Shown here piece after piece: positions 1 to 60,856 of a stretch of 60,856 nucleotides of DNA (position 1 is its first letter; every line of letters starts with the position of its first letter). The stretch lies in contig MFNO01000004.1 of assembly GCA_001782075.1 (NCBI GenBank), forward strand, positions 1-60,856. The letters run 5' to 3'. Under the pieces are notes generated by a model. That model searched no databases, was not told the DNA's origin, and was given only the letters and a program-made list of their open reading frames with translations. Source of the DNA: Candidatus Levybacteria bacterium RIFCSPHIGHO2_01_FULL_38_26 (GTDB lineage: Bacteria; Patescibacteriota; Microgenomatia; Levybacterales; UBA12049). Both the position numbers and the translations under genes were made by a program.

Positions 1-528
1 CAAGAGCAGGAGAATAAGCCAAGAGATAAAAACGAGCTTTTTGAAGTATTATCCAAAGATGAAGAGATCATGCTTCAGTCAGAAGAACTTTGGGAAAGTT
101 TAGAAAACTCCGAAAAAAACACACTTAAAAAGCTTATAAAAAATGAGAAGATTAGTCAGGAGGAGAGGGAAAGATCAAAATATTTGTGGGATACTGGTTT
201 CTTGCTTGAGGATAGTAGCAAGTCTACTATTTTTAGCCCACTTTTCGAGCATTATATAAAAGAAGCAGAGAAGAAATCATCAAATAACATAACCGAATTT
301 ACGAAAAAAGAGAACCTCCTTTTTAACTTTCTTAATTCGAATTTAAATACAGTCTGTGAACGCGAACAGATTATTGAGAAGGTTTGGTCTGAGGTTGAGG
401 CTTTGGGGGTTTCAGATTGGGCAATTGATAGATTGGTAGCCAGAGTAAGAAGTAAGCTTAAGCTTCAAAAAAACAATCTTGAAATTCAGACCGTTAGAAC
501 AAGAGGTTACAAGCTGGTTTCTTCATAA
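1..528 (+). CDS. C-terminal part of a winged-helix regulator, probably ATPase-fused (5' end outside window)
   Basis: The frame is open from base 1, so the gene begins upstream and about 175 codons are visible. The last ~70 residues form an OmpR/PhoB-type winged helix: a leucine-rich helix, then REQIIEKVW, AIDRLVARVRSKL (recognition helix) and the wing TVRTRGYKL. The preceding stretch, with a W-x-x-L-x-x-x-E-K-x-x-L-K-K-L helix and YLWDTGFL/IFSPLF segments, resembles the small helical domain that follows the nucleotide-binding module in STAND/AAA regulatory ATPases. I infer a one-component regulator in which an ATPase controls DNA binding; the ATPase itself is not visible. The DNA-binding assignment is firm, the fusion is inference. 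An internal ATG at 70 could suggest a shorter gene, but coding similarity continues upstream of it. Confidence 0.75.
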   Translation, partial: QEQENKPRDKNELFEVLSKDEEIMLQSEELWESLENSEKNTLKKLIKNEKISQEERERSKYLWDTGFLLEDSSKSTIFSPLFEHYIKEAEKKSSNNITEFTKKENLLFNFLNSNLNTVCEREQIIEKVWSEVEALGVSDWAIDRLVARVRSKLKLQKNNLEIQTVRTRGYKLVSS

Positions 529-576
529 TAGGTGTCCTTCGGTTAAAAATCGGTAATTTATCGGGAAATATAATAT

Positions 577-3069
577 ATGGATAAAGTTTACAACCATAAA
601 GATGTTGAGGAGAGAATTTATAGCGAGTGGGAGAAAAAGGGATACTTTAAGCCTGAGATAAATCCAAAAGGAAAGCCATATTGCGTAATCTTGCCGCCTC
701 CAAACGCAAACGGCGCTCTTCATTTCGGCCACGCGATGTTTACAATTGAAGATATATTGATTCGTTATCATCGAATGCGTGGATTTTCCGCTCTTTGGCT
801 TCCTGGAACAGATCACGCGGGCATTGAGACTCAATTCGTTTTTGAGAAGAAGTTGAAAGCCGAAGGGAAGTCAAGACTGGATTTTGACCGCGATACTCTT
901 TATAAAATGATCAGAGAATACGTAGATGAGCATAGGGGAGGGATAGAGTCTCAACTGAAGCGTCTTGGATTCTCTCTTGATTGGAGCAGGGAAAAATACA
1001 CTCTTGATCCGGGTATTGTAAGGCTTGTCTATAAAACATTTAAAAAAATGCATGACGAGGGGCTTGTTTATAGGGGTTACAGACTGGTTAATTATTGCAC
1101 TTTTGATGGCACGAGTTTTTCTGATTTGGAAGTTGTTAATACAGAAGCAGAGGGTCTCCTTTACTATATTAAATTTCCTATAAAAACTGGAGGTTATATT
1201 ACCATCGCGACAACAAGACCAGAGACAATGGTTGGCGACGTGGCTGTGATGGTTAATCCAAAAGACAAGAGATATAAAGAATTTGTTGGAAAAACAGCAA
1301 TACTGCCTATGGTTGATAGAGAAATTCCCGTAATCGGGGATGAGTATGTAGATATGAAATTCGGCACAGGTGCCGTAAAGGTTACTCCTTCTCATGATTT
1401 TAATGATTTTGAAATAGCGAAGAGGCACAATCTTAACTTTCCTCCGATCATTGGAATGGATGGGAAAATGCAAAACGCGGGTGTTTTAGATGGTCTTTAT
1501 GTAAAGCAGGCAAGATTAAAAACTTTGGAAATTTTGAGAGAAAAAAACCTGCTTGAAAAAGAAGAAAAGCACAAGATGGTTTTAAGAACTTGTTATAAAT
1601 GTAAAAATGTTTTGGAGCCGCTGCCGCTTGAACAGTGGTTTGTAAAAGTGGACGGCTTGAGGAAAAAAGCGATAGATGTAATAAAGAAGGGAAAAATAAA
1701 AGCTTACCCCAAAAATTTTGAGAATCAGTATTTTCAATGGCTTGAAAATTTAGAGGATTGGAATATCTCAAGGCAGATTGTTTGGGGAATACGAATTCCT
1801 GCCTGGAAGTGCTCGCATTGTCATCGTGACAAAAACGAGTGGATTGTAACTGATGGTAGCAAACCTGAAAAATGTCCAAATTGTGGTTCAAAAAAACTAG
1901 AACAAGATACAGACACCTTTGACACGTGGTTTTCTTCAGCTCAATGGCCGTTTGCGACTTTAACGCCACTGACCATGGGATTCCATGAAGATGTGGTTCC
2001 TCAGGTGCTTAAAGGTAAAACAAAGACTTATAGATTAAGAGATTACGGATTTAAAGCAGGAGACAAGGTATTGTTTGAAAACACACAGTCTCAAAAACTA
2101 TTCGGTTATGGTGTTATAAAGCAAGTCGAAGAGACAACAGTTGAGAAGATTGACTACAAAGATAAAACTCATTTTAAAACTTATGAATCACTTGGCGAGC
2201 TCATTGTTGCATTTAAGCTTAGAAATCCAGATAAAATAGTGACCCCTCAATCTAAAGCCTACCTTTATACATACGAATCTCACCCATTAAAAGAATTAGA
2301 GAATTTTCCGAATGATTATAAAAAGTTTTATCCAACAGATGTTATGGAAACAGGTTATGACATCCTTAAAGCTTGGGTTTCGAGAATGGTTATGGTAGGA
2401 CTGTACATAACAGGTGATGTACCCTTTAAGCATATTCTATTGCATGGGCTCGTGAACGATCCTTATGGAAAAAAGATGAGTAAGTCAAAGGGGAATGTGA
2501 TAAATCCCTTGGAGCTGGTTGATAAGTATGGTGCAGATTCTGTTAGGTTTGCTTTGGTTTACGGAAACGCGACCGGAAATGATCAGAGTCTTTCTTTTCC
2601 AAAATTGGAAGCAGCAAGGAAATTTACCAATAAGTTGTGGAATATGGCAAGGTTTATTGACATGAAACGTAAAGATGTAATCCTGAACGAAGTGAAGGAT
2701 CTAGATTCTTCATCCGTCAGTCGACGGACTCAGAATGACATCCTAAGGGTAGTCCAGAATAAAAAAGATAAAGAGATGATTGAAGAAACACAAAAATTGG
2801 CGGAAGAAGTAACTCAAGATTTAGAAAAATATAATTTTAATTTCGCAGCGGAAAAATTGTATGAGTTTGCTTGGCACACATTTGCCGATAAATACATTGA
2901 AGACGTAAAAAATAGAATTGACGAAAATTCATTCTTAGTTCTTAGCTTTTTGTTCTTGGTTCAGCTTAAGCTTCTTCATCCATTCATGCCTTTTGTCACA
3001 GAAGAGATATATCAAAGGTTTAATTTTGGCAAATCTATTATGATAGATACGTGGCCCGCCTTCGCATAA
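577..3069 (+). CDS. valS: Valine--tRNA ligase with an ASCH/PUA-like insertion
   Basis: Class I aminoacyl-tRNA synthetase charging tRNA-Val in the cytoplasm. The HIGH-type motif is HFGH (residues 49-52) and the KMSKS loop is at 633-637. An editing (CP1) domain containing ATTRPETM lies between them, with zinc-knuckle cysteine pairs near residues 345 and 410. Between DTWFSSAQW (~449) and FYPTD (584-588), where ValRS is normally continuous, sits an extra module of about 100 residues with GKTKTYRLR, KAGDKVLF and a terminal KAYLYTYE strand, resembling an ASCH domain (PUA-like, RNA-binding fold). Residues ~700-721 (DVILNEVKDL...) are encoded by a dispersed palindromic repeat. The C-terminal anticodon-binding domain is short and the long ValRS coiled-coil tail is absent. 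A TATAAT at 569-574 is too close to the ATG to serve it. Confidence 0.96.
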   Translation: MDKVYNHKDVEERIYSEWEKKGYFKPEINPKGKPYCVILPPPNANGALHFGHAMFTIEDILIRYHRMRGFSALWLPGTDHAGIETQFVFEKKLKAEGKSRLDFDRDTLYKMIREYVDEHRGGIESQLKRLGFSLDWSREKYTLDPGIVRLVYKTFKKMHDEGLVYRGYRLVNYCTFDGTSFSDLEVVNTEAEGLLYYIKFPIKTGGYITIATTRPETMVGDVAVMVNPKDKRYKEFVGKTAILPMVDREIPVIGDEYVDMKFGTGAVKVTPSHDFNDFEIAKRHNLNFPPIIGMDGKMQNAGVLDGLYVKQARLKTLEILREKNLLEKEEKHKMVLRTCYKCKNVLEPLPLEQWFVKVDGLRKKAIDVIKKGKIKAYPKNFENQYFQWLENLEDWNISRQIVWGIRIPAWKCSHCHRDKNEWIVTDGSKPEKCPNCGSKKLEQDTDTFDTWFSSAQWPFATLTPLTMGFHEDVVPQVLKGKTKTYRLRDYGFKAGDKVLFENTQSQKLFGYGVIKQVEETTVEKIDYKDKTHFKTYESLGELIVAFKLRNPDKIVTPQSKAYLYTYESHPLKELENFPNDYKKFYPTDVMETGYDILKAWVSRMVMVGLYITGDVPFKHILLHGLVNDPYGKKMSKSKGNVINPLELVDKYGADSVRFALVYGNATGNDQSLSFPKLEAARKFTNKLWNMARFIDMKRKDVILNEVKDLDSSSVSRRTQNDILRVVQNKKDKEMIEETQKLAEEVTQDLEKYNFNFAAEKLYEFAWHTFADKYIEDVKNRIDENSFLVLSFLFLVQLKLLHPFMPFVTEEIYQRFNFGKSIMIDTWPAFA
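2676..2740 (+). repeat. Dispersed palindromic repeat (family A) in frame inside valS
   Basis: TCCTGAACGAAGTGAAGGAT, AGATTCTTC and CAGAATGACA match the intergenic copy at 28291-28356 in order and spacing. It is translated as VILNEVKDL...RRTQND within the ValRS anticodon-binding region. Confidence 0.85.
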
Positions 3070-3094
3070 AGCTTGTGTAGGGCAAGCCGTATTT

Positions 3095-3541
3095 ATGAAA
3101 AAGAAGGTTTATAAAAAAGTCGCACCGAAATTGCGTTTTTTTACAAAAAAAAAGAAAGCTACTTCTGCTCAAAAAAACAAAAAAACCTTAGAATTCCCGA
3201 ATATTCTCCGAACTTTTACCGAAAAACATTTTTTCGCTCTTGTTATTTCGCTTTTTCTGTTAACTGCAGTAATTTTTTCCGGGTTTAATTTGTATAAAAG
3301 CAATAGTCAAAAACAGGAAGTAGACAAAGAAAGATGGGAGATAATAAAAGAGGTAACATTTTGGAAATCTGTTGTTGCTAAATACTCCGACTACAGAGAC
3401 GCATATTTTCAGCTTGCTATTTTACATTATAGATTGGGTGATTTTGTCTCGTCAAAATTTTACCTTGAAAAAACTTTGGATATAGATCCCAATTTTGAAA
3501 AGGGGAGGGAGCTGGAGAAGATATTAAAAAGCAAATATTAA
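3095..3541 (+). CDS. Membrane-anchored protein with a TPR-like repeat
   Basis: 148 residues. A very basic N-terminus (many Lys/Arg in the first 45 residues) precedes one hydrophobic segment at about 47-67 (FFALVISLFLLTAVIFSGF), indicating a type II single-pass membrane protein with the C-terminus outside. Residues ~100-140 (YFQLAILHYRLGDF...AKFYLEKTLDIDP type pattern) fit a single tetratricopeptide repeat, a protein-interaction helix pair. It follows valS by 25 bases and ends 1 base from the convergent L25 gene. No enzymatic motif is seen. The TPR assignment rests on pattern alone; specific function unknown. Confidence 0.75.
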   Translation: MKKKVYKKVAPKLRFFTKKKKATSAQKNKKTLEFPNILRTFTEKHFFALVISLFLLTAVIFSGFNLYKSNSQKQEVDKERWEIIKEVTFWKSVVAKYSDYRDAYFQLAILHYRLGDFVSSKFYLEKTLDIDPNFEKGRELEKILKSKY

Positions 3542-3542
3542 A

Positions 3543-4289
3543 TTATTTCTGTGGTTTTACATCACCGCCAGCAGTTTTAGGGGCATCGCTGGGTTTTTCT
3601 TCTGTCTTTGTTTCGGTTGTTGCCTTTGCCGCTTCCCCAGGTGCTTCTGTTTTAGCGCCCTCAGGAGCTGCTGTACCTTCTACTTTGGCTTCTTCAGCTG
3701 CTTGTGCTTCGGCTGCTGCTTGTTCTTGCGCCTCTTTGCTGACCAGTTCTCCGATCTTAACAATTACCTGATCGGGGTCGGTTAGAATCTTTACGCCTTT
3801 TGGAGGAGTTATATCTTTGACTATAATTTGATCATCAACAGCAGCAAGTTTCTCTACGTTTACTTCAATATGCTCCGGAAGATCTTCTGGGAGGGCTTCG
3901 ACTTCAAGCTCTGAAAGGGGTTGAAGTATAAGTCCGACTTTGTCAGTTACCGCCTTCGCCTCACCTGCTATTTCAATAGGAACCATTGTCTTTACTTCTT
4001 CTTTAAGATTTACTTGAAAAAAATCTGCGTGTAGAGGATTGCGTAAATAATCGTACTGGACATTGTGTATGAGGGATGGCTTCGTTTCTCCATTTACAGC
4101 AACGTCAACAAGCCCTGTTTCGCCAACATCTTTAAATACATTTTCAAATTCTTTTTGCGGAAGCTGTACAGCAAGAGACTTAATATCCTTGCCATAGATA
4201 TTTGCAGGTAAAATTCCTTCGCGTCGAAGCTTTTTTACACTCTTTCCCAAAATTTTTCTTTTCTCAACTGTTACCTTTGGTCGCTTCAT
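3543..4289 (-). CDS. rplY: 50S ribosomal protein L25/Ctc
   Basis: Ribosomal protein binding 5S rRNA. The N-terminal ~90 residues match the L25 beta-barrel (VEKRKILGKSVKKLRREG, IPANIYGK, LIHNVQYDYLRNPLHADFFQV), followed by the TL5/Ctc domain (EVEALPEDLPEHIEVNVEKL, VVKDITPPKGVKIL). The last ~70 residues are an Ala/Glu/Lys-rich, probably disordered tail, common in the Ctc subfamily. At 248 residues it is the long form. A strong promoter lies upstream on the minus strand (-35 TTGTAC 4321-4326, 17-bp spacer, -10 TATAAT 4298-4303). Its expected start is within a base or two of the ATG, so the mRNA is probably leaderless. Confidence 0.95.
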   Translation of the reverse strand: MKRPKVTVEKRKILGKSVKKLRREGILPANIYGKDIKSLAVQLPQKEFENVFKDVGETGLVDVAVNGETKPSLIHNVQYDYLRNPLHADFFQVNLKEEVKTMVPIEIAGEAKAVTDKVGLILQPLSELEVEALPEDLPEHIEVNVEKLAAVDDQIIVKDITPPKGVKILTDPDQVIVKIGELVSKEAQEQAAAEAQAAEEAKVEGTAAPEGAKTEAPGEAAKATTETKTEEKPSDAPKTAGGDVKPQK

Positions 4290-4297
4290 TCCTTGTT

Positions 4298-4326
4298 ATT
4301 ATACAATATTTGAAATTAATGTACAA
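4298..4326 (-). promoter_or_regulatory. Sigma70-type promoter of the L25 gene
   Basis: On the minus strand: -35 TTGTAC (4321-4326), 17-bp spacer, consensus -10 TATAAT (4298-4303). Only 8 nt separate the -10 from the L25 ATG (4289), so transcription should begin at or next to the start codon. Confidence 0.75.
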
Positions 4327-4344
4327 TGTTGTAGCATATTTATC

Positions 4345-4872
4345 ATGAAGATTTTGGGGATTGATCCGGGGATTGCGAGGACGGGGTGGGGTGTAATAGA
4401 ATATCAAAAATCAACCCTTCGACCCATTCGACAAGCTCAGGGCTCCGGGCAAGAGTTCAAAGTTCAAAGTTATGGATGTGTGGAGACACCTGCAGGCCTT
4501 GAAGTTGCGGAAAGGCTAAAGTACATTTATCATTCAGTAGAAAAAATTATTCAAGAATATATGCCTTCTGCGATAGCAGTTGAGGAGTTGTTTTTCAACA
4601 CAAATGCCAAAACAGCTTTTGTTGTGGGGCAGGCAAGAGGAGTTGTTTTGTTGGCAGCTGCCGAAAGAAATATTCCCATAGCAATTTACACGCCCCTGCA
4701 GGTAAAAATTGCAGTAAGTGGATACGGAAGAGCAGAGAAAAACCAAGTCGGAGCAATGGTCAAAATAATTCTTAAACTTAAAGAAATTCCAAAGCCCGAT
4801 GATGTTAGCGACGCACTTGCTGTTGCCTTAACTCACGCATTTTCCAGTAAATTCAGCAAGGCAATTGCCTAA
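4345..4872 (+). CDS. ruvC: Crossover junction endodeoxyribonuclease RuvC
   Basis: Holliday-junction resolvase of the RNase H fold, working with RuvAB. Acidic catalytic residues are visible: D in MKILGIDPG (residue 7), E in AVEELFF (~E74), and the C-terminal DDVSDALAVA pair. FNTNAKTAFVVGQARG and GYGRAEKNQVGAMV are family signatures. Residues ~22-45 contain an extra segment (LRPIRQAQGSGQ, then FKVQS) encoded by dispersed-repeat sequence (4414-4470), in the loop after the first beta-hairpin, making the protein slightly longer than usual. The stop overlaps the convergent cupin gene by 4 bases. ruvA and ruvB lie just beyond, so the full resolvasome is encoded within 2.7 kb. Confidence 0.95.
   Translation: MKILGIDPGIARTGWGVIEYQKSTLRPIRQAQGSGQEFKVQSYGCVETPAGLEVAERLKYIYHSVEKIIQEYMPSAIAVEELFFNTNAKTAFVVGQARGVVLLAAAERNIPIAIYTPLQVKIAVSGYGRAEKNQVGAMVKIILKLKEIPKPDDVSDALAVALTHAFSSKFSKAIA
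4414..4470 (+). repeat. Dispersed repeats inside ruvC
   Basis: Composite of a CCTTCGAC...TCGACAAGCTCAGGG palindromic-type unit (4414-4450) followed by GTTCAAAGTTCAAAG (4454-4470). The first unit recurs in the DNA ligase gene (58094-58113) and a related one lies at 27083-27155. It is read in frame and encodes RPIRQAQG. Confidence 0.7.
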
Positions 4873-5303
4873 GATTTTTTCCAACCTCTGTCTTTTGATT
4901 TTCTTATTTCTTCAGTCTCGTCAGGTCTATTATAATCATCTTCCAGCCGATAAGTCGTGCCTATTTCTGGCGTTGAAACTTCCAAAATATCACAATCTGT
5001 TATTCCAGCCAAACGATGCCTTTGTCCTATTGCTGTCGTATATCCTTTGCCTAATTCGAGCTCTGTTTCTATTAGTTCTCCCTCTGGATTGTCCCAGATA
5101 ACTTTTCCGCGGCCTTTGACAAGCCACCAGCTTTCTGTTTTTTGGTCATGATACTGAAGCGACAATCTTTTGCCCGCCTCGATGTGCAGCAACTTTCCCA
5201 TATATGGTTGATATTCTGGCACAAAATGAATCTCATATCCCCAGGGTTTATCAACACGTTTTACAAAAGAAATGATTGAAGGGCTTTTTTTGCCAGCGTT
5301 CAT
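4869..5303 (-). CDS. Cupin, mannose-6-phosphate isomerase type II-like
   Basis: 144 residues forming one cupin barrel like the C-terminal domain of ManC/phosphomannose isomerase type II: VDKPWGYE at the start, HIEAGKRLSLQYHDQKTESWWLVKGRG as the metal-binding motif 1 (His-x-His replaced by Q-Y-H, with downstream E), and GQRHRLAG as the second histidine motif. Such stand-alone proteins isomerise sugars or serve as accessory sugar-nucleotide enzymes; the exact substrate cannot be read from sequence. It converges on ruvC with a 4-base overlap and is transcribed away from ruvA. Confidence 0.8.
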   Translation of the reverse strand: MNAGKKSPSIISFVKRVDKPWGYEIHFVPEYQPYMGKLLHIEAGKRLSLQYHDQKTESWWLVKGRGKVIWDNPEGELIETELELGKGYTTAIGQRHRLAGITDCDILEVSTPEIGTTYRLEDDYNRPDETEEIRKSKDRGWKKS

Positions 5304-5327
5304 TCAATCTATTTTAAATAATTCCTA

Positions 5328-5336
5328 TGTTATAAT
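5328..5336 (+). promoter_or_regulatory. Extended -10 promoter of ruvA(B)
   Basis: TGTTATAAT is an extended -10 (TGn + TATAAT at 5331-5336). No good -35 is visible. The predicted start (~5343) is about 3 nt from the ruvA ATG, giving an almost leaderless transcript. Confidence 0.6.
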
Positions 5337-5345
5337 CAAGACGAT

Positions 5346-5921
5346 ATGATTGGGTTTATTAGCGGTGAGGTTGTTGCTTATGATAATCCGCATGTTGTGG
5401 TTAATGTAGGAGGTGTTGGATACAGAGTTTTGGTCACAAGTAGTGTCTTATCTGCAATCTCTGTAGGTTCAAATTTGAAGCTTTTTACCCATACTCATGT
5501 CAGAGAAGACGCGATTCAGCTTTTCGGCTTTTTGGATTTATTGGATTTAAAGTTATTCGAAAAACTTATTAGTGTTTCTGGAATAGGACCTAAGACGGCA
5601 ATGGGCGTTTTTACCATAGGAAACAGAGAGGGAATTATTCAAGCAATTATAACAAATGACGTTTCTTTTTTTGTTGCAGTTCCTCGCTTGGGGCGCAAGA
5701 ACGCTCAAAAGATTATTATTGAGCTTAAGTCTAAATTTGGAAGCATTGAAGACCTGGATTTGTCAAAGACTGATGGAAAAGAAAACGGTGAAGTGATTAC
5801 AGCGCTTAAGCAGTTTGGATTTAGCAGTAGGGAAGCTTTAGAAGCGATAAAATCTATAAAAGCGGAGGGAAATAGTGTTGAGGAGAAGATAAAGCTGGCG
5901 CTTAAGGAATTAGGGAAATAA
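5346..5921 (+). CDS. ruvA: Holliday junction branch migration protein RuvA
   Basis: DNA-binding subunit that loads RuvB onto Holliday junctions. The N-terminal OB fold starts MIGFISGEV with VGGVGYRV; a tandem helix-hairpin-helix region follows (LFEKLISVSGIGPKTAMGV and VPRLGRKNAQKIIIELK), then a C-terminal UBA-like RuvB-binding domain (EVITALKQFGFSSREALEAIKSI). At 191 residues it has the standard length. It is followed by ruvB after an 80-base gap filled by a palindromic repeat. Confidence 0.97.
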   Translation: MIGFISGEVVAYDNPHVVVNVGGVGYRVLVTSSVLSAISVGSNLKLFTHTHVREDAIQLFGFLDLLDLKLFEKLISVSGIGPKTAMGVFTIGNREGIIQAIITNDVSFFVAVPRLGRKNAQKIIIELKSKFGSIEDLDLSKTDGKENGEVITALKQFGFSSREALEAIKSIKAEGNSVEEKIKLALKELGK

Positions 5922-5929
5922 TCTAACGG

Positions 5930-5999
5930 TGTCATGCTGAATTTATTTCAGCATCTTGAGTCCTGAAAAAGAAGATCCTGAAACAAGTTCAGGATGACA
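5930..5999 (+). repeat. Dispersed palindromic repeat (family B) between ruvA and ruvB
   Basis: Two inverted-repeat arms: TGCTGAATTTATTTCAGCA and TCCTGAAACAAGTTCAGGA, bounded by TGTCAT and ATGACA. A near-identical copy lies inside murD (30865-30943), with matching outer arms and a different centre. The 3' end supplies AGGA 8 nt upstream of an ATG at 6003, so the repeat may provide the ruvB ribosome-binding site. Confidence 0.9.
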
Positions 6000-6002
6000 A
6001 TT

Positions 6003-7052
6003 ATGAAAGACGACCAAAAACAAAAGGCAAAAAGGGAAAAAGAGACTGACAGGACAAATCCCGAAGAAGAGATTCTATTTACTTCTCTAAGGGCCCAGGC
6101 TTGGGAGGAATTTCATGGGCAAAAACAAGTTAAAGAGTCTTTAAAAATTACAATTTCTGCTGCCAAAAAAAGAAAAGAGTCTATAGAGCATATTCTTTTG
6201 TATGGCCCTCCTGGTCTTGGCAAAACCACACTTTCTCATTTAATTGCCAAAGAAATGGGAAGCAACATAAGAGTTACCTCTGGTCCAGCGATTGAGCGGG
6301 CAGGCGATCTTGCTTCAATTCTGACCAATCTTGAAAAAGGAGACTTGCTTTTTATAGACGAGATTCACAGGCTTAACAAGGTAGTTGAGGAGACTCTTTA
6401 CCCGGCAATGGAGGATTATGCCTTAGATATTGTTCTTGGCAAGGGGCCCTCTGCCAGAACTCTTCGGCTGGACCTTGCTCAATTTACTATTATTGGAGCA
6501 ACAACAAGAATAGGACTTTTGTCAGCGCCGCTTCGGGACAGATTTGGCGTTGTTCACAGGCTCAATTTTTATACGCCGGAAGAGTTAGAGGGAATTATCA
6601 TTAGCGCATCCCGCAAGCTTTCAGTGCCTATTGACAAAGAGAGCATAGAAGAGCTTGCAAAAAGAGCACGGGGAACTCCGAGAATTGCTCTAAAACTTCT
6701 TAAACGTGCAAGAGATTTTGTTCAGGTTAAAGGAGAGGGGAAAATAACAAAGGATTTAGTCAGAGAAGCTTTAAAATTGCTGGAAGTTGATAATCTTGGG
6801 CTTGACAACTCTGACAGACGGTTTGTAAAAGCAATTATTGAAAAACACGGTGGAGGACCGGTAGGGGTCGAAACTATTGCCGCAAGTATTTCTGAGGATA
6901 TAGGAACTATAGAAGAGGTTGTCGAGCCATATTTACTTCAGATTGGGTTTTTGAAAAGAACCAATCGAGGTCGAGTCGCCACGAAAGCAGCATACGAACA
7001 TCTTGGACTGAAATTTATTGAGGAAAACAAAAACCAGCAGAAACTGTTGTAG
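6003..7052 (+). CDS. ruvB: Holliday junction branch migration helicase RuvB
   Basis: AAA+ hexameric motor that drives branch migration with RuvA. Walker A is GPPGLGKT, Walker B is [10 protein letters not shown], sensor 1 is GATTRIG, the arginine finger/sensor 2 region contains GTPRIAL, and the C-terminal winged helix holds [13 protein letters not shown] and [17 protein letters not shown] at 5994 is inside the repeat; 6003 is preferred because AGGA sits 8 nt upstream. It converges with the P-type ATPase gene, with 7 bases between the stops. Confidence 0.97.
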
Positions 7053-7059
7053 GTAATTT

Positions 7060-9426
7060 TTAAAACCCAAGGTGGAAGATGTTTTGGAGGGCAGGCGTAA
7101 AGGTTATAACTACTTGAAGAATTATTATAACAAGCACGCCCCATACTAAGAACGGATTGTATTTAAACATTGATTTTCCCCTAACAATAAATGCAATACC
7201 CATATGAGTAAATATTAGCGCGTTAAATACAATGGTTCGGGCGAAAGTTTCAGATCCGCCTAAGGAGAGAATAAGAGAGAATAGGAAAATGAACAATGTT
7301 GAAAGCGCTAAGCCAACCCCAAGCACAAAAATGATCCTGTTTTTGGTTAGAATAGAGGTTTTGGGGTCTCGGGGCTTGTCTTTTATAAGATCAGTATCTT
7401 TGCTGTCGGACGCAAGCGCGAATGCGGGAAGACCATCGGTAACTAAATTTATCCACAATATTTGAGTAGGCAGCAGTGGACTAGGCAAGCCTAAAAGCAC
7501 AGCAAAAATTATCATGGCAAGTTCAGAAATATTGCCAGACAAAAGATAAGTAACTGCTTTTATGATATTATTGTAAATAATGCGTCCTTCTTCAATTGCC
7601 GCAACAAGCGTTGAAAAATTATCATCGGTAAGAACTATATCGCTTGCTTCTTTGGCAACATCAGTACCTGTCTGCCCCATAGCTACTCCTACATCAGCGC
7701 GTTTTAACGCCAGGGAATCATTTACACCGTCGCCCGTTACTCCTATTACATACCCTTTTTGTTTTAGTATATTTACAAGACGAAGCTTGTCTTCAGGTTT
7801 GCTTCTTGCATAAACTCGAGTTCGCTCTGCTATTTCTGATAATTCCTCATCGTTCATTTTTTCAAGTTCATCGCCCGTTACAACGTCTTCGTCCTTTTCC
7901 AGCAATCCGACGTCTTTTGCGATTGAAAGGGCGGTTTTTTCGTTATCGCCGGTAACCATAATCGTTGTAATTCCTGCTTGACGTGCTTTCTCAACAGCTT
8001 GTCTTGCTTCTTCCCGCGGGGGATCATATATGCCAACAAAACCCAAAAAAATTAGGTCTTTTTCCAGTTGGTCTCTTTTGACATGTCTTTCGTGTCGTTC
8101 GTGTTTCATACCAAATGCAATAACCCTGAGGCCTTTTGACGCATATTCTTCATATAGCTTTGTCATTTTGTTTTTTTCGTCTTCTTTAAGTTCGCTGTGT
8201 TTTAGAATTGATTCAGGAGCGCCGCGGACATAGACATATTTTTTATTCTTCTCTTCCCATAATGTTGTGATAGTCTTTTCATCGGGATCAAAAACAAACT
8301 CATCAACAATTTTTCCTCCGTCTTTTAAATCCATCAGATCTTTGACCTGGCTCTTGGCCCATAAAAGAAGCGCGCCATCAGTTTTGTCACCAACAATATC
8401 AAATGATTTAAGTTCGCCTTTTTGAATAAGAGAGGCTGTATTTCCTAAAACGCAAGCTCTAAGAAGAGGAGTAAAAAACTTTTTGTCTTTTATCCAGTGT
8501 TTTCTTACGCGCATTGAATTTTCCGTTAACGTTCCTGTTTTGTCAACCAGAAGAATTTGTACAGATCCAAGTGTTTCAACAGCATGCATTTTTCTGACAA
8601 TCGCGTTTTTCTTCGCCATTCTATTTGTTCCAATGGCAAGAGCAATTGTGACAACTGTTGGTAGACTCTGAGGAATGGCGGCAACAGCAATGCTTATTGC
8701 CAGAAGTATAAGTGGAAAAAGCTCTCTTTCTTGGTAAGCCCCGATTGGAATTATAAGAATTGCTGCGATAAGAACAATAATCGATAGTAATTTGCCAAGC
8801 GCGTCAAGCCTTTTTCTAAGGGGAGTTTTATCGGCAGATAAAGTAGAAAGAGTTTGGGCAATTTGCCCAAAACGAGTATTCATGCCTGTTTTTTCAATTG
8901 TCAGATGACCTTTTCCTTTTACAACAAGGGTGCCGCTAAACGCTTGGGCATTTTTTTCTTTTGCAACGGGCAGAGATTCTCCAGTAAGAATAGACTCATC
9001 AACTTCCAAGTCTTCGTTATGCAGGAATGTTCCGTCTGCCGGCATGCGGTCTCCTTCTGATAAAACTACAATATCACCGGGCACAATTTCTGAGGTTGGG
9101 ATTTGCACTTCGTTTCCATCTCTTAGAACCAGAGAAAGCGGCTTGACATAATCTTTGAGTTTTTCTAAGGATTTTTCAGCATTATATTCCTGAATGAAGC
9201 CAACGATGCCGTTGAGAAGAAGAACTGCAAGAATAAATGTTCCATCCAAAGAGTCGCCGATGAAAAATGAGAAACAGGCTGCTATAAATAGAATGCCGTT
9301 TAGAAACGTTGGAAATTGAGAGGCAAAAATTAATAATGGAGTATTATGAGACTTGGTGTAAATTTCGTTTTTTCCGTATTTAGTAAGCAATAGTGAAGCC
9401 TCTTGTGTAGACAGTCCTTTTTCCAT
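7060..9426 (-). CDS. Cation-transporting P-type ATPase (P2-like)
   Basis: 788 residues with every catalytic motif: actuator-domain TGES (DESILTGES), phosphorylation site DKTGTLTEN, and hinge TGDGVND. About 8-10 membrane helices surround them. TM6 carries NLVTDGLPA as in SERCA/PMR1-type Ca2+ pumps. The TM4 ion-site motif is PQSLP rather than PEGLP, so the acidic residue that co-ordinates Ca2+ is a glutamine; substrate could therefore be Ca2+, Mn2+ or another cation, and I do not name one. It starts with a cation-ATPase N-terminal domain (LSTQEASLLLTKYGKNEI). A minus-strand TACAAT (9433-9438) lies 6 nt before the ATG. Confidence 0.9.
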   Translation of the reverse strand: MEKGLSTQEASLLLTKYGKNEIYTKSHNTPLLIFASQFPTFLNGILFIAACFSFFIGDSLDGTFILAVLLLNGIVGFIQEYNAEKSLEKLKDYVKPLSLVLRDGNEVQIPTSEIVPGDIVVLSEGDRMPADGTFLHNEDLEVDESILTGESLPVAKEKNAQAFSGTLVVKGKGHLTIEKTGMNTRFGQIAQTLSTLSADKTPLRKRLDALGKLLSIIVLIAAILIIPIGAYQERELFPLILLAISIAVAAIPQSLPTVVTIALAIGTNRMAKKNAIVRKMHAVETLGSVQILLVDKTGTLTENSMRVRKHWIKDKKFFTPLLRACVLGNTASLIQKGELKSFDIVGDKTDGALLLWAKSQVKDLMDLKDGGKIVDEFVFDPDEKTITTLWEEKNKKYVYVRGAPESILKHSELKEDEKNKMTKLYEEYASKGLRVIAFGMKHERHERHVKRDQLEKDLIFLGFVGIYDPPREEARQAVEKARQAGITTIMVTGDNEKTALSIAKDVGLLEKDEDVVTGDELEKMNDEELSEIAERTRVYARSKPEDKLRLVNILKQKGYVIGVTGDGVNDSLALKRADVGVAMGQTGTDVAKEASDIVLTDDNFSTLVAAIEEGRIIYNNIIKAVTYLLSGNISELAMIIFAVLLGLPSPLLPTQILWINLVTDGLPAFALASDSKDTDLIKDKPRDPKTSILTKNRIIFVLGVGLALSTLFIFLFSLILSLGGSETFARTIVFNALIFTHMGIAFIVRGKSMFKYNPFLVWGVLVIIILQVVITFTPALQNIFHLGF

Positions 9427-9446
9427 CGTTTTATTGTATCATTTTT

Positions 9447-10313
9447 TTATTTATTCATATTAAAGTCAAAGATTATTTTTGCAATTTTTGCAATTGCGTT
9501 TTTGGTTTCTTCTTCCCTGTTTCCAATATCTGAAGTCATTATTCCTACAAAAAACGCGTTATTGCTTTGTTCTACTATTCCAACGTCGTGGATAATGCCA
9601 ACAGCGTCTCCTGTTTTGTGGTACACAACGGTATCTTCTGGCAGAAGCTTGGGAATTCGATCCTCTATATCTGTATCTTTGAGAAAATCCAAAAGTTCGT
9701 TTGTCAGGGCTTTATTTGCAATTTCTCCGCTGTAAATCTTTTTAAAAAGAATATGCATATCAGTTAGTGTTGTTTTATTATTTTCCATGCTAGTTTGAGT
9801 TAATCCAAAATTCTCAATAACTTCATGGATGTTATCTGTCCCAATTTTTTGGGCAAGAATATGAGCGGCAGTATTGTCAGATTGTTCAAGGGTAAGCTTG
9901 GCTAGAGTTTTGAGAGAATAGCTTCTGCCTGGCTCTTCATAGCGAAGACTGCCTGTTCCGTAATCTTGTATATCATTTTCTTGGACTGTAATTTTCTCAT
10001 CAAGGTTTATTTTGTTTTGGGAAGCTAAATAGTACAAAGTTACAACAATAGGGACTTTATTAACAGATGCGGCAGTATGTATAAAATTTTCATTTATGCC
10101 AAAAGACAAGCGTCCATCATCAACGTTTGAAAAGTAGACAGAGTAGCTGCCCGTTTGCTGCCTGACGACTTCTTGAATTTGTTTTTTTAGAGCAGCAGAT
10201 TCATTTTTAGTGTTTAAAAAAAATGAAAACCGTGGTAAAAAAGTACTATTTCTTCCTATCAGAAGCATTAAGATGGTAAAAGTGATAATAGTAAATATTT
10301 TTCTTCTTGTCAT
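9447..10313 (-). CDS. Secreted/anchored beta-lactamase-fold serine hydrolase
   Basis: 288 residues. An N-terminal hydrophobic segment (~6-22) acts as signal or anchor, placing the protein outside the membrane. Penicillin-recognising motifs are present: SVNK (S-x-x-K), SDN in LEQSDNTAA, and KTG in VYHKTGD, in the spacing of class A beta-lactamases. The omega loop is short (MENNKTTLTDM) and lacks the normal E-x-x-x-N pair (Glu166/Asn170), so hydrolytic deacylation of beta-lactams is doubtful. A peptidoglycan-related or peptidase role is more likely. It lies between the P-type ATPase and the ComM gene on the same strand. Confidence 0.85.
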   Translation of the reverse strand: MTRRKIFTIITFTILMLLIGRNSTFLPRFSFFLNTKNESAALKKQIQEVVRQQTGSYSVYFSNVDDGRLSFGINENFIHTAASVNKVPIVVTLYYLASQNKINLDEKITVQENDIQDYGTGSLRYEEPGRSYSLKTLAKLTLEQSDNTAAHILAQKIGTDNIHEVIENFGLTQTSMENNKTTLTDMHILFKKIYSGEIANKALTNELLDFLKDTDIEDRIPKLLPEDTVVYHKTGDAVGIIHDVGIVEQSNNAFFVGIMTSDIGNREEETKNAIAKIAKIIFDFNMNK

Positions 10314-10319
10314 GGAAAT

Positions 10320-11855
10320 TTATAAATTTTCTGTCCTTGGTCTGTATTGTAGTGCTTCGGCAATGTGGTTTGATTTTATAACTTTAGATTCTTGAAGGTC
10401 TGCGATGGTACGGGCAAGCTTTATGGTGCGTTGATAAGATCTTGCAGAAAGATTCATTTTGGAAACTGCCAGGTGAAGAAGAGATGTGCATTCTTCTGAC
10501 AGGGTGCAGAATTCTTTTATGTCTTTGTTGGTCATCTCGGAATTGGCTGTAATTTTTTTGTTCTCGAATCTTTTGGTTTGAATATCTCGTGCTTTTTGGA
10601 CCCTTTTTCTAACAGTATCCGAAGGCTCAATTTTTATTTTCTTATCCTCAGTGGTTAGCTTTTCCACTTTCACTGCCGGAACATCCAAATGGATGTCAAT
10701 TCTATCAAGAATAGGACCTGAAATGCGCTTTTGATAACGGGTAAGTTCTGAAGCGCTGCATTTGCATTCACGTCTGTTATCCCCAAGATGCCCGCATGGG
10801 CAGGGGTTTTGCGCAGCAATTAACATAAATTTTGCCGGAAAATTTATTCTACCGGAAGACCGAGAAATAGTAATCATTCCATCTTCCATGGGTTGTCTTA
10901 AAGCTTCCAAGACATGACGGGGAAATTCTGGAAATTCGTCCAAAAATAATACGCCTCTATGAGCAAGTGAAATTTCTCCAGGTTTTGGGCTTGTTCCTCC
11001 TCCAATTAGTCCAATATGAGAGGCAGTGTGGTGAGGCGAGCGAAATGGCCGCTTTACAACAAGAGACTCTTTATTGAGAAGTCCGGAGATGCTGTAGATT
11101 TTTGTCACATCAAGAGCTTCTGAGAGGATCAACTTTGGAAGAATTGAAGGCAGGGTTCTAGCAAGAAGGGTTTTTCCGGCGCCCGGGGGCCCTTTGAGCA
11201 AAATATTGTGAGACCCTGCCGCGGCAATTTCCACTGCTCTTTTTGCTTTTTCTTGTCCTTTAATATCCCTAAGATCAAAATCGAATAATTCTTCTTTGAA
11301 ATAGTCTGTAAAATTTATATATCTTTGTGGTTTTATGATTATTTTTGCTCCCGTAAAATGGTGCATAAGCGCTATAAGGTTTGGAACAGGATAGATTTTA
11401 ATTCCTCTAAGAATCGCAGCCTCCGTTGAGTCAACAGAGGGAAGAAAAATTCTTTTAAGTCTTTTTTCTTTTGCCAAAATTGCCTGGGGCAAAACACCGT
11501 TTGTATGCCTTAGTCTTCCATCAAGAGACAGCTCTCCCATAAAAAGAGCGTCTTGAATATCTGTTTTTAACTGGCCTGATGCAATGAGTATGCCAACTGC
11601 AATTGGAAAATCATAAGATGGGCCTTCTTTTGGCAGATCCGCAGGAGCAAGATTTACAGTAATTCTTTTTGCAGGGAATTCGGCGCCAGTATTTTTAATT
11701 GCAGATCTTACGCGTTCTTTTGCTTCCTCAACAGCTTTGTCAGGAAGTCCTACTATTGCAAAGCTGGGAAGTCCTTGATTGGCAATATCTACTTCTACCT
11801 CAACCGGCACAGCATCCAGCCCAACAACTGCAGAGGAATTAACCCTGGCAAGCAT
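10320..11855 (-). CDS. comM: ComM/YifB family Mg-chelatase-like AAA+ ATPase
   Basis: AAA+ helicase-like protein; homologues drive branch migration during natural transformation. Family start MLARVNSSAVVGLDA fixes the initiation codon at 11855, six codons inside the longest frame. A Lon-protease-like N-domain precedes the Mg-chelatase core: Walker A GPPGAGKT, Walker B GVLFLDEFPEF, sensor region RQPMEDG, cysteine-rich AAQNPCPCG...CKCS, and C-terminal LSARSYQRTIKLARTIAD. At 511 residues it has the usual length. It is divergent from the GNAT remnant across a perfect palindrome. Confidence 0.93.
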   Translation of the reverse strand: MLARVNSSAVVGLDAVPVEVEVDIANQGLPSFAIVGLPDKAVEEAKERVRSAIKNTGAEFPAKRITVNLAPADLPKEGPSYDFPIAVGILIASGQLKTDIQDALFMGELSLDGRLRHTNGVLPQAILAKEKRLKRIFLPSVDSTEAAILRGIKIYPVPNLIALMHHFTGAKIIIKPQRYINFTDYFKEELFDFDLRDIKGQEKAKRAVEIAAAGSHNILLKGPPGAGKTLLARTLPSILPKLILSEALDVTKIYSISGLLNKESLVVKRPFRSPHHTASHIGLIGGGTSPKPGEISLAHRGVLFLDEFPEFPRHVLEALRQPMEDGMITISRSSGRINFPAKFMLIAAQNPCPCGHLGDNRRECKCSASELTRYQKRISGPILDRIDIHLDVPAVKVEKLTTEDKKIKIEPSDTVRKRVQKARDIQTKRFENKKITANSEMTNKDIKEFCTLSEECTSLLHLAVSKMNLSARSYQRTIKLARTIADLQESKVIKSNHIAEALQYRPRTENL

Positions 11856-11865
11856 GAGTCTATAA

Positions 11866-11883
11866 TAGCACAATTATGTGCTA
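11866..11883. promoter_or_regulatory. Perfect palindrome between divergent genes (possible operator)
   Basis: TAGCACA-ATTA-TGTGCTA is a perfect 7-bp inverted repeat. It is flanked by -10-like hexamers pointing outwards (minus strand TATTAT at 11862-11867; plus strand TAGAAT at 11882-11887), the geometry of a regulator site shared by divergent promoters. No regulator gene is adjacent. Confidence 0.45.
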
Positions 11884-11905
11884 GAATAGTTTAGAGCGAT
11901 AATGC

Positions 11906-12454
11906 ATGTTGAAGCTAGCAGTTATCTCACAAGACAAGATTTCATCTGATCAAAAAGAAGAATTACATAAGCTGTTGGAAGAATGTTTTTCTGATGTCTC
12001 CCAGCAATCCAAGCAAGAAGATTTTTTCGCAAGGGGTTTTGCTAGACTATTTGCTTATTAATATTCAAAGGTTGTTGGCACGCTTGAGTTATACAAAAGA
12101 AGTATTGGTTTTGGCGGGGAAAAAATTGTCATTGGCGGAATGGGGGGCGTCTGTGTAGCAGAAAATATGCGAAGGCATAGTATTGCAACGCAAATGCTTA
12201 AGAAAGGTTTAGAAATACTGAAAAAAGAGAAATGCGATATTGCATGTCTTAACGTTGATTTGAAAAAAGACGTACGCAAACTTTACGAGAAAGCTGGATT
12301 CACTTTGATGGATAGGAAAATATCTTATGAAAACAGCAAGGGAGTGATAAAATTTGACAATGGAACAATGTTTGCTCCTATCTTATCTAAGCAAACCTAC
12401 GATTACATCATGAATTCAACAGAAACTTTTCATTATGGGAAGGGTTATTGGTAG
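11906..12454 (+). pseudogene. GNAT-family N-acetyltransferase interrupted by an in-frame stop
   Basis: One reading frame runs from ATG 11906 to the stop at 12454 (183 codons) but is broken by a TAA at 12059-12061. Both halves are in the same frame and read as one protein: an N-terminal part ending ARGFARLFAY, then SKVVGTLELYKR, the acetyl-CoA loop region GGVCVAENMRRHSIATQML (motif A, R-R-x-x-x-A), NVDLKKDVRKLYEKAGF, and a C-terminal GKGYW. The stop falls in the first half, so the downstream half (ATG 12140) would lack the first strands. It may be a recent nonsense mutation, an error in the sequence, or a read-through case. Substrate unknown. Confidence 0.75.
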
Positions 12455-12460
12455 GTAAGG

Positions 12461-13183
12461 ATGAAATTGAAAGTTTTATCATGGAATATCTGGCAAGGAA
12501 ATAAGCTTGATTTAATTATCGAGTTTCTTAAAAACGCGAAGGCAGACATTATTGCCTTGCAGGAGGTCATAGAAAAAGACGATACAAATACAGCAGCTAT
12601 AATAGCGGAGGCTTTAGGGTATAAACTAGTGTATTATCCAGCAATTCAAGAAAATACTTTTGGGGTTCCGCAAGGAAATGCAATATTAAGCAAATACCCA
12701 ATTATAGAAAGTAAGCCTCATCTTTTAAGCGATATTAGTCTTTATGTTAATACCCCGGAATCAGAACCAAGAATTGCGGTGGAAACAACAATAAGGGTAA
12801 ATGGAGTAAGTATAAAAGTATTTAGTGTGCATTTGGCGTATTCGCACGCGTTTGGTCCGTCTCGAATGCGAGACTTACAAATTGATAACCTCCTGAAACT
12901 TTTACCACATAGTAGAACCATTCTTATGGGAGATTTTAATTCTTACCCCGATAGTAAGTCGTTAGAGAAGGTAAGTGATGTTATGAAGAACACGGATACA
13001 AAACTTACCGAGCCAACCTGGACAATTTACCCTTTTGATTATGGAGAATTTCGAGAAACAGAACTCCGACATCGCTTGGACTATATTTATGTAAGCAAAG
13101 ATGTGCATGTAGAAAATTTTAGAGTAGAGCAATCAAGAGGATCAGACCATCTTCCCATATCGGCTATAGCCCATGTAAAATAG
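12461..13183 (+). CDS. Endonuclease/exonuclease/phosphatase (EEP) family protein
   Basis: 240 residues covering a whole EEP (DNase I-like) domain: LSWNIWQGN at the start (Asn metal ligand), ADIIALQEV (catalytic Glu), VFSVHLAYS (His), GDFNSYPDS (Asp-Asn pair), LDYIYVS and SDHLPISAIAH (Asp-His). No signal peptide is present, so it is cytoplasmic. The family includes AP endonucleases, phosphodiesterases and sphingomyelinase-like enzymes; substrate cannot be chosen from sequence. It begins 6 bases after the GNAT frame, so the two were probably one operon. Confidence 0.88.
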   Translation: MKLKVLSWNIWQGNKLDLIIEFLKNAKADIIALQEVIEKDDTNTAAIIAEALGYKLVYYPAIQENTFGVPQGNAILSKYPIIESKPHLLSDISLYVNTPESEPRIAVETTIRVNGVSIKVFSVHLAYSHAFGPSRMRDLQIDNLLKLLPHSRTILMGDFNSYPDSKSLEKVSDVMKNTDTKLTEPTWTIYPFDYGEFRETELRHRLDYIYVSKDVHVENFRVEQSRGSDHLPISAIAHVK

Positions 13184-13208
13184 AGAGACTGGGCTTTACT
13201 ATAAGGTG

Positions 13209-13237
13209 TTGACAAAGAAGGAATAGTGTGGTATAAA
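13209..13237 (+). promoter_or_regulatory. Sigma70-type promoter of rpoBC
   Basis: Consensus -35 TTGACA (13209-13214), exact 17-bp spacer, -10 TATAAA (13232-13237). It is the clearest promoter in the window and gives a leader of about 80 nt before rpoB. Confidence 0.85.
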
Positions 13238-13268
13238 ATCCAAGTCCTAGACAATACCCTTAAAAGGG

Positions 13269-13291
13269 AATGCACTTTGTGCATTTTTTTT
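13269..13291 (+). terminator. Attenuator-like hairpin in the rpoB leader
   Basis: AATGCAC-TTT-GTGCATT forms a 7-bp hairpin followed by a run of eight T, between the rpoBC promoter and the rpoB start. It has the form of an intrinsic terminator but lies inside the leader, so it may attenuate transcription. The stem is short; strength is uncertain. Confidence 0.55.
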
Positions 13292-13326
13292 GTTGATATA
13301 TAGGGTTTTATCCACTGCATTTTCAA

Positions 13327-16300
13327 ATGCCTAAAAAAAACAGCGAAGCACACAACATTATTAGACAAAATTGGGGAAAAGACCATCCATTCTTGCCAAA
13401 ATTGGATCTTCTGGATGTACAAAAACATTCCTATAAATGGTTTATTGAAAAAGGAATAGGCGAAATTCTCAACGAAGTATCTCCAATAGACGACTTTACA
13501 GAAAAAAATTGGAGATTAATTTTTAAAGATTATCGTATAGGCAAACCAACTAACTCTCCTGATGTGGCTTTGGAAAAAGGACTTGTTTACGATGCTCCCT
13601 TGTATGTAAAAGCTACTCTTGTTAATAAAAAAACAAATTCTGAATTAGATCAAGAAGTTTTCTTGGGCGATATTCCACAGATGACCGAAAGAGGCACATT
13701 TATTATAAATGGGGTTGAACGCGCTGTCGTCAATCAGTTGGTTCGTTCCCCCGGTGTGTTCTTCACAACTTTGCAGGATACAGTTACAGGGAAAACACTT
13801 TACAGTGCCGAAATAAGACCAGTGCATGGGTCATGGCTTGAGTTCTCAACTACTAGACACGATACGATAACAGTAAAAATAGACAGACGCAAAAAATTCC
13901 TGGCAACAACTTTCTTGCGGGCTATTGGATTGTCTTCAAATGATGATATTTCCCGAAAATTTGATTCTTTTGAAAAAGACAGCAAGACTTCTTTTATAGA
14001 CAACACTTTGCAAAAAGATGAAAGCGGAAATACAAAAGATGCAATTATAGAGATATTCAAAAGACTTCATCCAGGAGAGCCAATTGTTTTTGAAAAAGTA
14101 AAAGAGAGTCTTGACGGCATGTTTTTCAACAGTAGGCGTTACGACTTAGGAGAAGTTGGCAGATACAAGATAAATAAGAAGCTAAAGACAATTTCTTCCT
14201 TTACTCCCTCGGAGGGTCGCATTTTGACTATTGATGACATTGTGGGAGCGATCAGCTTTCTTATTAACTTGACTAAAGGAATTGGTGAGGTTGATGATAT
14301 AGATAGCCTTGCCAACAGGCGCGTTAGGCGAGTAGGAGAACTTGTTGCTACGACAGCCTTCAGAGTCGGGGTCCTGCGGCTCGAGAGAAGCATCAAGGAA
14401 AGAATGAGCTTGATAGCAGCAGATACTCCTGTTTCTACCTCCCAGCTTATAAACGCTCGTCCAATCATGGCTTCAATTAATGAATTTTTCAGAACTTCTC
14501 AGCTTTCAACTATTTTGGATCAGACTAACCCTCTTTCTGAAGTTGACAATCTAAATCGTTTGACAGTCATGGGAACTGGTGGAATTTCAAGGGAGAGAGC
14601 CGCTTTCTCGATCCGCGATATCAATAGTTCCCAGTATGGAAGAATTTGCCCTATTAGAAGCCCTGAGGGTCCCAATATTGGATTGGTAACTTATATGTCT
14701 TTATATTCTCGGGTTAACCCGTATGGATTTTTGGAAGCTCCTTACAGAAGAGTTGTAAAGAAGAAAGCTGCAGGCAAAGCGCATGTTAAGGCAACAGATG
14801 AGATTGTTTATTTAGACGCGGATGACGAACGTAGGTATTATATAACTCATGAGGGCGTCTTAAGTTCTGATGAGATTTTGCAGGATCGTGTTCCAGCAAG
14901 ATATAAAGGCGCTTTTACAGAAGTAGAAAAAGAGAAAGTTGATTTTATTGATTTGGTGCCGCGGCAGGTGGTTGGTTCTGCGGCAAGCCTTATACCATTT
15001 GTAAATCACGATGAAGCAAATAGAGCCCTGATGGGAACACACATGCAGTGTCAGGCGGTGCCTCTCGTTAGGCCTAAAAGTCCTATTGTAGGGACAGACA
15101 TGGAGAAAACTGTGGCCGAAGTTATGAATAGAGTCGTATATGCGCCATTTGACGGAACGGTTATGTATGCTGACGCCAGAAAAGTGATAATTAGAGGAAA
15201 AAAAGGAGAGGAGGCAAAATACTATATAGACTCATTTAAGAGAACTTCCCAGGCAACTTCCTATACGCAAAAAACAATGGTTGTCACAGGAGAAAAATTC
15301 AAAAAAGGCGATCTTCTTATTGATGGTCCCGCATCAGACGATGGAGAGTTGGCGCTCGGACAAAACCTCTTGATCGCGTATGCCTCGTTGGATGGACTGG
15401 GTTACGAAGATGCGATTGTAATCTCAGATAGGTTAGTTAAAGAGGATATTTTATCGTCTATTCATATTGAGAAGCATGCGGCATCGGTGGTAGAGACAAA
15501 ACTTGGACCCGAGGAAACAACAAGAGATATTCCAAATGTCTCAGAAGAAGACCTAGCGAATCTTGACGAAGAAGGAATTGTTGTGGTAGGGAGCGACGTT
15601 GAGGCTGGAGATATATTAGTTGGGAAAATTGCTCCAAAGGGAGAAACAGAGTTAACAGCAGAGGAGAGACTGCTTAGAGCTATATTTGGAGAGCAGGCAA
15701 GAGAAGTTCGTGATACTTCTCTTCGTATGCCCCATGGAGAGCGAGGTACGGTTATAAACGTCCAAGTGCTGGATCGGAAAAAAGGAGATGAGTTAGAACC
15801 AGGCACGATCCGCAAAATAATTGTTGAAGTAGCTCAATTTAGACACGTTGTAGTTGGGGATAAACTGGCTGGCAGGCATGGCAACAAAGGAGTAATATCA
15901 AAAATCCTTCCGGAAGCTGATATGCCATATCTTGCGGATGGTACACCAGTTGATATTGTTATTTCTCCAATAAGTGTATTGGCCCGTATGAATTTAGGGC
16001 AACTTTTAGAGGCTCATTTGGGGCTCGCTTGCCGTAGGTTAAATATTAAAGTAGGAACTCCGGTATTTGAAGAAATCAAAGAGGCAAGAATTCTTTCGAC
16101 TCTAAGAGAGGCAGGACTTCCTGAAAATGGGAAGATTCAGCTTTTTGATGGAAGAACAGGAGAGCCATATCAAAATCCAGTTGTCGTTGGGATCGAATAT
16201 ATGATGAAATTGATTCATATGGTTGAGGACAAAACACACGCAAGAAGTACCGGTCCATACTCTTTGGTTACGCAGCAGCCATTGGGTGGAAAAGCGCAAA

Positions 16301-16701
16301 TGGGAGGACAGCGTTTGGGAGAGATGGAGGTTTGGGCTCTTGATGCTCATAGAGCAAGATATACATTGCAGGAGATGTTGACAATTAAATCGGACGATGT
16401 TGTGGGTCGAGCTAAGGCATTTGAGGCAATAGTTAAAGGAGTAGATATTCCAACGCCAAGAGTTCCAGAATCATTCAAGGTTTTGATTAAAGAGTTGGCT
16501 TCTCTGGGACTAAATATTATTCCTGAAGGCTTAACAGTTGCCAAAGAAGAAATAGTAACGCCTCCGCTTTCGACTGTTTTGGAGGCCTCAGAAAATCAGG
16601 CTTCTAAAAACGTGGCTAAAACTGAGTCTATAGATAAAACATCATCAGACGTTGCAAAAGAGCTTCAGCAAGAGCTGGGAGGTAAAACAGTAAATGAATA
16701 G
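13327..16701 (+). CDS. rpoB: DNA-directed RNA polymerase subunit beta
   Basis: Catalytic RNA polymerase subunit, 1124 residues, shorter than the E. coli protein and without its large lineage-specific insertions. Recognisable segments include [29 protein letters not shown] (given here only as the protrusion/fork landmark near residue 115), [29 protein letters not shown] and [18 protein letters not shown] near the C-terminus. The rifampicin pocket (residues ~395-416) departs from E. coli at positions equal to Q513 (Thr), H526 (Asn) and S531 (Thr). No clear Shine-Dalgarno precedes the ATG. Its end overlaps rpoC by 8 bases. Confidence 0.98.
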   Translation: [1124 protein letters not shown]

Positions 16702-19700
16702 CAACAGAAAAATGAAAGATATAGCAATTTTGGACTTTAAGAGTCTTAAGATTTTATTGGCAAGCAAAGACGATATATTGTCTTGGTCTTATGGCGAGGT
16801 GACAAAACCTGAAACGATTAATTACAGGACGCTTAGACCCGAAAAAGATGGGCTTTTTGATGAGCGAATTTTTGGTCCTACAAAAGATTGGGAGTGTTAT
16901 TGCGGAAAATATAAAAGAATCAGATACAGAGGAATAATATGTGATAAATGTGGTGTTGAGGTAACCTTATCAAGGGTAAGAAGGGAAAGAATGGGACATG
17001 TGGCTCTTGCCACTCCTATATCGCACGTGTGGTTTTTCAAGAGCTCTTCTTCTCCGTTGTCTCTTGTTTTGGATATATCCCAGAAAAATCTAGAATCTGT
17101 TATATATTATGTTTCTTACCTTGTGGTTGAGATTGATGATAAAAAGAAGAAAGAAGCATTTGAATTGTTTGAAAAAAAAGTAGAAGATAAAAAGCTGCAA
17201 CACAAAGAGGAGATGAAGCGTGAGGAGAAAGAGATTTCTCAGGATATAGAGAGGAGAAAGAAGGAAGTTAAAGCGCGCAAGAGCCCGCGTGAGCAACAGG
17301 CTCTTATCGAACAAGAATTAGAGCTTTTGAAAAGACAAAAGCTAGCCAGTCTTTCAGAGCGCTATGCCATAGAAAACAAAAGACAAGAAGAAGTGTTCGA
17401 CGTAATACTGAGGCTTTTGAAAAGCCTAAGGGTTGGAACTGTTATTTCTGAGGATGAATATTTTAAAATCTTGGAGTATGAAATTCCTGAATTCTTTACA
17501 ATCAAAGCCGGAACAGAGGGAATACTGGACTTATTAAACAAAATAGATCTCTCCTCGCTGATTATTGCTCTTCGAAAAGAGACTGAAAGAGCAAAGGGGC
17601 AGAAGTATCTAAAAATACTTAAAAGACTTCGGCTAGTCGAGTCGATGAGAAGGGCAAATATTAGCCCGTCTCACATGGTTTTTTCTGTTTTGCCAGTTAT
17701 TCCTCCAGATCTTCGTCCAATGGTGCAGTTGTCTGGAGGTCGTTTTGCAACATCTGATCTAAACGACTTGTATAGAAGAGTTATCAACAGGAACAACAGG
17801 CTAAAACATTTGGTTTCGCTTGGCGCTCCTGAAATAATCCTCAAGAACGAGAGAAGAATGCTTCAGGAGGCAGTTGATTCTCTTATAGATAGTTCTCAAA
17901 GAGGTGGGCAGATGGTATCATCGCCGCTTCGCTCTCTCTCAGATATGCTAAAAGGCAAACAGGGACGATTTAGGCAAAACCTTTTGGGAAAAAGAGTAGA
18001 TTATTCTGGTCGTTCTGTTATAGTCGTTGGTCCTCAGCTAAGTCTTTCTCAATGTGGGCTTCCAAAAGAAATGGCTCTTGAGATGTTTAAGCCTTTTGTT
18101 TTGCGAGAGGTTATTATTAGAGGTTTTGCTCCCAATATAAAATCTGCGAAGAGATTTATAGAAAAGAAATCTCCGGAAGTGTTCGATATCTTAGAAGAAA
18201 TTACAAGAAATCACCCAGTTCTTTTGAATCGAGCCCCAACTCTTCACAAGCTTGGTATTCAAGCGTTTTATCCGGTATTGATTGAAGGATCAGCGATTCA
18301 GCTTCATCCGTGTGTATGTGCTGGATATAACGCGGATTTTGACGGAGATCAGATGGCTGTTCATATTCCGTTGTCTTCAAAGGCTCAGGAGGAGGCAATT
18401 AATCTTATGATGCCAAAACATAATCTTTTAAAGCCCGCTGACGGTAGTGTTATAACCCTGCCAAATAAAGAAATGGCGGTTGGAATATATTATCTGACAA
18501 GCATTGATGAGTCCTCTGCGAAAAAAGATCTTCCATACTTTAAGGATACAAAAGAAGCTCTTTTAGCACATGCCCTTTCTTTTATCAAGCTTAGAGAGCC
18601 GATATACGTTCGTATAGCAAATGAGAATATAAAGACTTCTGTTGGTAGAGTTATTCTCAACGAGTATTTACCAGAGAGCCTTGGTTTTATAAATAAATCC
18701 ATTAACGCAACGGGAATTAAGAACATTATTACAGAAGCCATTGCTACTGTTTCTGCCGATGAAATAGAAAAGCTTACGGACTCAATAAAATCGATAGGAT
18801 TCTATGGTGCGACAGTTTCGGGAATATCTATTTCTGTTTTTGACAATCAAATGATTGGCGACCGTAACAAGTTTATAGCAGAGGCTGAAAAAAAGGTATT
18901 AGAAATTGAGAATGACTTCCAAAAAGGTCTTATAACAAATGATGAAAAGAAACGTCTGTCTAATGATGTATGGCTTAAAACTACGGATCGAGTCGCAGAT
19001 CTTACATGGGACGGGTTGGAGTCTGAAAATGCTATTAAAATTATCATTGATTCAGAAGGGGCTCGAGCAGGAAAAGAGCAGTTGAAGCAACTAAGCGCAA
19101 TAAGGGGTCTAATACTTGATCCGTTGGGCAAAATTGTTGAGTTGCCAATTAAGGGAAATTTTAGAGAGGGACTTTCTATTTTTGAGTATGTTGCATCAGC
19201 TAGAGGGTCAAGAAAAGGACTAACTGATTCTGCTCTGAAGACTGCAAATGCAGGGTATTTAACAAGGCGACTTGTGGATGCCTCTCATGATGTAATCGTA
19301 AGAGGGCAGGATTGCGGTACAAAAGATGGGATTATTATAAAAAGGCACGAGAAAGAAAGAACAACTTCGTTTAGAGAAAGAATCTTGGGTCGAGTTGCCG
19401 CTTCAAGCATAACATCTAAAAAAACTAAAAAAGTAATTGTAAAAGCAAATGAAGAGATCATCGGTGAGGTTGCCACAAAGATTGTTGAAAACGGCGTTGA
19501 AGAGATTAATGTAAGATCTCCCATAACCTGTGAGCTTTTACACGGTGTTTGTATATTGTGTTATGGTTGGGACTTTTCTGTGAGAAAAATGGTAGAGGTT
19601 GGGGTGCCTGTGGGAGTTATTGCCGCTCAATCCATTGGAGAACCTGGCACTCAATTGACCATGAGAGTTAGACATTTTGGCGGAGTTGTTATGGCAGATG

Positions 19701-20428
19701 TTACTCAAGGATTGCCAAGAGTGGAGGAGCTGTTTGAGATGAGGACTCCCAAGAATCTATCTCCCATATCTGAGGTATCGGGAAAAGCAGAGGTTGCGAC
19801 AACAGACGGGGGATACATTGTAAAAGTTAAAAATCCAAAAATAAAACTTGATTCAGAAAGAGAATATTTCGTGCCGTTGTCCGCGCGCTTGGCTATTTCA
19901 GATGGCGATGAGTTAAGTCTTGGGAAACAGTTGGCAGAAGGATATCTTGATCCAAAGGAAGTGCTTAAGGTAAAAGGCGTAGTTGATGCGCAGCGCTACA
20001 TTATTACTGAGGCTCAAAAGGTTTACGAATCTCAAGGAATTTCTATTAACGACAAGCATTTTGAGGTAATTTTGCGCAAAATGTCGGACAAAGTAGCTAT
20101 AGAAACAGTAGGTGATACTTCGTTAATTCCTGGCGCCTTTATAACAAAGACAAAATTTGAAACAATTAATGCAGAGGTTCTTTCGCAAGGCGGGGAACCT
20201 GCCACCGGCAGGCGGGCGATCCTGGGGATCACAAAATCTGCTTTATATTCTGATTCTTGGCTTTCTGCGGCATCCTTTCAAGAGACCACAAAAGTATTAA
20301 CCGACGCGGCGTTGGAGGGCAGAAAAGACGATCTGGTAGGACTAAAAGAGAATGTCATTATTGGAAGACTCATTCCTGTTGACTCCGATCAAATCGGGGT
20401 TGAAGGCAATGCCCCAGATGAGGTATAA
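16694..20428 (+). CDS. rpoC: DNA-directed RNA polymerase subunit beta'
   Basis: Largest RNA polymerase subunit, 1244 residues. The zinc site 1 cysteines ([20 protein letters not shown]) lie near residue 75, the catalytic Mg2+ loop NADFDGDQ at 546-553, and the second zinc cluster (CGT...[13 protein letters not shown]) near 875-960. The bridge/trigger region [16 protein letters not shown] follows. A charged coiled-coil insertion spans ~150-230. Codons near residue 1168 are encoded by a GC-rich palindrome (20198-20213). The start overlaps rpoB; an alternative ATG six codons in (MKDIAIL) is possible. The terminal GTATAA also forms the -10 hexamer for rpsL. Confidence 0.98.
20198..20213. repeat. 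GC-rich short palindrome (family D) inside rpoC
   Basis: CCTGCC-ACC-GGCAGG inverted repeat, much more GC-rich than its surroundings. Relatives are in murI (28388-28403) and murD (31321-31343). It is translated in frame (PATGR) near the beta' C-terminus. Confidence 0.6.
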
Positions 20429-20439
20429 TAAGTACTCTT

Positions 20440-20907
20440 ATGCCTACTTTGTCACAGCTCACAAAAAAAGGAAGGTCAAAAAAAATTAAGAAGAGCAGAT
20501 CGACAGCTTTGCGTCGGCTTTTTAATGCAAGGGAGAGAAAATATAAAAATATTGTATCTCCTCAAAAAAGAGGAGTAGTTACTTTGGTAAAAACTATGAC
20601 TCCCAAAAAGCCAAACTCGGCGCTTAGAAAAGTTGCCAGAGTTAGGCTTTCTAACAAAATGGAAGTTACTGCCTATATTCAAGGAGTAGGTCATTCTCTT
20701 TCAGAACACGGGATAGTTCTAGTGAGAGGGGGAAGAGTAAAGGATTTGCCGGGAGTAAAATACCATATAGTTCGCGGCAAGTTTGATCTTTTGGGCGTTG
20801 AAGGAAGAAAGACATCTAGAAGTAAGTACGGAGCGAAAAAAGGTGGGGCGGCAGCGCCAAGAGTTGTAGCAGGAGCTACTACTACTGCGGCAGCGCCAGC
20901 AGCATAA
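20440..20907 (+). CDS. rpsL: 30S ribosomal protein S12
   Basis: Decoding-centre protein of the small subunit. Conserved [15 protein letters not shown] and [17 protein letters not shown] loops are intact, including the lysines altered in streptomycin-resistant mutants elsewhere. KYGAKK marks the usual end, after which an Ala/Thr-rich tail of about 20 residues ([19 protein letters not shown]) extends the protein to 155 residues. A TATAAT at 20424-20429 overlaps the rpoC stop and lies 10 nt before the ATG, so rpsL may have its own leaderless transcript. Confidence 0.97.
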
Positions 20908-20911
20908 AATT

Positions 20912-21385
20912 ATGAGGCATAAAAAGACGAAAAAAAGAATTATTGAGCCTGACGCAATTTACAAGAATAGGTTAGTTACGCAATTTGTTAACTACTTGAT
21001 GAAAAGCGGCAAAAAAACAGTTGCCGAGAATCTAGTTTATAAATCGTTCGATATCTTATCAAAAGACAGCAAGGACCCTATTGCTGTTTTTGAACAAGCG
21101 CTTCAGAATGTTGGTCCGAAACAGGAAGTGAAAGCACGAAGAGTAGGTGGAGCGTCTTATCAGATACCAGTTGAGATAAGGGGAGAGAGAAGAATGTCTC
21201 TTGCAATGCGTTGGATAATACAAGCCGCAAGATCAAGATCCAATAAAGAATTTCATAGTTTTTCAGATAAACTTGCAATAGAGCTTATGGAGGCTTCGGA
21301 TAACAGAGGAGAAGCAATTAAAAAACGGGATATTGCTCATAGAATGGCGCAAGCCAACAAAGCTTTCGCGCACTTCAGGTGGTAG
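20912..21385 (+). CDS. rpsG: 30S ribosomal protein S7
   Basis: Assembly-initiating 16S rRNA-binding protein of the 30S head. The sequence has the S7 signature DPIAVFEQALQNVGPKQEVKARRVGGASYQIP-type landmarks (core: KARRVGGASYQIPVEI), LAMRWIIQAARSR and KRDIAHRMAQANKAFAHFRW at the C-terminus. 157 residues, the standard length. It starts 4 bases after rpsL and is part of the str-type operon. Confidence 0.97.
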   Translation: MRHKKTKKRIIEPDAIYKNRLVTQFVNYLMKSGKKTVAENLVYKSFDILSKDSKDPIAVFEQALQNVGPKQEVKARRVGGASYQIPVEIRGERRMSLAMRWIIQAARSRSNKEFHSFSDKLAIELMEASDNRGEAIKKRDIAHRMAQANKAFAHFRW

Positions 21386-21394
21386 TCTCCTCAA

Positions 21395-21423
21395 TTGATG
21401 TTTTCTTCTTTTTTTCCTATACT
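21395..21423 (+). promoter_or_regulatory. Promoter upstream of the gene at 21433
   Basis: -35 TTGATG (21395-21400), 17-bp T-rich spacer, -10 TATACT (21418-21423), then 9 nt to the ATG. It suggests that the following gene is transcribed separately from rpsG, probably as a leaderless mRNA. Confidence 0.65.
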
Positions 21424-21432
21424 TAGTGCCTT

Positions 21433-22365
21433 ATGACAACAGAACGCGACATGCGTCATTTTGAGAACGAGAGGAGTAGATTTGGAAACGTACTTTGGAA
21501 AGGCCCCCCTCTGGAGATAATAAGACCTTTAAAAATCAACGCTTTAGAAATGAAGAAGTTAGAATTTAGATTGAAGCCTGAACATCTTCCTTTTGATGGT
21601 GATATTTCTTTGGAATCTTTACCCCAGCTTGAAGCACATGTAAGAAGTAGATACGCACATATTGGTTTAGACGTAATAGGCGTTTGGCAGGATATTTCTG
21701 AAAGAGTTTATAAAGAGGGACGTTCTGTTTTTGATAATCCAATAGAAGCTACTGTTATTAACCACAGCGGCCGACCAATCGAGTTTGTGCCAAATGCAAA
21801 ACTTTTTCATCTTTTTCATGCTCCAGAAGCGTCTTATATCCATGGGGAAGAATTAGAGAGCATAATTGGAACTGAAAAAGACATGCCTGTTTGTATTAAA
21901 GGAGAAGAAGGGAAAGATTGGATTATTGCAAGGGAGACCTCTCCAGCTACAGGCAGAGAAGAAGCAAGAGGAGTTTTTTTAAGGATTAGCGTGGAGAGGT
22001 ATTGGATTCCTCCTTCGAACGTTCCTGTAAGAGTAACAGAAGAAGGAAGTTTTCATAGGGTTAGGGAGGATCTTTTTACATATATACTAAAAAAAACAGA
22101 TGACCCAAATTATCCTATGGCAAGAGATTCTTTTTGGGTAGGGAAAAGTTCTCATTTGGAGTTGGCAGATGATATATATGTTAAATTAGATCATGAAGCA
22201 TACGCATTGACAAATGGATCTTTCGAGAAAGTAGGATTGCAAACCCATTCACCTCTTGTTGAGGGCGGGAGAACTCGTCATTCTCTTCATTCTGAAAATA
22301 AAGGAGATGTAGATTGGATTCGAGTAACTGTCGTTAGAAATGGAGAGCCTGCAAGGCAGGGTTAA
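21433..22365 (+). CDS. Unknown protein inserted between rpsG and fusA
   Basis: 310 residues, soluble, no signal peptide or membrane segment. It is rich in beta-strand-like segments; two stretches (IEATVINHSGRPIEFVPNAK and the C-terminal ADDIYVKLDHEAYAL) recall the strands of dCTP deaminase/dUTPase-type barrels, but the catalytic motifs of those enzymes are not recognisable and I do not assign the family. It interrupts the normal rpsG-fusA linkage and has its own promoter. Codon use looks like that of its neighbours. Confidence 0.7.
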   Translation: MTTERDMRHFENERSRFGNVLWKGPPLEIIRPLKINALEMKKLEFRLKPEHLPFDGDISLESLPQLEAHVRSRYAHIGLDVIGVWQDISERVYKEGRSVFDNPIEATVINHSGRPIEFVPNAKLFHLFHAPEASYIHGEELESIIGTEKDMPVCIKGEEGKDWIIARETSPATGREEARGVFLRISVERYWIPPSNVPVRVTEEGSFHRVREDLFTYILKKTDDPNYPMARDSFWVGKSSHLELADDIYVKLDHEAYALTNGSFEKVGLQTHSPLVEGGRTRHSLHSENKGDVDWIRVTVVRNGEPARQG

Positions 22366-22404
22366 TTATTTGTTCAAAAACTTATAGAATATGTACTAAA
22401 AATG

Positions 22405-22413
22405 TGGTATACT
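22405..22413 (+). promoter_or_regulatory. Extended -10 promoter of fusA
   Basis: TGGTATACT is an extended -10 (TGn followed by TATACT at 22408-22413), with no convincing -35. It would give a leader of about 120 nt containing strong inverted repeats before the fusA ATG. Confidence 0.5.
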
Positions 22414-22423
22414 TTATGCCAAG

Positions 22424-22535
22424 CTTAGAGCTCAAAGTGCAAAGCGAAAAGCAACAGCGCAAAGCTTAAGGCTTTTTTTATAGTTTTTAGTTTTGAGTTG
22501 TTTTTTTGATTTTTGCGCTTTGCGCTTTGAGTTTT
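22424..22535 (+). repeat. Inverted repeats in the fusA leader, with T-run
   Basis: Left arm CTCAAAGTGCAAAGCGAAAA (22431-22450) is complementary, with few mismatches, to the right arm TTTTGCGCTTTGCGCTTTGAG-like sequence (22513-22533). Inside, AAGCTTAAGGC is followed by seven T, so an alternative terminator-like hairpin with GCCAAGCTT (22418-22426) is possible. Related TCAAAG tracts precede the fic gene and occur inside several genes. Either a repeat element or a regulatory leader. Confidence 0.6.
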
Positions 22536-22541
22536 TTTATT

Positions 22542-24650
22542 ATGGCAGAACAAAAGAAAATTACTGATTTAAGTAAGATTAGAAATATTGGCATTATTGC
22601 TCATATTGATGCTGGCAAAACTACCACCACAGAGCGTATTCTTTACTACACCGGCAGAACTTATAAAATAGGTGATATTGATGAGGGAACGACTGTTATG
22701 GATTGGATGGAAGAGGAGAGGAAGCGTGGTATTACTATTGTTTCTGCGGCAACTACTGCTTATTGGGATGATCATAGGATAAACATTATAGATACTCCAG
22801 GTCATGTTGATTTTACAGCCGAGGTTGAGAGGTCTTTGCGTGTTCTTGACGGAGGCATTACGGTTTTGGATGCAGAAGAAGGTGTCCAATCACAGTCTGA
22901 AACTGTTTGGAGACAGGCAGATAAATACAAGGTGCCAAGAATATGCTTTGTCAACAAAATGGATAAAATAGGAGCTAATTTTTTTGCGACAATCAAAAGC
23001 ATTGAAGAAAGGCTTGGCGCCCATCCCGCAATAATGGTCTTGCCTATTGGCTCCGAGTCAAGCTTTAAAGGGGTAGTAGATTTGCTTTCAAAGAAATCTT
23101 TAATTTGGGGCGGGGATGAACTTGGGGCAAAATATGAAGCATCAGATGAAATACCCTCTGAAATGAAAGATGACGCTGAGAAATACCGCCATTTGCTAAT
23201 AGAAAAAATAGCCGAGACTGACGATGTGCTTTTGGAAAAATACCTTAACGGCCAAGAAATATCAATTGAGGAGCTAAAGAAAGCTTTAAGACAGGCTGTA
23301 ATTGATTACAAATTAGTGCCGATTTTCGCCGGCTCATCGCTTCGCAACAAAGGCGTTCAGCCGCTTCTTGATGCGGTAGTTGATTATCTACCTTCCCCGG
23401 TTGATCTTAAAGAGGTAAAAGGAATAAATCCAAAGACAAACAAAGAAGAAATGAGGAAGTTAATAGTAGATGAGTCTTTTTCTGGACTTGCTTTTAAAAT
23501 TCAGAATGATCCTCACGTTGGAAAACTAACGTATTTCAGAGTTTATTCGGGAAAGATTGAGGCTGGATCATATGTTTATAACAGCACTAAAGACAAACAG
23601 GAACGCGTAGGAAGACTTCTTCTTATGCATGCAAATCAAAGAGTGGAGATAAAAGAAGCTTTAGCTGGAGAAATTATAGCAGTTGTGGGGCTTAAAGAGA
23701 CTACGACAGGAGATACTCTTTGTAATCAATCAAGTCCAATTATTCTTGAAAAGATTTCCTTTCCGGAACCAGTCATCTCCCTGGCTATTGAGCCCAAAAC
23801 TACTTCAGATCAGGAAAAATTAGGTTTAGCGTTGAAGCGGCTGATGGAAGAGGATCCTACATTTTATGTTAAGACAAACCACGAAACAGGCCAGACAATA
23901 ATTTCTGGCGTTGGGGAGCTGCAGCTTGAAGTAAAAGTAAACACAATGAAATCTGACTTTGGAGTTGATGCCAATGTTGGCGCGCCTCAAGTTGCCTATA
24001 AAGAAACAATAGCAAGATTGGCTGAGGGAGAAGGTAAATATATTCGTCAATCCGGAGGAAGAGGTCAGTATGGTCATTGTTTCCTGCGTATAGAGCCAAA
24101 GCCAAGAGGCGAGGGGTTTGAATTTGTCAATGCGATAAAAGGAGGAGCAATTCCAGCTGAGTTTGTCACTTCGATAGAAAAGGGCGTCAAAGAGACAATG
24201 GAAAATGGAATTCTTTTGGGATATCCAATGGTAGATATGAAAGTGACTGTTTATGACGGAAGTTACCATGAAGTTGATTCTTCAGACATTGCTTTTAAGA
24301 TTGCGGCAAGCCAGGCCTTACAAGCGGGGTCTAAAAAAGCAGGGTTAACCCTTCTTGAGCCTATTATGAAAGTAGAAGTTACAACTCCTTCTGAGTTTTT
24401 AGGAGACGTTATAGGTGATCTTTCCGCAAAGAGGGCGCAGATTTTAGGAACAGAGGAGAGAAGCCGCGCGACAATAATTCTTGCAATGGTACCACTAGAA
24501 GAACTATCAGGCTATGCAACTATCTTGAGGAGCATGTCGCAGGGTAGGGCATCGTATTACATGGAGCCATCACACTACGAAGAAGTTCCAAAAAATATCC
24601 AAGAACAAATGCTTGCTAAGTCTACGTTTACAGGGAGGGTGGAGAGGTAG
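22542..24650 (+). CDS. fusA: Translation elongation factor G
   Basis: Ribosomal translocase GTPase. The G domain shows [15 protein letters not shown] (P-loop), [10 protein letters not shown] (switch I), DTPGHVDF (switch II) and [10 protein letters not shown] (G4), followed by domains II-V ending [22 protein letters not shown]. The frame is open 12 codons further upstream from a TTG, but that stretch lies in the leader repeat; [10 protein letters not shown] at 22542 matches family N-termini. It converges with the recombinase gene, 12 bases between stops. Confidence 0.97.
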
Positions 24651-24662
24651 GGAAATAGAGTC

Positions 24663-25523
24663 TTATAGCTCCGATAAAACTGCGGTTTCTTTGCCCCGGT
24701 CTTTAATGAATTCAAGGTATCTTTCTGTTGTTGAGAGTCTTTTATGCCCCAACAACTTTGATATAAGCACTAAAGACACGCCATGTTTTAGATGGTGCGC
24801 AACAAATGTATGTCTAAGATCATTCACTTTTGCATTTTTTATCTCGGCAAGCCTAAGGTACCTCTCTACAGCAGTTCTGATATTTCTTATCAAAAACGGC
24901 CTGCCGGATTTGGTTATAAAAAGGTGATCTGTTTGTGACTTAGGTCTTATTTCTATATATTTACCCAGAGCTTCTTTTGCTCGTTTGTTAAGAGGTACTG
25001 TTCTTTCTTCGTGTTTTTCAACTGGTCGTATATAAAGTTTGTCTTCTTTAACATCAGGCATTCTAAGAGCAGCCAATTCTCCAATCCTAATTCCAGCTTG
25101 AAGCAAGAGTTCAATAATTGCAGACATACGTGCGTCATTTCTGGCAGCGTCTCTTAAAGCTCTGTATTCCATAGGCGTCAGTATTCGAGGAGGAGCAAGT
25201 TGATAGCGAGGATGCGCAACTAAAAGAGACGGATCGTCTGTGACATATTCGTTGACTTTTAGGAATCTATAGAAAGTACGAGTTGAGTTGAGTTTTCGCG
25301 AGATTGATTTTGGAGTATACCCGTCTTTCCCCATTTTGGCCAAAAAAGCTTCGATTTCTTCTTTTGTGACCTCATGCACAAAGTTTTTTTTAAGATTCTT
25401 TAGAAAATCAACAAGCTGATTAATGTCTTTTCCATATGCTATAATCGTAGAACTCGAGTGCTTGTTGGTTTTTAGATAATCCCTGAAGTTATCGTAAGCA
25501 TCACCTAATTTAGTCGGTTTCAT
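24663..25523 (-). CDS. Tyrosine recombinase, XerC/XerD-like
   Basis: 286 residues with a SAM-like N-terminal core-binding domain (~8-90) and a catalytic domain (~105-286). Catalytic elements visible: R in LLLQAGIRIGELAAL, K-type beta-hairpin (VEKHEERTVPL), R in NDLRHTF, H in LLGHKRLSTTERYL and the nucleophile Y in TTERYLEF. The histidine of the usual H-x-x-R box is Asn (N-D-L-R). As the only integrase-like gene here, with no att-like repeats or phage genes around, it could be the chromosomal dimer-resolution recombinase; a mobile-element origin cannot be excluded. Confidence 0.85.
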   Translation of the reverse strand: MKPTKLGDAYDNFRDYLKTNKHSSSTIIAYGKDINQLVDFLKNLKKNFVHEVTKEEIEAFLAKMGKDGYTPKSISRKLNSTRTFYRFLKVNEYVTDDPSLLVAHPRYQLAPPRILTPMEYRALRDAARNDARMSAIIELLLQAGIRIGELAALRMPDVKEDKLYIRPVEKHEERTVPLNKRAKEALGKYIEIRPKSQTDHLFITKSGRPFLIRNIRTAVERYLRLAEIKNAKVNDLRHTFVAHHLKHGVSLVLISKLLGHKRLSTTERYLEFIKDRGKETAVLSEL

Positions 25524-25581
25524 ACTATGAGACCTATAATATCAATAATCTACATCCAAGTCAAGCCCATGAGGTTATAAT

Positions 25582-25926
25582 ATGAAGAAAATTTTATTTT
25601 TTGCCACTGTTTTAATATCATTTTTTGTTATCAATAATCTGGCCCGTTCAATATATGACATTTGGCAAAAACGAGATTTGGTAGTTGAGGCAGAGCTAGA
25701 GCTGGCAAAACAAAAACAAGAAAACCAAAGCCTCCAGAGCGAGTTGGTTTATGTTGAAAGTGAAGAGTTTGTTGAGGAGACAGCAAGAAACAAGCTTCTT
25801 TTGGTAAAACCGGGAGAACAGGAAGTGTTGATCCATCAGGATTTGATTAAGGAAGTCAGTTCTTCTTCGGCAAATATACAAAAAGTTGATCCAAGTTGGA
25901 AAAAGTGGTGGAAACTATTCTTTTAA
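25582..25926 (+). CDS. FtsB/DivIC-like septum formation initiator
   Basis: 114 residues: one N-terminal transmembrane helix (~4-22, FFATVLISFFVINNLARSI), a coiled coil (~30-70, ELELAKQKQENQSLQSEL) and a short C-terminal region with EEFVEETARNKLLLVKPGE, the conserved end of the DivIC/FtsB family. These proteins bridge the early and late divisome by binding FtsL/FtsQ. The stop overlaps the convergent SAM hydrolase-like gene by 4 bases. TATAAT immediately precedes the ATG (no gap), so the actual promoter is probably further upstream. Confidence 0.85.
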   Translation: MKKILFFATVLISFFVINNLARSIYDIWQKRDLVVEAELELAKQKQENQSLQSELVYVESEEFVEETARNKLLLVKPGEQEVLIHQDLIKEVSSSSANIQKVDPSWKKWWKLFF

Positions 25927-26708
25927 AAGAGAATAGATCCAGACGTAATTCCAAATTCTTTTGCCGCGCTTTTTCCTTGAATTACTAGTTCAAGAAGTTG
26001 TTTAGTGCCGAATCCGGAGCTACCCACAATGATACCTGGTTTATGATTAGGGACATCTTTTAGCCTAGGATAGCACTGAAATTCACCTAGTTTGGTTTTT
26101 AATATTTTACCTGGTTTAAACCCTATATCTTTGGGTAAAACAGTAGTCTTGCAATTGCCGAAATTATCCACCCACCAGATTGTTTTTGGGATATCTTTCA
26201 CATTTTCAAGTGGATATTTTTCGCTTGCTACTTCAATTTTATCTACTATTAGTTTGGCTGCGCGAGGCGCAAAATCATAGCTTCTAAATTGGCTGTTGAC
26301 AATTAGATCGTGAAATTCACTCTTGACATAACCATGCTTGATCATAAGATTAACTGTTTTGGGTAAATCGAATACTTTAACAGAATCGATAAGACTAAAT
26401 TTCTTGATAAGAGATAAGCAATAGCCATCTATAGTTGACACAACTAGAGTATCTTTAAAGAAAAAGTATCCGAATGGCGTCCCATTTTCCCATTTTTTTC
26501 CTCCTCCGTGTCTTGGCGCGACATTGGCAATAATTAGGCCTTTTTTTCCTTCCGAGGCATCAAGAACGTCAATTAGATTACCTGCTGTTTGAAGATCGTC
26601 CTCAACTCCTATTATGGATACGCCGTATCCAAAAAGAGTTAAAGCTCTTGTTGCCTGTCTTGCTAGTGCATTTTGATCTCTGCAGTCATTTATGATAGTT
26701 GTAAACAT
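25923..26708 (-). CDS. SAM hydrolase/hydroxide adenosyltransferase family (DUF62) protein
   Basis: 261 residues. N-terminal TTIINDCRDQNA holds the conserved Asp of the chlorinase/fluorinase/SAM-hydrolase fold; IIANVAPRHG and the C-terminal beta-barrel segments VDNFGNCKTT and GKSAAKEFGITSGSILF are family landmarks. Members of the non-halogenating branch hydrolyse S-adenosylmethionine to adenosine and methionine. A hairpin with a T-run sits just upstream of the ATG (26719-26745, minus strand). Confidence 0.85.
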   Translation of the reverse strand: MFTTIINDCRDQNALARQATRALTLFGYGVSIIGVEDDLQTAGNLIDVLDASEGKKGLIIANVAPRHGGGKKWENGTPFGYFFFKDTLVVSTIDGYCLSLIKKFSLIDSVKVFDLPKTVNLMIKHGYVKSEFHDLIVNSQFRSYDFAPRAAKLIVDKIEVASEKYPLENVKDIPKTIWWVDNFGNCKTTVLPKDIGFKPGKILKTKLGEFQCYPRLKDVPNHKPGIIVGSSGFGTKQLLELVIQGKSAAKEFGITSGSILF

Positions 26709-26718
26709 AAACTTAAAA

Positions 26719-26745
26719 GAAAAAACGAGACCCCTCGTAGTCTCG
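26719..26745 (-). terminator. Intrinsic terminator (minus strand)
   Basis: Read on the minus strand: CGAGAC-TACGAGGG-GTCTCG hairpin followed by six T. It lies downstream of the GIY-YIG gene and only ~11 nt before the next start codon, so it ends the GIY-YIG transcript or attenuates the SAM hydrolase gene. Confidence 0.7.
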
Positions 26746-26830
26746 ATTAATCATATAATATCACTCTTGAAGTTCTATTTGCAAATAAAGATCTTTTGAC
26801 ACAAAGTCTATATTCTGGTTTGGAAGAATT

Positions 26831-27076
26831 CTAAATCTTCAATCTTAAAATATCTATTTTGTTTTGCCTGCTCCAGTTTTTAATTTGTGACTCGCGTTTT
26901 AATGCCGCTGATTTTGATTCAAGCTGTTCGGTATGCAAAAGTTTTACAGGCTTGTGAGAACGGGTATATCTTCCGCCTTTGCCGTTTTTATGGTCGATAA
27001 ATCTAACTTTAGGATTGCTTGACGACCCTGTATAAAGACTGCCGTCGGAACAGAGGAGAATATAAACAAACCACAT
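26831..27076 (-). CDS. GIY-YIG nuclease superfamily protein (YhbQ/UPF0213-like)
   Basis: 81 residues, one compact GIY-YIG domain: WFVYILLCSDGSLYTGSS (the VYIL...LYTG pair), then R in NPKVRFIDH, a GKGGRYTR loop and the helix SKSAALKRESQIKNWSRQNKI with the catalytic Glu. Small stand-alone versions are probable structure-specific or repair nucleases, not established homing enzymes. It lies just downstream of the intron-split tRNA on the same strand, separated by a palindromic repeat. Confidence 0.88.
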   Translation of the reverse strand: MWFVYILLCSDGSLYTGSSSNPKVRFIDHKNGKGGRYTRSHKPVKLLHTEQLESKSAALKRESQIKNWSRQNKIDILRLKI

Positions 27077-27082
27077 ATTTAA

Positions 27083-27155
27083 GTCCTTCGACTTGGCTTC
27101 GGTAAACTCAGCCTCCCTCAGGACACTTCTCCTTTGCTTCGCGCAGTCGAAGTGT
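27083..27155. repeat. Palindromic repeat (family C-like) after the split tRNA
   Basis: Outer arms CCTTCGACTTGG and CGCAGTCGAAG and an inner CTCAGCCTCCCTCAGGAC segment resemble the 'CTTCGACAAGCTCAGG' type of dispersed repeat found inside ruvC and the DNA ligase gene. It follows directly on the tRNA 3' end (minus strand). Confidence 0.6.
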
Positions 27156-27417
27156 TGCGGGGCTGGTATCGAAACCAGACTATGAGATTATGCATTTGTT
27201 TCTCCAATTACTTGGAGTGTCGGACTATATCTTCTCCGATGTTACATCGGAGCTCAGCGTGTAGTCTCTACGGTGTCCCCGATTAAATCGAGGTTCCCTC
27301 GGTATTGTCCTTCGCGACATCTCAGGAGTTCACCGATATAGCTGAGTACTATTCTCAATATTTCTATCAAGATGGCCCATTTTGTTAAGCCTCATGTGCG
27401 CCTTACACTACCCCGCG
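27156..27417 (-). tRNA. tRNA-Met(CAU), initiator-like, split by a group I intron
   Basis: Exons 27388-27417 and 27156-27193. Spliced RNA: acceptor CGCGGGG/CCCCGCA with a C1xA72 mismatch, the hallmark of bacterial initiator tRNA; D arm GTGT/GCAC; anticodon stem TGAGG/TCTCA with loop CTCATAA, anticodon CAU. The T arm CTGGT/ACCAG closes a six-base TTCGAT loop, one short of normal. The anticodon stem lacks the three G-C pairs typical of initiators, and pair 11-24 is pyrimidine-purine as in elongators, so the initiator identity is likely but not certain. CCA is not encoded. A promoter lies upstream (27428-27456). Confidence 0.88.
27194..27387 (-). ncRNA. Group I self-splicing intron (194 nt) in the tRNA anticodon loop
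   Basis: The intron interrupts the tRNA between U33 and C34. Group I hallmarks: 5' exon ends in U, pairing as U.G with the internal guide GGCC (P1, exon GGCU); last intron base is G. P3 is CGGTG/CACCG, P5 GTC/GAC, a P6 hairpin CGAT-TTA-ATCG, P7 GACTA/TAGTC within AGAGACTACACG and AAGATATAGTCC, P8 CTCCGATG-TAA-CATCGGAG, and P9 CTCCAA-GTAA-TTGGAG. P2 is GATAG...CTAT. No ORF is inside. All core helices are present, so it is probably active. Confidence 0.93.
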
Positions 27418-27427
27418 CGTAATTTAC

Positions 27428-27456
27428 ATACTAACAAAAACACTCTCATTAGTCAA
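27428..27456 (-). promoter_or_regulatory. Promoter of the split tRNA
   Basis: On the minus strand: -35 TTGACT (27451-27456), 17-bp spacer, -10 TAGTAT (27428-27433), 10 nt before the mature tRNA 5' end. Confidence 0.75.
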
Positions 27457-27468
27457 TAAAATTGGTAA

Positions 27469-27524
27469 TTGACAAATAAATCGAACCTATTTATAGTATT
27501 AGTACTAACGTATATCGTAGGTTC
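27469..27524 (+). promoter_or_regulatory. Promoter of the HTH/LAGLIDADG-like gene, with inverted repeat
   Basis: -35 TTGACA (27469-27474), 17-bp spacer, -10 TATAGT (27492-27497). GAACCTA (27483-27489) and TAGGTTC (27518-27524) form a 7-bp inverted repeat spanning the -10 and start site, a plausible operator for autoregulation by the HTH protein encoded downstream. Confidence 0.55.
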
Positions 27525-27529
27525 ATTTT

Positions 27530-28213
27530 ATGGCTAAATCATTACTTAGGCTAGAGGCTCGTAAGCTACGTAAAAAAGGACTGAGTGTTAAAAGAATTGC
27601 TCAATATCTAAAAATTGCCAAGAGCTCAGCAAGCATCTGGACTAGAGATATTATTTTAACTGTAGAACAACTAGAGAATCTAAGAAAATCGAGCTTAGAA
27701 GGCGCAGAACGCGGACGCATCAAAAATGCCTTGCTTCAGAAAGAAAGATGGAAAAGAAAGATGGAAACTTTCAAGAAATCAGGAATAAAGAGTATAGGAA
27801 AATTAACTGATAGGGAATTTCTGATTGCGGGACTTGCTCTGTATTGGGGTGAGGGATACAAAAAAGGAAGAAGACTCCAGTTATGCAATTCAGATCCAAA
27901 AATGATAAAATTTTTGCTACTTTGGTTACAACGATGTTTTTCTATAAGTAGCTTGGACATACGATGTCGAGTAGGAATAAATTACATACATATTAAGAGG
28001 GAAAATATTGTTAAGGAATACTGGTCAAGAATTACAAGTGTTCCCCTAGCCCAATTCACAAGAACAAGCTTTAAGAAAGTAGAAAATAAGAAGCTATATG
28101 ATAATTTTAATGATCATTATGGTACGCTGTCAGTCGAGATTGTACAGCCTTCCCGCTTTTATGGTAAAATCATAGGACTTATTGACGGTTTACATGCAAA
28201 TATGCCAGGGTAG
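27530..28213 (+). CDS. HTH protein with LAGLIDADG-like motif (possible free-standing homing endonuclease)
   Basis: 227 residues. An N-terminal helix-turn-helix (~8-45, ARKLRKKGLSVKRIAQYL, then IAKSSASIW) is followed by a basic linker and a domain with FLIAGLALYWGEGYKKG, which resembles the G-L-x-x-x-E-G core of LAGLIDADG endonucleases, and CNSDPKMIKFLLLWL. A second IIGLIDG-like stretch is near the C-terminus. The last three codons and stop (ATG CCA GGG TAG) run into the first bases of the downstream tRNA. It lies between two CAU tRNA genes, one with a group I intron lacking its own ORF. A homing role is inference; a transcription factor with a LAGLIDADG-derived domain (WhiA-like) is an alternative. 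Confidence 0.7.
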   Translation: MAKSLLRLEARKLRKKGLSVKRIAQYLKIAKSSASIWTRDIILTVEQLENLRKSSLEGAERGRIKNALLQKERWKRKMETFKKSGIKSIGKLTDREFLIAGLALYWGEGYKKGRRLQLCNSDPKMIKFLLLWLQRCFSISSLDIRCRVGINYIHIKRENIVKEYWSRITSVPLAQFTRTSFKKVENKKLYDNFNDHYGTLSVEIVQPSRFYGKIIGLIDGLHANMPG

Positions 28214-28276
28214 CTCAGTGGTAGTAGCAACAGTATCATAAACTGTAGGTCGTGGGTTCGATCCCCACCCCTGGTA
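28204..28276 (+). tRNA. tRNA with CAU anticodon (elongator Met or Ile2)
   Basis: Cloverleaf: acceptor GCCAGGG/CCCTGGT (G1.U72), D arm GCT/AGC with one extra loop base, anticodon arm ACAGT-ATCATAA-ACTGT, variable AGGTC, T arm GTGGG-TTCGATC-CCCAC, discriminator A. CCA is not encoded. Normal 1-72 pairing makes it an elongator. Met and lysidine-modified Ile cannot be told apart with certainty. Its 5' end overlaps the stop of the upstream gene by 10 bases. Confidence 0.92.
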
Positions 28277-28290
28277 CAAAAGAAATTAAA

Positions 28291-28356
28291 TGTCATCCTG
28301 AGCGAAGCGAAGGATCTTGTGAGATTCTTCAGTTGCTTTGCTCCTTCAGAATGACA
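28291..28356 (+). repeat. Dispersed palindromic repeat (family A), intergenic copy
   Basis: Bounded by TGTCAT and ATGACA, with CCTGAGCGAAGCGAAGGATC then AGATTCTTC and CTTCAGA. The same arrangement, with substitutions, occurs in frame in valS (2676-2740). It lies between the tRNA and murI. Confidence 0.9.
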
Positions 28357-28370
28357 CTTCCTTTAATTTT

Positions 28371-29198
28371 ATGAATAATCAGCCATACCTGCCGGCAGAC
28401 AGGTCGATTGGAGTTTTTGATTCAGGCGTTGGCGGGCTTTCGATCCTCACGGCAGTAAAAGAATTATTACCCAATGAATCCTTTGTATATCTTGCCGATC
28501 AAAAAAATAATCCTTATGGAGGAAGATCGGTCAGCGAAATTAAAAAACTGTCCTCAAAAGTAATAGAGTTTTTGATTGATAAGAAGGTAAAGCTTGTAAT
28601 TGTCGCCTGTAATACGGTGAGCGTAAACGCGATTGATTATTTACGTTCCAAATTTAGTATTCCTATTATAGCCGTTGTTCCTGTTGTGAAGACTATATCT
28701 GAAAAAACGAAAACGGGTGAGGTGTTGGTACTCTCGACTCCTGCAACAGCAAAAAGCCAATACTTAAAAAACTTAATTAAAAAATTTTCAAATGGAAAAA
28801 AAGTGCATGTTGTAGGTACAAGTAGACTAGAGCACTTGGCTGAGAAGGGGATAATTACTGGTCCGAAAGTTAAGTCTGCTATTAAGGCTTCGTTGTCTAT
28901 TATTAAGAATAGTAATATTGATTCAATTGCCTTAGGTTGCACTCATTATCCTTTTTTAACAAAAGAAATTCAGAAATTCGTTGGGCCAAATGTTTACATA
29001 TACGACTCCGGAGGAGCTATTGCAAGAAGGACAAAAGTGGTTCTTGAGAATGAAAAGTTGTTATCTGAAAAGAGTAATGAAGATGTTTTATATACTACAG
29101 GAGATGATAAAGAGTTTGAGAGGGTATTGAAAAAGATTTTGGGAAAAGATTTCGACCGATTGATAAAAAAGATAAAAAAAGCTAACTTGGAATCATGA
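28371..29198 (+). CDS. murI: Glutamate racemase
   Basis: Makes D-glutamate for peptidoglycan. IGVFDSGVGGLS, YLADQKNNPYG, the first catalytic cysteine in VIVACNTVSVNA and the second in LGCTHYPFL are all present. The frame is open upstream from a TTG, but that region is repeat-derived; ATG 28371 is preferred. Residues 4-9 (PYLPADR) are encoded by a family D GC-rich palindrome (28388-28403), an unusual addition before the conserved first strand. It overlaps the next gene by 4 bases and lies close to murD. Confidence 0.95.
   Translation: MNNQPYLPADRSIGVFDSGVGGLSILTAVKELLPNESFVYLADQKNNPYGGRSVSEIKKLSSKVIEFLIDKKVKLVIVACNTVSVNAIDYLRSKFSIPIIAVVPVVKTISEKTKTGEVLVLSTPATAKSQYLKNLIKKFSNGKKVHVVGTSRLEHLAEKGIITGPKVKSAIKASLSIIKNSNIDSIALGCTHYPFLTKEIQKFVGPNVYIYDSGGAIARRTKVVLENEKLLSEKSNEDVLYTTGDDKEFERVLKKILGKDFDRLIKKIKKANLES
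28388..28403. repeat. GC-rich short palindrome (family D) inside murI
   Basis: CCTGCCGGCAGACAGG inverted repeat near the murI 5' end, encoding PAD. Related copies are in rpoC and murD. Confidence 0.6.
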
Positions 29199-30724
29199 GC
29201 GAATCATCAGATCAAGCGGAAATAACAAAAAAGGAGGACGGCGGAAATCCAGAATCTTTCATTGATAAAAAACTGAATGAGAAAATGGGAAGAAGAAAGT
29301 TTTTAGGTCGATTGGCTAAAGGTGCTGCTGTTGTGGGGGGTGCGATTGTTGTATCACAAATTCCAGATGTCAGAAGGTCACCAAGTATTGCAGAATCGCA
29401 ATTCGAACACATGTCAGTTAATGGTGTTAATGTTGCCCTTGACAAAGAAGGCATTCCTGTATTTTACACAACAGCAGATGGGAAAAAAGTAGGATTTGAT
29501 AGAGAGGAAATGAGGCGCATCAGGGCTAAAGCGATTGAAGGCAAGGAGGCAGAAGTAATTACTGTAATTCGAAGCGAGCAGGAAGAAAATTATAAGTTTA
29601 GACCTACGAAAGAGCGACAAGAAACAAAAAGACTCCCCAAAGACACTGTCTCTTCTGAAGAGCTTGAAAGAAGAGGGATTAAAATCATCCAGCCTCCACA
29701 AAATCCAGATAATGAAAAGCCAATGAATCTGCATATTAGAGAAGGAGCTTTTGAAGAGGGAGCTCCTCTTCATATATATAAAAATCAAAAAGACAGTGGA
29801 ATTAACGCAAAACTGACTATAGCCCTAATTGATGCTCCATTTGTTGCACAAAGATTTCTTCAAGATACAAGATATGATGAGGTTAAGGGTGAGCTACCCG
29901 AAGAAGATTCCGAGAAATTGATTGATGAATATAGAAAATCAGCGATTAGCAACTTACAAAGCACCTCCTATAGCAGTAATCAGGCTTCTTATAGGGCACA
30001 GTTGTTGGTTTTGGAAAAAGGGATTCTTTCAAAAGAAGAAATTTTAAAACGTATAAAACCAACTAAAACCCAAGAAAAATATATGGCTGATCAAAAAATA
30101 GTCAAAGGGCTTCATTTAGGTACAGTCTCAATTCCTATTGGCTATGATAGATCTGGTATGGAAAAAGAAGGACAAAATTCATCAATGCAAGGAAACCTTA
30201 TATCACCCCCTGTAAAAGAAGCTTCAACAACAATATTTATAAGCATAGGGAAGTCTAATGAAAACTATTTTGACGAAATTACTGATTTAAGTCATATGTA
30301 TTTTAACTCAGATGGGGAATTTAAGTTTCGCAAGTTATATATTACCCATCCATTGAATACTATGGGAGGTATGGAGATAAGGGGTAGCCAGACACATCCT
30401 AGCCCCTCGGATTTTAAGTTAAATTCTTCAGCGTCTCAAGAAAACGATGAGTATCCTTATGGAGCACAAACCCCAGGTATTTTAGTAAGACATGAAGTCC
30501 AGCACAACGTGTTAACTACCCAAAGAATACTTAAAGGTGAAGAATCTAACGAAAGTGAGTTTGATGCAGACATGGCAGCAATGGAGAGTATAATAGAGGC
30601 CCGAGATAAATGGGAGAGCTCTGGATTTAAAGACAATAGCGGATATTATTTTGTTTTTAGTCTGCCTGAGGGTGGGTATATTCTAACAGGGAATCAGCCT
30701 ACTGCTTCGAGTGTAAAGACTTAG
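29195..30724 (+). CDS. Predicted Tat-exported protein with HExxH zinc-metallopeptidase motif
   Basis: 509 residues. After a ~30-residue charged N-region comes GRRKFLGRLAKGAAVVGGAI, a twin-arginine signal with RR-x-F-L and a hydrophobic core. The mature part has no family I recognise until residues ~430-475: LVRHEVQHNVLTT contains H-E-x-x-H, followed by an acidic stretch (ESNESEFDADMAAMES) that may hold the third zinc ligand. I infer a folded, exported zinc hydrolase. It is sandwiched between murI and murD with a 4-base overlap and a 2-base gap, so it is co-transcribed with cell-wall genes. Confidence 0.7.
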   Translation: MSESSDQAEITKKEDGGNPESFIDKKLNEKMGRRKFLGRLAKGAAVVGGAIVVSQIPDVRRSPSIAESQFEHMSVNGVNVALDKEGIPVFYTTADGKKVGFDREEMRRIRAKAIEGKEAEVITVIRSEQEENYKFRPTKERQETKRLPKDTVSSEELERRGIKIIQPPQNPDNEKPMNLHIREGAFEEGAPLHIYKNQKDSGINAKLTIALIDAPFVAQRFLQDTRYDEVKGELPEEDSEKLIDEYRKSAISNLQSTSYSSNQASYRAQLLVLEKGILSKEEILKRIKPTKTQEKYMADQKIVKGLHLGTVSIPIGYDRSGMEKEGQNSSMQGNLISPPVKEASTTIFISIGKSNENYFDEITDLSHMYFNSDGEFKFRKLYITHPLNTMGGMEIRGSQTHPSPSDFKLNSSASQENDEYPYGAQTPGILVRHEVQHNVLTTQRILKGEESNESEFDADMAAMESIIEARDKWESSGFKDNSGYYFVFSLPEGGYILTGNQPTASSVKT

Positions 30725-30726
30725 TT

Positions 30727-32208
30727 ATGAAAAATTGGAAAAATAAAAGGGTTGCGGTTTTGGGGTTGGGGATTGAAGGATTGTCGAGTGTAAAGTTTTT
30801 GATTAAGCATGAAGCGCAGGTGACGATTCTTGACAGGAAGAAAGAGGAAGAACTACGTAGTATCTGTCATGCTGAATTTATTTCAGCATCTAATAATCTG
30901 TCAAGTGTAAAAAGCGAGATCCTGAAACAAGTTCAGGATGACAATGGTAAAGGCATCAAGATAATTGGTGGTAAGGATTACTTAAATAACCTTGATAAGT
31001 TTGACGTAATAGTAAGAAGTCCAGGAGTAAAAAGAAACCTTCCGGAAATTATTTATGCCGAGAAAAATGGTGTTGAAATTACTTCTCAAACCAAGATTTT
31101 TTTTGATCTTTGTCCCTGTCCAATCATAGGAATTACGGGAACAAAAGGAAAAGGAACAACAGCAACCCTTGTTTACGAAATGCTAAAAAAACAAGGATTA
31201 GATGCGTATTTGGGAGGAAATATAGGAAAGCCTCCATTTGATTTTCTGGATAAATTAACTCCTCAATCGCTGGTAGTCCTAGAGTTGTCAAGTTTTCAGC
31301 TCCAAGACCTAAAAAAGAGTCCTGCCTGGCCGGCCGGCAGGCCTCATATTGCCGTAGTACTTATGATTACAAGTGAGCATTTAGACTATCACAAAGATAC
31401 AAATGAATATGTTGACGCTAAAAGAAATTTAGTCAGACATCAAGGCGCGGAGGATTTCGCGATCATAAACAGGGATTATTTGGCAAGTCTTGAATCAGAC
31501 ATTCACACGGATGCCAAGATTTTTCAGGTCAGCCGCGAGAGAGACTCGTACGATCAGGGTTGTTTTATCAAAGATAATAAGGTTTTGGTAAATAAAGACG
31601 GAGAAGAAAAAGAAATAATTTCAGCAAAAGAAATACTTTTGCCCGGGAAACATAATTTGGAAAATGTTTGCGCGGCAGTAATGGCTGCAACAATTGCAGG
31701 TGTATCAAAAGAGGATATTGTAAAAGTGTTAAAAACATTCAAAGGACTCGAGCACAGGCTGGAGCTGGTAAGTGAAATAAATGGCATCAGATATTATGAT
31801 GATTCATTTTCTACGACTCCCGAAACTGCAATTGCCGCTATTGAGGCATTCAAAAATCCAGAAATACTAATTTTAGGAGGCTCCAGCAAGGGAAGTGATT
31901 TTAGCGAATTGGGAAAAGTTATTTCAAATGCCAAAAATATCAAAGCGATTATTGGGATTGGTAAGGAATGGGGGCGCATAAAAGCGAAATTTAGAATTCC
32001 CTCCAATTCGGCGAGCAGGCATAATTCAGAATTCATAATTGTTGAGGGGGCTAAGGATATGAAGACAATTGTAGTTGCGGCTTCAAAGATTGCCGTTGCA
32101 GGAGATGTTGTTCTTCTTTCTCCAGCCTGTGCTAGTTTTGATATGTTTAAAAACTACAAGGACCGCGGAGAGCAATTTAAAATAGAAGTTAACAGTTTAA
32201 AACCATAA
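30727..32208 (+). CDS. murD: UDP-N-acetylmuramoylalanine--D-glutamate ligase
   Basis: Adds D-Glu (the MurI product) to UDP-MurNAc-L-Ala. N-terminal Rossmann motif VAVLGLGIEGLSS, ATP loop GITGTKGKGTTAT, LELSSFQL, and C-terminal HRLELVSEINGIRYYDDS plus ILGGSSKG and LLSPACASFDMFKNYKDRGEQF identify it. At 493 residues it is longer than typical because of two repeat-encoded segments: residues ~47-72 (CHAEFISA...EILKQVQDD, from family B, 30865-30943) and SPAWPAGRP near residue 200 (family D, 31321-31343). Both keep the frame. Confidence 0.96.
   Translation: MKNWKNKRVAVLGLGIEGLSSVKFLIKHEAQVTILDRKKEEELRSICHAEFISASNNLSSVKSEILKQVQDDNGKGIKIIGGKDYLNNLDKFDVIVRSPGVKRNLPEIIYAEKNGVEITSQTKIFFDLCPCPIIGITGTKGKGTTATLVYEMLKKQGLDAYLGGNIGKPPFDFLDKLTPQSLVVLELSSFQLQDLKKSPAWPAGRPHIAVVLMITSEHLDYHKDTNEYVDAKRNLVRHQGAEDFAIINRDYLASLESDIHTDAKIFQVSRERDSYDQGCFIKDNKVLVNKDGEEKEIISAKEILLPGKHNLENVCAAVMAATIAGVSKEDIVKVLKTFKGLEHRLELVSEINGIRYYDDSFSTTPETAIAAIEAFKNPEILILGGSSKGSDFSELGKVISNAKNIKAIIGIGKEWGRIKAKFRIPSNSASRHNSEFIIVEGAKDMKTIVVAASKIAVAGDVVLLSPACASFDMFKNYKDRGEQFKIEVNSLKP
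30865..30943 (+). repeat. Dispersed palindromic repeat (family B) in frame inside murD
   Basis: TGCTGAATTTATTTCAGCA and TCCTGAAACAAGTTCAGGA arms, bounded by TGTCAT and ATGACA, are identical to the ruvA-ruvB intergenic copy (5930-5999); only the centre differs. It encodes an extra loop in the N-terminal MurD domain. Confidence 0.9.
31321..31343. repeat. GC-rich short palindrome (family D) inside murD
   Basis: CCTGCC-TGGCCGGCC-GGCAGG, a GC-rich inverted repeat in AT-rich surroundings, encoding PAWPAGR in frame. Related to the copies in rpoC and murI. Confidence 0.6.
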
Positions 32209-32226
32209 TTTTTATAATACCTAATT

Positions 32227-32254
32227 TTGACTTATAGTATTTTTGTGATATACT
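32227..32254 (+). promoter_or_regulatory. Promoter of the gene at 32264
   Basis: -35 TTGACT (32227-32232), 16-bp spacer ending in TGA, -10 TATACT (32249-32254), then 9 nt to the ATG. Confidence 0.65.
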
Positions 32255-32263
32255 TTTAATACT

Positions 32264-33193
32264 ATGAGAGAAAGGCAGCCGAGAGAAAAATATTCAGGCA
32301 CACTGGCAAGTAGTTTTAGAGCCATTGGTGCAGCGGCAGTGCTTAATGCTGGCATAGCCTGTGGTAATTTAGGAGGAGCTGTAAGTATACCTTCATCAGT
32401 AAGAGAGACTTCTGTTTCGTCTGAAGAGCAAACACGACTTTTGGAGAACGGTCTTCATCTGAACGGAGATGGATTTATATCTATTCGTGATATAACTCTC
32501 CCAGATGATGTTTCCGTAGAGCTTTTACTAACGCCAGATTCTCTTTCAAGAGCAAAAAATGTTGCCGTAGTTACCCTGGTGGATAATAATGGCAATATTT
32601 TAGGTATCGAAAGCAGGTATCGACTCCTCGACACCGATTACTTTAATTTATATATGCGAGTAATGCAAGATTTGGATGACTCAATTAATTATTCTTATTT
32701 TGCAAAATTTGTTGACAGGAAGAATTCTAGCTCAAATAACAGCTGTCCTGTTAAATCCGGCTATAGCATGGGCAAAAAGGTGTCTATGCAGGAATTTAAA
32801 AGCGCAAAAGAAATTAAACTTGAAATTCGCGACGGAGATCTTATAGTTTCTGAAAATGGAAAAAATACAAATATGAGAATAAGGCCGGAAGAGTATGTGG
32901 TTAGGTCGCTTCCCGATGATAACAACTATCTTGTCGATGAATATAAAATACCAGTCGTGGAACCTTGTAGTCCTGGCAGCGGAAAAATCAGCATTGGGGG
33001 AGCAATGCGAAACGATGGTAGATTGTCTGAACCATTTAACGGAGAGGTATATGGTGGAAAAATTAGCGATCTTACAAATGGCGATGGACAGAATAGCAGA
33101 GCATTAGTAGAATTTGAAGCTACGCATGGCCTGCTTGTAGATTTAACAAAGAATGGCAATATTGCCTTAGTAGGGAATATTTCTGATAAGTAA
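32264..33193 (+). CDS. Predicted exported LamG/concanavalin-like protein
   Basis: 309 residues. The N-terminus (SSFRAIGAAAVLNAGIACGN) is weakly hydrophobic and could be a signal sequence, but lacks a clear lipobox. The body alternates beta-strands, and the segment GKISIGGAMRNDGRLSEPF followed by NGEVYGGKISD resembles the end of LamG-type jelly rolls (IGG...F-x-G-x-I). Function is probably surface binding of carbohydrate or protein, by inference only. It has its own promoter and precedes the T-box region. Confidence 0.6.
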   Translation: MRERQPREKYSGTLASSFRAIGAAAVLNAGIACGNLGGAVSIPSSVRETSVSSEEQTRLLENGLHLNGDGFISIRDITLPDDVSVELLLTPDSLSRAKNVAVVTLVDNNGNILGIESRYRLLDTDYFNLYMRVMQDLDDSINYSYFAKFVDRKNSSSNNSCPVKSGYSMGKKVSMQEFKSAKEIKLEIRDGDLIVSENGKNTNMRIRPEEYVVRSLPDDNNYLVDEYKIPVVEPCSPGSGKISIGGAMRNDGRLSEPFNGEVYGGKISDLTNGDGQNSRALVEFEATHGLLVDLTKNGNIALVGNISDK

Positions 33194-33217
33194 ATGCAAT
33201 AGATTATTGACAAACTG

Positions 33218-33226
33218 TGATATAAT
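33218..33226 (+). promoter_or_regulatory. Extended -10 promoter of the trp leader
   Basis: TGATATAAT is an extended -10 (TATAAT at 33221-33226). A TTGACA at 33207-33212 is too close to act as its -35. Transcription should start near 33233, at the beginning of the T-box leader. Confidence 0.55.
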
Positions 33227-33232
33227 ATTTGT

Positions 33233-33559
33233 TGACAATTTAAAAAGAAGCGCTGATCCGGAATTTTGGAACCGGGGAGGGAGGCACAAGACTGCGCTTC
33301 CCGCGCTTAGCAAAATTAATAATGCACTGAGGCGAAACAGTAAAAGTCAGCAACATGTGTCGTAGTAACGGAGCATGTCATGAATAAGGTTAACTTATTC
33401 CATCTGACTATATCCCTGGCGACAGGGATTTTTAATGGTTAAGTTAACAAAGCAGGGTGGCACCATGGTTCGACAGACTCACCATAAACGGGTCTGACAA
33501 CCGTCCTTGTAAGATTTCAATCTTAATTTGAGATTGAGTTTTACAAGGGCGGTTTTTTT
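33233..33559 (+). promoter_or_regulatory. Tryptophan T-box riboswitch (leader of the trp operon)
   Basis: The 467-base gap before the operon holds a T-box leader. The T-box core AGGGTGGCACC is at 33454-33464; its bulge UGGC (33458-33461) would pair with a GCCA acceptor end, matching the G73 discriminator of bacterial tRNA-Trp. A candidate specifier UGG (Trp) at 33267-33269 is followed by A and lies in a CCGG/CCGG hairpin loop within a stem AAGCGC/GCGCTT (33248-33299). A three-way junction (GTCAG/CTGAC) and hairpin ATCCCTG-GCGA-CAGGGAT (stem III position) follow. The compact stem I, with the specifier in a terminal loop, is unusual. Uncharged tRNA-Trp should favour read-through into trpC-trpB-trpA-trpS. 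Confidence 0.88.
33500..33559 (+). terminator. Regulated intrinsic terminator of the T-box leader
   Basis: ACCGTCCTTGTAA (33500-33512) pairs with TTACAAGGGCGGT (33541-33553) with one G.U; the loop itself continues the stem (TCAATCT/GAGATTGA). Seven T follow (33553-33559). It lies directly after the T-box antiterminator sequence. Confidence 0.9.
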
Positions 33560-33660
33560 GTGCACCATTGGTAGATTTATAAACAGTGTGCAATCCGCCA
33601 TAAAGCGCTCCATGAGCCGCGTTGCGAATAGTAGGTAAGGCGAATGGGAAGCTTAGGAGG

Positions 33661-33993
33661 ATGTTAGAGCAGATTATGAAAGAAAGAAGAAGTTATCAAA
33701 ATGAACTAGCCTTTAGAGCTGGCGATGCTTTGCCTTTTAATGTTAAGGATCCAAATAAAGATCAGAATATTGTTAAAGGCGCAGTAAGAGTAGTTTTGGA
33801 TGATATGTGTCAAATACAAAGTAGGAGAGGGACAATAATTTACCCTCATCAATTGTCTGAGCGCGAGGTAAATATATTACGTAGACAGCTCTTTAGACAT
33901 GGATTAGGGAAAAGAGTTGAGGCCATTGTTCCAGTTAGACTCGAAGAAGGCATGGGAACAGAAATTTTGATAGCGAAGAAGAAAAGGGGGTGA
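33661..33993 (+). CDS. Small unknown protein, first gene of the trp operon
   Basis: About 110 residues, basic, mostly helical, with no family I recognise. The frame is open from a TTG at 33622; an AGGAGG at 33655-33660 touches ATG 33661 and lies 15 nt before ATG 33676, so the exact start is uncertain. The tail EAIVPVRLEEGMGTEILIAKKKRG is beta-strand-like. It is the first ORF after the T-box terminator and so is expected to respond to tryptophan supply. Confidence 0.6.
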   Translation: MLEQIMKERRSYQNELAFRAGDALPFNVKDPNKDQNIVKGAVRVVLDDMCQIQSRRGTIIYPHQLSEREVNILRRQLFRHGLGKRVEAIVPVRLEEGMGTEILIAKKKRG

Positions 33994-33999
33994 AAATAT

Positions 34000-34308
34000 A
34001 TGAGCATAGAATATGCGGGATTACCCAGGGAAACAATTTTAAGACTCATATATCCAGATTATGCTGGACATTTAAGAAGAACAAAAATACATAATAATGG
34101 ACAGCATAAATCCGAAAGAAATAAACAGCGTGTTATAGAACATAAGCTTAAGCGAAAAAGAGACATTTCAAGCTCTAATCATAGAATCGTTGATTCAACA
34201 TTACGACCAGTTACCCTTGAAGGCTTAAGAGAATGTTTGCCAAAAGTAGGAGTTATTTTTTGTATCAAAACCAGTACAAATGATAATGTTGATCCTTTAG
34301 GTAGATAA
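34000..34308 (+). CDS. Small basic unknown protein in the trp operon
   Basis: 102 residues, strongly basic in the middle (HKSERNKQRVIEHKLKRKRD). A good ribosome-binding site (AAGGGGGTG) lies about 8 nt before the ATG, which supports translation. No domain is recognised. It starts 6 bases after the previous ORF and ends 9 bases before the PfkB kinase gene. Confidence 0.6.
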   Translation: MSIEYAGLPRETILRLIYPDYAGHLRRTKIHNNGQHKSERNKQRVIEHKLKRKRDISSSNHRIVDSTLRPVTLEGLRECLPKVGVIFCIKTSTNDNVDPLGR

Positions 34309-34317
34309 GGAACTTAT

Positions 34318-35172
34318 ATGAAAAATAGATTAACAGTTTTTGGAACAATTGAATTTGGGAGAGCAAGATTTATCAATAAGACTTATTCAGAGACGTATAT
34401 AGGCGGTAATGGCGTTCTTGCAAGTCTTGCTGCAGCTAAGTATGCAAAAGTTGATTTAGTAGGGATAATCGGTAGCGATATGAATATTAAAAAACTGGCA
34501 AAATCACTAGGAAAAAACATAGGCATAAAGAATGTACAACAGTTAAAAGGCAAAAGCTTTAATTATGGGGCAATTTATGATCCTGTAAATTTTGATTTGG
34601 TTGATGAGGAAATAGAATTTGGAGTTTATGGATCGTATGTTCCTCATGTTTTGAATCGTGAAGCTCAACTATCAAGATATGTTCTTTTCAGCGGTTCGAA
34701 TCCGCGTTTTAGTCTTGGCATATTAAAACAAATTGAAAAACCTGAATACGTGGCAGTTAGTACTCTTTTTTATCACTTAAAAAATAATTTTACGCATGCT
34801 TTAGATTTAATAGAGTCAGCAACATATTTATTTACCAACTCTAAAGAATACGACTACCTAGTTAGCAAAATTGAAAAAAATTTATTCAGTCGTTTTAAGA
34901 GACTTAAATATATCTTTAAGACGAAAGGCGTAAATGGGGTCGAGGTGATATCTGCTAATGACTCGCGTAATTTCAAACTTTCTAAAAAAGTTAATCCCAA
35001 AGATCCAACAAACGCAGGGGACGTTTTTGTGGGAGCTGTTATGGGAATGATTGCTGCAGGTTTTGACATAGAAAAAGACATTAAAAAAATTATTGATTCA
35101 GCTCAACGTGAGGCGACAAAGGTTATTGTAAATGATAAATATTATCGCTTAAAAGCAAAAGGAAATATATGA
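34318..35172 (+). CDS. PfkB-family carbohydrate/nucleoside kinase
   Basis: 284 residues of the ribokinase fold. An N-terminal substrate motif GGNGVLASLAAAKY and the C-terminal catalytic/anion-hole motif DPTNAGDVFVGAV (D-x-x-x-A-G-D, with Asp as base) are visible. The usual DTTGAGD has become DPTNAGD, so activity is likely but specificity unknown. It overlaps trpC by 4 bases, so is translationally coupled within the T-box operon. A possible link is phosphorylation of a ribose-containing precursor for the Trp route; this is inference. Confidence 0.82.
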   Translation: MKNRLTVFGTIEFGRARFINKTYSETYIGGNGVLASLAAAKYAKVDLVGIIGSDMNIKKLAKSLGKNIGIKNVQQLKGKSFNYGAIYDPVNFDLVDEEIEFGVYGSYVPHVLNREAQLSRYVLFSGSNPRFSLGILKQIEKPEYVAVSTLFYHLKNNFTHALDLIESATYLFTNSKEYDYLVSKIEKNLFSRFKRLKYIFKTKGVNGVEVISANDSRNFKLSKKVNPKDPTNAGDVFVGAVMGMIAAGFDIEKDIKKIIDSAQREATKVIVNDKYYRLKAKGNI

Positions 35173-35957
35173 AAAAAACAACAACTATATTGGATAAAAT
35201 AATAAAAAATAAAAAACTAGAATTGACAGCTGCAAAGAAAGAAGTTCCTTTAAAGTATCTTAAAAACTCAATAAAAAAGAGAAATATAAGAAGTTTTAGC
35301 AATGCAATAGGGAAAAAGAATAAGCTTAATTTAATTGCCGAAATTAAAAAATCATCTCCGTCAGGTGGTTTGATAAGAAAAGATTTTAATCATGTTTCAA
35401 TAGCAACAGAATATCAACATTCTGGTTTGGTAGATGCAATTTCTGTGCTGACAGAAAAAAGATATTTTCAGGGAGATATTAAGTTTATAAAGGATATTAA
35501 AAAAATTACTCCAATTCCAATATTAAGAAAAGATTTTATTTTTGATGAGTATCAAATATATGAATCATATCTTGCAGAAGCAGATGCATTATTACTTATA
35601 GTTGCAGTTTTAGACCCATCGGAGTTAAAGCGCTTACTTAGCCTTACTCATAAATTAGGCATGGATGCTTTAGTAGAGATTCATTCAGAAAAAGAAATAG
35701 AGATTGCATTAAAAGCAGGAACTAGAATTATTGGAATTAATGCGCGAGATTTGAAAACATTCAAAGTTAACAATGCTTTGTTTGGGAGATTGTCTAGATA
35801 CATTCCTAAGGGAATTATTAAAGTTGCTGAGTCCGGCTTAGGACAAAGAAGAGATTTGGAAAATGTCTATAGGGCAGGAGCAAATGCAGCTTTGATTGGA
35901 ACATCTATTTTAGAAGCAAAAGATATAAAAATTAAGTTGAGAGAATTAGCGGGTTAA
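35169..35957 (+). CDS. trpC: Indole-3-glycerol phosphate synthase
   Basis: TIM-barrel enzyme closing the indole ring from CdRP, the step before tryptophan synthase. Signature segments: LIAEIKKSSPSGGLI (catalytic Lys and Ser-Pro-Ser phosphate/substrate motif), ISVLTEKRYFQGD, ILRKDFIFDEYQIYE, IIGINARDLKTFKV, and VAESGLG followed by GANAALIGTSIL. 262 residues, single-domain, not fused to TrpF. It is coupled to the PfkB gene upstream and followed after 4 bases by the HAD gene. Confidence 0.95.
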   Translation: MKKTTTILDKIIKNKKLELTAAKKEVPLKYLKNSIKKRNIRSFSNAIGKKNKLNLIAEIKKSSPSGGLIRKDFNHVSIATEYQHSGLVDAISVLTEKRYFQGDIKFIKDIKKITPIPILRKDFIFDEYQIYESYLAEADALLLIVAVLDPSELKRLLSLTHKLGMDALVEIHSEKEIEIALKAGTRIIGINARDLKTFKVNNALFGRLSRYIPKGIIKVAESGLGQRRDLENVYRAGANAALIGTSILEAKDIKIKLRELAG

Positions 35958-35961
35958 GACT

Positions 35962-36786
35962 ATGAATGAGTTGTTAAAAAGATATAGGGTAGAGGCGCAA
36001 AATGAGAATAGCCTAAGAGAAGTAAGGGAGATGATTATTGCCCCTGATACTCTTACCGTATTTGATTTTGACCATACAATGTTTAAGACTAGCATCTTTC
36101 ATAGAATGTCGTTTCAGGGAGTGCTTCATGCGTTGGGAAGATCGTTAGAAATTACGCCCGAATTAGGAGCAAAACTTAAAGGGGGAGGAGACGAGGAGAT
36201 ATTTGAAATATTGCTTGATGCTTCAGGGGGAACGGATAAGAATTTGCTCTTACGAGCAATTAATGAAAGAAAAAAGATCTTAATACAAGCAGTTAAAGCA
36301 GACGGAGACCTAGCTGCCTATTTTATGCCAGGCATACCAGATGCTATAAGAAGTTTAAGAGCTTGTGGTAAGAAAGTAGGTATTGCAAGCGCAAGTCCAG
36401 ATGGTTTTGTTCAAGAATTTGTTGCAAGAGTCAGTGTAGACGGAGTTAACATAAACGATGTATTTATATCAGATGCTATTATTGGTGGTACAACAGTTAG
36501 GTCAGTTCACAATTCTCTTTCAGTTGATAGTGATTCGCCGTCCTCTCTTAATAAACCTAACCCTTTCTCTATTAGATATTCAGCAAATAAAATAAGCGGA
36601 GAACAGGGATTTCCAATTTTATACATTGGCGATGGAAGAGTAGATGCCTTGAGTGTCCGCGGAAATCAAAATATGGTTGGGTTGATAGTCAATGCGGAAG
36701 AACATGATTCATTGCGTAAAGAATTTGAGAGAGATGAAAATATTATAGTAGTAGGATCAATAGGGGAGGTTTTGAATGCAAAATAA
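35962..36786 (+). CDS. HAD-superfamily phosphatase in the trp operon
   Basis: 274 residues. HAD motif I is FDFDHTMF (D-x-D nucleophile), motif II region IASASPDG, motif III Lys near [10 protein letters not shown], motif [12 protein letters not shown] helical cap lies between motifs I and II (~40-125). Substrate is unknown. It sits between trpC and trpB and overlaps trpB by 11 bases, so it is made together with the tryptophan enzymes; a role in trimming a phosphorylated intermediate or in salvage is possible. Confidence 0.82.
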
Positions 36787-38005
36787 AGGGCATTTTGGAC
36801 AATTTGGGGGAAGATATGTGCCAGAAATGTTGATTCCAGCTCTTGAGGAATTGGAGAAGTCGTATTTTAAGGCAAAAAAAGATAAGGAGTTTCAGAAAAA
36901 GTTTAGTTATCATCTTAAAACCTATGCTGGTCGTCCAACTCCTTTGACATTTGCCAAAAATCTTACAGAAAAACTCGGAGGAGCAAAGATTTATCTTAAA
37001 AATGAAGGATTAAATCTAACAGGCGCGCATAAAATCACTCACTGTATTGGACAGGCACTCCTTGCAAAAAGAATGGGTAAGACAAGACTCATTGCAGAAA
37101 CAGGAGCAGGACAGCATGGCCTAGCAACGGCAACTGTTGCGGCAAAATTTGGATTTTCATGCACTATTTATATGGGAGAAGTAGATATTGTAAGGCAAAG
37201 GCCAAATGTTTTTCTCATGGAACAGCTTGGAGCAAAAGTAATTCCTGTTTCTTTTGGCAATAAAACTTTAAAAGACGCGGTTAATGCTGCTTTAAAAGAT
37301 TGGATTGAAAATGTAGATACAACGCATTATCTCTTGGGATCGGTTGTTGGTCCGCATCCATATCCTACTATGACTCGAGACTTTCAATCAGTTGTGGGAA
37401 GAGAAGTAAAAAGGCAAATTAAAAATGAAACTGGTAAATTGCCTGATTACATTATAGCTTGCGTTGGAGGAGGGAGTAATGCGATGGGTATTTTTACTGA
37501 ATTTATCAAAGAGAAAAATGTAGAGTTGATCGGGGTGGAAGCAGGCGGTAAAGGTAAGGCAGTAGGAGAAAATGCTATCAGATTCAATGGCGGGTCAATT
37601 GGAGTAGTAGAGGGGTATAAATCATATTTTTTACAAGACAGCGATGGACAAATTCAAAAAACTCACAGCATTTCGGCAGGATTAGATTATGCTGGAATAG
37701 GACCAGAGCTTGCATACTTAAAAGAAAAAGGAAGAGTAAAATTTACATCCGCTACAGATGCAGAGGCTTTAGGCGCATTTGATATTTTGGCAAAGACAGA
37801 AGGTATTATTCCTGCCTTAGAATCTTCTCATGCGGTAGCAGAAGCTATAAAACTTGCTCCAAAACTGAAAAAAAGTGACGTAATTGTCGTAAATCTTTCA
37901 GGTCGTGGAGACAAGGATTTGTTTATCTTGGCAAAAGCTTTGGGAGATGATAAGTTTATGGATTTTTTGAAAAGTTATATTAATGATGATGAACAAAATA
38001 GATAA
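36776..38005 (+). CDS. trpB: Tryptophan synthase beta chain
   Basis: PLP enzyme joining indole and serine. [17 protein letters not shown] at the N-terminus, the PLP lysine in [27 protein letters not shown], the phosphate loop [10 protein letters not shown] and [19 protein letters not shown] near the C-terminus are diagnostic of the TrpB1 subfamily that partners TrpA. 409 residues, standard length. It overlaps the HAD gene upstream and trpA downstream (23 bases). Confidence 0.97.
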
Positions 38006-38783
38006 GCGATTGCAGAAAACAAAAAAGGAGAAAAGACTAGGATTGATGACGCATGTTGTTGTCGGCTATCCTTCTTTGGCTAAAACATTTGATATTGTAA
38101 AAATTATGGAAAAAAATGGAGTAGATTTTGTTGAGCTTCAGATACCATTCTCTGATCCGTTAGCTGATGGTACAACTATTATGAAGGCTTGTGAGAGTGC
38201 GTTAAAAAATGGCACAAAAGTTAAAGATGCTTTTGATGTTGTGGAAAAGTTGTCTGGGGAAGTGAAGATTCCGCTTCTTTTCATGGCGTACTATAATACT
38301 GTGTTTAAATACGGAACAGAAAAGTTTTGCAAAGGCGCAAGTGCGGTTGGGATAGCAGGGCTTATTGTTCCTGATATGCCGATTGAAGAGGAACAGTGTG
38401 AACATTTTGACAAATATTGTAGAAAATATAATTTGAAGAATATCAAAGTTCTATCGCCATCTTCTACGGATGAACGTTTGGAAAAAAATGAAAAGGTTGC
38501 GAGTGGTTTTGTTTATTTTACCGCAAGACAGGGAATAACTGGAGCAAAAGATACATTGGATCCAAAAATCCAGATCTATCTTAAAAAAGTAAAAAAATAT
38601 TTTTCTATTCCAGTTGCAGTTGGATTTGGTATCTCAAAGAGGGAGCACATGAGAGCATTGCAACAGCATGCTGATATAGCAGTTGTTGGAAGTGCAATTA
38701 TTGAAGTAATCAATAAGTCTAAGGATCAGGACATAGAGAAAAATGTTAGGAGTTTTATAAAGAACTTAAAAATGGTAAACTAG
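37983..38783 (+). CDS. trpA: Tryptophan synthase alpha chain
   Basis: TIM-barrel subunit releasing indole from indole-3-glycerol phosphate. The catalytic Glu is in [15 protein letters not shown] (usual ELGIPFSDP, here Gln for Gly), the second catalytic Asp is in the same block, and [11 protein letters not shown] plus [11 protein letters not shown] and VVGSAIIE are conserved. Three consecutive ATGs (37983, 37986, 37989) leave the start ambiguous by two codons. The 23-base overlap with trpB implies translational coupling. Confidence 0.96.
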
Positions 38784-38795
38784 GGGAGACTTTAT

Positions 38796-39776
38796 ATGAA
38801 AAAGCGAGTTTATTCTGGTATACGTGCTACAGGACGATTGCATCTGGGGAATTATTTGGGAGCGGTCAAGGGGATGCTTGCTTTGCAGGACGAGTATGAC
38901 TGCATTTTTTCTGTGGTTGACTCCCATACTATTACTGTTCCCTACGATCCAAAAACACTCAAGCAATCGGTCCGTGAGATAATATTGGATTATTTAGCAG
39001 CCGGACTTGATCCTAAGAAGTGTCATTTGGAGATTCAGTCAATGGTGCCGCAGCATATAGAGCTTTCCTATTATCTTGCAACTATTTATCCTGTTTCACG
39101 TCTTGAAGATTTGCCTACATACAAAGACAAAAAAGCTCAGTACCCAAAGTATGTGAACATGGGGCTTTTGTATTATCCGGTTCTTATGGCGGCAGACGTA
39201 TTGTTGTATAAGGGAGAATTGGTGCCCGTTGGGATAGACCAGGAGCCGCATCTTGAAGTAATGCGGGAAATCGCACGAAAGTTTAATGGTATGTTTGGGC
39301 AAACATTTCCTGAGCCGCAAAGATTTAAAACAGAAGGTGAATATGTGCCCTCGTTAGCAGGCGGGGGAAAGATGAGTAAGTCTGTTGAGGGGAGTTATAT
39401 TACTTTAACTGATGATTTGGAGACAATTAGAAAGCGTTTGGCAGCTGCTCCAACAGATAGCGGACAAATCGGCGGAGAGCTTCCAAAAGAGGGTGGAGTT
39501 GCGAACTTATTTAAACTGTTAAAACTACTAAAACTTGATGTTGAGTATAAAAAATTTGAACAGGATTACAGAGATAAAAAAATTCGCTACACAGAGCTGA
39601 AAGAGGTTTTGGCGAAGGCAATTTACGAAGAACTGCAGCCGTTTCAGGAGAAAAGAAAAATCTTCAAAGAAGATCCTAAACTTGTTGATGACATCATTGA
39701 TGAAGGTAACAGAAAGTGTCTTCAAATGGCAGATAGGACGATGGGGGAAGTGAAAAAGAAGATGGGGTTGATTTAG
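38796..39776 (+). CDS. trpS: Tryptophan--tRNA ligase
   Basis: Class I synthetase charging tRNA-Trp, the ligand read by the T-box upstream. SGIRATGRLHLGNYLGA contains the HIGH-equivalent HLGN, MAADVLLY and VGIDQEPHLE are the Trp-site region, and GKMSKSVEG is the KMSKS loop. 326 residues, standard bacterial TrpRS. A GGGGAG Shine-Dalgarno precedes the ATG. Having trpS at the end of the T-box operon is consistent with regulation by uncharged tRNA-Trp. Confidence 0.97.
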   Translation: MKKRVYSGIRATGRLHLGNYLGAVKGMLALQDEYDCIFSVVDSHTITVPYDPKTLKQSVREIILDYLAAGLDPKKCHLEIQSMVPQHIELSYYLATIYPVSRLEDLPTYKDKKAQYPKYVNMGLLYYPVLMAADVLLYKGELVPVGIDQEPHLEVMREIARKFNGMFGQTFPEPQRFKTEGEYVPSLAGGGKMSKSVEGSYITLTDDLETIRKRLAAAPTDSGQIGGELPKEGGVANLFKLLKLLKLDVEYKKFEQDYRDKKIRYTELKEVLAKAIYEELQPFQEKRKIFKEDPKLVDDIIDEGNRKCLQMADRTMGEVKKKMGLI

Positions 39777-39779
39777 GAA

Positions 39780-40016
39780 GTGAAAAATTTTGTTCTCTGG
39801 TTTATCCGTTTCTATCAAAAAACCTCTTTTTTCCATAAGACGATTTTTAGAGCTCTTTTTATCTCAGACTCTGTTTGCAGATACGAGCCGACCTGCTCCA
39901 ATTACACATATCAGGCGATTGAGAAATACGGAGTATTTAAGGGTTTGTTTTTTGGCTTAAAAAGAATCATCCGTTGTCATCCGTGGGCAAAGGGAGGACA
40001 TGATCCTCTGAAGTAA
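39780..40016 (+). CDS. yidD: Membrane protein insertion efficiency factor YidD
   Basis: 78 residues starting with GTG. Family pattern is complete: [42 protein letters not shown] with three conserved cysteines. Members associate with the membrane and assist YidC. It starts 3 bases after trpS; the usual rnpA/yidC partners are not here. Confidence 0.93.
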
Positions 40017-40045
40017 ATTTATGGTATAATAATTAAATAAATTTT

Positions 40046-41908
40046 ATGAGCACAAACGGAAAAAAACACAATAAAAAACCAAAAATTTTAAAATTTAAGA
40101 TAAATACTTCCTGGAAAAATATTTTTCTTTATGGATTTCTCATATTATTTATGACGTTTATTTTCATGGGGATTAATCAACAGTCTTTTGACCAAACAAA
40201 AACCGTTCCCATATCACAGGTTATTTCTGATGTAAAAGCTGGGAGAGTTTCAGAAATCGAGATTACAGACAACAAGCTTGCAGTAAAAAAAGGGGATGAG
40301 ACTATCCATGCTTTTAAAGAATCGGGAGCAAATGTCTATCAGATGTTTAGAGACGCTGGTATTTCAGATAAAGATTTAGATAAAACAAAGATTGTAGTTA
40401 ATGATCAGACAGGCGTTGGGAGCTGGTTAATTGTTCTTTCTAATATCCTTCCGATACTTTTGATGGTTGCTTTTTTCTACTTTATTTTCCGTCAGGCAAG
40501 AGGAGCTCAGGAGAATATTTTTTCTTTTGGTAGATCCAGGGCAAAGTTATTCAGCAAAGATACCCCAAGGATTGGGTTTGCCGATGTTGCTGGAGTAGAT
40601 GAGGCAAAGCAAGAGCTAACGGAAATTGTAGATTTTTTGAAAAATCCCCAAAAATACAAAGCAGTTGGAGCCAGGACTCCAAAGGGGGTTTTGATGGTTG
40701 GTCCAAGCGGGACTGGAAAGACACTTCTTGCCCGGGCAACGGCAGGCGAGGCAAGCGTACCGTTTTTCTCCATGGCAGGATCTGAGTTTATGGAGATGCT
40801 TGTTGGAGTCGGAGCAAGCAGAGTCCGTGACCTATTTGATACTGCGAAAAAAGCCCAGCCCGCGATTATTTTTATAGACGAGATAGATGCCATTGGAAGA
40901 CAAAGAGGCATTGGCGTGATGGCTGGACATGATGAGAGAGAACAAACGCTAAATCAGATATTGGTTGAGATGGACGGATTTGCGCCAACTGAACAGCTGG
41001 TTGTTATTGCAGCAACCAATAGGCCTGACGTTTTGGACCCGGCGTTAATTCGACCAGGACGTTTTGATCGAAGGGTTATCTTGGATATGCCAGATATTGT
41101 GGGCAGAAAATCGATTTTGGCAATTCACGCCAAAGGCAAGCCTTTCGCAAAAGATGTGGATTGGGAAAAAGTAGCCAAACGAACAGTTGGATTCTCAGGG
41201 GCAGACCTTGAGAATATGCTTAACGAATCTGCTATTTTAACAGCCAGGCTCAATAAGCAGGCAATTGATATGAAGGATATTGAAGAAGCAGCAACAAAAG
41301 TAAAGCTTGGTCCTGAGAAGAGAAGGCTTCAGTCAGATGAAGATAGAAAAATGACAGCGTATCACGAGGCGGGACACGCTCTTGTTTCTTGGCATATGCC
41401 TAATATGGACCCTGTTCATAGAATTTCTATTGTTAGTCGTGGAGTTTCTCTAGGACATACCATGATGGAGCCCACAGAACATGTGCATGAAACAAAAACT
41501 CGTCTTTTGGAGCAGATTAGTGTCATGCTTGGAGGAAGAGCGGCAGAGAGTTTGGTATTTGAAGAAATGACAACAGGAGCATCAGATGATATAGCCAAAG
41601 CCACAGAGGTGGCAAGAACTATGGTTACAGAATATGGAATGAGCAAACTTGGTCCTATGAATTTGGATGGGGAGAGAAAACGTTTCTATGAACAAGCTAA
41701 CGTGTCCCCTGATATGGCGGCAAAAATAGATGAAGAGGTTAGAAAAATTACAGATGTTGCCTATAAAACAGCAACTACAATTTTAGTAAAACTGCGAGTC
41801 AAGCTTGATTTGTTGGCAGAGGAGCTTTTGAAGAAAGAGACGATTGAAGCGGAAAGCTTTATAGATCTTCTTGGTCCCAAAAAAGCTATTGTGCCGGTAA
41901 AGAGTTAG
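40046..41908 (+). CDS. ftsH: ATP-dependent zinc metalloprotease FtsH
   Basis: Membrane AAA+ protease for quality control. Two N-terminal membrane helices (~28-46 and ~131-151) flank an extracytoplasmic domain; Walker A GPSGTGKT is at 219-226, Walker [12 protein letters not shown] and [11 protein letters not shown] follow, and the zinc site HEAGH is at 440-444. 620 residues, usual length. TATAAT at 40025-40030 gives a short leader. The stop abuts, without any spacer, the stop of the convergent fusion gene. Confidence 0.97.
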
Positions 41909-43096
41909 CTATAGGCTTAATGCTTCTTTCCAGCTCTTCCATGTTATTCTTATGTTCTCTTTTGCATTTTTATTGTAAGGCTTATCGAAGAGAATATGTT
42001 TCCATACAGGTTTCCTCAGGCCTTTGTGTTTAGGCCGATCATCGATGAGGATGTCTCCGTGAATTAGAGTTTTATCTTTTGTAACAATTATTTTTTTCGT
42101 CCACTCATATCCCAGATGTTTTTCTACCCAATTGTATTTTTCAAGCACGCAGTTTTCGTATCGGTCAATAGGCTTTGTGCATATAAAAACTTCGTGTCCC
42201 AACCTCTGAATTTCTTCGAGTCCTTCTTTTGCGCCTTCTATCTCAGGAAGATTTTGAAAAAAACCGGCTTCTCTTGCGATTTTACCAACGTCGTCTCTTA
42301 AATTATTTGGATAATCATCAAAAACAGAGAATGTTTTTCTATCTTTAAGCGGAATATGCGGGTGAGTTGGAAATTTTCTTTGCCAAGAATCAAGAAAGCC
42401 TTTTTCAAAATCAGCCAACACTCCGTCCATGTCAACAAGAATTATTTTTCTGCTTGTAATAAAGTTTAGAATGCTTTCAGCTTCTTGGGGAATATTCATG
42501 TTGTCAGTATTAAGATAGGTAACCGGAACCCCTTTTTCCTCTAGAAAATTTTTTACTTTTTCATAAGCTTCATGAACTCGGGTCCTGTTTTCAAAACCCA
42601 TTTTTTTTGAATCTATGGTAAACTTTCCGCTCATAAACTTTCCGTCCTTCTCCTCTAATGATGGTTTTCTTAATTTTTCTCTTCGTATTGCCTCCTTTAC
42701 ACTGCAGTTAGTAATAACCACAAGGCTGGGAAGAGGTATGTTTTGGTTTCTGTGCATATCCCACACATTTTGCATAGTCAGCTCGTTATTTAGAGTTTGA
42801 TAGGCAAGCGTTGTTGTCTCCCCGCGGTTTGCTATTACAATCTTTTTTAATAGTGTAGGCATAACTATTTCTTGGTAGAGCTTTTTTCGCTGGTTAATTA
42901 TCACACTTGCCGCTTCTTTATCTCCTTTTTCCTTTGCAAGTAATATTTTTTCCCGATCGTAATTTTTCTCTTTTGTTTCTTCTATAGAGTCAGCTTTTAA
43001 GTTTAATTTCTCTAAATCTTTTAGGAGTTGATTGATAATGCTGTCTTTGCCAGATGCGCTTGGACCGTCAACGAGAATAAATAACCCTTTTTTCAT
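41909..43096 (-). CDS. Fusion of dTMP-kinase-like domain and 5'(3')-deoxyribonucleotidase-like HAD domain
   Basis: 395 residues. Residues 1-~210 are a P-loop kinase of the thymidylate-kinase type: GPSASGKDS (Walker A), NRGETTTLAYQ (equivalent of DRY...AYQ), and a Lys/Arg-rich lid (REKLRKPSLEEKDGK). Residues ~217-395 are a NT5C-type HAD nucleotidase: ILVDMDGVLADF (motif I), ICTKPI (motif II), IVTKDKTLIHGDILIDDRP (motif III/IV). Joining a nucleotide kinase to a nucleotide phosphatase is unusual and suggests nucleotide-pool control or an altered substrate. A minus-strand TATAAT (43106-43111) lies 9 nt before the ATG. Confidence 0.85.
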   Translation of the reverse strand: MKKGLFILVDGPSASGKDSIINQLLKDLEKLNLKADSIEETKEKNYDREKILLAKEKGDKEAASVIINQRKKLYQEIVMPTLLKKIVIANRGETTTLAYQTLNNELTMQNVWDMHRNQNIPLPSLVVITNCSVKEAIRREKLRKPSLEEKDGKFMSGKFTIDSKKMGFENRTRVHEAYEKVKNFLEEKGVPVTYLNTDNMNIPQEAESILNFITSRKIILVDMDGVLADFEKGFLDSWQRKFPTHPHIPLKDRKTFSVFDDYPNNLRDDVGKIAREAGFFQNLPEIEGAKEGLEEIQRLGHEVFICTKPIDRYENCVLEKYNWVEKHLGYEWTKKIIVTKDKTLIHGDILIDDRPKHKGLRKPVWKHILFDKPYNKNAKENIRITWKSWKEALSL

Positions 43097-43164
43097 TCAC
43101 AATGTATTATACTCTAATCTTTTCTAATTACCATACGTCTTTAGAATGGTATAATTAGAGGGGA

Positions 43165-43779
43165 ATGAGAATAAAAAAGCATAAAAAATATTCCAAAGAA
43201 GATCTTATTGAAAGGATGAGAAAAATTACTCTTTTGCATTCCACAGGAAGCAAGAATTCTGTTTATGTTTACAAAAACGCGAATATTGAAGTTGACTATA
43301 TCGCTGTGTCAAAAATAGTTCCTTCCCAATTTTATTATCTGGAAAAAGTCTTATCAAAAATCGGAGAGGTTGAAAAAGCCTTGAGAAATCTGAAAATTGA
43401 TTTGTTTGATCTTGAAGGCCATATAAGCTATCAAACAAATGAGAGTGATTATCGGTTTAGCCTTCTTCCGGTAATAGTTGAGTATCAGAGGGAAGAAGAT
43501 GGAACCATAAGCCCTATGATACTTGACGGGTTACATAGAGTACTGTTGGCAAGAAAAAAGAATCTCAAAAAAATAAAGGCAGTTAAGATTTCAAATGTCG
43601 ATCTGGAGCATCCGGTATTTGGACACCCTAATCCTGGGGGATGGGAAGATGTGAAATCAGTAAAAACCGTACCTGATAAAAAAAACAAAAGGCTTTGGAG
43701 ATTTCCGGTTGATGAGGCTTATAAATACTACAGAGATTTTAACAGCGCTTTTGGTAATGTAGGGAAACCTAGGAAATAG
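43165..43779 (+). CDS. ParB/sulfiredoxin-fold-like unknown protein
   Basis: 204 residues, basic. The segment IVEYQREEDGTISPMILDG followed by LHRVLLARKKNL resembles the ParB-like nuclease fold signature (D-G-x-H-R), which also occurs in small-molecule kinases and ADP-dependent serine kinases. The rest is unassigned. TATAAT (43150-43155) is 9 nt before the ATG. It ends 3 bases before the exonuclease gene, so the two form an operon. Confidence 0.6.
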   Translation: MRIKKHKKYSKEDLIERMRKITLLHSTGSKNSVYVYKNANIEVDYIAVSKIVPSQFYYLEKVLSKIGEVEKALRNLKIDLFDLEGHISYQTNESDYRFSLLPVIVEYQREEDGTISPMILDGLHRVLLARKKNLKKIKAVKISNVDLEHPVFGHPNPGGWEDVKSVKTVPDKKNKRLWRFPVDEAYKYYRDFNSAFGNVGKPRK

Positions 43780-43782
43780 ATT

Positions 43783-44739
43783 ATGAAAAAACTTATATTA
43801 ATTGATGGTAATGCAATATTGCACAGGGCTTTTCATGCTTTGCCTCCTCTTACAAAAAATGGAGAGATTATAAATGCAGTTTATGGTTTTTTCTCTATGT
43901 TTATAAAAATATTGGAAGACCAGAAGCCTACGCATATTGTGGTTTGTTTTGACAGGGCGGCACCTACTTTTAGAAAAGAAATGTATGTCGGGTATCAGTC
44001 AAAAAGACCTAAGGTGTCTGATGATCTTGTCCCGCAAATAAAAAAAGTCCACGATATTCTGGGGAATGCAAAAATTAGCATTTTTGAAATTGATGGATAT
44101 GAGGCCGATGATATGATCGGGACAATTTCAGTACAGGCGGTTTCGGGAAAGCTTGACGGACAAATGGAGGTTGTAATAGTTTCAGGCGACCGTGATCTTT
44201 TGCAGCTTGTCAACTCTCATGTCAAAATGATTGCTCCTGTGACTGGTCTTACAAATATGATTGTTTATGACTCCGCAAAGGTTGAGGAAAAGTTTGGAAT
44301 AAAGCCGTCGCAGATCGTTGACTACAAAGCATTGATAGGTGACTCTTCAGATAATTATCCTGGAATTACCGGAATAGGTCCAAAAACAGCCGCAAATCTT
44401 CTGAGAGAATATGGAAGCTTTGAAAATATGTATAAGAAAATTGACTCACTTCCTCCAAAGATCGCTGAAAAACTCGTCACCGACGCAGAGCAAGCAGCTC
44501 TTGCTAAAAAACTTGCGACTATCGTTATAGATGCTCCAATAAAACTGAGCCTGGAGGAGTGTTCGTTTTCAGATTCGAACTTTCAAGCATTGAAAAATGA
44601 ATTTGAAAGATTAGATTTTAAGAGTCTTTTGAAAAGACTTGAGCCAAATGGCTCAAAGGAGAAAAAGGAGCCAAAAGAGCCAGAGGAGACAGAGGAAAAA
44701 AAGAAGAAAGGAAAGAATCATCAGCTGGGATTCTTATAG
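43783..44739 (+). CDS. Stand-alone 5'-3' exonuclease (PolI N-domain/FEN-like)
   Basis: 318 residues equal to the N-terminal nuclease domain of DNA polymerase I, without a polymerase part: LILIDGNAILHRAFHAL, VCFDRAAPTFR, DGYEADDMIGT, SGDRDLLQLV, and helix-hairpin-helix IGDSSDNYPGITGIGPKTAANLL. The clustered Asp residues bind two metals. It removes RNA primers and flaps. The end is a charged Lys/Glu tail (KEKKEPKEPEETEEKKKKGK) that looks disordered. Confidence 0.93.
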   Translation: MKKLILIDGNAILHRAFHALPPLTKNGEIINAVYGFFSMFIKILEDQKPTHIVVCFDRAAPTFRKEMYVGYQSKRPKVSDDLVPQIKKVHDILGNAKISIFEIDGYEADDMIGTISVQAVSGKLDGQMEVVIVSGDRDLLQLVNSHVKMIAPVTGLTNMIVYDSAKVEEKFGIKPSQIVDYKALIGDSSDNYPGITGIGPKTAANLLREYGSFENMYKKIDSLPPKIAEKLVTDAEQAALAKKLATIVIDAPIKLSLEECSFSDSNFQALKNEFERLDFKSLLKRLEPNGSKEKKEPKEPEETEEKKKKGKNHQLGFL

Positions 44740-44771
44740 TGCTTCCCTTTGTTATCCCGATCGTGCCCTTC

Positions 44772-45338
44772 TTAAGCGGGGTGAGTGGAGGAATCAAGGT
44801 TTGGGTCGAACCTAAAAACAAGTCTTTTCAAGTTCTGGGGTGAAGCATTTATTATAACAAAATCTTCAGAAGTTGGATTTTCTTTAGTTGAAAATGAGTC
44901 AAACCAGGCGCCATTTTCAAGATCTTCTTTTAAAAATAAATTTTTAGCGCGTAATTCCAGATCGCCTGCTTTGACTGTGCAGATTATGTCTGGTTGAGTT
45001 TTAATAGTTCCTGAAAATTCATTTATACTCGCTGCAATATAAGCTAATGGGTATTCTAATTTAGTTAGCTGAACAGATTCATTTGAAAAATTTAATAAAT
45101 TAGAGTTGCCAAGAATAAACCAACCGTCTGTTGTCGTTAAACCTACCACTTTTAAGGCTGCCCTACCATGACCGATTCCCTCCACATAAAAAGGCTCTGA
45201 AGCAAAAGAATCTTCAAGGCCTTCTCCTGTCCCTAATTCGTCCAGGGTCTTTATATCGCGAAAAGGTGCAAAGTCCTGTCCTAAGCTAACCCGAATCGGC
45301 TCTTGATTTGTGAGGTCTTGCTCTCTTTCATTTTTCAT
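44772..45338 (-). CDS. Unknown cytoplasmic protein
   Basis: 188 residues, acidic, no signal peptide or membrane helix. No family recognised. The middle (GHGRAALKVVGLTTTDGWFILGN) looks like beta-strands around a small-molecule-like loop. AAAGGA lies 5 nt before the ATG on the minus strand, supporting a leadered, translated gene. It stands alone, convergent with the exonuclease and divergent from the glycosyltransferase. Confidence 0.6.
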   Translation of the reverse strand: MKNEREQDLTNQEPIRVSLGQDFAPFRDIKTLDELGTGEGLEDSFASEPFYVEGIGHGRAALKVVGLTTTDGWFILGNSNLLNFSNESVQLTKLEYPLAYIAASINEFSGTIKTQPDIICTVKAGDLELRAKNLFLKEDLENGAWFDSFSTKENPTSEDFVIINASPQNLKRLVFRFDPNLDSSTHPA

Positions 45339-45386
45339 AAATGTCCTTTATTAATTCAATGTTGGAGCAATAATATATCAATAAAG

Positions 45387-45416
45387 TTGGTAAAAAGCAA
45401 ATAAAAAAGATATAAT
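45387..45416 (+). promoter_or_regulatory. Promoter of the glycosyltransferase operon
   Basis: -35 TTGGTA (45387-45392), 18-bp spacer, consensus -10 TATAAT (45411-45416), 8 nt before the GTG start at 45425. Confidence 0.6.
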
Positions 45417-45424
45417 CAAGCTTA

Positions 45425-46555
45425 GTGAAGGTGGCTATTATTCATGATTACATTAAGGAATATGGGGGGGCGGAAAGGGTTTTGGAGGCTTTGCATGAGA
45501 TCTGGCCGGATGCTCCCGTCTATACAACAGTTTATCTCCCTAAGTTTTTAGGTCCGCATAGAGAAAGATTTGAGAAATGGGACGTAAGAACTTCTTTTTT
45601 GCAATACATTCCATTTAAGGAGAAACTTATAAGTCCATTTCGTATCCTAGTACCGTTTATGTTCAAAACTTTTAATTTTTCAAATTATGATGTAGTTATC
45701 GTATCTGCAACAGGTGCTTATAATCCGAATATTATAAACAAAAAATCATCTACACTTTTTTGCTACTGTCATACCCCTCCGAGGTATTTGTACGGGTTTG
45801 CGACAGCAAGAGAATGGAAAAAAAATATTTTTTTTAGGGCGATTGGAGAAATAGCAAATCATTTCCTAAGGCTTGTTGATTTTAGAAGTTCTCAAAACGT
45901 CGATTATTTTATTGCTAATTCTAAAAATGTGGCAGGAAGAATTGAGAAGTTTTACAAAAAAGAATCTGTTGTAATTTATCCACCTGTTGACATTGATAGT
46001 AGCAAGTATCATGTACCAAGTAGTAAGTATAAAAAAAATACAAAATGCTATTTAGCAGGGGGTAGACTTGCAAGGCCGAAGAATATAGATTTGATAATTG
46101 ATGCATGCAGGGAAAATAAAATACCTTTAAAGGTTTTCGGAAGAGGATTTGCCGGGTATGAAAATGAGTTAAGAGAGAAAATAAAAGACTCGAGTATAGA
46201 GTTTGTCGGTGAAGTAAGCGATGAAGAGAAAATGGAGTTTATGAGAAACGCGAAAGCTTATCTTTTCGCATCTGAGGATGAGGATTTTGGGATAACGCCG
46301 GTTGAGGCGATGAGCGTTGGCACTCCAGTTATTGCTTATAAATCAGGTGGCGTAGTAGAATCAGTTATTGATCGTAAAACAGGGGTATTTTTTAGTGACT
46401 TAACAGAGGAAAGTTTAAAAAGAGCAATTAAACAATTTAACAATTTAACAATTGACCCTAATGATTGTATAAAACAAGCAAAAAAGTTTTCTAAAGAAAG
46501 ATTTAAAAGAGAAATTAAAAAATTTGTAGAGGAAAAGGCAATACATGTATCTTAA
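45425..46555 (+). CDS. GT4-family glycosyltransferase
   Basis: 376 residues, two Rossmann domains. N-terminal VAIIHDYIKEYGGAERVL (acceptor-side G-G-A-E motif), CYCHTPPRYLYG in the middle, and the C-terminal nucleotide-sugar site ASEDEDFGITPVEAMSVGTPVIAY with the E-x7-E arrangement define a retaining GT-B enzyme. It acts on the cytoplasmic membrane face in glycan assembly; donor unknown. Start is GTG with the promoter 8 nt upstream. It overlaps the next membrane gene by 11 bases. Confidence 0.9.
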   Translation: MKVAIIHDYIKEYGGAERVLEALHEIWPDAPVYTTVYLPKFLGPHRERFEKWDVRTSFLQYIPFKEKLISPFRILVPFMFKTFNFSNYDVVIVSATGAYNPNIINKKSSTLFCYCHTPPRYLYGFATAREWKKNIFFRAIGEIANHFLRLVDFRSSQNVDYFIANSKNVAGRIEKFYKKESVVIYPPVDIDSSKYHVPSSKYKKNTKCYLAGGRLARPKNIDLIIDACRENKIPLKVFGRGFAGYENELREKIKDSSIEFVGEVSDEEKMEFMRNAKAYLFASEDEDFGITPVEAMSVGTPVIAYKSGGVVESVIDRKTGVFFSDLTEESLKRAIKQFNNLTIDPNDCIKQAKKFSKERFKREIKKFVEEKAIHVS

Positions 46556-47093
46556 CAGGTATAGTAAAAAAAATATTATTTTTTTAACAGGAATGGCTAC
46601 TTTTTTCTTTGGATTTGGGGCTGGGGCAATTCTCAACATCTTTCTTTTGGCAATAAACTCTCCTCTTGTTTTGCAATTTAGAACTTCTTTAATGTATATT
46701 TCTTCAATTTTGGGAGATGGGATAATATTGCCTGTTGTTAATATGATTGCCGTGTCTTTTCTATTCAAAAATCAAATATTACTGGGAAAATCAGCAGTAA
46801 TATTAGGTTTGTTTTTTGGCTTTTTGGTCACTAGCTATTTTCATGTTTCCCAAGCGCTTCAGGGTCTTGTTAATTGGTCCATGCCAAAGCCTTGGGAGTG
46901 GAATTTTTTGGGAGCATGGCATGCTTTTTATATGTTTTCGGTTGCAAGTCTTCTTAGTGTTTTTTATATCGTTTTGATTTTGGTTTTTAAAAAACAAAAA
47001 AAGCTTGCTAGAGAAGCATTTTTTGTTACAGCCGGGATAATATTTTTTCTTATTCTTCTCAAGCTGGATTATATAGGCGCCAGACTAATATGA
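46545..47093 (+). CDS. Multi-pass membrane protein of unknown function
   Basis: 182 residues with about five hydrophobic helices (~12-36, 52-75, 80-100, 120-143, 152-172). No conserved motif is recognised; PKPWEWNFLGAWHAFYMF is an aromatic loop between helices. It overlaps the glycosyltransferase by 11 bases and the MFS gene by 4, so the three are co-translated and may act together in surface-glycan export. Confidence 0.7.
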   Translation: MYLNRYSKKNIIFLTGMATFFFGFGAGAILNIFLLAINSPLVLQFRTSLMYISSILGDGIILPVVNMIAVSFLFKNQILLGKSAVILGLFFGFLVTSYFHVSQALQGLVNWSMPKPWEWNFLGAWHAFYMFSVASLLSVFYIVLILVFKKQKKLAREAFFVTAGIIFFLILLKLDYIGARLI

Positions 47094-48343
47094 TACTTTC
47101 GAACAAGCAGTTTTTACGACTTTGGCTCAATCAAATATTTCTTCAGGTTGGGTTTAATTTGTGTAATTACACAGTTTTACTGCTTTTGGCAGACAGGACC
47201 CACTCTCCTTTTATCCAGGCTCAATTTTTTATATCTTTGATACTACCTGCTTTTGTTTTTGGTCTATTTGCGGGTTCGATAGTTGATCTGGTTCCCCGTA
47301 AGCCGCTTCTTCTTGTTGCGGATATTCTTCTTTCGGTTTTGTTCTTTTTATATATATTTGCAGGAAACAGTCTTTTTATTTTTATGCTTATCGCTTTTCT
47401 TACCGCGTCCTGCGCTCGTTTTTTTATTCCAGCACAAGCTGCAACTATACCTTTGATAGTAGAGCGAGACAAGCTAAATGTCGCCAACGCACTTTTTATC
47501 TTTACTCTTATGGGTTCGGTGATTTTGGGCTACATCATAGCAAGCCCAATTGTTGAGCTTTTTGGAGGGCTGGGAACAAAAGGGGAGCTAGCGCCTTTTA
47601 TATTGAGCAGTATTTTTGTTTTAATCGGCTTTGTGCTACTTCTTGGTTTTAAAGAGGTTAAGATTTCAAAACCAAATACTCCCGCAGGAACGATTTTTAA
47701 AAAAACATTTTATCTTTTCTGGCAAACGGTTAGGGAAATAAAGATAAATAGAAATGTTTCTTTGCCGATTTCTCTTTTGATATTTGTAGAGCTAAATGTA
47801 GGAATTTTGAGCATTATATTTTTGGAATATGTTAGGCGGTATCTTTATCTGCCTTTAACTTCAGTTAGTATTGTTCTTATGGTTCCCTTGGTTTTAGGAT
47901 TGGTAGGGGGCGTTGCCATGCTTCCGAAAATTCAAAAAGGCTTAGGCTACAGGCGATCAATATATTGGGCAGTTTTGGGGATTGGTTTTTTGTTTTTGAT
48001 CTTGGGTTTTCTTCCCGTTTTGGGCAGATGGGATTTTGGAGTGCCCTTAATAAGGTTTTTTTCGGTTGTCGCAGCTTTTGTTACTGGAGTATTAGCGGTA
48101 ATTATTGCTGTTCAATCAAGAACGATTTTACAGACAAATTCAGACATCCACATGCAGGGTAGAATTTTTTCGTTTCTTGACATAATGATTGCGCTTGTGA
48201 CGCCTCTTCCGGTTTTGTTTATCGGTTTTACTGCGGATAAGGTCAGCATACCGGGAACTTTTGTTTTTATTGGAATAATGATTATTTCGATGCTGGTTTT
48301 GGGAGAGAGAATATTATTCCGAAGAGAAACTGTAGGTACGTAA
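47090..48343 (+). CDS. MFS transporter
   Basis: 417 residues, about 12 membrane helices. The short loop DLVPRKPLLLVAD after helix 2 is the MFS motif A region (G-x-x-x-D-R/K-x-x-R-R equivalent). The overall pattern matches the MFS_3/enterobactin-exporter-like group (LWLNQIFLQVGFNL at the start, typical of that set). Substrate unknown. It is the last gene of the glycosyltransferase-membrane protein operon. Confidence 0.85.
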   Translation: MILSNKQFLRLWLNQIFLQVGFNLCNYTVLLLLADRTHSPFIQAQFFISLILPAFVFGLFAGSIVDLVPRKPLLLVADILLSVLFFLYIFAGNSLFIFMLIAFLTASCARFFIPAQAATIPLIVERDKLNVANALFIFTLMGSVILGYIIASPIVELFGGLGTKGELAPFILSSIFVLIGFVLLLGFKEVKISKPNTPAGTIFKKTFYLFWQTVREIKINRNVSLPISLLIFVELNVGILSIIFLEYVRRYLYLPLTSVSIVLMVPLVLGLVGGVAMLPKIQKGLGYRRSIYWAVLGIGFLFLILGFLPVLGRWDFGVPLIRFFSVVAAFVTGVLAVIIAVQSRTILQTNSDIHMQGRIFSFLDIMIALVTPLPVLFIGFTADKVSIPGTFVFIGIMIISMLVLGERILFRRETVGT

Positions 48344-48351
48344 AACAATAT

Positions 48352-48380
48352 TTGATTCCCCAAGCTCGTTCTCCTATAAT
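48352..48380 (+). promoter_or_regulatory. Promoter of the gene at 48390
   Basis: -35 TTGATT (48352-48357), 17-bp spacer, -10 TATAAT (48375-48380), 9 nt before the ATG. Confidence 0.65.
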
Positions 48381-48389
48381 ACGTATTTC

Positions 48390-49424
48390 ATGGGAAAAGA
48401 ACAGGAGCAGGGTCAGTCCAGGATTGGGCGTGTAGTCGAGTATTATAAAGACGGTTTTCCTTTTTTGCCGGGAAGCGGTTATTATATTCCAAATCCGGAA
48501 ATACCAAATAATGACCGTGAAGAAATTGAGCAAGAGATTTTTTCTTTAAGTCAAGAATCGCAGGATATTGAGAATGACAAAACAACTCCTAAAAAAGAGA
48601 AGGAGAAAAAACAGGATAGACATGAGCCGTTTGTTAATCCACCTGAATATGATAGAGAAAATCTGTTTGTAAACAACTATGCAGGAGCATATTCCCAAAG
48701 GATGGAATTGAATAGGGACAAAGTTGAGAGAGCTCTTCAGACAGCGCATCTTGAAGGTAAGGTTTTTCTTAGCACACTTTCTCCGTCTCGTTCACGATCA
48801 GAAGCCCAAGGGAATGAGTTGGCTGCAAAAAGATTTGTTATTTTCGAAAAGAAAACCCAAAAAGCCGAAGAAGAAAATCCATATAAAAGAGTTGTGTCAA
48901 CTCCCGAAGGATGGAATATTCAGATAAATGACCAGAGAATGGTAGAGGAGCTATCAGAAAGAAGACTGTCTTTGGTAGAACATCAAAAAGTATTTATCAG
49001 AGAGTTTAACAGCTTTGTAAAATCTGGAATCCGAGAGTCTGTTTGGAGAGAAAAGTGTTCGAGCGAAAAAGACCCATATTTTAGAGATAAGTTTATGTGG
49101 AGCGTATTGCATGGTGGAGTTCTCCCTTTGCCAAATATAATAATAAATCCATCTTTTACGCCTGTCGTTTTAGGGGTAATCTTTGCTACGTATGGTTTAA
49201 TGAATATCTTTAACGAACTAAACTACCGAAAAATTAGGAGTATTGAAGAGATTCTGAAAGTTGTTAATTCAAGCTTTATACCTCCTAGTTTTTCCCGACA
49301 TAGAAACATTGATCATCCTCTGGAATATTTTATGCCATATGTTGAAATAGACAAAGTAGCGCGAACTTATTCATATCTTGCGGGGAAGGGGAGAAGATTG
49401 GTCAGGGAAGCGGAAGATAAATAA
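48390..49424 (+). CDS. Unknown protein with one or two membrane segments
   Basis: 344 residues. The first ~100 are hydrophilic and charged, probably disordered; residues ~245-275 (VLPLPNIIINPSFTPVVLGVIFATYGLMNI contain the hydrophobic stretch, core PVVLGVIFATYGLMNIF) form a membrane segment. The remaining C-terminus is basic. No family recognised. It has its own leaderless-type promoter and precedes mutM by 18 bases. Confidence 0.65.
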   Translation: MGKEQEQGQSRIGRVVEYYKDGFPFLPGSGYYIPNPEIPNNDREEIEQEIFSLSQESQDIENDKTTPKKEKEKKQDRHEPFVNPPEYDRENLFVNNYAGAYSQRMELNRDKVERALQTAHLEGKVFLSTLSPSRSRSEAQGNELAAKRFVIFEKKTQKAEEENPYKRVVSTPEGWNIQINDQRMVEELSERRLSLVEHQKVFIREFNSFVKSGIRESVWREKCSSEKDPYFRDKFMWSVLHGGVLPLPNIIINPSFTPVVLGVIFATYGLMNIFNELNYRKIRSIEEILKVVNSSFIPPSFSRHRNIDHPLEYFMPYVEIDKVARTYSYLAGKGRRLVREAEDK

Positions 49425-49442
49425 AAGTTGTATTATTGAATC

Positions 49443-50282
49443 ATGCCGGAACTTCCAGAAGTTGAGACTATACGATTAGGACTTCAAAAATATATTGTTG
49501 GTAAAACTATAAAGGATGTTGAGGTGAGGCTTAAGAAGATTGTTAGCGGTGACCCCAAAGATATTATCGGCGCAAAAGTTGTTGATGTCAGAAGATTTGG
49601 GAAGGGGTTAGTGATTGATCTGGACAATGGTTATTCGATCACATCCCACATTAAATTAACCGGACAGTTTGTCTACAGAGATTCTAAAACCGCGAAATTT
49701 AAAATTTCTCCGAAAGTTGGTAAGGAAATTCCAAATAAGTTTACCCATGTTATTTTTAAACTCGATAATGGAATTGTATATTACAATGATGTCAGGCAGT
49801 TTGGGTGGATTAAAATAATTCAAAGTTCAAAATTGAAAGATCAAAGTTTTTTTAATGAATTAGGCCCGGAATTTTTTAAAGACCTGACTTTTGACAAATT
49901 TTTAGAGACAATTAGTCGCGCTAAAGGACCAATAAAACCTCTGCTTATGGATCAAAAAAAGATGAGCGGAGTTGGAAATATTTATGCAAACGATGCTTTA
50001 TTTGATGCAAAAATTGATCCAAGAAGATCTGCAAAGCAGATTTCGGATGAAGAAATAAAGAAGCTATATAATGCAATTTTAAAAGTTCTTAAAAAAGGAT
50101 TAGAACAGGGGGGAGCTTCAGAGCTTAATTATGTAAATGTTTTGGGGCAAGAGGGAGGATATCAGAATCATTTTTTGGTTTACGGACGGGAAAAAGAGCC
50201 GTGCCGAGTCTGTAAAACTCCTATTCAGAAAATAAAACTCGGCGGCCGAGGCACATATTTTTGCAGTAAATGTCAAAAATAG
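49443..50282 (+). CDS. mutM: Formamidopyrimidine-DNA glycosylase
   Basis: Base-excision repair enzyme removing 8-oxoguanine, with AP-lyase activity. N-terminal MPELPEVETIRLGL provides the catalytic Pro1 (after Met removal) and Glu2; Lys of KLTGQF, KKMSGVGNIYANDALF (H2TH motif) and the C-terminal zinc finger CRVCKTPIQK...YFCSKCQ are intact. 279 residues. A TCAAAG-type repeat (49819-49848) encodes QSSKLKDQ in a loop near residue 130. Confidence 0.97.
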   Translation: MPELPEVETIRLGLQKYIVGKTIKDVEVRLKKIVSGDPKDIIGAKVVDVRRFGKGLVIDLDNGYSITSHIKLTGQFVYRDSKTAKFKISPKVGKEIPNKFTHVIFKLDNGIVYYNDVRQFGWIKIIQSSKLKDQSFFNELGPEFFKDLTFDKFLETISRAKGPIKPLLMDQKKMSGVGNIYANDALFDAKIDPRRSAKQISDEEIKKLYNAILKVLKKGLEQGGASELNYVNVLGQEGGYQNHFLVYGREKEPCRVCKTPIQKIKLGGRGTYFCSKCQK

Positions 50283-50353
50283 ACCTGGATTTTTCGCGGT
50301 TGCTTTTTAGGGAGTCCTTGTGCTAAAATTCATATTTGGGGCTTACCTCTTTT

Positions 50354-51061
50354 ATGACTGCAAATAGCTATAAAGAGACGGTTGTTATTAAGCTTGGGGG
50401 ATCGCTTATTGTCCCAAATGGAGGACTCGATATTCCCTACATCAAGAAATTTTATACATTTATAAGAAAACAAGTCGCCGAAGAAAAACGGCGATTTTTT
50501 ATATTGATAGGAGGAGGAGTATTGTCTCGCCACTATAGAGACGCAGGAGCCGAAGTTACCGGGCGAGAGCTTCCGCCTGAGGATTTGGATTGGCTGGGAA
50601 TTCACGCGACAAGATTAAACGCCCATCTTTTTCGAACAATCTTTAGGGACTTGGCGCATCCTCGTATCATCAAACACTACGAATTTGTCCAAAAACCGGA
50701 AAAACCAATTGTAATTGCTGCCGGATGGAAACCGGGATGGTCTACGGATTATGACGCGGCTATTTTAGCACAGGACTACGGTATAAAAACAATTATAAAA
50801 ATGAGCAATACTGATTATGTGTACGATAAAGATCCGAACGAATATAAAGACGCAAAGCCACTGCCTCAAGTTTCTTGGAAAGATTACCGCTTGATGGTAG
50901 GAGACACATGGAGACCAGGACAACACGAGCCGTTTGATCCGATTGCCGCAAAGCTTGCTTCAGAACTAGGGTTAAAAGTTTTTTATCTGGATGGAAGAGA
51001 TCTTGAAAATGTACATAAGGCAATAGAGGGAGAGAAGTTTAAGGGAACGATAATTGATTGA
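50354..51061 (+). CDS. Amino-acid-kinase family UMP kinase (archaeal-like)
   Basis: 235 residues. TVVIKLGGSLIVPNGG is the N-terminal phosphate-binding motif, FILIGGGVLSRHYRDAG the second glycine loop, and GWSTDYDAAILA plus MSNTDYVYDKDP the nucleotide/Mg region. The set is closer to archaeal than to typical hexameric bacterial PyrH, by my reading. It phosphorylates UMP to UDP. The frame is open from a TTG at 50336, but ATG 50354 fits family N-termini better. The repeat that follows leads straight into recF. Confidence 0.85.
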   Translation: MTANSYKETVVIKLGGSLIVPNGGLDIPYIKKFYTFIRKQVAEEKRRFFILIGGGVLSRHYRDAGAEVTGRELPPEDLDWLGIHATRLNAHLFRTIFRDLAHPRIIKHYEFVQKPEKPIVIAAGWKPGWSTDYDAAILAQDYGIKTIIKMSNTDYVYDKDPNEYKDAKPLPQVSWKDYRLMVGDTWRPGQHEPFDPIAAKLASELGLKVFYLDGRDLENVHKAIEGEKFKGTIID

Positions 51062-51117
51062 TTGTTTGATTGTTTCATTGTTGAATATTAACAATGTAGC
51101 AATGTAACAATTTAGCA
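51060..51117. repeat. AT-rich inverted repeat before recF
   Basis: ATTGTTTGATTGTTTCATTG and the opposing CAATGTAGCAATGTAACAAT form imperfect complementary arms. The last unit, AGCAATG, contains the recF ATG (51118), so the hairpin lies right at the recF start. Confidence 0.65.
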
Positions 51118-52185
51118 ATGTTTTTAAAGTCCATTTCTCTTCAGAATTTCAGAAACTACACAAAATCAGAATTTAACTTTGATAAAAATACCACTCTTAT
51201 CATCGGTCCAAATGCCTCTGGCAAGACTAATTTTTTAGAAGCTATTTTTTTCCTGTCAAGAGGAGGGAGTCTTAAAACAGAAAAAGATGAACAAGTAGTG
51301 CGGTTTGGTGAAGAAATAGCCCGTCTTTCTGGCTTGATTGGCGAAGTCGGGCTTGAGGTTATAATAGCCAAAGCTGGAGGAGAAAGAAGTATAAATCAAA
51401 AGAAGTACAAGGTTAATGGAGTTAGTAAAAAAAGAATTGATTTTGTAGGTAATCTTCTTGCCGTGGTTTTTTCTCCCTTGGATTTGGATATGGTCGTTGG
51501 CTCACCTTCTTTGAGGAGAAATTTTCTAAACAGTGTATTGGAACAGACAGATATCGATTACAGAAAAAATCTTCTGGAATTTACCAAGGCTTTGCGGCAG
51601 AGAAATGCTTTGCTTGAGAGAGTGAGAGAAAGTGGAGTCAGAGATGAGAGGCAGTTTGAGTATTGGGATAGTATTTTGATAAAAACAGGCACAGTTATTA
51701 CTAAAAAGAGGGAAGAGCTTATAAACTTTTTTAATAACTCCAAAAAGGACATTTTTGACTTTACGATCTTTTACGACAAAAGCATAATCTCAAAGGATAG
51801 ACTCTCGCAGTATAAAAATGCAGAATTGGGAGCAGGGGTAACTTTGGTTGGTCCACACAGAGATGATTTTTCGCTGCACATGTTTAACAACGAGATACAG
51901 ACTACCCATGATGTGAAATTCTTTGGATCGCGCGGGCAGCAAAGACTGGTGGTTTTACAGTTAAAACTTTTCGAGCTAGAGTTTATTGAAAAAAAACTTT
52001 CCGAGCGGCCAATTTTACTACTTGATGATATTTTTTCTGAGCTTGACAGGGAGCATATTAATTTAGTCCTTGAAATGCTAGGCAAACAACAGACGATTAT
52101 CACAACGACACATAGAGATCTGGCAGAAGGTGGATTCTTGAAGGAGGCAAGTGTGGTAGAATTGGTTAGTGATGGAAAAATTTAA
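51118..52185 (+). CDS. recF: DNA replication and repair protein RecF
   Basis: SMC-like ATPase that loads RecA at gaps. FLKSISLQNFRNYTKSEF, Walker A GPNASGKTN, signature region SRGQQRLVVLQLKL, and Walker B PILLLDDIFSELD are all clear. 355 residues, normal length. It overlaps the dehydratase gene downstream by 14 bases. RecO/RecR are not in the window. Confidence 0.96.
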   Translation: MFLKSISLQNFRNYTKSEFNFDKNTTLIIGPNASGKTNFLEAIFFLSRGGSLKTEKDEQVVRFGEEIARLSGLIGEVGLEVIIAKAGGERSINQKKYKVNGVSKKRIDFVGNLLAVVFSPLDLDMVVGSPSLRRNFLNSVLEQTDIDYRKNLLEFTKALRQRNALLERVRESGVRDERQFEYWDSILIKTGTVITKKREELINFFNNSKKDIFDFTIFYDKSIISKDRLSQYKNAELGAGVTLVGPHRDDFSLHMFNNEIQTTHDVKFFGSRGQQRLVVLQLKLFELEFIEKKLSERPILLLDDIFSELDREHINLVLEMLGKQQTIITTTHRDLAEGGFLKEASVVELVSDGKI

Positions 52186-53008
52186 CCCCAGTTTGTTAAA
52201 AGAACTATACGAGCCATCAGCGGGTTCTCACAAAGGACAAAACGGGAAACTTTTGGTAATTGGCGGATCAAAGCTTTTTCATGCCGCGTCTTTGTGGGCG
52301 CTTAAGATATCCTCGAGAATTGTTGATATGGTTTTTTATTCTTCAGTTACCGAAAACAACGAAATTGTACAAAAAGCAAAGCGTGAGTTTGGAGATGGAA
52401 TTGTAGTAAAACGAAGCCAAATAGACTCGTACGCAGAAGAAGCGGATTGTATTTTGATTGGCCCTGGTCTTCCAAGATTTGAAGGACAAGAAGAGGGTGA
52501 TGATGATACAAAAACACTCACTGAAAGTTTATTAAAGAAGTATCCGCATAAAAAATGGGTTATCGATGGCGGAAGCCTTCAGACGATTGATCCTAAGTTT
52601 ATTCCCAAAAATGCCATACTTACGCCTCATAGAAAAGAGTTCGAGAAGCTCTTCAAAGTCAAAAGTCAAAAGTCAAAAGTTGACGAAGAATATGTTCAGG
52701 AGATGGCGAAGAAGTACAACTGCATTATTCTTTTGAAAGGCAAGGAAGATATTGTTTGTTCGCCAACTGAATGTGTAAGAATAATTGGTGGCAATGCGGG
52801 GATGACAAAAGGAGGAACAGGAGACGTACTAGCTGGTTTGGTGGCAGCCTTGTATTGCAAAAATGATGCATTTTTGAGCGCGTGCGCGGGATCATATATA
52901 AATAAAAAAGCAGGGGAGAAGCTTTTTGAAAAAGTCGGGTATTACTTTAATTCTTCAGATTTGGCGGATGAGATACCAAAAGTGATGAGACATCTGATAA
53001 TAAAATAA
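52172..53008 (+). CDS. nnrD: ADP-dependent NAD(P)H-hydrate dehydratase
   Basis: Metabolite-repair enzyme of the ribokinase-like fold converting damaged NAD(P)H hydrate back to NAD(P)H. GSHKGQNGKLLVIGGS at the N-terminus, LIGPGLPR, VIDGGSL, ILTPHRKEFEKL and the catalytic GNAGMTKGGTGDVLAGL are diagnostic. The epimerase (NnrE) half of the usual fusion is absent. Residues ~161-170 (KVKSQKSKVD) come from a TCAAAAG tandem tract (52652-52680) in a surface loop. A GTG one codon upstream is an alternative start. Confidence 0.93.
   Translation: MEKFNPSLLKELYEPSAGSHKGQNGKLLVIGGSKLFHAASLWALKISSRIVDMVFYSSVTENNEIVQKAKREFGDGIVVKRSQIDSYAEEADCILIGPGLPRFEGQEEGDDDTKTLTESLLKKYPHKKWVIDGGSLQTIDPKFIPKNAILTPHRKEFEKLFKVKSQKSKVDEEYVQEMAKKYNCIILLKGKEDIVCSPTECVRIIGGNAGMTKGGTGDVLAGLVAALYCKNDAFLSACAGSYINKKAGEKLFEKVGYYFNSSDLADEIPKVMRHLIIK
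52652..52680. repeat. Short tandem TCAAAAG tract inside nnrD
   Basis: Four near-identical AAAGTCA-type units in a row, encoding KVKSQKSKV. Similar tracts lie in ruvC (4454-4470), mutM (49819-49848), fic (56361-56378) and upstream of fusA and fic. Confidence 0.65.
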
Positions 53009-53026
53009 AACGGCCATGGAGCTGGT

Positions 53027-53710
53027 ATGGAAAATAACAAAAACTTTAGAGATAAAATTCCAGAGATACTTATAATTACGCTAGTCATTGGTTTTTATCT
53101 CGCTTTCTTCGCTTTTGTAAAAGGAAAAGTTCCTGACGCAGAAACATTAATTTCCATTGCCAAGAATTTGTATGGAGCATACGGGTATTACATTATTTTT
53201 TTAGGAGCTCTTTTGGAAGGGACATTTATTGTGGGTTTGTATTTGCCTGGGGCAACGGTAGTGCTTCTTGGAGCAGCTCTATCAAAGACGGGCGTTATTC
53301 AGTTTCCCATTGCTTTGGGAATTGGAATAGCAGGTTTTATGAGCGGATATATCATCAATTATTTTTTGGGGAAATATGGCTGGTATCGCGTCTTGAATCA
53401 TATGGGTCTTAAAAAAGGGATCGATATCGCAAAGGCAAAGCTTGAAAACAACGAGACAAGAACAATTCTTTTGGGATATTTTCACCCAGGCAGCGCTTCT
53501 TTTTTATCTACTGCTGCAGGCGTTATGAAGATCCCTATAAAGAGGTTTTTGGTTCTTAGTTTTATTGCGCAGTTATTTTGGAGTTTGGTATGGGGAAGCA
53601 TCGCTTATCTTTTTGGAGTGACCCTGGTTGAGTTGTTTCTCAAGTATTTTGGCTTCGTGGTGATTGGAGCTGTCGGTATTTGGCTACTCAGAAAATATTT
53701 AAAAAAGTAA
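53027..53710 (+). CDS. DedA/SNARE-associated family membrane protein
   Basis: 227 residues with about five hydrophobic segments. Family landmarks are FLGALLEGTFIVGLYLPG (E-x-x-x-x-x-x-P-G), FMSGYIINYFLGKYG (G-Y-x-x-G analogue) and YFHPGSASFLSTAAGVMK followed by ALRRF-like IPIKRFLVLSF. DedA proteins are proposed lipid scramblases/undecaprenyl phosphate flippases. It starts 18 bases after the dehydratase. Confidence 0.88.
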   Translation: MENNKNFRDKIPEILIITLVIGFYLAFFAFVKGKVPDAETLISIAKNLYGAYGYYIIFLGALLEGTFIVGLYLPGATVVLLGAALSKTGVIQFPIALGIGIAGFMSGYIINYFLGKYGWYRVLNHMGLKKGIDIAKAKLENNETRTILLGYFHPGSASFLSTAAGVMKIPIKRFLVLSFIAQLFWSLVWGSIAYLFGVTLVELFLKYFGFVVIGAVGIWLLRKYLKK

Positions 53711-53712
53711 AA

Positions 53713-53898
53713 CTATCCCTTAGGAAGCTTGAAGCCAAAGTAGGAAAAGATTACTGTAGAAAGGAAGGCAACTCCCATTACGGTCGCAACGTCAAGTTCT
53801 TCTGCATATATGATAATAAATGCAGTTGCAAGCCATTGTATTACGATTACTATCGCGACCCAAGGATACTTGCTGTAAAAGTTCAGAAATTTATCCAT
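53713..53898 (-). CDS. Tiny two-helix membrane protein (YPWV type)
   Basis: 61 residues: FYSKYPWVAIVIVIQWLATAF opens with a YPWV motif leading into one membrane helix, then an acidic turn (EELD) and a second helix ending FSYFGFKLPKG. A related 50-residue protein is encoded on the other side of the UbiB gene (55452-55604) with the same YPWV-W-D-T-FF-GF pattern. It follows the UbiB gene by 5 bases on the same strand. Function unknown. Confidence 0.65.
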   Translation of the reverse strand: MDKFLNFYSKYPWVAIVIVIQWLATAFIIIYAEELDVATVMGVAFLSTVIFSYFGFKLPKG

Positions 53899-53903
53899 TG
53901 AGA

Positions 53904-55406
53904 TTACTTGTCTATTGCATTATATTCTTTAAACTTTTCTTTGACAAGTTGATATAATTCGGGATCTATCTCAACTAAATAGGCCAGCCAGTTATTCAGC
54001 TTTTCTATGGCCTTTTCCCTATTGATTCTTTTAAACAGAGGGACATAATCGTCATCATTTAATAATGTTTCTTCAGGATGAATTATAAGAAACTTTTTCA
54101 TCTCTTCAGCCAACATATAATCAAAATTTAACTCTTTGGATAAAAACCCGGTTATACTGAGAGTTCTGATAAATAATACAGCCTCTTTTGGAAGCTTTAC
54201 TTTATATTTTTGTCCAGCCTTTATGATTTGTAAATAAAATACTGTATAGTCTTTTGTCATGTTTTCCAATTCTTTTCTGCCAACAGCAACCAATTTGTTT
54301 ACTGTTTTTGAAAAATGATGAGAGAGAAGGTAAAATATCTCCTCAAATCTTTTTTCTGAGGCATCAGCAGGGAGGGCGCTTCCTATGATGCTTTTTAGTT
54401 CTTCGCTTGAAAAATTTGCAAAATGAAATATTGATTCATGTTGATTTTTAAAATCTTTGGGTTTTAACGAACTAGTGATTGATTTTACAAATGCGGCTTT
54501 GTTGTATTTAATAGTATTGCCAACAATGCCAAAATCGATTAGGGCAATTTTATTGTTTTGAAGAAGCAGAATGTTTCCGGGATGTGGATCGGCATGAAAG
54601 ACGTCATCCATAAAAAACTGTCTTAGAAATTCTTGAGTAAAAATACTTGGTATTTTTTTGATATCTATACCTCTTTTTTTTAGTTTTTCAGGAGTTAGCC
54701 TTCCGTCTTTTAGACCCAGATATACTCGGCTCAGAGGAATACCTTCTATATAGTCTTCAACCAAAATTCTTTTAGTTGAGATTTTTGGATATGTCTTTGG
54801 TATCACAATATTTTTATTGACTGAGGCATTCTTGCGAATTTTTTCCATGTTGTTAGCTTCAATTTGGTAGTCAAGTTCATTTTTTGTCCAACGTCTGAAT
54901 TCCCCAGCGAATTCTTTCCAGGGAAGTGCGTCAATTTTGAAGAATATGTCTGCAAAGACAGCAAAAATATAAATCAGCAAGAAATCTATTGCGACCATTT
55001 CCTCAATTCCTGGTCTTAGTATCTTGACTATCACTATGTGGTCATCTTCGAGTTTTGCTCCGTGTACTTGACCGAATGAGGCTGAGGCAAATGCTTTTTT
55101 CTGAAAATCTTTGAATATTTTTTGAGGAGTTGCTCCAAGTTCTTCAAGGAAAATTCTTTCAACATCCTCATAGGGAAAAGGTTTTACATTGTCAAAAAGG
55201 GCGATCATCTCAAGCGAATATTCTTTCGGCAGCACATCGACCCTAAGGGCCAATAGTTGTCCGAATTTAATAAATGATCCTCCTGCTTCTTCGAAGAAGT
55301 TCCGAAAAAGTTTTTCCTTTGGTTTTGAATAAAGATTTAGCTTTATTAGAATGTAAATAAAGGAGTATTTGGTTAGAACGCCTATGATATAGATAAATCT
55401 GAACAT
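53904..55406 (-). CDS. UbiB/ABC1/AarF-family atypical kinase
   Basis: 500 residues. The defining KxGQ motif is FIKFGQLLALR, the Ala-rich loop is AFASASFGQVHGA, and the catalytic/metal sites are DVFHADPHPGN and LIDFGIVG. Family members are ATPases/kinases supporting ubiquinone or other isoprenoid-lipid biology. N-terminal hydrophobic ~5-25 suggests membrane association. A strong GGAGG Shine-Dalgarno lies 4 nt before the ATG. No ubiquinone genes are near, so the lipid is unknown. Confidence 0.92.
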   Translation of the reverse strand: MFRFIYIIGVLTKYSFIYILIKLNLYSKPKEKLFRNFFEEAGGSFIKFGQLLALRVDVLPKEYSLEMIALFDNVKPFPYEDVERIFLEELGATPQKIFKDFQKKAFASASFGQVHGAKLEDDHIVIVKILRPGIEEMVAIDFLLIYIFAVFADIFFKIDALPWKEFAGEFRRWTKNELDYQIEANNMEKIRKNASVNKNIVIPKTYPKISTKRILVEDYIEGIPLSRVYLGLKDGRLTPEKLKKRGIDIKKIPSIFTQEFLRQFFMDDVFHADPHPGNILLLQNNKIALIDFGIVGNTIKYNKAAFVKSITSSLKPKDFKNQHESIFHFANFSSEELKSIIGSALPADASEKRFEEIFYLLSHHFSKTVNKLVAVGRKELENMTKDYTVFYLQIIKAGQKYKVKLPKEAVLFIRTLSITGFLSKELNFDYMLAEEMKKFLIIHPEETLLNDDDYVPLFKRINREKAIEKLNNWLAYLVEIDPELYQLVKEKFKEYNAIDK

Positions 55407-55451
55407 AGATCCTCCAGGAGTCTCAGGATGAAAATGGACTTAAATCCATTT

Positions 55452-55604
55452 TCAGTTTCTCGCAAAGCCCAAAAAGAAGATAATAAGAACCGTAACAGAA
55501 GCATACAAATATAAAGTTGTAGAATCAACGATTTTAAAACCAATTACCAATAGCGATGCTAGCCAGACACCGCAGATTGATAGGCAGACCCAAGGATACC
55601 GCAT
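55452..55604 (-). CDS. Small two-helix membrane protein (YPWV type), 50 residues
   Basis: ATG 55604 to TGA 55452-55454. The protein starts MRYPWVCLSICGVWLASLLV, has a short polar turn (KIVDSTT), then a second hydrophobic helix ending FFLGFARN. It shares YPWV, a mid-helix W, a D and T in the turn and a C-terminal GF with the protein at 53713-53898. A hairpin AAAATGGA/TCCATTTT (55434-55455) covers its stop codon. The paired arrangement around the UbiB gene supports it as real. Confidence 0.6.
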   Translation of the reverse strand: MRYPWVCLSICGVWLASLLVIGFKIVDSTTLYLYASVTVLIIFFLGFARN

Positions 55605-55654
55605 ATGGTTTCAGTATATGAAATTAAAATTTCAAAAGCAAACGTAGGCGTATG

Positions 55655-55936
55655 CTATTGTCTATTTTCCAGTCTTTTTAGGACTCTTGAGAGCTGGATG
55701 GTTATAAAGACCGCAAGAGCTGTAATGATTATCGCGTAGATTAAGAGCGAGATAATGCCGCTTTCCTGAGGGAGCCACTTCTTAATATAATTATTGACAA
55801 ATTCTTGAATCACGCTGTTCCATGCAAGAGCCGCAACCAACCCAAAACCGCTGGTTGTTAACGTCAGCATTTGCCTGACTACTTCAATGTGAAGTCTTTT
55901 TTGCGCAGCAGTGGTTTTTTGAGTTTCTTCCGGCAT
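55655..55936 (-). CDS. DUF5654 family membrane protein
   Basis: 93 residues. A charged N-terminus is followed by QMLTLTTSGFGLVAALAWNSVIQEF, the conserved DUF5654 helix with A-L-A-W-N, and a second membrane helix (LLIYAIIITALAVFITIQ). Small two-helix proteins of this family are seen in archaea and candidate-phyla bacteria; function unknown. A minus-strand TAGTAT (55946-55951) is 9 nt before the ATG. Confidence 0.78.
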   Translation of the reverse strand: MPEETQKTTAAQKRLHIEVVRQMLTLTTSGFGLVAALAWNSVIQEFVNNYIKKWLPQESGIISLLIYAIIITALAVFITIQLSRVLKRLENRQ

Positions 55937-55969
55937 GAATGTATAATACTATGTAACAAGTCAAAAATC

Positions 55970-56060
55970 AAAAAATAAAAAATCAAAACCAAGTTCAAAG
56001 CTAAAAGTTTTTAAACTTTAAACTAGACTTTGATCTTTGCGCTTTGACCTTTGAGCTTTT
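55970..56060. repeat. TCAAAG-type inverted repeats upstream of fic
   Basis: AAGTTCAAAGCTAAAAGTTT on one side opposes AACTAGACTTTGATCTTTG and further CTTTGACC-CTTTGAGC units, giving a long A/T-rich hairpin ending just before the fic ATG. The units resemble the fusA leader repeat. Confidence 0.55.
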
Positions 56061-56061
56061 T

Positions 56062-57120
56062 ATGTATCAGCCTAAGTTTACCATTACTAACAAAATCCTA
56101 AAAAATATAGGCATTATCGAAGCCTGTCGTGAAGTTATAGACAATGCGCCGCTTTTGCCCTACTACGAAAAACAATTTCGAGAAAATGCATTGGTAAGAA
56201 CTGTTCATTATGGCACGCATATCGAGGGAAATGAGCTGAATCTTATCCAGGCAGAGCAGGTTATGCAGGGGGAAGAAGTAGTTGCAAGAGATCGTGATAT
56301 ACAAGAGGTAATTAACTACAGAAAAGCAATGGAATATATTGATAAATCTCAAGTCGATAACTCAAAGCTCAAAGATCAGATTGACGAAAATTTAATAAAG
56401 CATCTGCACATATTGACAGTTGATAGAATTCTCGATCCAAAAAAATGTGGGGAATATAGAAAAACACAGGTCGTGGTTAAGAATAACAGAACCCTGGAAG
56501 TAGCATTTCGTCCGCCTGGCTCAGAATCGGTGTCAAGACAAATTAAGGAACTTATTGCATTTATAAATGCGTCCCAAAACAAGGATATTCATCCCGTTTT
56601 GAAAAGCGGAATTGTTCATTATGAATTAGTAAGAATTCACCCTTTTGTTGATGGAAATGGGCGGGTTGCCAGAGCTTTGTCGACCCTAATTTTGTTTTTG
56701 GAAGGATATGATATTCGAAAATTCTTTTCTCTTGAAGAATATTTTGACTTTAACTCTTCGGATTATTATTCGGCGCTGCAGAGCGTTGAGAAAAATCAGG
56801 GGGATTTGACTAATTGGCTTGAGTATTTTACAGAAGGATTAGCAATTGAGCTTTCTAAAATAAAAGAAAGGGTGGAGAGGATATCTGTAGACGGGAAGAT
56901 TAAAGAGAAACTTGGGGGGAAACCTCTTCTCCTAACGGATCGCCAGCTTAAAATTATTGAATATATCCAGCAGGCAGGTTACTTGCAAAATAAATCTTTT
57001 GAGCAATTATTTCCAATGGTGTCTGAGGACACGATACTAAATGAATTAAAAGTTTTGTTAAAAAACGGCATTGTAAAGAAGCAGGGAGTAACCAAAGGCG
57101 CAAAATACGTGATGGCTTAG
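56062..57120 (+). CDS. Fic-domain protein with inhibitory motif and C-terminal winged helix
   Basis: 352 residues. The Fic active loop IHPFVDGNGRVARAL (H-P-F-x-x-G-N-G-R) at ~193-205 predicts AMPylation or related nucleotide transfer. An N-terminal THIEGNE (52-58) matches the S/T-x-x-x-E-G/N inhibitory helix, whose Glu blocks the ATP site (class II, self-inhibited). The C-terminal ~80 residues (LTDRQLKIIEYIQQ...MVSEDTILNELK) form a winged helix. The frame extends upstream from TTG 56044, but ATG 56062 matches the family. No antitoxin gene is adjacent. Confidence 0.9.
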   Translation: MYQPKFTITNKILKNIGIIEACREVIDNAPLLPYYEKQFRENALVRTVHYGTHIEGNELNLIQAEQVMQGEEVVARDRDIQEVINYRKAMEYIDKSQVDNSKLKDQIDENLIKHLHILTVDRILDPKKCGEYRKTQVVVKNNRTLEVAFRPPGSESVSRQIKELIAFINASQNKDIHPVLKSGIVHYELVRIHPFVDGNGRVARALSTLILFLEGYDIRKFFSLEEYFDFNSSDYYSALQSVEKNQGDLTNWLEYFTEGLAIELSKIKERVERISVDGKIKEKLGGKPLLLTDRQLKIIEYIQQAGYLQNKSFEQLFPMVSEDTILNELKVLLKNGIVKKQGVTKGAKYVMA

Positions 57121-57125
57121 AGTTT

Positions 57126-57740
57126 TTATTGCGTATTAGGTCGGGTTATTGGGGTAATGGTGGTATCCCCAGAAACATCTTTTGAAATTTTTAGCTGATA
57201 ATCTGCAGTTTGTATGGGACGCAGCTCATTATAGGCAGCCTGAAATCTTGAAAGTATTTGATTTGCGCTTTCTCTTGTATTTTCATCTTGAGCTCCAAGG
57301 CTGATCATTTCAGAATGTCCCCGAAGAGGACCAAGCGCGTTGTTAAAGTTATGCTGCAGGGCATTGTTGAGCTCGTTAAGCGTTGGGGTAGTAGAGTCGT
57401 TGATAATAATTTCGGATTGGGGAATTTCTTCCTCTTCTTGTCTCTCTTCCGAGAAAACGAAATCAGACCCGCCTATACGTGGAATAATTTTTACCTCTTC
57501 AGAATATCGAAGGTTTGATATTAAATCAAGTACTCTCGTGATAGATTCTTCCATTGCATTTACATCGTCATCTTTTACCTGTGGGTTATTCTTGAGATTA
57601 TTAACATATGGCTTAATCTGTTCAAGCTGCCCACCCATAAGTTTTCTTAATCCAGCGCCCAACGCACGAGCGGTTTCTCTTGGCATTAGTATTTCTTGTT
57701 GCTTTATGTTCTCGGGTTTTGATTCTGGCGTTGGATCCAT
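57126..57740 (-). CDS. Unknown protein with histidine-kinase DHp-like helix pair
   Basis: 204 residues from ATG 57740. The N-terminal half is helical, with an acidic linker (ERQEEEEIPQSE). Near residue 140 is LQHNFNNALGPLRGHSEMI, which resembles the H-D-F-N-N-x-L-x-x-I-x-G phosphoacceptor helix of HisKA histidine kinases, followed by a second helix. No ATPase (N, G1, G2) domain is present. It may be a phosphotransfer or dimerisation module. It is divergent from the ligase gene, 44 bases apart. Confidence 0.6.
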   Translation of the reverse strand: MDPTPESKPENIKQQEILMPRETARALGAGLRKLMGGQLEQIKPYVNNLKNNPQVKDDDVNAMEESITRVLDLISNLRYSEEVKIIPRIGGSDFVFSEERQEEEEIPQSEIIINDSTTPTLNELNNALQHNFNNALGPLRGHSEMISLGAQDENTRESANQILSRFQAAYNELRPIQTADYQLKISKDVSGDTTITPITRPNTQ

Positions 57741-57750
57741 GTTTAAACAG

Positions 57751-57778
57751 TTTAACAAAAAAATTATTGTGATACAAT
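57751..57778 (+). promoter_or_regulatory. Promoter of the DNA ligase gene
   Basis: -35 TTTAAC (57751-57756), 16-bp spacer, -10 TACAAT (57773-57778), 6 nt before the GTG start. Confidence 0.5.
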
Positions 57779-57784
57779 AGTTGC

Positions 57785-59572
57785 GTGACATTTGCAATCC
57801 TTTCTTCCTATTTCGAAAAGCTGGAAGAGACTTCTTCGAGACTTGCTTTGATTGATATTTTATCCGATCTTTTCAAAGAATCTTCGAAAGACGAGATAGA
57901 TAAAATTGTTTATCTGACGCAGGGACGAATTGCTCCGTTTTTTGAACCTATTGAGATAGGTATGGCGGAGAAGACAGTCGCTCAGGCATTGGCGAAAGCA
58001 TATAGTTCTACCAAAGAAGAAGTTCTGATATTGTACGGTAAGGTTGGTGATATGGGTTTAGTAGCTGAGCAACTGTCTAAAAATCAAAAATCAATCCTTC
58101 GACAAGCTCGGGACAAAAATCAAAAATTATCTGTAAGCGAAGTGTTTGAAATATTGACAAAAATAGCCAAGACTTCGGGAGAGGGGACGGTTGAGAAAAG
58201 ACAAACTCTATTATCAGATCTTTTAAAGAAACTCGACCCAGTTTCAGCAAAACATCTGGTAAGAATTCCCCTTGGCAACATACGCCTGGGCATTGGAGAT
58301 CCGACTGTCTTGGATGGTTTGGCAAAGGCCGCGTCAAACGCGGCTGGCGCAAAATTTGATAGAACCATGGCTAGAAAACCCCTTGAAGGCGCATATAATA
58401 GAACTTCGGACTTGGGTCTTATTGCCAAAACTTTGTGGGAAGAAGGTTTGGATTCTGTTCAAAAATTAAAAGTACAGATTGGTAAACCAATTAGGTCAGA
58501 ACTTTGCGAACGATTGCCAAATCCAGAAAAAGTTTTTGAGAAGATGGGGGAGAGAATCCACGCGACTCCTAAATATGACGGATTCAGAGTGCAAATTCAC
58601 AAAGATGGCAACAAGGTCTCTATGTTTTCCAGAAATCTTGAAAATATGACGCATATGTTTCCGGAGCTGATAGAAGGGGCCCTAAAACAGGTAAGAGCAA
58701 AGACGGCAATTTTGGATACGGAGGCCTTGGCGTACCAAAAAGAATCTGAAGAATTTTTGCCTTTCCAGGAGACAACAAAAAGAAGAAGAAAACACAATAT
58801 ATTGGAGATGGCAAAAAGTCTACCCTTGAGAGCTTTTGTATTTGATATTTTGTATGTTGATGGGAAGTCTCTTATAGATACAGCGCTTGTTGAGCGGATG
58901 GAGATATTAAAAAAGACAGTTAAACAAGACGATATTCTTATTCCTTCCCCAGGCAAGATTCTTGATGATCCAAAAGATTTGCAGCTTATGCTTGAAGACT
59001 CGATATCAAAAGGTCTTGAGGGAGTAGTAGTTAAAAAAACAGAATCTCCTTATGAAGCAGGAGGGAGGAGTTTTAATTGGGTGAAGCTCAAGAGACACTC
59101 TGCCGGAGAGCTGCAGGACACAATAGACTGTGTGATTTTGGGCTATATTTCAGGGAAAGGGAAAAGAACAGCATTCGGAGCAGGAGCGCTTTTAGTCGGG
59201 CTTTATGATGATGATAAAGATGAGTTCGTGACGGTCTCGAAAATTGGAACAGGCTTGACAGACGAGGAATGGAGAGAGATCCACAAAAGAGCGGATAAAG
59301 TAAAAGTGGATCATAAGCCGGCAAGAGTTAATTCATTGACTATCCCTTCTGTTTGGATTCGTCCTTCAATTGTGATAGAGGTATTGGCTGATGAGATCAC
59401 GCGTTCTCCTGTTCATACGGCAGGAGCTATTATTAATGATGGAGTGAAGGAGCCTGGCTATGCGCTTCGGTTTCCGCGTTTGGTGTCCTTCAGAGGAGGA
59501 GATAAGCGCGCCGAGGATGCGACAACGGTTAAGGAATTAATTAGTATGTACAATCAACAGGGAAAGAAATAA
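57785..59572 (+). CDS. ATP-dependent DNA ligase, archaeal/eukaryotic-like
   Basis: 595 residues with three domains: N-terminal DNA-binding (~1-200), adenylation and OB domain. Motif I TPKYDGFRVQIHK places the adenylated Lys at ~263. Motif III (AFVFDILYVDGKSL), motif IV (GLEGVVVKK) and motif V (WVKLKR) follow. The layout matches archaeal Lig/eukaryal Lig1, not NAD-dependent LigA. It seals nicks in DNA. Residues ~103-115 (SILRQARDKNQK) are repeat-encoded (58082-58128). Start is GTG. Confidence 0.93.
   Translation: MTFAILSSYFEKLEETSSRLALIDILSDLFKESSKDEIDKIVYLTQGRIAPFFEPIEIGMAEKTVAQALAKAYSSTKEEVLILYGKVGDMGLVAEQLSKNQKSILRQARDKNQKLSVSEVFEILTKIAKTSGEGTVEKRQTLLSDLLKKLDPVSAKHLVRIPLGNIRLGIGDPTVLDGLAKAASNAAGAKFDRTMARKPLEGAYNRTSDLGLIAKTLWEEGLDSVQKLKVQIGKPIRSELCERLPNPEKVFEKMGERIHATPKYDGFRVQIHKDGNKVSMFSRNLENMTHMFPELIEGALKQVRAKTAILDTEALAYQKESEEFLPFQETTKRRRKHNILEMAKSLPLRAFVFDILYVDGKSLIDTALVERMEILKKTVKQDDILIPSPGKILDDPKDLQLMLEDSISKGLEGVVVKKTESPYEAGGRSFNWVKLKRHSAGELQDTIDCVILGYISGKGKRTAFGAGALLVGLYDDDKDEFVTVSKIGTGLTDEEWREIHKRADKVKVDHKPARVNSLTIPSVWIRPSIVIEVLADEITRSPVHTAGAIINDGVKEPGYALRFPRLVSFRGGDKRAEDATTVKELISMYNQQGKK
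58082..58128. repeat. Dispersed repeat (family C) in frame inside the DNA ligase gene
   Basis: AATCAAAAATCAA, then CCTTCGACAAGCTCGGGAC, then AAAAATCAAAAATT. The core matches the ruvC copy (TCGACAAGCTCAGGG). Encodes NQKSILRQARDKNQK in a loop of the DNA-binding domain. Confidence 0.75.
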
Positions 59573-59576
59573 GCAT

Positions 59577-60155
59577 TTAGTCAATGCCTAATCTTTTCAT
59601 CCATTGATTTTCTGCATAATTATGTAGAAGTTCGTAGGTGTAGATATAGCCAATTATTTTATCGGTTTTTGTTAAATTCATTGTAGGATTAGGGCGATTG
59701 CTTTGGCCTAGTTGATATGATTCGTATGTATGTTTAATATTATTCATTAATAAAGGGTTTTCTGCATGAAACCTTTCCAACAATGAATTTATATTTTTCT
59801 TTTCGATGAAAGTAATAGTATCTTCTGTTTCAACTCTGTTTAAGTTTCTTGGATCTCGAGTAAATATAGGCGTGTCCATGGAGTATTCTTGTATATATTC
59901 AGAGGATGGACGTTGTAATTCTTTTCCCATCTTCTGAGCTTCTCTAGCCAGAAGAATATATACTTCTTGCCCTCCTAAGCTCGTTAAAGGATTGGGTAGG
60001 TTTGATAAAAAATTTCGCAGTGGATCTTCTGTTGGTATGCCTGTCTTTACAAATGATTCTGGGTCTGTTTCTAGCCTGGCTCGTCTCAAATCGTCAATTG
60101 TATCTCTTTTTACTTGAGGCAGCAACACGTGTGGTATATGTTCTCGTGTTTCCAT
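59577..60155 (-). CDS. Unknown protein
   Basis: About 192 residues from ATG 60155 (frame open to 60197). Soluble, moderately helical, no signal peptide or known domain. The C-terminal part (TDKIIGYIYTYELLHNYAENQWM) is helical and aromatic. It is convergent with the ligase (4 bases apart) and follows another unknown gene on the same strand. Confidence 0.55.
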   Translation of the reverse strand: METREHIPHVLLPQVKRDTIDDLRRARLETDPESFVKTGIPTEDPLRNFLSNLPNPLTSLGGQEVYILLAREAQKMGKELQRPSSEYIQEYSMDTPIFTRDPRNLNRVETEDTITFIEKKNINSLLERFHAENPLLMNNIKHTYESYQLGQSNRPNPTMNLTKTDKIIGYIYTYELLHNYAENQWMKRLGID

Positions 60156-60219
60156 TTGACGATGATTATACATCATATATTTCAGATTGTAAAACAATTC
60201 ATTAATCCTAACTATTGAG

Positions 60220-60714
60220 CTACACTGCTTGTCTTCGTAGTTTCAATCTTAGGGCGTTTTGGATTTCAGAAAGTCCTGTTTGGGGAGACACTTTTATTAT
60301 AGAACATAACACAACTAATTCTTTTCTTGATCCAGGTTGCCTTGCAAAAACAAGCACCTCTGATGGAAATCCTTCGCTTGAAGCTTTTCTCTCCACCGCT
60401 CTTTTAAGCCTCGGGTTATCTTCCTCCCAATCTTGTATTCTTGGCGGAACTACCAGGCCAAATATTTTCCTACGATAAAGGTTTAGGTTTAACCTTGGGT
60501 CGTTGCTAAATTCCAGAAGATCGCTTCTAGAAGGTTGGTTTGGGTTGGAAAAATATGCCACATATAACTTAGGAATTGCTTTGCCAAGATTAGGATCAAA
60601 TCGTCCGCTAATAGGGAATCTATTAATATTGCCTTCGATTCCTGATTCTAGAAACTGATTGACGTGATTTTGTTTTCTAATTAATTCATTGCTCCGGTTT
60701 TCATTTTCATTCAT
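60220..60714 (-). CDS. Unknown protein
   Basis: 164 residues, basic C-terminus (NALRLKLRRQAV). LYVAYFSNPNQPSRSDLLEF and KIFGLVVPPRIQDWEEDNPR are distinctive but unassigned. A minus-strand TATAAT (60721-60726) lies 6 nt before the ATG, supporting a leaderless gene. Probably co-transcribed with 59577-60155. Confidence 0.6.
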   Translation of the reverse strand: MNENENRSNELIRKQNHVNQFLESGIEGNINRFPISGRFDPNLGKAIPKLYVAYFSNPNQPSRSDLLEFSNDPRLNLNLYRRKIFGLVVPPRIQDWEEDNPRLKRAVERKASSEGFPSEVLVFARQPGSRKELVVLCSIIKVSPQTGLSEIQNALRLKLRRQAV

Positions 60715-60761
60715 GCCTGAATTATACCACCGATGGGCAAGTTTTATGTTAAAATAAATTT

Positions 60762-60856
60762 ATGCATTACGTTGCCGATCTTCATTTGCACTCCAAGTAT
60801 TCCCGCGCGGTTTCACAAAATATGATTCTGCCAGTGATGGCTGAGTGGGGGAGAAA
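60762..60856 (+). CDS. PHP-domain protein, endonuclease Q-like (N-terminal fragment)
   Basis: The first 31 codons are visible before the window ends: MHYVADLHLHSKYSRAVSQN. D-L-H-x-H-S-K-Y-S-R is the first metal-binding motif of PHP phosphoesterases, in the form found in archaeal-type endonuclease Q, which cleaves next to uracil, hypoxanthine and AP sites. A TAAAAT (60750-60755) precedes the ATG by 6 nt. EndoQ specificity is inferred from the motif and the neighbouring archaeal-like DNA ligase. Confidence 0.7.
   Translation, partial: MHYVADLHLHSKYSRAVSQNMILPVMAEWGR

Follow-up and report, generated by a model that had tools for sequence, protein, structure and literature searches.

A Levybacteria genome whose only detectable initiator tRNA gene is split by an ORF-less group I intron, with a divergent HTH-LAGLIDADG-like gene beside it: a candidate two-part homing system

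How does a cell start its proteins when its initiator tRNA gene is cut in two directly before the anticodon, and how does an intron with no reading frame of its own come to lie there? Both questions are raised by a locus in the window, i.e. the whole stretch of 60,856 nucleotides analysed here, in which an initial annotation made from the letters alone had read an initiator-like CAU tRNA split by a group I intron. In agreement with this reading, the Rfam search suggested with it matched Intron_gpI (RF00028) at 27201-27397 of the minus strand over the full length of the model (68.6 bits, E 2.5e-15; the gathering score of RF00028 is 50 bits). Exon 1 of tRNA-fMet (27388..27417, minus strand) holds the 5' strand of the acceptor stem, the D arm, the 5' strand of the anticodon stem, C32 and U33, and exon 2 (27155..27192, minus strand) runs from the anticodon CAU through the T arm with its six-base loop to the 3' strand of the acceptor stem, ending in discriminator A; CCA is not encoded. 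Between them lies the intron (27193..27387, minus strand), which contains no ORF and terminates in G. In intron-less relatives, three of the same family (G017, G004 and G021) and one of the same class (G034), the DNA is continuous across the junction, with query positions 1-33 joining query 229 onward directly. As these relatives run through the junction without a gap, the insertion point is fixed precisely as U33|C34, immediately 5' of the anticodon in line with the initial placement, and the intron is 195 nt long and not 194 nt as first counted. Once 27193-27387 is removed, the exons form the expected tRNA: ARAGORN calls tRNA-Met(cat) of 69 nt in the spliced sequence and no tRNA at the locus in the unspliced gene.

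Free folding of the precursor recovered P1, P2, P3, P4, P5, P6, P8 and P9 together with the acceptor, D and T stems of the tRNA, at an energy of -88.9 kcal/mol that none of 200 shuffled sequences equalled (z -5.2). P7 was taken from the Rfam alignment. The 5' strand of P7, GACUA of the guanosine-binding core (27262..27266, minus strand, pairing with 27223-27227), shows no variation in the 64 distinct intron-bearing relatives that make up our alignment. The internal guide AUGGGCC (27374..27380, minus strand) matches the anticodon loop of tRNA-fMet by complementarity: it forms P1 with GGCU of exon 1, where a U33.G wobble marks the splice site, and P10 with CAU of exon 2. Both the U33.G pair with the guide and the terminal G of the intron, which the initial annotation had pointed out, are present in 64 of 64 relatives. 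Across these relatives the intron helices are paired in 92.2% of cells and 30 of their 49 pairs are changed on both sides, a level reached in 0 of 500 shuffles, with covariation in P2, P3, P4, P5, P8 and P9. The exon stems, whose acceptor and anticodon strands flank the intron on either side, hold standard pairs in 96.4% of cells, and 12 of 21 pairs are changed on both sides (again 0 of 500 shuffles). Given that the exon helices are paired and covary, the tRNA is under selection in intron-bearing genomes, and given that exons and intron helices alike covary, the split gene is being maintained. The arrangement suggests splicing by ordinary two-step group I chemistry, in which a guanosine bound in P7 would attack the U33.G wobble in P1 and, in the second step, the 3'-OH of exon 1 would attack after the terminal G, the guide holding GGCU|CAU together by P1 and then by P10. 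Upstream of the gene, a consensus scan gave a promoter-like TTGACT-17-TAGTAT (27428..27456, minus strand) that ends 10 nt before tRNA-fMet, at a score not above chance; a TATAAT-like box stands at a similar position in most family members. Short CTTCGAC-type repeats recur at fMet 3' flanks (L048, L066) and, in genome G016, inside an intron loop (L049).

The spliced tRNA was examined for features of an initiator. Initiator tRNA-fMet has no Watson-Crick pair at 1-72, and the C1xA72 mismatch on which the initial annotation had relied is indeed present, together with the CAU anticodon; among the relatives, position 1/72 is C/A in 47 of 64 and U-A in 17 of 64. Textbook initiators also have G-C pairs at three successive positions of the anticodon stem (29-41, 30-40, 31-39). 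The stem in the window, A29-U41, G30-C40 and G31.U39, lacks them and is invariant in 64 of 64 aligned relatives, a departure from the canonical bacterial initiator type that has a parallel in some mycoplasmas. Since this feature fails throughout the lineage, intron-less intact genes included, its absence is compatible with initiator identity. The D loop, whose shortness is likewise characteristic of the lineage, has five bases and lacks the usual GG; because intron-less intact genes show both the short D loop and the A-U/G-C/G.U anticodon stem, neither is a sign of decay. The six-base T loop marks a sub-clade (G000, G015, G016, G017, G127, G136 and G326) of intron-bearing and intron-less genomes with compensatory stem changes. 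Thus the two oddities listed at first for this tRNA, a T loop of six bases and a weak anticodon stem, are real but are traits of a sub-clade and of the wider lineage, respectively. The formylation pathway is represented by fmt (TIGR00460) on contig C32 (205 bits with the neighbouring frame). The C-terminus of ribosomal protein uS9 (L253, G000:C22) reads ...KKQSPKR, a tail that may matter for accepting an initiator without three G-C pairs.

The genome (1.13 Mb in 38 contigs, 98.5% complete) yielded 44 tRNA matches above the Rfam cut-off. The initial annotation had asked whether another fMet gene exists in it: none does by the Rfam tRNA model, ARAGORN and pattern searches, and the only other CAU tRNA is an elongator tRNA-Met (28204..28277, plus strand), whose end pair is G1.U72. 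As a control, the Rfam tRNA model detected reduced intron-less initiators of the family at 6 of 8 control loci, with 39-47 bits, so that the same model would in all likelihood have picked up an intact copy; at 98.5% completeness in 38 contigs, a second initiator could be missing from the assembly. No CAU tRNA-Ile2 was identified in the genome, and therefore only two CAU tRNAs remain; AUA is decoded by tRNA-Ile(UAU) (L004, G000:C10:4689-4760). A tRNA-like fragment of 24 bits without acceptor stem, either a partial duplicate or a degenerate tRNA, directly follows tRNA-Val(CAC) (G000:C37:25243-25300, L046). Elsewhere in the genome, the search for group I introns returned only a sub-threshold match of 18 bits (G000:C30:19163-19278, L032).

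Presence and absence across the class Microgenomatia were scored by exact-match patterns; roughly one genome in three fits neither pattern, and because the patterns are exact the counts are lower bounds. Most genome-wide pattern matches are due to chance, and only those with exon 1 and the guide upstream were kept. The intron in tRNA-fMet is found in 61 of 374 genomes and the intact-fMet pattern in 195 of 374. Both patterns occur only in G007 and G378, whose intact-pattern matches are clearly not tRNA, leaving a detectable intact copy in 0 of 61 intron-bearing genomes (Fisher 1e-22). In a phylum-wide draw the intron pattern was present in 8 of 380 genomes, all of them Microgenomatia; a Parcubacteria contig (L099) also has an fMet intron. 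That the split gene is a decaying relic, initiation being left to the elongator or to an initiator missing from the assembly, is very improbable: the reduced tRNA (five-base D loop without GG, six-base T loop, AU/GC/GU anticodon stem), the 38 contigs and a G1.U72 elongator end that might tolerate formylation would fit it, but the intron-less orthologues are equally reduced and yet intact genes, the stems formed by the two exons show covariation, and an intact copy is seen in none of the 61 genomes. We are therefore highly confident that the locus is the only detectable initiator tRNA gene of this genome and that it is interrupted at U33|C34 by an ORF-less group I intron of self-splicing type. 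Judged from sequence, the intron is presumably active in splicing and the split initiator presumably essential.

Next to this gene the window holds a second element. Members of the host family have their fMet gene head to head with the elongator tRNA-Met gene, as a rule with 56-180 nt between them; the corresponding space in the window, between the two CAU tRNA genes, is occupied by a 227-aa gene (27530..28213, plus strand) that starts 112 nt from the fMet gene, upstream and divergent, and whose UAG stop codon is formed by positions 8-10 of the elongator tRNA-Met. Its product has an N-terminal helix-turn-helix and a C-terminal LAGLIDADG-like domain, making it a candidate homing endonuclease. 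All hits of a first tblastn scan had their matched start at 86-137 nt from the tRNA. A first count within the host family found the gene in 12 of 17 intron-bearing and in 1 of 21 intron-less genomes. With upstream DNA from other families added and a profile search, it was found upstream and divergent at 34 of 66 intron-bearing and at 1 of 64 intron-less non-redundant fMet loci (Fisher 9e-12). These loci are related and were picked by exact patterns, with controls mainly from the same families. Stratification by family left a strong association (Mantel-Haenszel OR 77, p 5e-9), a test that covers family structure and not relatedness within families. The one exception, the intron-less genome G013 (L069), carries an intact copy, and several copies look broken (L209, L255, L284). 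Upstream of intron-bearing loci without the ORF we saw a mixture of genes and no second recurring gene family. In the window itself, a single-domain GIY-YIG gene of 81 aa (26831-27076, minus strand; PF01541, 8.5e-20) lies about 80 nt downstream of tRNA-fMet on the same strand; in L199, another GIY-YIG-like ORF, different from this one, is located upstream of an fMet gene with the intron.

Shared ancestry or co-inherited flanking DNA might produce such an association with no functional link between gene and intron, all the more as the genomes are related, the loci are not independent, and distances measured on the ORF, the intron and the exons are correlated with one another. We consider this unlikely, since the association is visible separately in families f1 (13/20 vs 1/21), f2, f5, f10, f15 and f25, the same geometry of gene and tRNA recurs on the Parcubacteria contig L099, and the asymmetry, a gene almost never found where the intron is missing, is as expected if a cut site is being protected. 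The agreement between ORF and intron distances is only weak (Mantel r 0.23; partial r 0.09 with the exons controlled for). As little of it goes beyond ancestry, strict co-transmission of ORF and intron as a unit is not claimed. Both this weak congruence and the exception in G013 indicate that the gene has probably been replaced at the locus independently of the intron.

What the neighbouring protein does was approached through its two domains. The N-terminal helix-turn-helix is seen as weak matches to Pfam HTH_23 and related models in most members. A profile of the C-terminal domain built from 30 homologues had as its nine best PDB matches entries of I-DmoI only (E 0.006-0.1). Glutamate E108 of the motif YWxEG, kept in all 30 aligned domains, aligns with the catalytic E117 of I-DmoI, and the profile match to the E117A entry is weaker by 3.8 bits. 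Pfam gave no LAGLIDADG match to the protein. An AlphaFold model of the domain reached pLDDT 91.7, and a Foldseek search with it returned no match at E<=0.001; among the matches shown, I-DmoI had the highest probability (0.96) and was not first by E-value. Because these matches are not significant, Foldseek was discarded as proof of a LAGLIDADG fold. We consider the protein likely, though not proven, to be a LAGLIDADG-type enzyme, and its assignment as an endonuclease is made with moderate confidence. The gene could instead encode a transcription regulator resembling WhiA, or a maturase that assists splicing. A helix-turn-helix in a divergent gene at a distance of about 90-140 nt from the tRNA promoter suits a regulator, association with the intron suits a maturase, and LAGLIDADG proteins can act as maturases; against either role, half of the intron-bearing loci do without the gene, the three copies named above look broken, the glutamate aligned with I-DmoI E117 is invariant in the 30 domains, and different subtypes replacing each other at one spot are typical of selfish genes. 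We thus regard this possibility as doubtful, though a little less so than an association by ancestry.

A homing endonuclease would offer an account of how the intron moves. According to this proposal, the free-standing HTH-LAGLIDADG-like enzyme would cut intron-less fMet alleles and thereby let the intron spread, the intron would protect the donor's own site and so shield the essential tRNA from the enzyme, and after fixation of the intron the enzyme gene would decay, leaving ORF-less introns alone. A gene almost never present without the intron and an intron often present without the gene are as collaborative homing predicts, and if the homing reading is true, the enzyme gene would almost never persist without the intron because the intron shields tRNA-fMet. 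Against it stand the 32 of 66 intron loci without the gene, the intact gene in intron-less G013, the weak agreement of ORF and intron distances, and a LAGLIDADG match at E about 0.006 with nothing significant in Foldseek. Taken together, we judge the chances to be evenly balanced that many Patescibacteria harbour a two-part chromosomal homing system, composed of ORF-less introns in the sole initiator gene and a separate divergent HTH-LAGLIDADG endonuclease gene about 110 bp upstream.

Whatever the means of spread, every protein of this minimal-genome cell would depend on ribozyme splicing of the sole initiator tRNA, and annotation tools miss initiators split in this way. If the homing reading is true, the linked gene explains in a testable way how introns without an ORF pass from one host to another, and collaborative homing extends from phages to bacterial chromosomes and to tRNA genes. 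With at least two unrelated endonuclease types at one site, a PD-(D/E)XK type inside the intron and a LAGLIDADG-like type outside it, tRNA-fMet would also be a natural setting in which to study how composite mobile introns arise.

By comparison of sequences, the window intron is a member of a family seated in the anticodon loop of tRNA-fMet in Patescibacteria, Omnitrophota and cyanobacteria. The same insertion site and guide target were found in a cyanobacterium (L261), in Omnitrophica (L140 and L131) and in the Parcubacteria contig L099; for the cyanobacterial tRNA-fMet introns, which the initial annotation had mentioned, the U33|C34 site is thereby confirmed in one genome. It is on account of this shared site and of its kin in cyanobacteria and Omnitrophica that we call the window intron a new member of a known family. 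The introns of L261 and L140 carry mutually similar ORFs of the PD-(D/E)XK I-Ssp6803I type, whereas the window intron, at 195 nt, has none. The Omnitrophica ORF (L140:1329-1865) matches Pfam PDDEXK_5 at E 2.5e-43 and PDB 2OST at E 1.9e-47, the latter being I-Ssp6803I, the endonuclease of the Synechocystis tRNA-fMet intron. A preprint by Nakagawa et al. is said to treat the same kind of element in the same phylum and may cover U33|C34 of tRNA-fMet. Group I introns in tRNA-fMet are known from cyanobacteria (PMC4033280), among them Synechocystis PCC 6803 and Gloeobacter (Biniszkiewicz 1994 and Paquin 1997, as cited in PMC8450103), and fMet or Ile2 genes were missed in 36 genomes owing to group I introns (PMC8450103). 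The Synechocystis intron is 655 nt long and contains an endonuclease ORF (PMC1995217); unlike this intron-encoded enzyme, the gene in the window is a different, LAGLIDADG-like one that lies outside the tRNA. Hence the kind of intron and its site are already known, and the association of a gene with the intron next to the split fMet appears to be the new part.

For the protein, the closest solved structure by profile is I-DmoI (PDB 1B24, 2VS7), whose E117 region aligns with the YWxEG motif; the similarity is weak (E about 0.006), and the window protein has an N-terminal helix-turn-helix. For the arrangement, the nearest precedent is the collaborative homing of F-CphI and the psbA intron in cyanophage S-PM2, in which the allele that lacks the intron is cut by an endonuclease with a free-standing gene, and the donor is protected by its own intron (PMC6083498; reviewed in PMC3984707). 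Among the literature found, an ORF-less intron paired with a free-standing homing endonuclease has been described only from phages. The window resembles S-PM2 in that a free-standing gene lies next to a group I intron without an ORF, cleavage by the window protein being our proposal. The two differ in their setting: S-PM2 is a phage with a protein-coding host gene and an Endo VII-type enzyme, whereas the window presents a chromosomal locus, a tRNA host gene and an HTH-LAGLIDADG-like protein.

Follow-up and report, generated by a model that had tools for sequence, protein, structure and literature searches.

The DNA analysed here (the window) is a stretch of 60,856 nucleotides from contig MFNO01000004.1 of a Candidatus Levybacteria bacterium, whose genome of 1.13 Mb is 98.5% complete. 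The source had been recognized as a candidate-phylum genome from the sequence, which holds, and the genomes of the same family are Levybacteria records. The leader studied occupies positions 33248–33559 of the window on the plus strand, as do all the features described below unless noted otherwise. It is followed by two open reading frames with no assigned function (33622–33993 and 34000–34308), a PfkB-family kinase gene (34318–35172), trpC (35169–35957; PF00218), a HAD-family hydrolase gene (35962–36786), trpB (36776–38005; PF00291, with the trp operon context), trpA (37983–38783; PF00290) and trpS (38796–39776; PF00579). The original prediction listed trpC, trpB, trpA and trpS after the leader; all are present, but trpC is not immediately adjacent, because two reading frames and the PfkB-like gene come first. 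Genes for tryptophan synthesis or trpS lie 3′ of the leader here and in most relatives; in L022 it is a trp operon with trpS last, and trpS homologues (31–86% identity) are found downstream of many related leaders. In L023 and L012 the leader is directly followed by a gene for a homologue (35–42% identity) of the protein encoded at 33622–33993. Upstream, a TATAAT at 33221–33226 is a candidate −10 box with no good −35 box at the standard spacing; it is graded as weak because a promoter scan gave no plus-strand sigma-70 match and no convincing promoter. Elsewhere in the window, RF00028 (group I intron) matches at 27201–27397 on the minus strand with 68.6 bits. A reading frame of 227 amino acids at 27530–28213 has no match in Pfam, overlaps a tRNA-Met gene where that gene starts (28204) and possibly encodes a homing-endonuclease-like protein.

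From its 5′ end the leader is built of a K-turned stem I, a tiny stem II, a stem IIA/B-like helix, a hairpin that we call A, a purine string, stem III, the T-box and the terminator T2. Stem I (33248–33308) has the base AAGCGC/GCGCUU, a UGA/GGA K-turn element and a 5-bp helix UCCGG/CCGGG (helix 2 of the alignment described below), in which all five pairs show two-sided changes. On top of this helix, in an apical loop of about 10 nt, lies the specifier UGG for tryptophan (33267–33269), which is followed by a conserved purine and is invariant among the aligned leaders; a UGG in the terminal loop of a short stem I is what had been proposed. A hairpin GGGAGGC..GCUUCCC is inserted on the 3′ side of the K-turn (33279–33302) and varies among relatives. 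Stem II (33310–33325) is a short GCA/UGC helix (helix 3), supported in the alignment, with a purine-rich, S-turn-like loop containing RUA; the canonical AGUA/GAA S-turn is absent from this loop, and a typical S-turn could not be demonstrated. The IIA/B-like element (33327–33351) combines a CUG/CAG helix, an F-box-like AGUAA and the conserved AAAGUCAGC. Its first helix (helix 4; two-sided changes in two of three pairs) and the CCGUAA-like box are supported in the alignment, whereas a search for the second pseudoknot stem of this element gave no supported helix; GRC/GUC was considered for that stem and dropped, as it is broken in L079–L081. Hairpin A (33353–33378; ACAUG-UGUCG..CGGAG-CAUGU) is a conserved extra domain between the IIA/B-like element and stem III (helix 5), with 98.3% of its cells paired and two-sided changes in four of seven pairs. 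The elements named in the original prediction are found in this anatomy; the inserted hairpin, hairpin A and a terminator-like hairpin inside stem III, T1, had been overlooked. A palindrome of the type CCTCCTTCGC..GGAAGG, resembling a small repetitive element, occurs in differing loops of the leaders L011, L012, L018, L030, L081, L172 and L224.

The 3′ part carries the T-box core AGGGTGGCACC at 33454–33464. It lies in an antiterminator (33453–33509; fold −17.2 kcal/mol) made of helix A1 (CAGGG/CCUUG), helix A2 (AUGGUU/AACCGU) and an extended hairpin (CAGACUC/GGGUCUG); at the base of helix A2 the window has an A-U pair instead of G-U. The bulge UGGCACC (33458–33464) is of the UGGN-ACC form, and its UGGC is complementary to the G73-CCA end of tRNA-Trp. 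T2 (33499–33559; fold −32.7 kcal/mol) ends in seven U residues and shares AACCGUCCUUG with the antiterminator, and the two structures are mutually exclusive. The core, the UGGC bulge and the strong terminator were thus all correctly read at the outset. The fold of the leader has a z-score of −6.5, well outside what chance would give.

A search of the window and its own genome with the Rfam T-box model RF00230, which had been suggested as a check, gave no match at the gathering score; with lax filters the leader scores 15.7 bits, below the cut-off of 93. The model misses it because it describes long-stem-I T-boxes and not a short-stem architecture, and we take the cut-off as a property of the database and not as a structural criterion that defines T-boxes. 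Using BLASTN with the leader as the query, homologous leaders were found in 13 of 119 relatives, and a conserved-core pattern run on the collection of species genomes picked out 16 contigs, almost all of them from Microgenomates. A covariance model was built from 12 aligned leaders, with an insert removed in two of them, and ends at the purine string, ahead of T1 and the T-box; when 373 genomes of the class were searched with it, 98 gave matches. In the window's own genome its other matches are all below 17 bits, the best of them without a T-box. In an alignment of 25 leaders, which was fitted to the structure and hence leans toward it, 95.7% of cells are paired, and two-sided changes occur at 15 of the 20 pairs. 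Covariation scores 0.556, compared with 0.172 ± 0.016 for shuffled alignments and at most 0.104 for slid ones, and the two-sided changes, as judged from this alignment, are too numerous to stem from the fitting alone. The covariance support that the proposed fold called for is therefore found.

The tRNA-Trp of the same genome, on contig C2, has the anticodon CCA and G73, and so both predicted contacts with the leader fit: the specifier UGG is complementary to the anticodon and the C of the bulge to G73. Among the 12 tRNA-Trp genes read in the window's genome and related genomes, 11 have G73. The remaining gene has A73 and is the sole tRNA-Trp detected in its genome (G113; leaders L006/L028), where it immediately follows a leader with a UGGC bulge, which would call for G73; another of the few relatives that depart from the bulge rule is L084, with a UGGA bulge against G73. 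The bulge of Trp leaders is otherwise mostly UGGC, with a few UGGU.

Weaker matches to the covariance model show the same architecture with other specifiers, CAC, CGC, CCC, UAC, UGC or AAC standing in the position of UGG, and with matching genes; these were called by a regular expression and corrected by eye (in the window, L084, L012, L248 and L184 among others). The His leaders have CAC, UGGG in all six readable bulges and hisG, hisS or tRNA-His downstream, while the Pro leaders combine CCC or CCU with UGGU and proB, proC, proS or an ornithine cyclodeaminase gene. UAC (Tyr) occurs with UGGU, once ahead of tRNA-Tyr, UGC (Cys) with UGGA ahead of a cysK-like gene, CGC (Arg) with argH, and AAC (Asn) ahead of aspS in a leader without a T-box. 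tRNA-His has C73 and tRNA-Cys has U73, so that UGGG and UGGA are the expected bulge changes. On a single short scaffold, codon, bulge and target gene thus change jointly for six or more amino acids. About 15 leaders lie directly ahead of a tRNA gene (taking the union of two tRNA scans whose lists differed), and the anticodon matches wherever the specifier is readable. The part of the literature covered by our search held no description of T-boxes before tRNA genes.

We read the leader as a tryptophan T-box riboswitch that probably acts by transcription attenuation (probability about 0.9), which agrees with the original prediction in the specifier, the bulge, the tRNA of the same genome and the downstream trp genes and trpS. 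By extrapolation from known T-boxes, as regards tRNA binding, charge sensing and the action at T2, the apical UGG of stem I would pair with the CCA anticodon of tRNA-Trp, which stem II and the IIA/B-like element would help to hold. The 3′ G73-CCA of an uncharged tRNA would pair with the UGGC bulge and stabilize the antiterminator, and RNA polymerase would continue into the operon with trpC, trpB, trpA and trpS. With charged tRNA-Trp the bulge would stay uncaptured, AACCGUCCUUG would enter T2 and transcription would stop.

Of the classes of T-box described (PMC10482949), the leader comes closest to class III, the ileS type of Nocardia farcinica and Mycobacterium tuberculosis (PMC10482949, PMC7583486). 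The two have in common a short stem I with a K-turn and an apical specifier but no tRNA-elbow module, a stem II, a IIA/B-like element with an F-box-like sequence, a stem III and a UGGN bulge. Here the apical loop measures about 10 nt, against 5–6 nt in class III, stem II is very small, hairpin A is additional, and stem III encloses T1 and is involved in a strand exchange. The family in which the leader falls serves several amino acids, whereas class III serves isoleucine; the output of class III is mostly translational, by masking of the ribosome site, whereas intrinsic terminators, T1 and T2, are predicted here. The likeness to Actinobacterial short-stem-I T-boxes that had been noticed therefore extends to stem I but not to the output, and by its predicted architecture the leader is a T-box that stands near class III as a transcriptional variant without being a plain member of it. 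With class I (RF00230, the Bacillus subtilis tyrS type) it shares the T-box bulge, the antiterminator/terminator switch and targets among biosynthesis and aminoacyl-tRNA synthetase genes, but not the long stem I. In Bacillota, trp operons with tandem T-boxes (PMC12452182) likewise have two terminators in a single trp leader, although these belong to two complete T-boxes in series, whereas here there is one T-box and a terminator inside stem III. Hairpin A has no counterpart in the T-boxes described in the literature that we compared.

T1 (33412–33433; 0.4 expected) is an intrinsic-terminator-like hairpin, AUCCCUG-GCGA-CAGGGAU, followed by a U tract. Similar hairpins are present in 70 of the 94 members with a T-box 20–200 nt past the model match, the window included, compared with a mean of 0.67 and a maximum of two in 30 rounds of dinucleotide shuffling. 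This enrichment is not circular, because the T1 region lies outside the covariance model. The sequence of the T1 stem varies freely among members, as in intrinsic terminators, and T1-like hairpins are also seen in three of 26 canonical RF00230 loci of the phylum. T1 is flanked by strands with a conserved exchange of partners. Strand X (33371–33388) comprises the 3′ side of hairpin A and the purine string GAAUAAG (33382–33388); strand Y (33389–33408) can form hairpin B with X, in which the purine string would be concealed, or stem III with strand Z (33437–33448); stem III would be part of the charge-sensing domain and has T1 between its two sides. Stem III covaries and in the window stands in a purine context, RAANRAG before it and AAAG after strand Z. 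Among 59 dereplicated members the X:Y duplexes have a mean energy of −9.0 kcal/mol when a member's own strands are paired and −5.9 kcal/mol when they are crossed between members; for Y:Z the values are −11.3 and −5.2 kcal/mol (0 of 10000 permutations in both cases). Kinship could inflate these figures, but the X:Z control duplexes from the same members gave no signal, which argues against kinship as the whole cause. Two further pairings were set aside: a helix AGUC/GACU around hairpin A, which appears in some folds and is lost where X:Y changes, and an anti-T1 pairing between hairpin A and T1, which is conspicuous in L210 but, on inspection by eye, inconsistent across members.

In about ten relatives (L080, L185, L194, L209, L210, L211 and L247 among them) the anticodon-reading half of the leader (stem I to hairpin A) and T1 are retained, but the T-box is missing. 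They end in a terminator and precede tRNA-Trp with trpS, hisS (as in L209), tRNA-His or aspS (as in L210), and no known family in Rfam matches them. These T-box-less forms and the presence of T1 in most members both seem to be new features. In L199, L215 and L231, Trp leaders are reduced to stem I and the antiterminator.

These forms bear on the role of T1. With somewhat less than an even chance, it may be a true first attenuator run by the anticodon-reading half. The leader would then take two sequential decisions, T1 reading whether a tRNA is bound and T2 whether it is charged. Such a role would account for the abundance of T1 on a freely varying stem and for the conserved exchange on either side of it, as well as for the relatives that have T1 but no T-box. 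However, T1 overlaps none of X, Y and Z and can form in either the X:Y or the Y:Z state, so that no strand clearly competes with it, and termination at T1 is itself only predicted. It is equally likely that T1 only slows or partly stops the polymerase, leaving the tRNA time to bind ahead of the decision at T2, or that it caps stem III as an inert structure. Its position inside stem III and the roughly one quarter of members that lack it fit this, but it is the sole output kept in the T-box-less relatives, and a mere cap needs no U tract. The broader proposal, that T-boxes of Microgenomates work in two stages, T1 by anticodon reading alone and T2 by charge, with the T-box-less forms being charge-blind, tRNA-counting riboswitches, appears rather unlikely on the present sequences. 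Whether a tRNA can be sensed through its anticodon alone becomes testable with T1, the T-box-less forms and those leaders that precede a matching tRNA gene.

A decayed T-box, or a translational regulator of the Actinobacterial kind, is a very improbable reading of the leader: its short stem I does resemble that class (PMC10482949), but it is conserved with covariation across its own class of bacteria, T2 is strong and the candidate Shine–Dalgarno sequence lies about 95 nt past it. Attenuation by a translated Trp leader peptide, for which UGG would serve as the Trp codon, deserves practically no weight, as the specifier is part of a structured loop and, from one amino acid to another, the T-box bulge changes in step with the discriminator base of the tRNA.

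The T-box described here is not an isolated one in this phylum. The phylum tables of a 2008 survey (PMC2494555) do not include candidate phyla, the short-stem model of TBDB was applied to Actinobacteria and to truncated class I matches (PMC7778990), and our literature search, of partial coverage, found no T-boxes reported from candidate phyla. Of 286 genomes sampled from the phylum, 95 nevertheless contain T-box matches, beside the short-stem type in the class. tRNA-sensing leaders are thus common in a candidate phylum, and the standard model misses most of the short-stem type. The suggestion that the leader was acquired by transfer does not sit well with these counts; because T-boxes are so widespread in the phylum, a recent transfer is unlikely. 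The same type of T-box is seen before trpE-like and trpG-like reading frames on a contig binned as Nanoarchaeota (L032), a placement that is probably a binning error. In other classes of the phylum, L083 and L085 are T-boxes with UGGGACCGCG and a hairpin A, and in another part of it (L104 in genome G351) a T-box match lies ahead of three tRNA-Arg genes.
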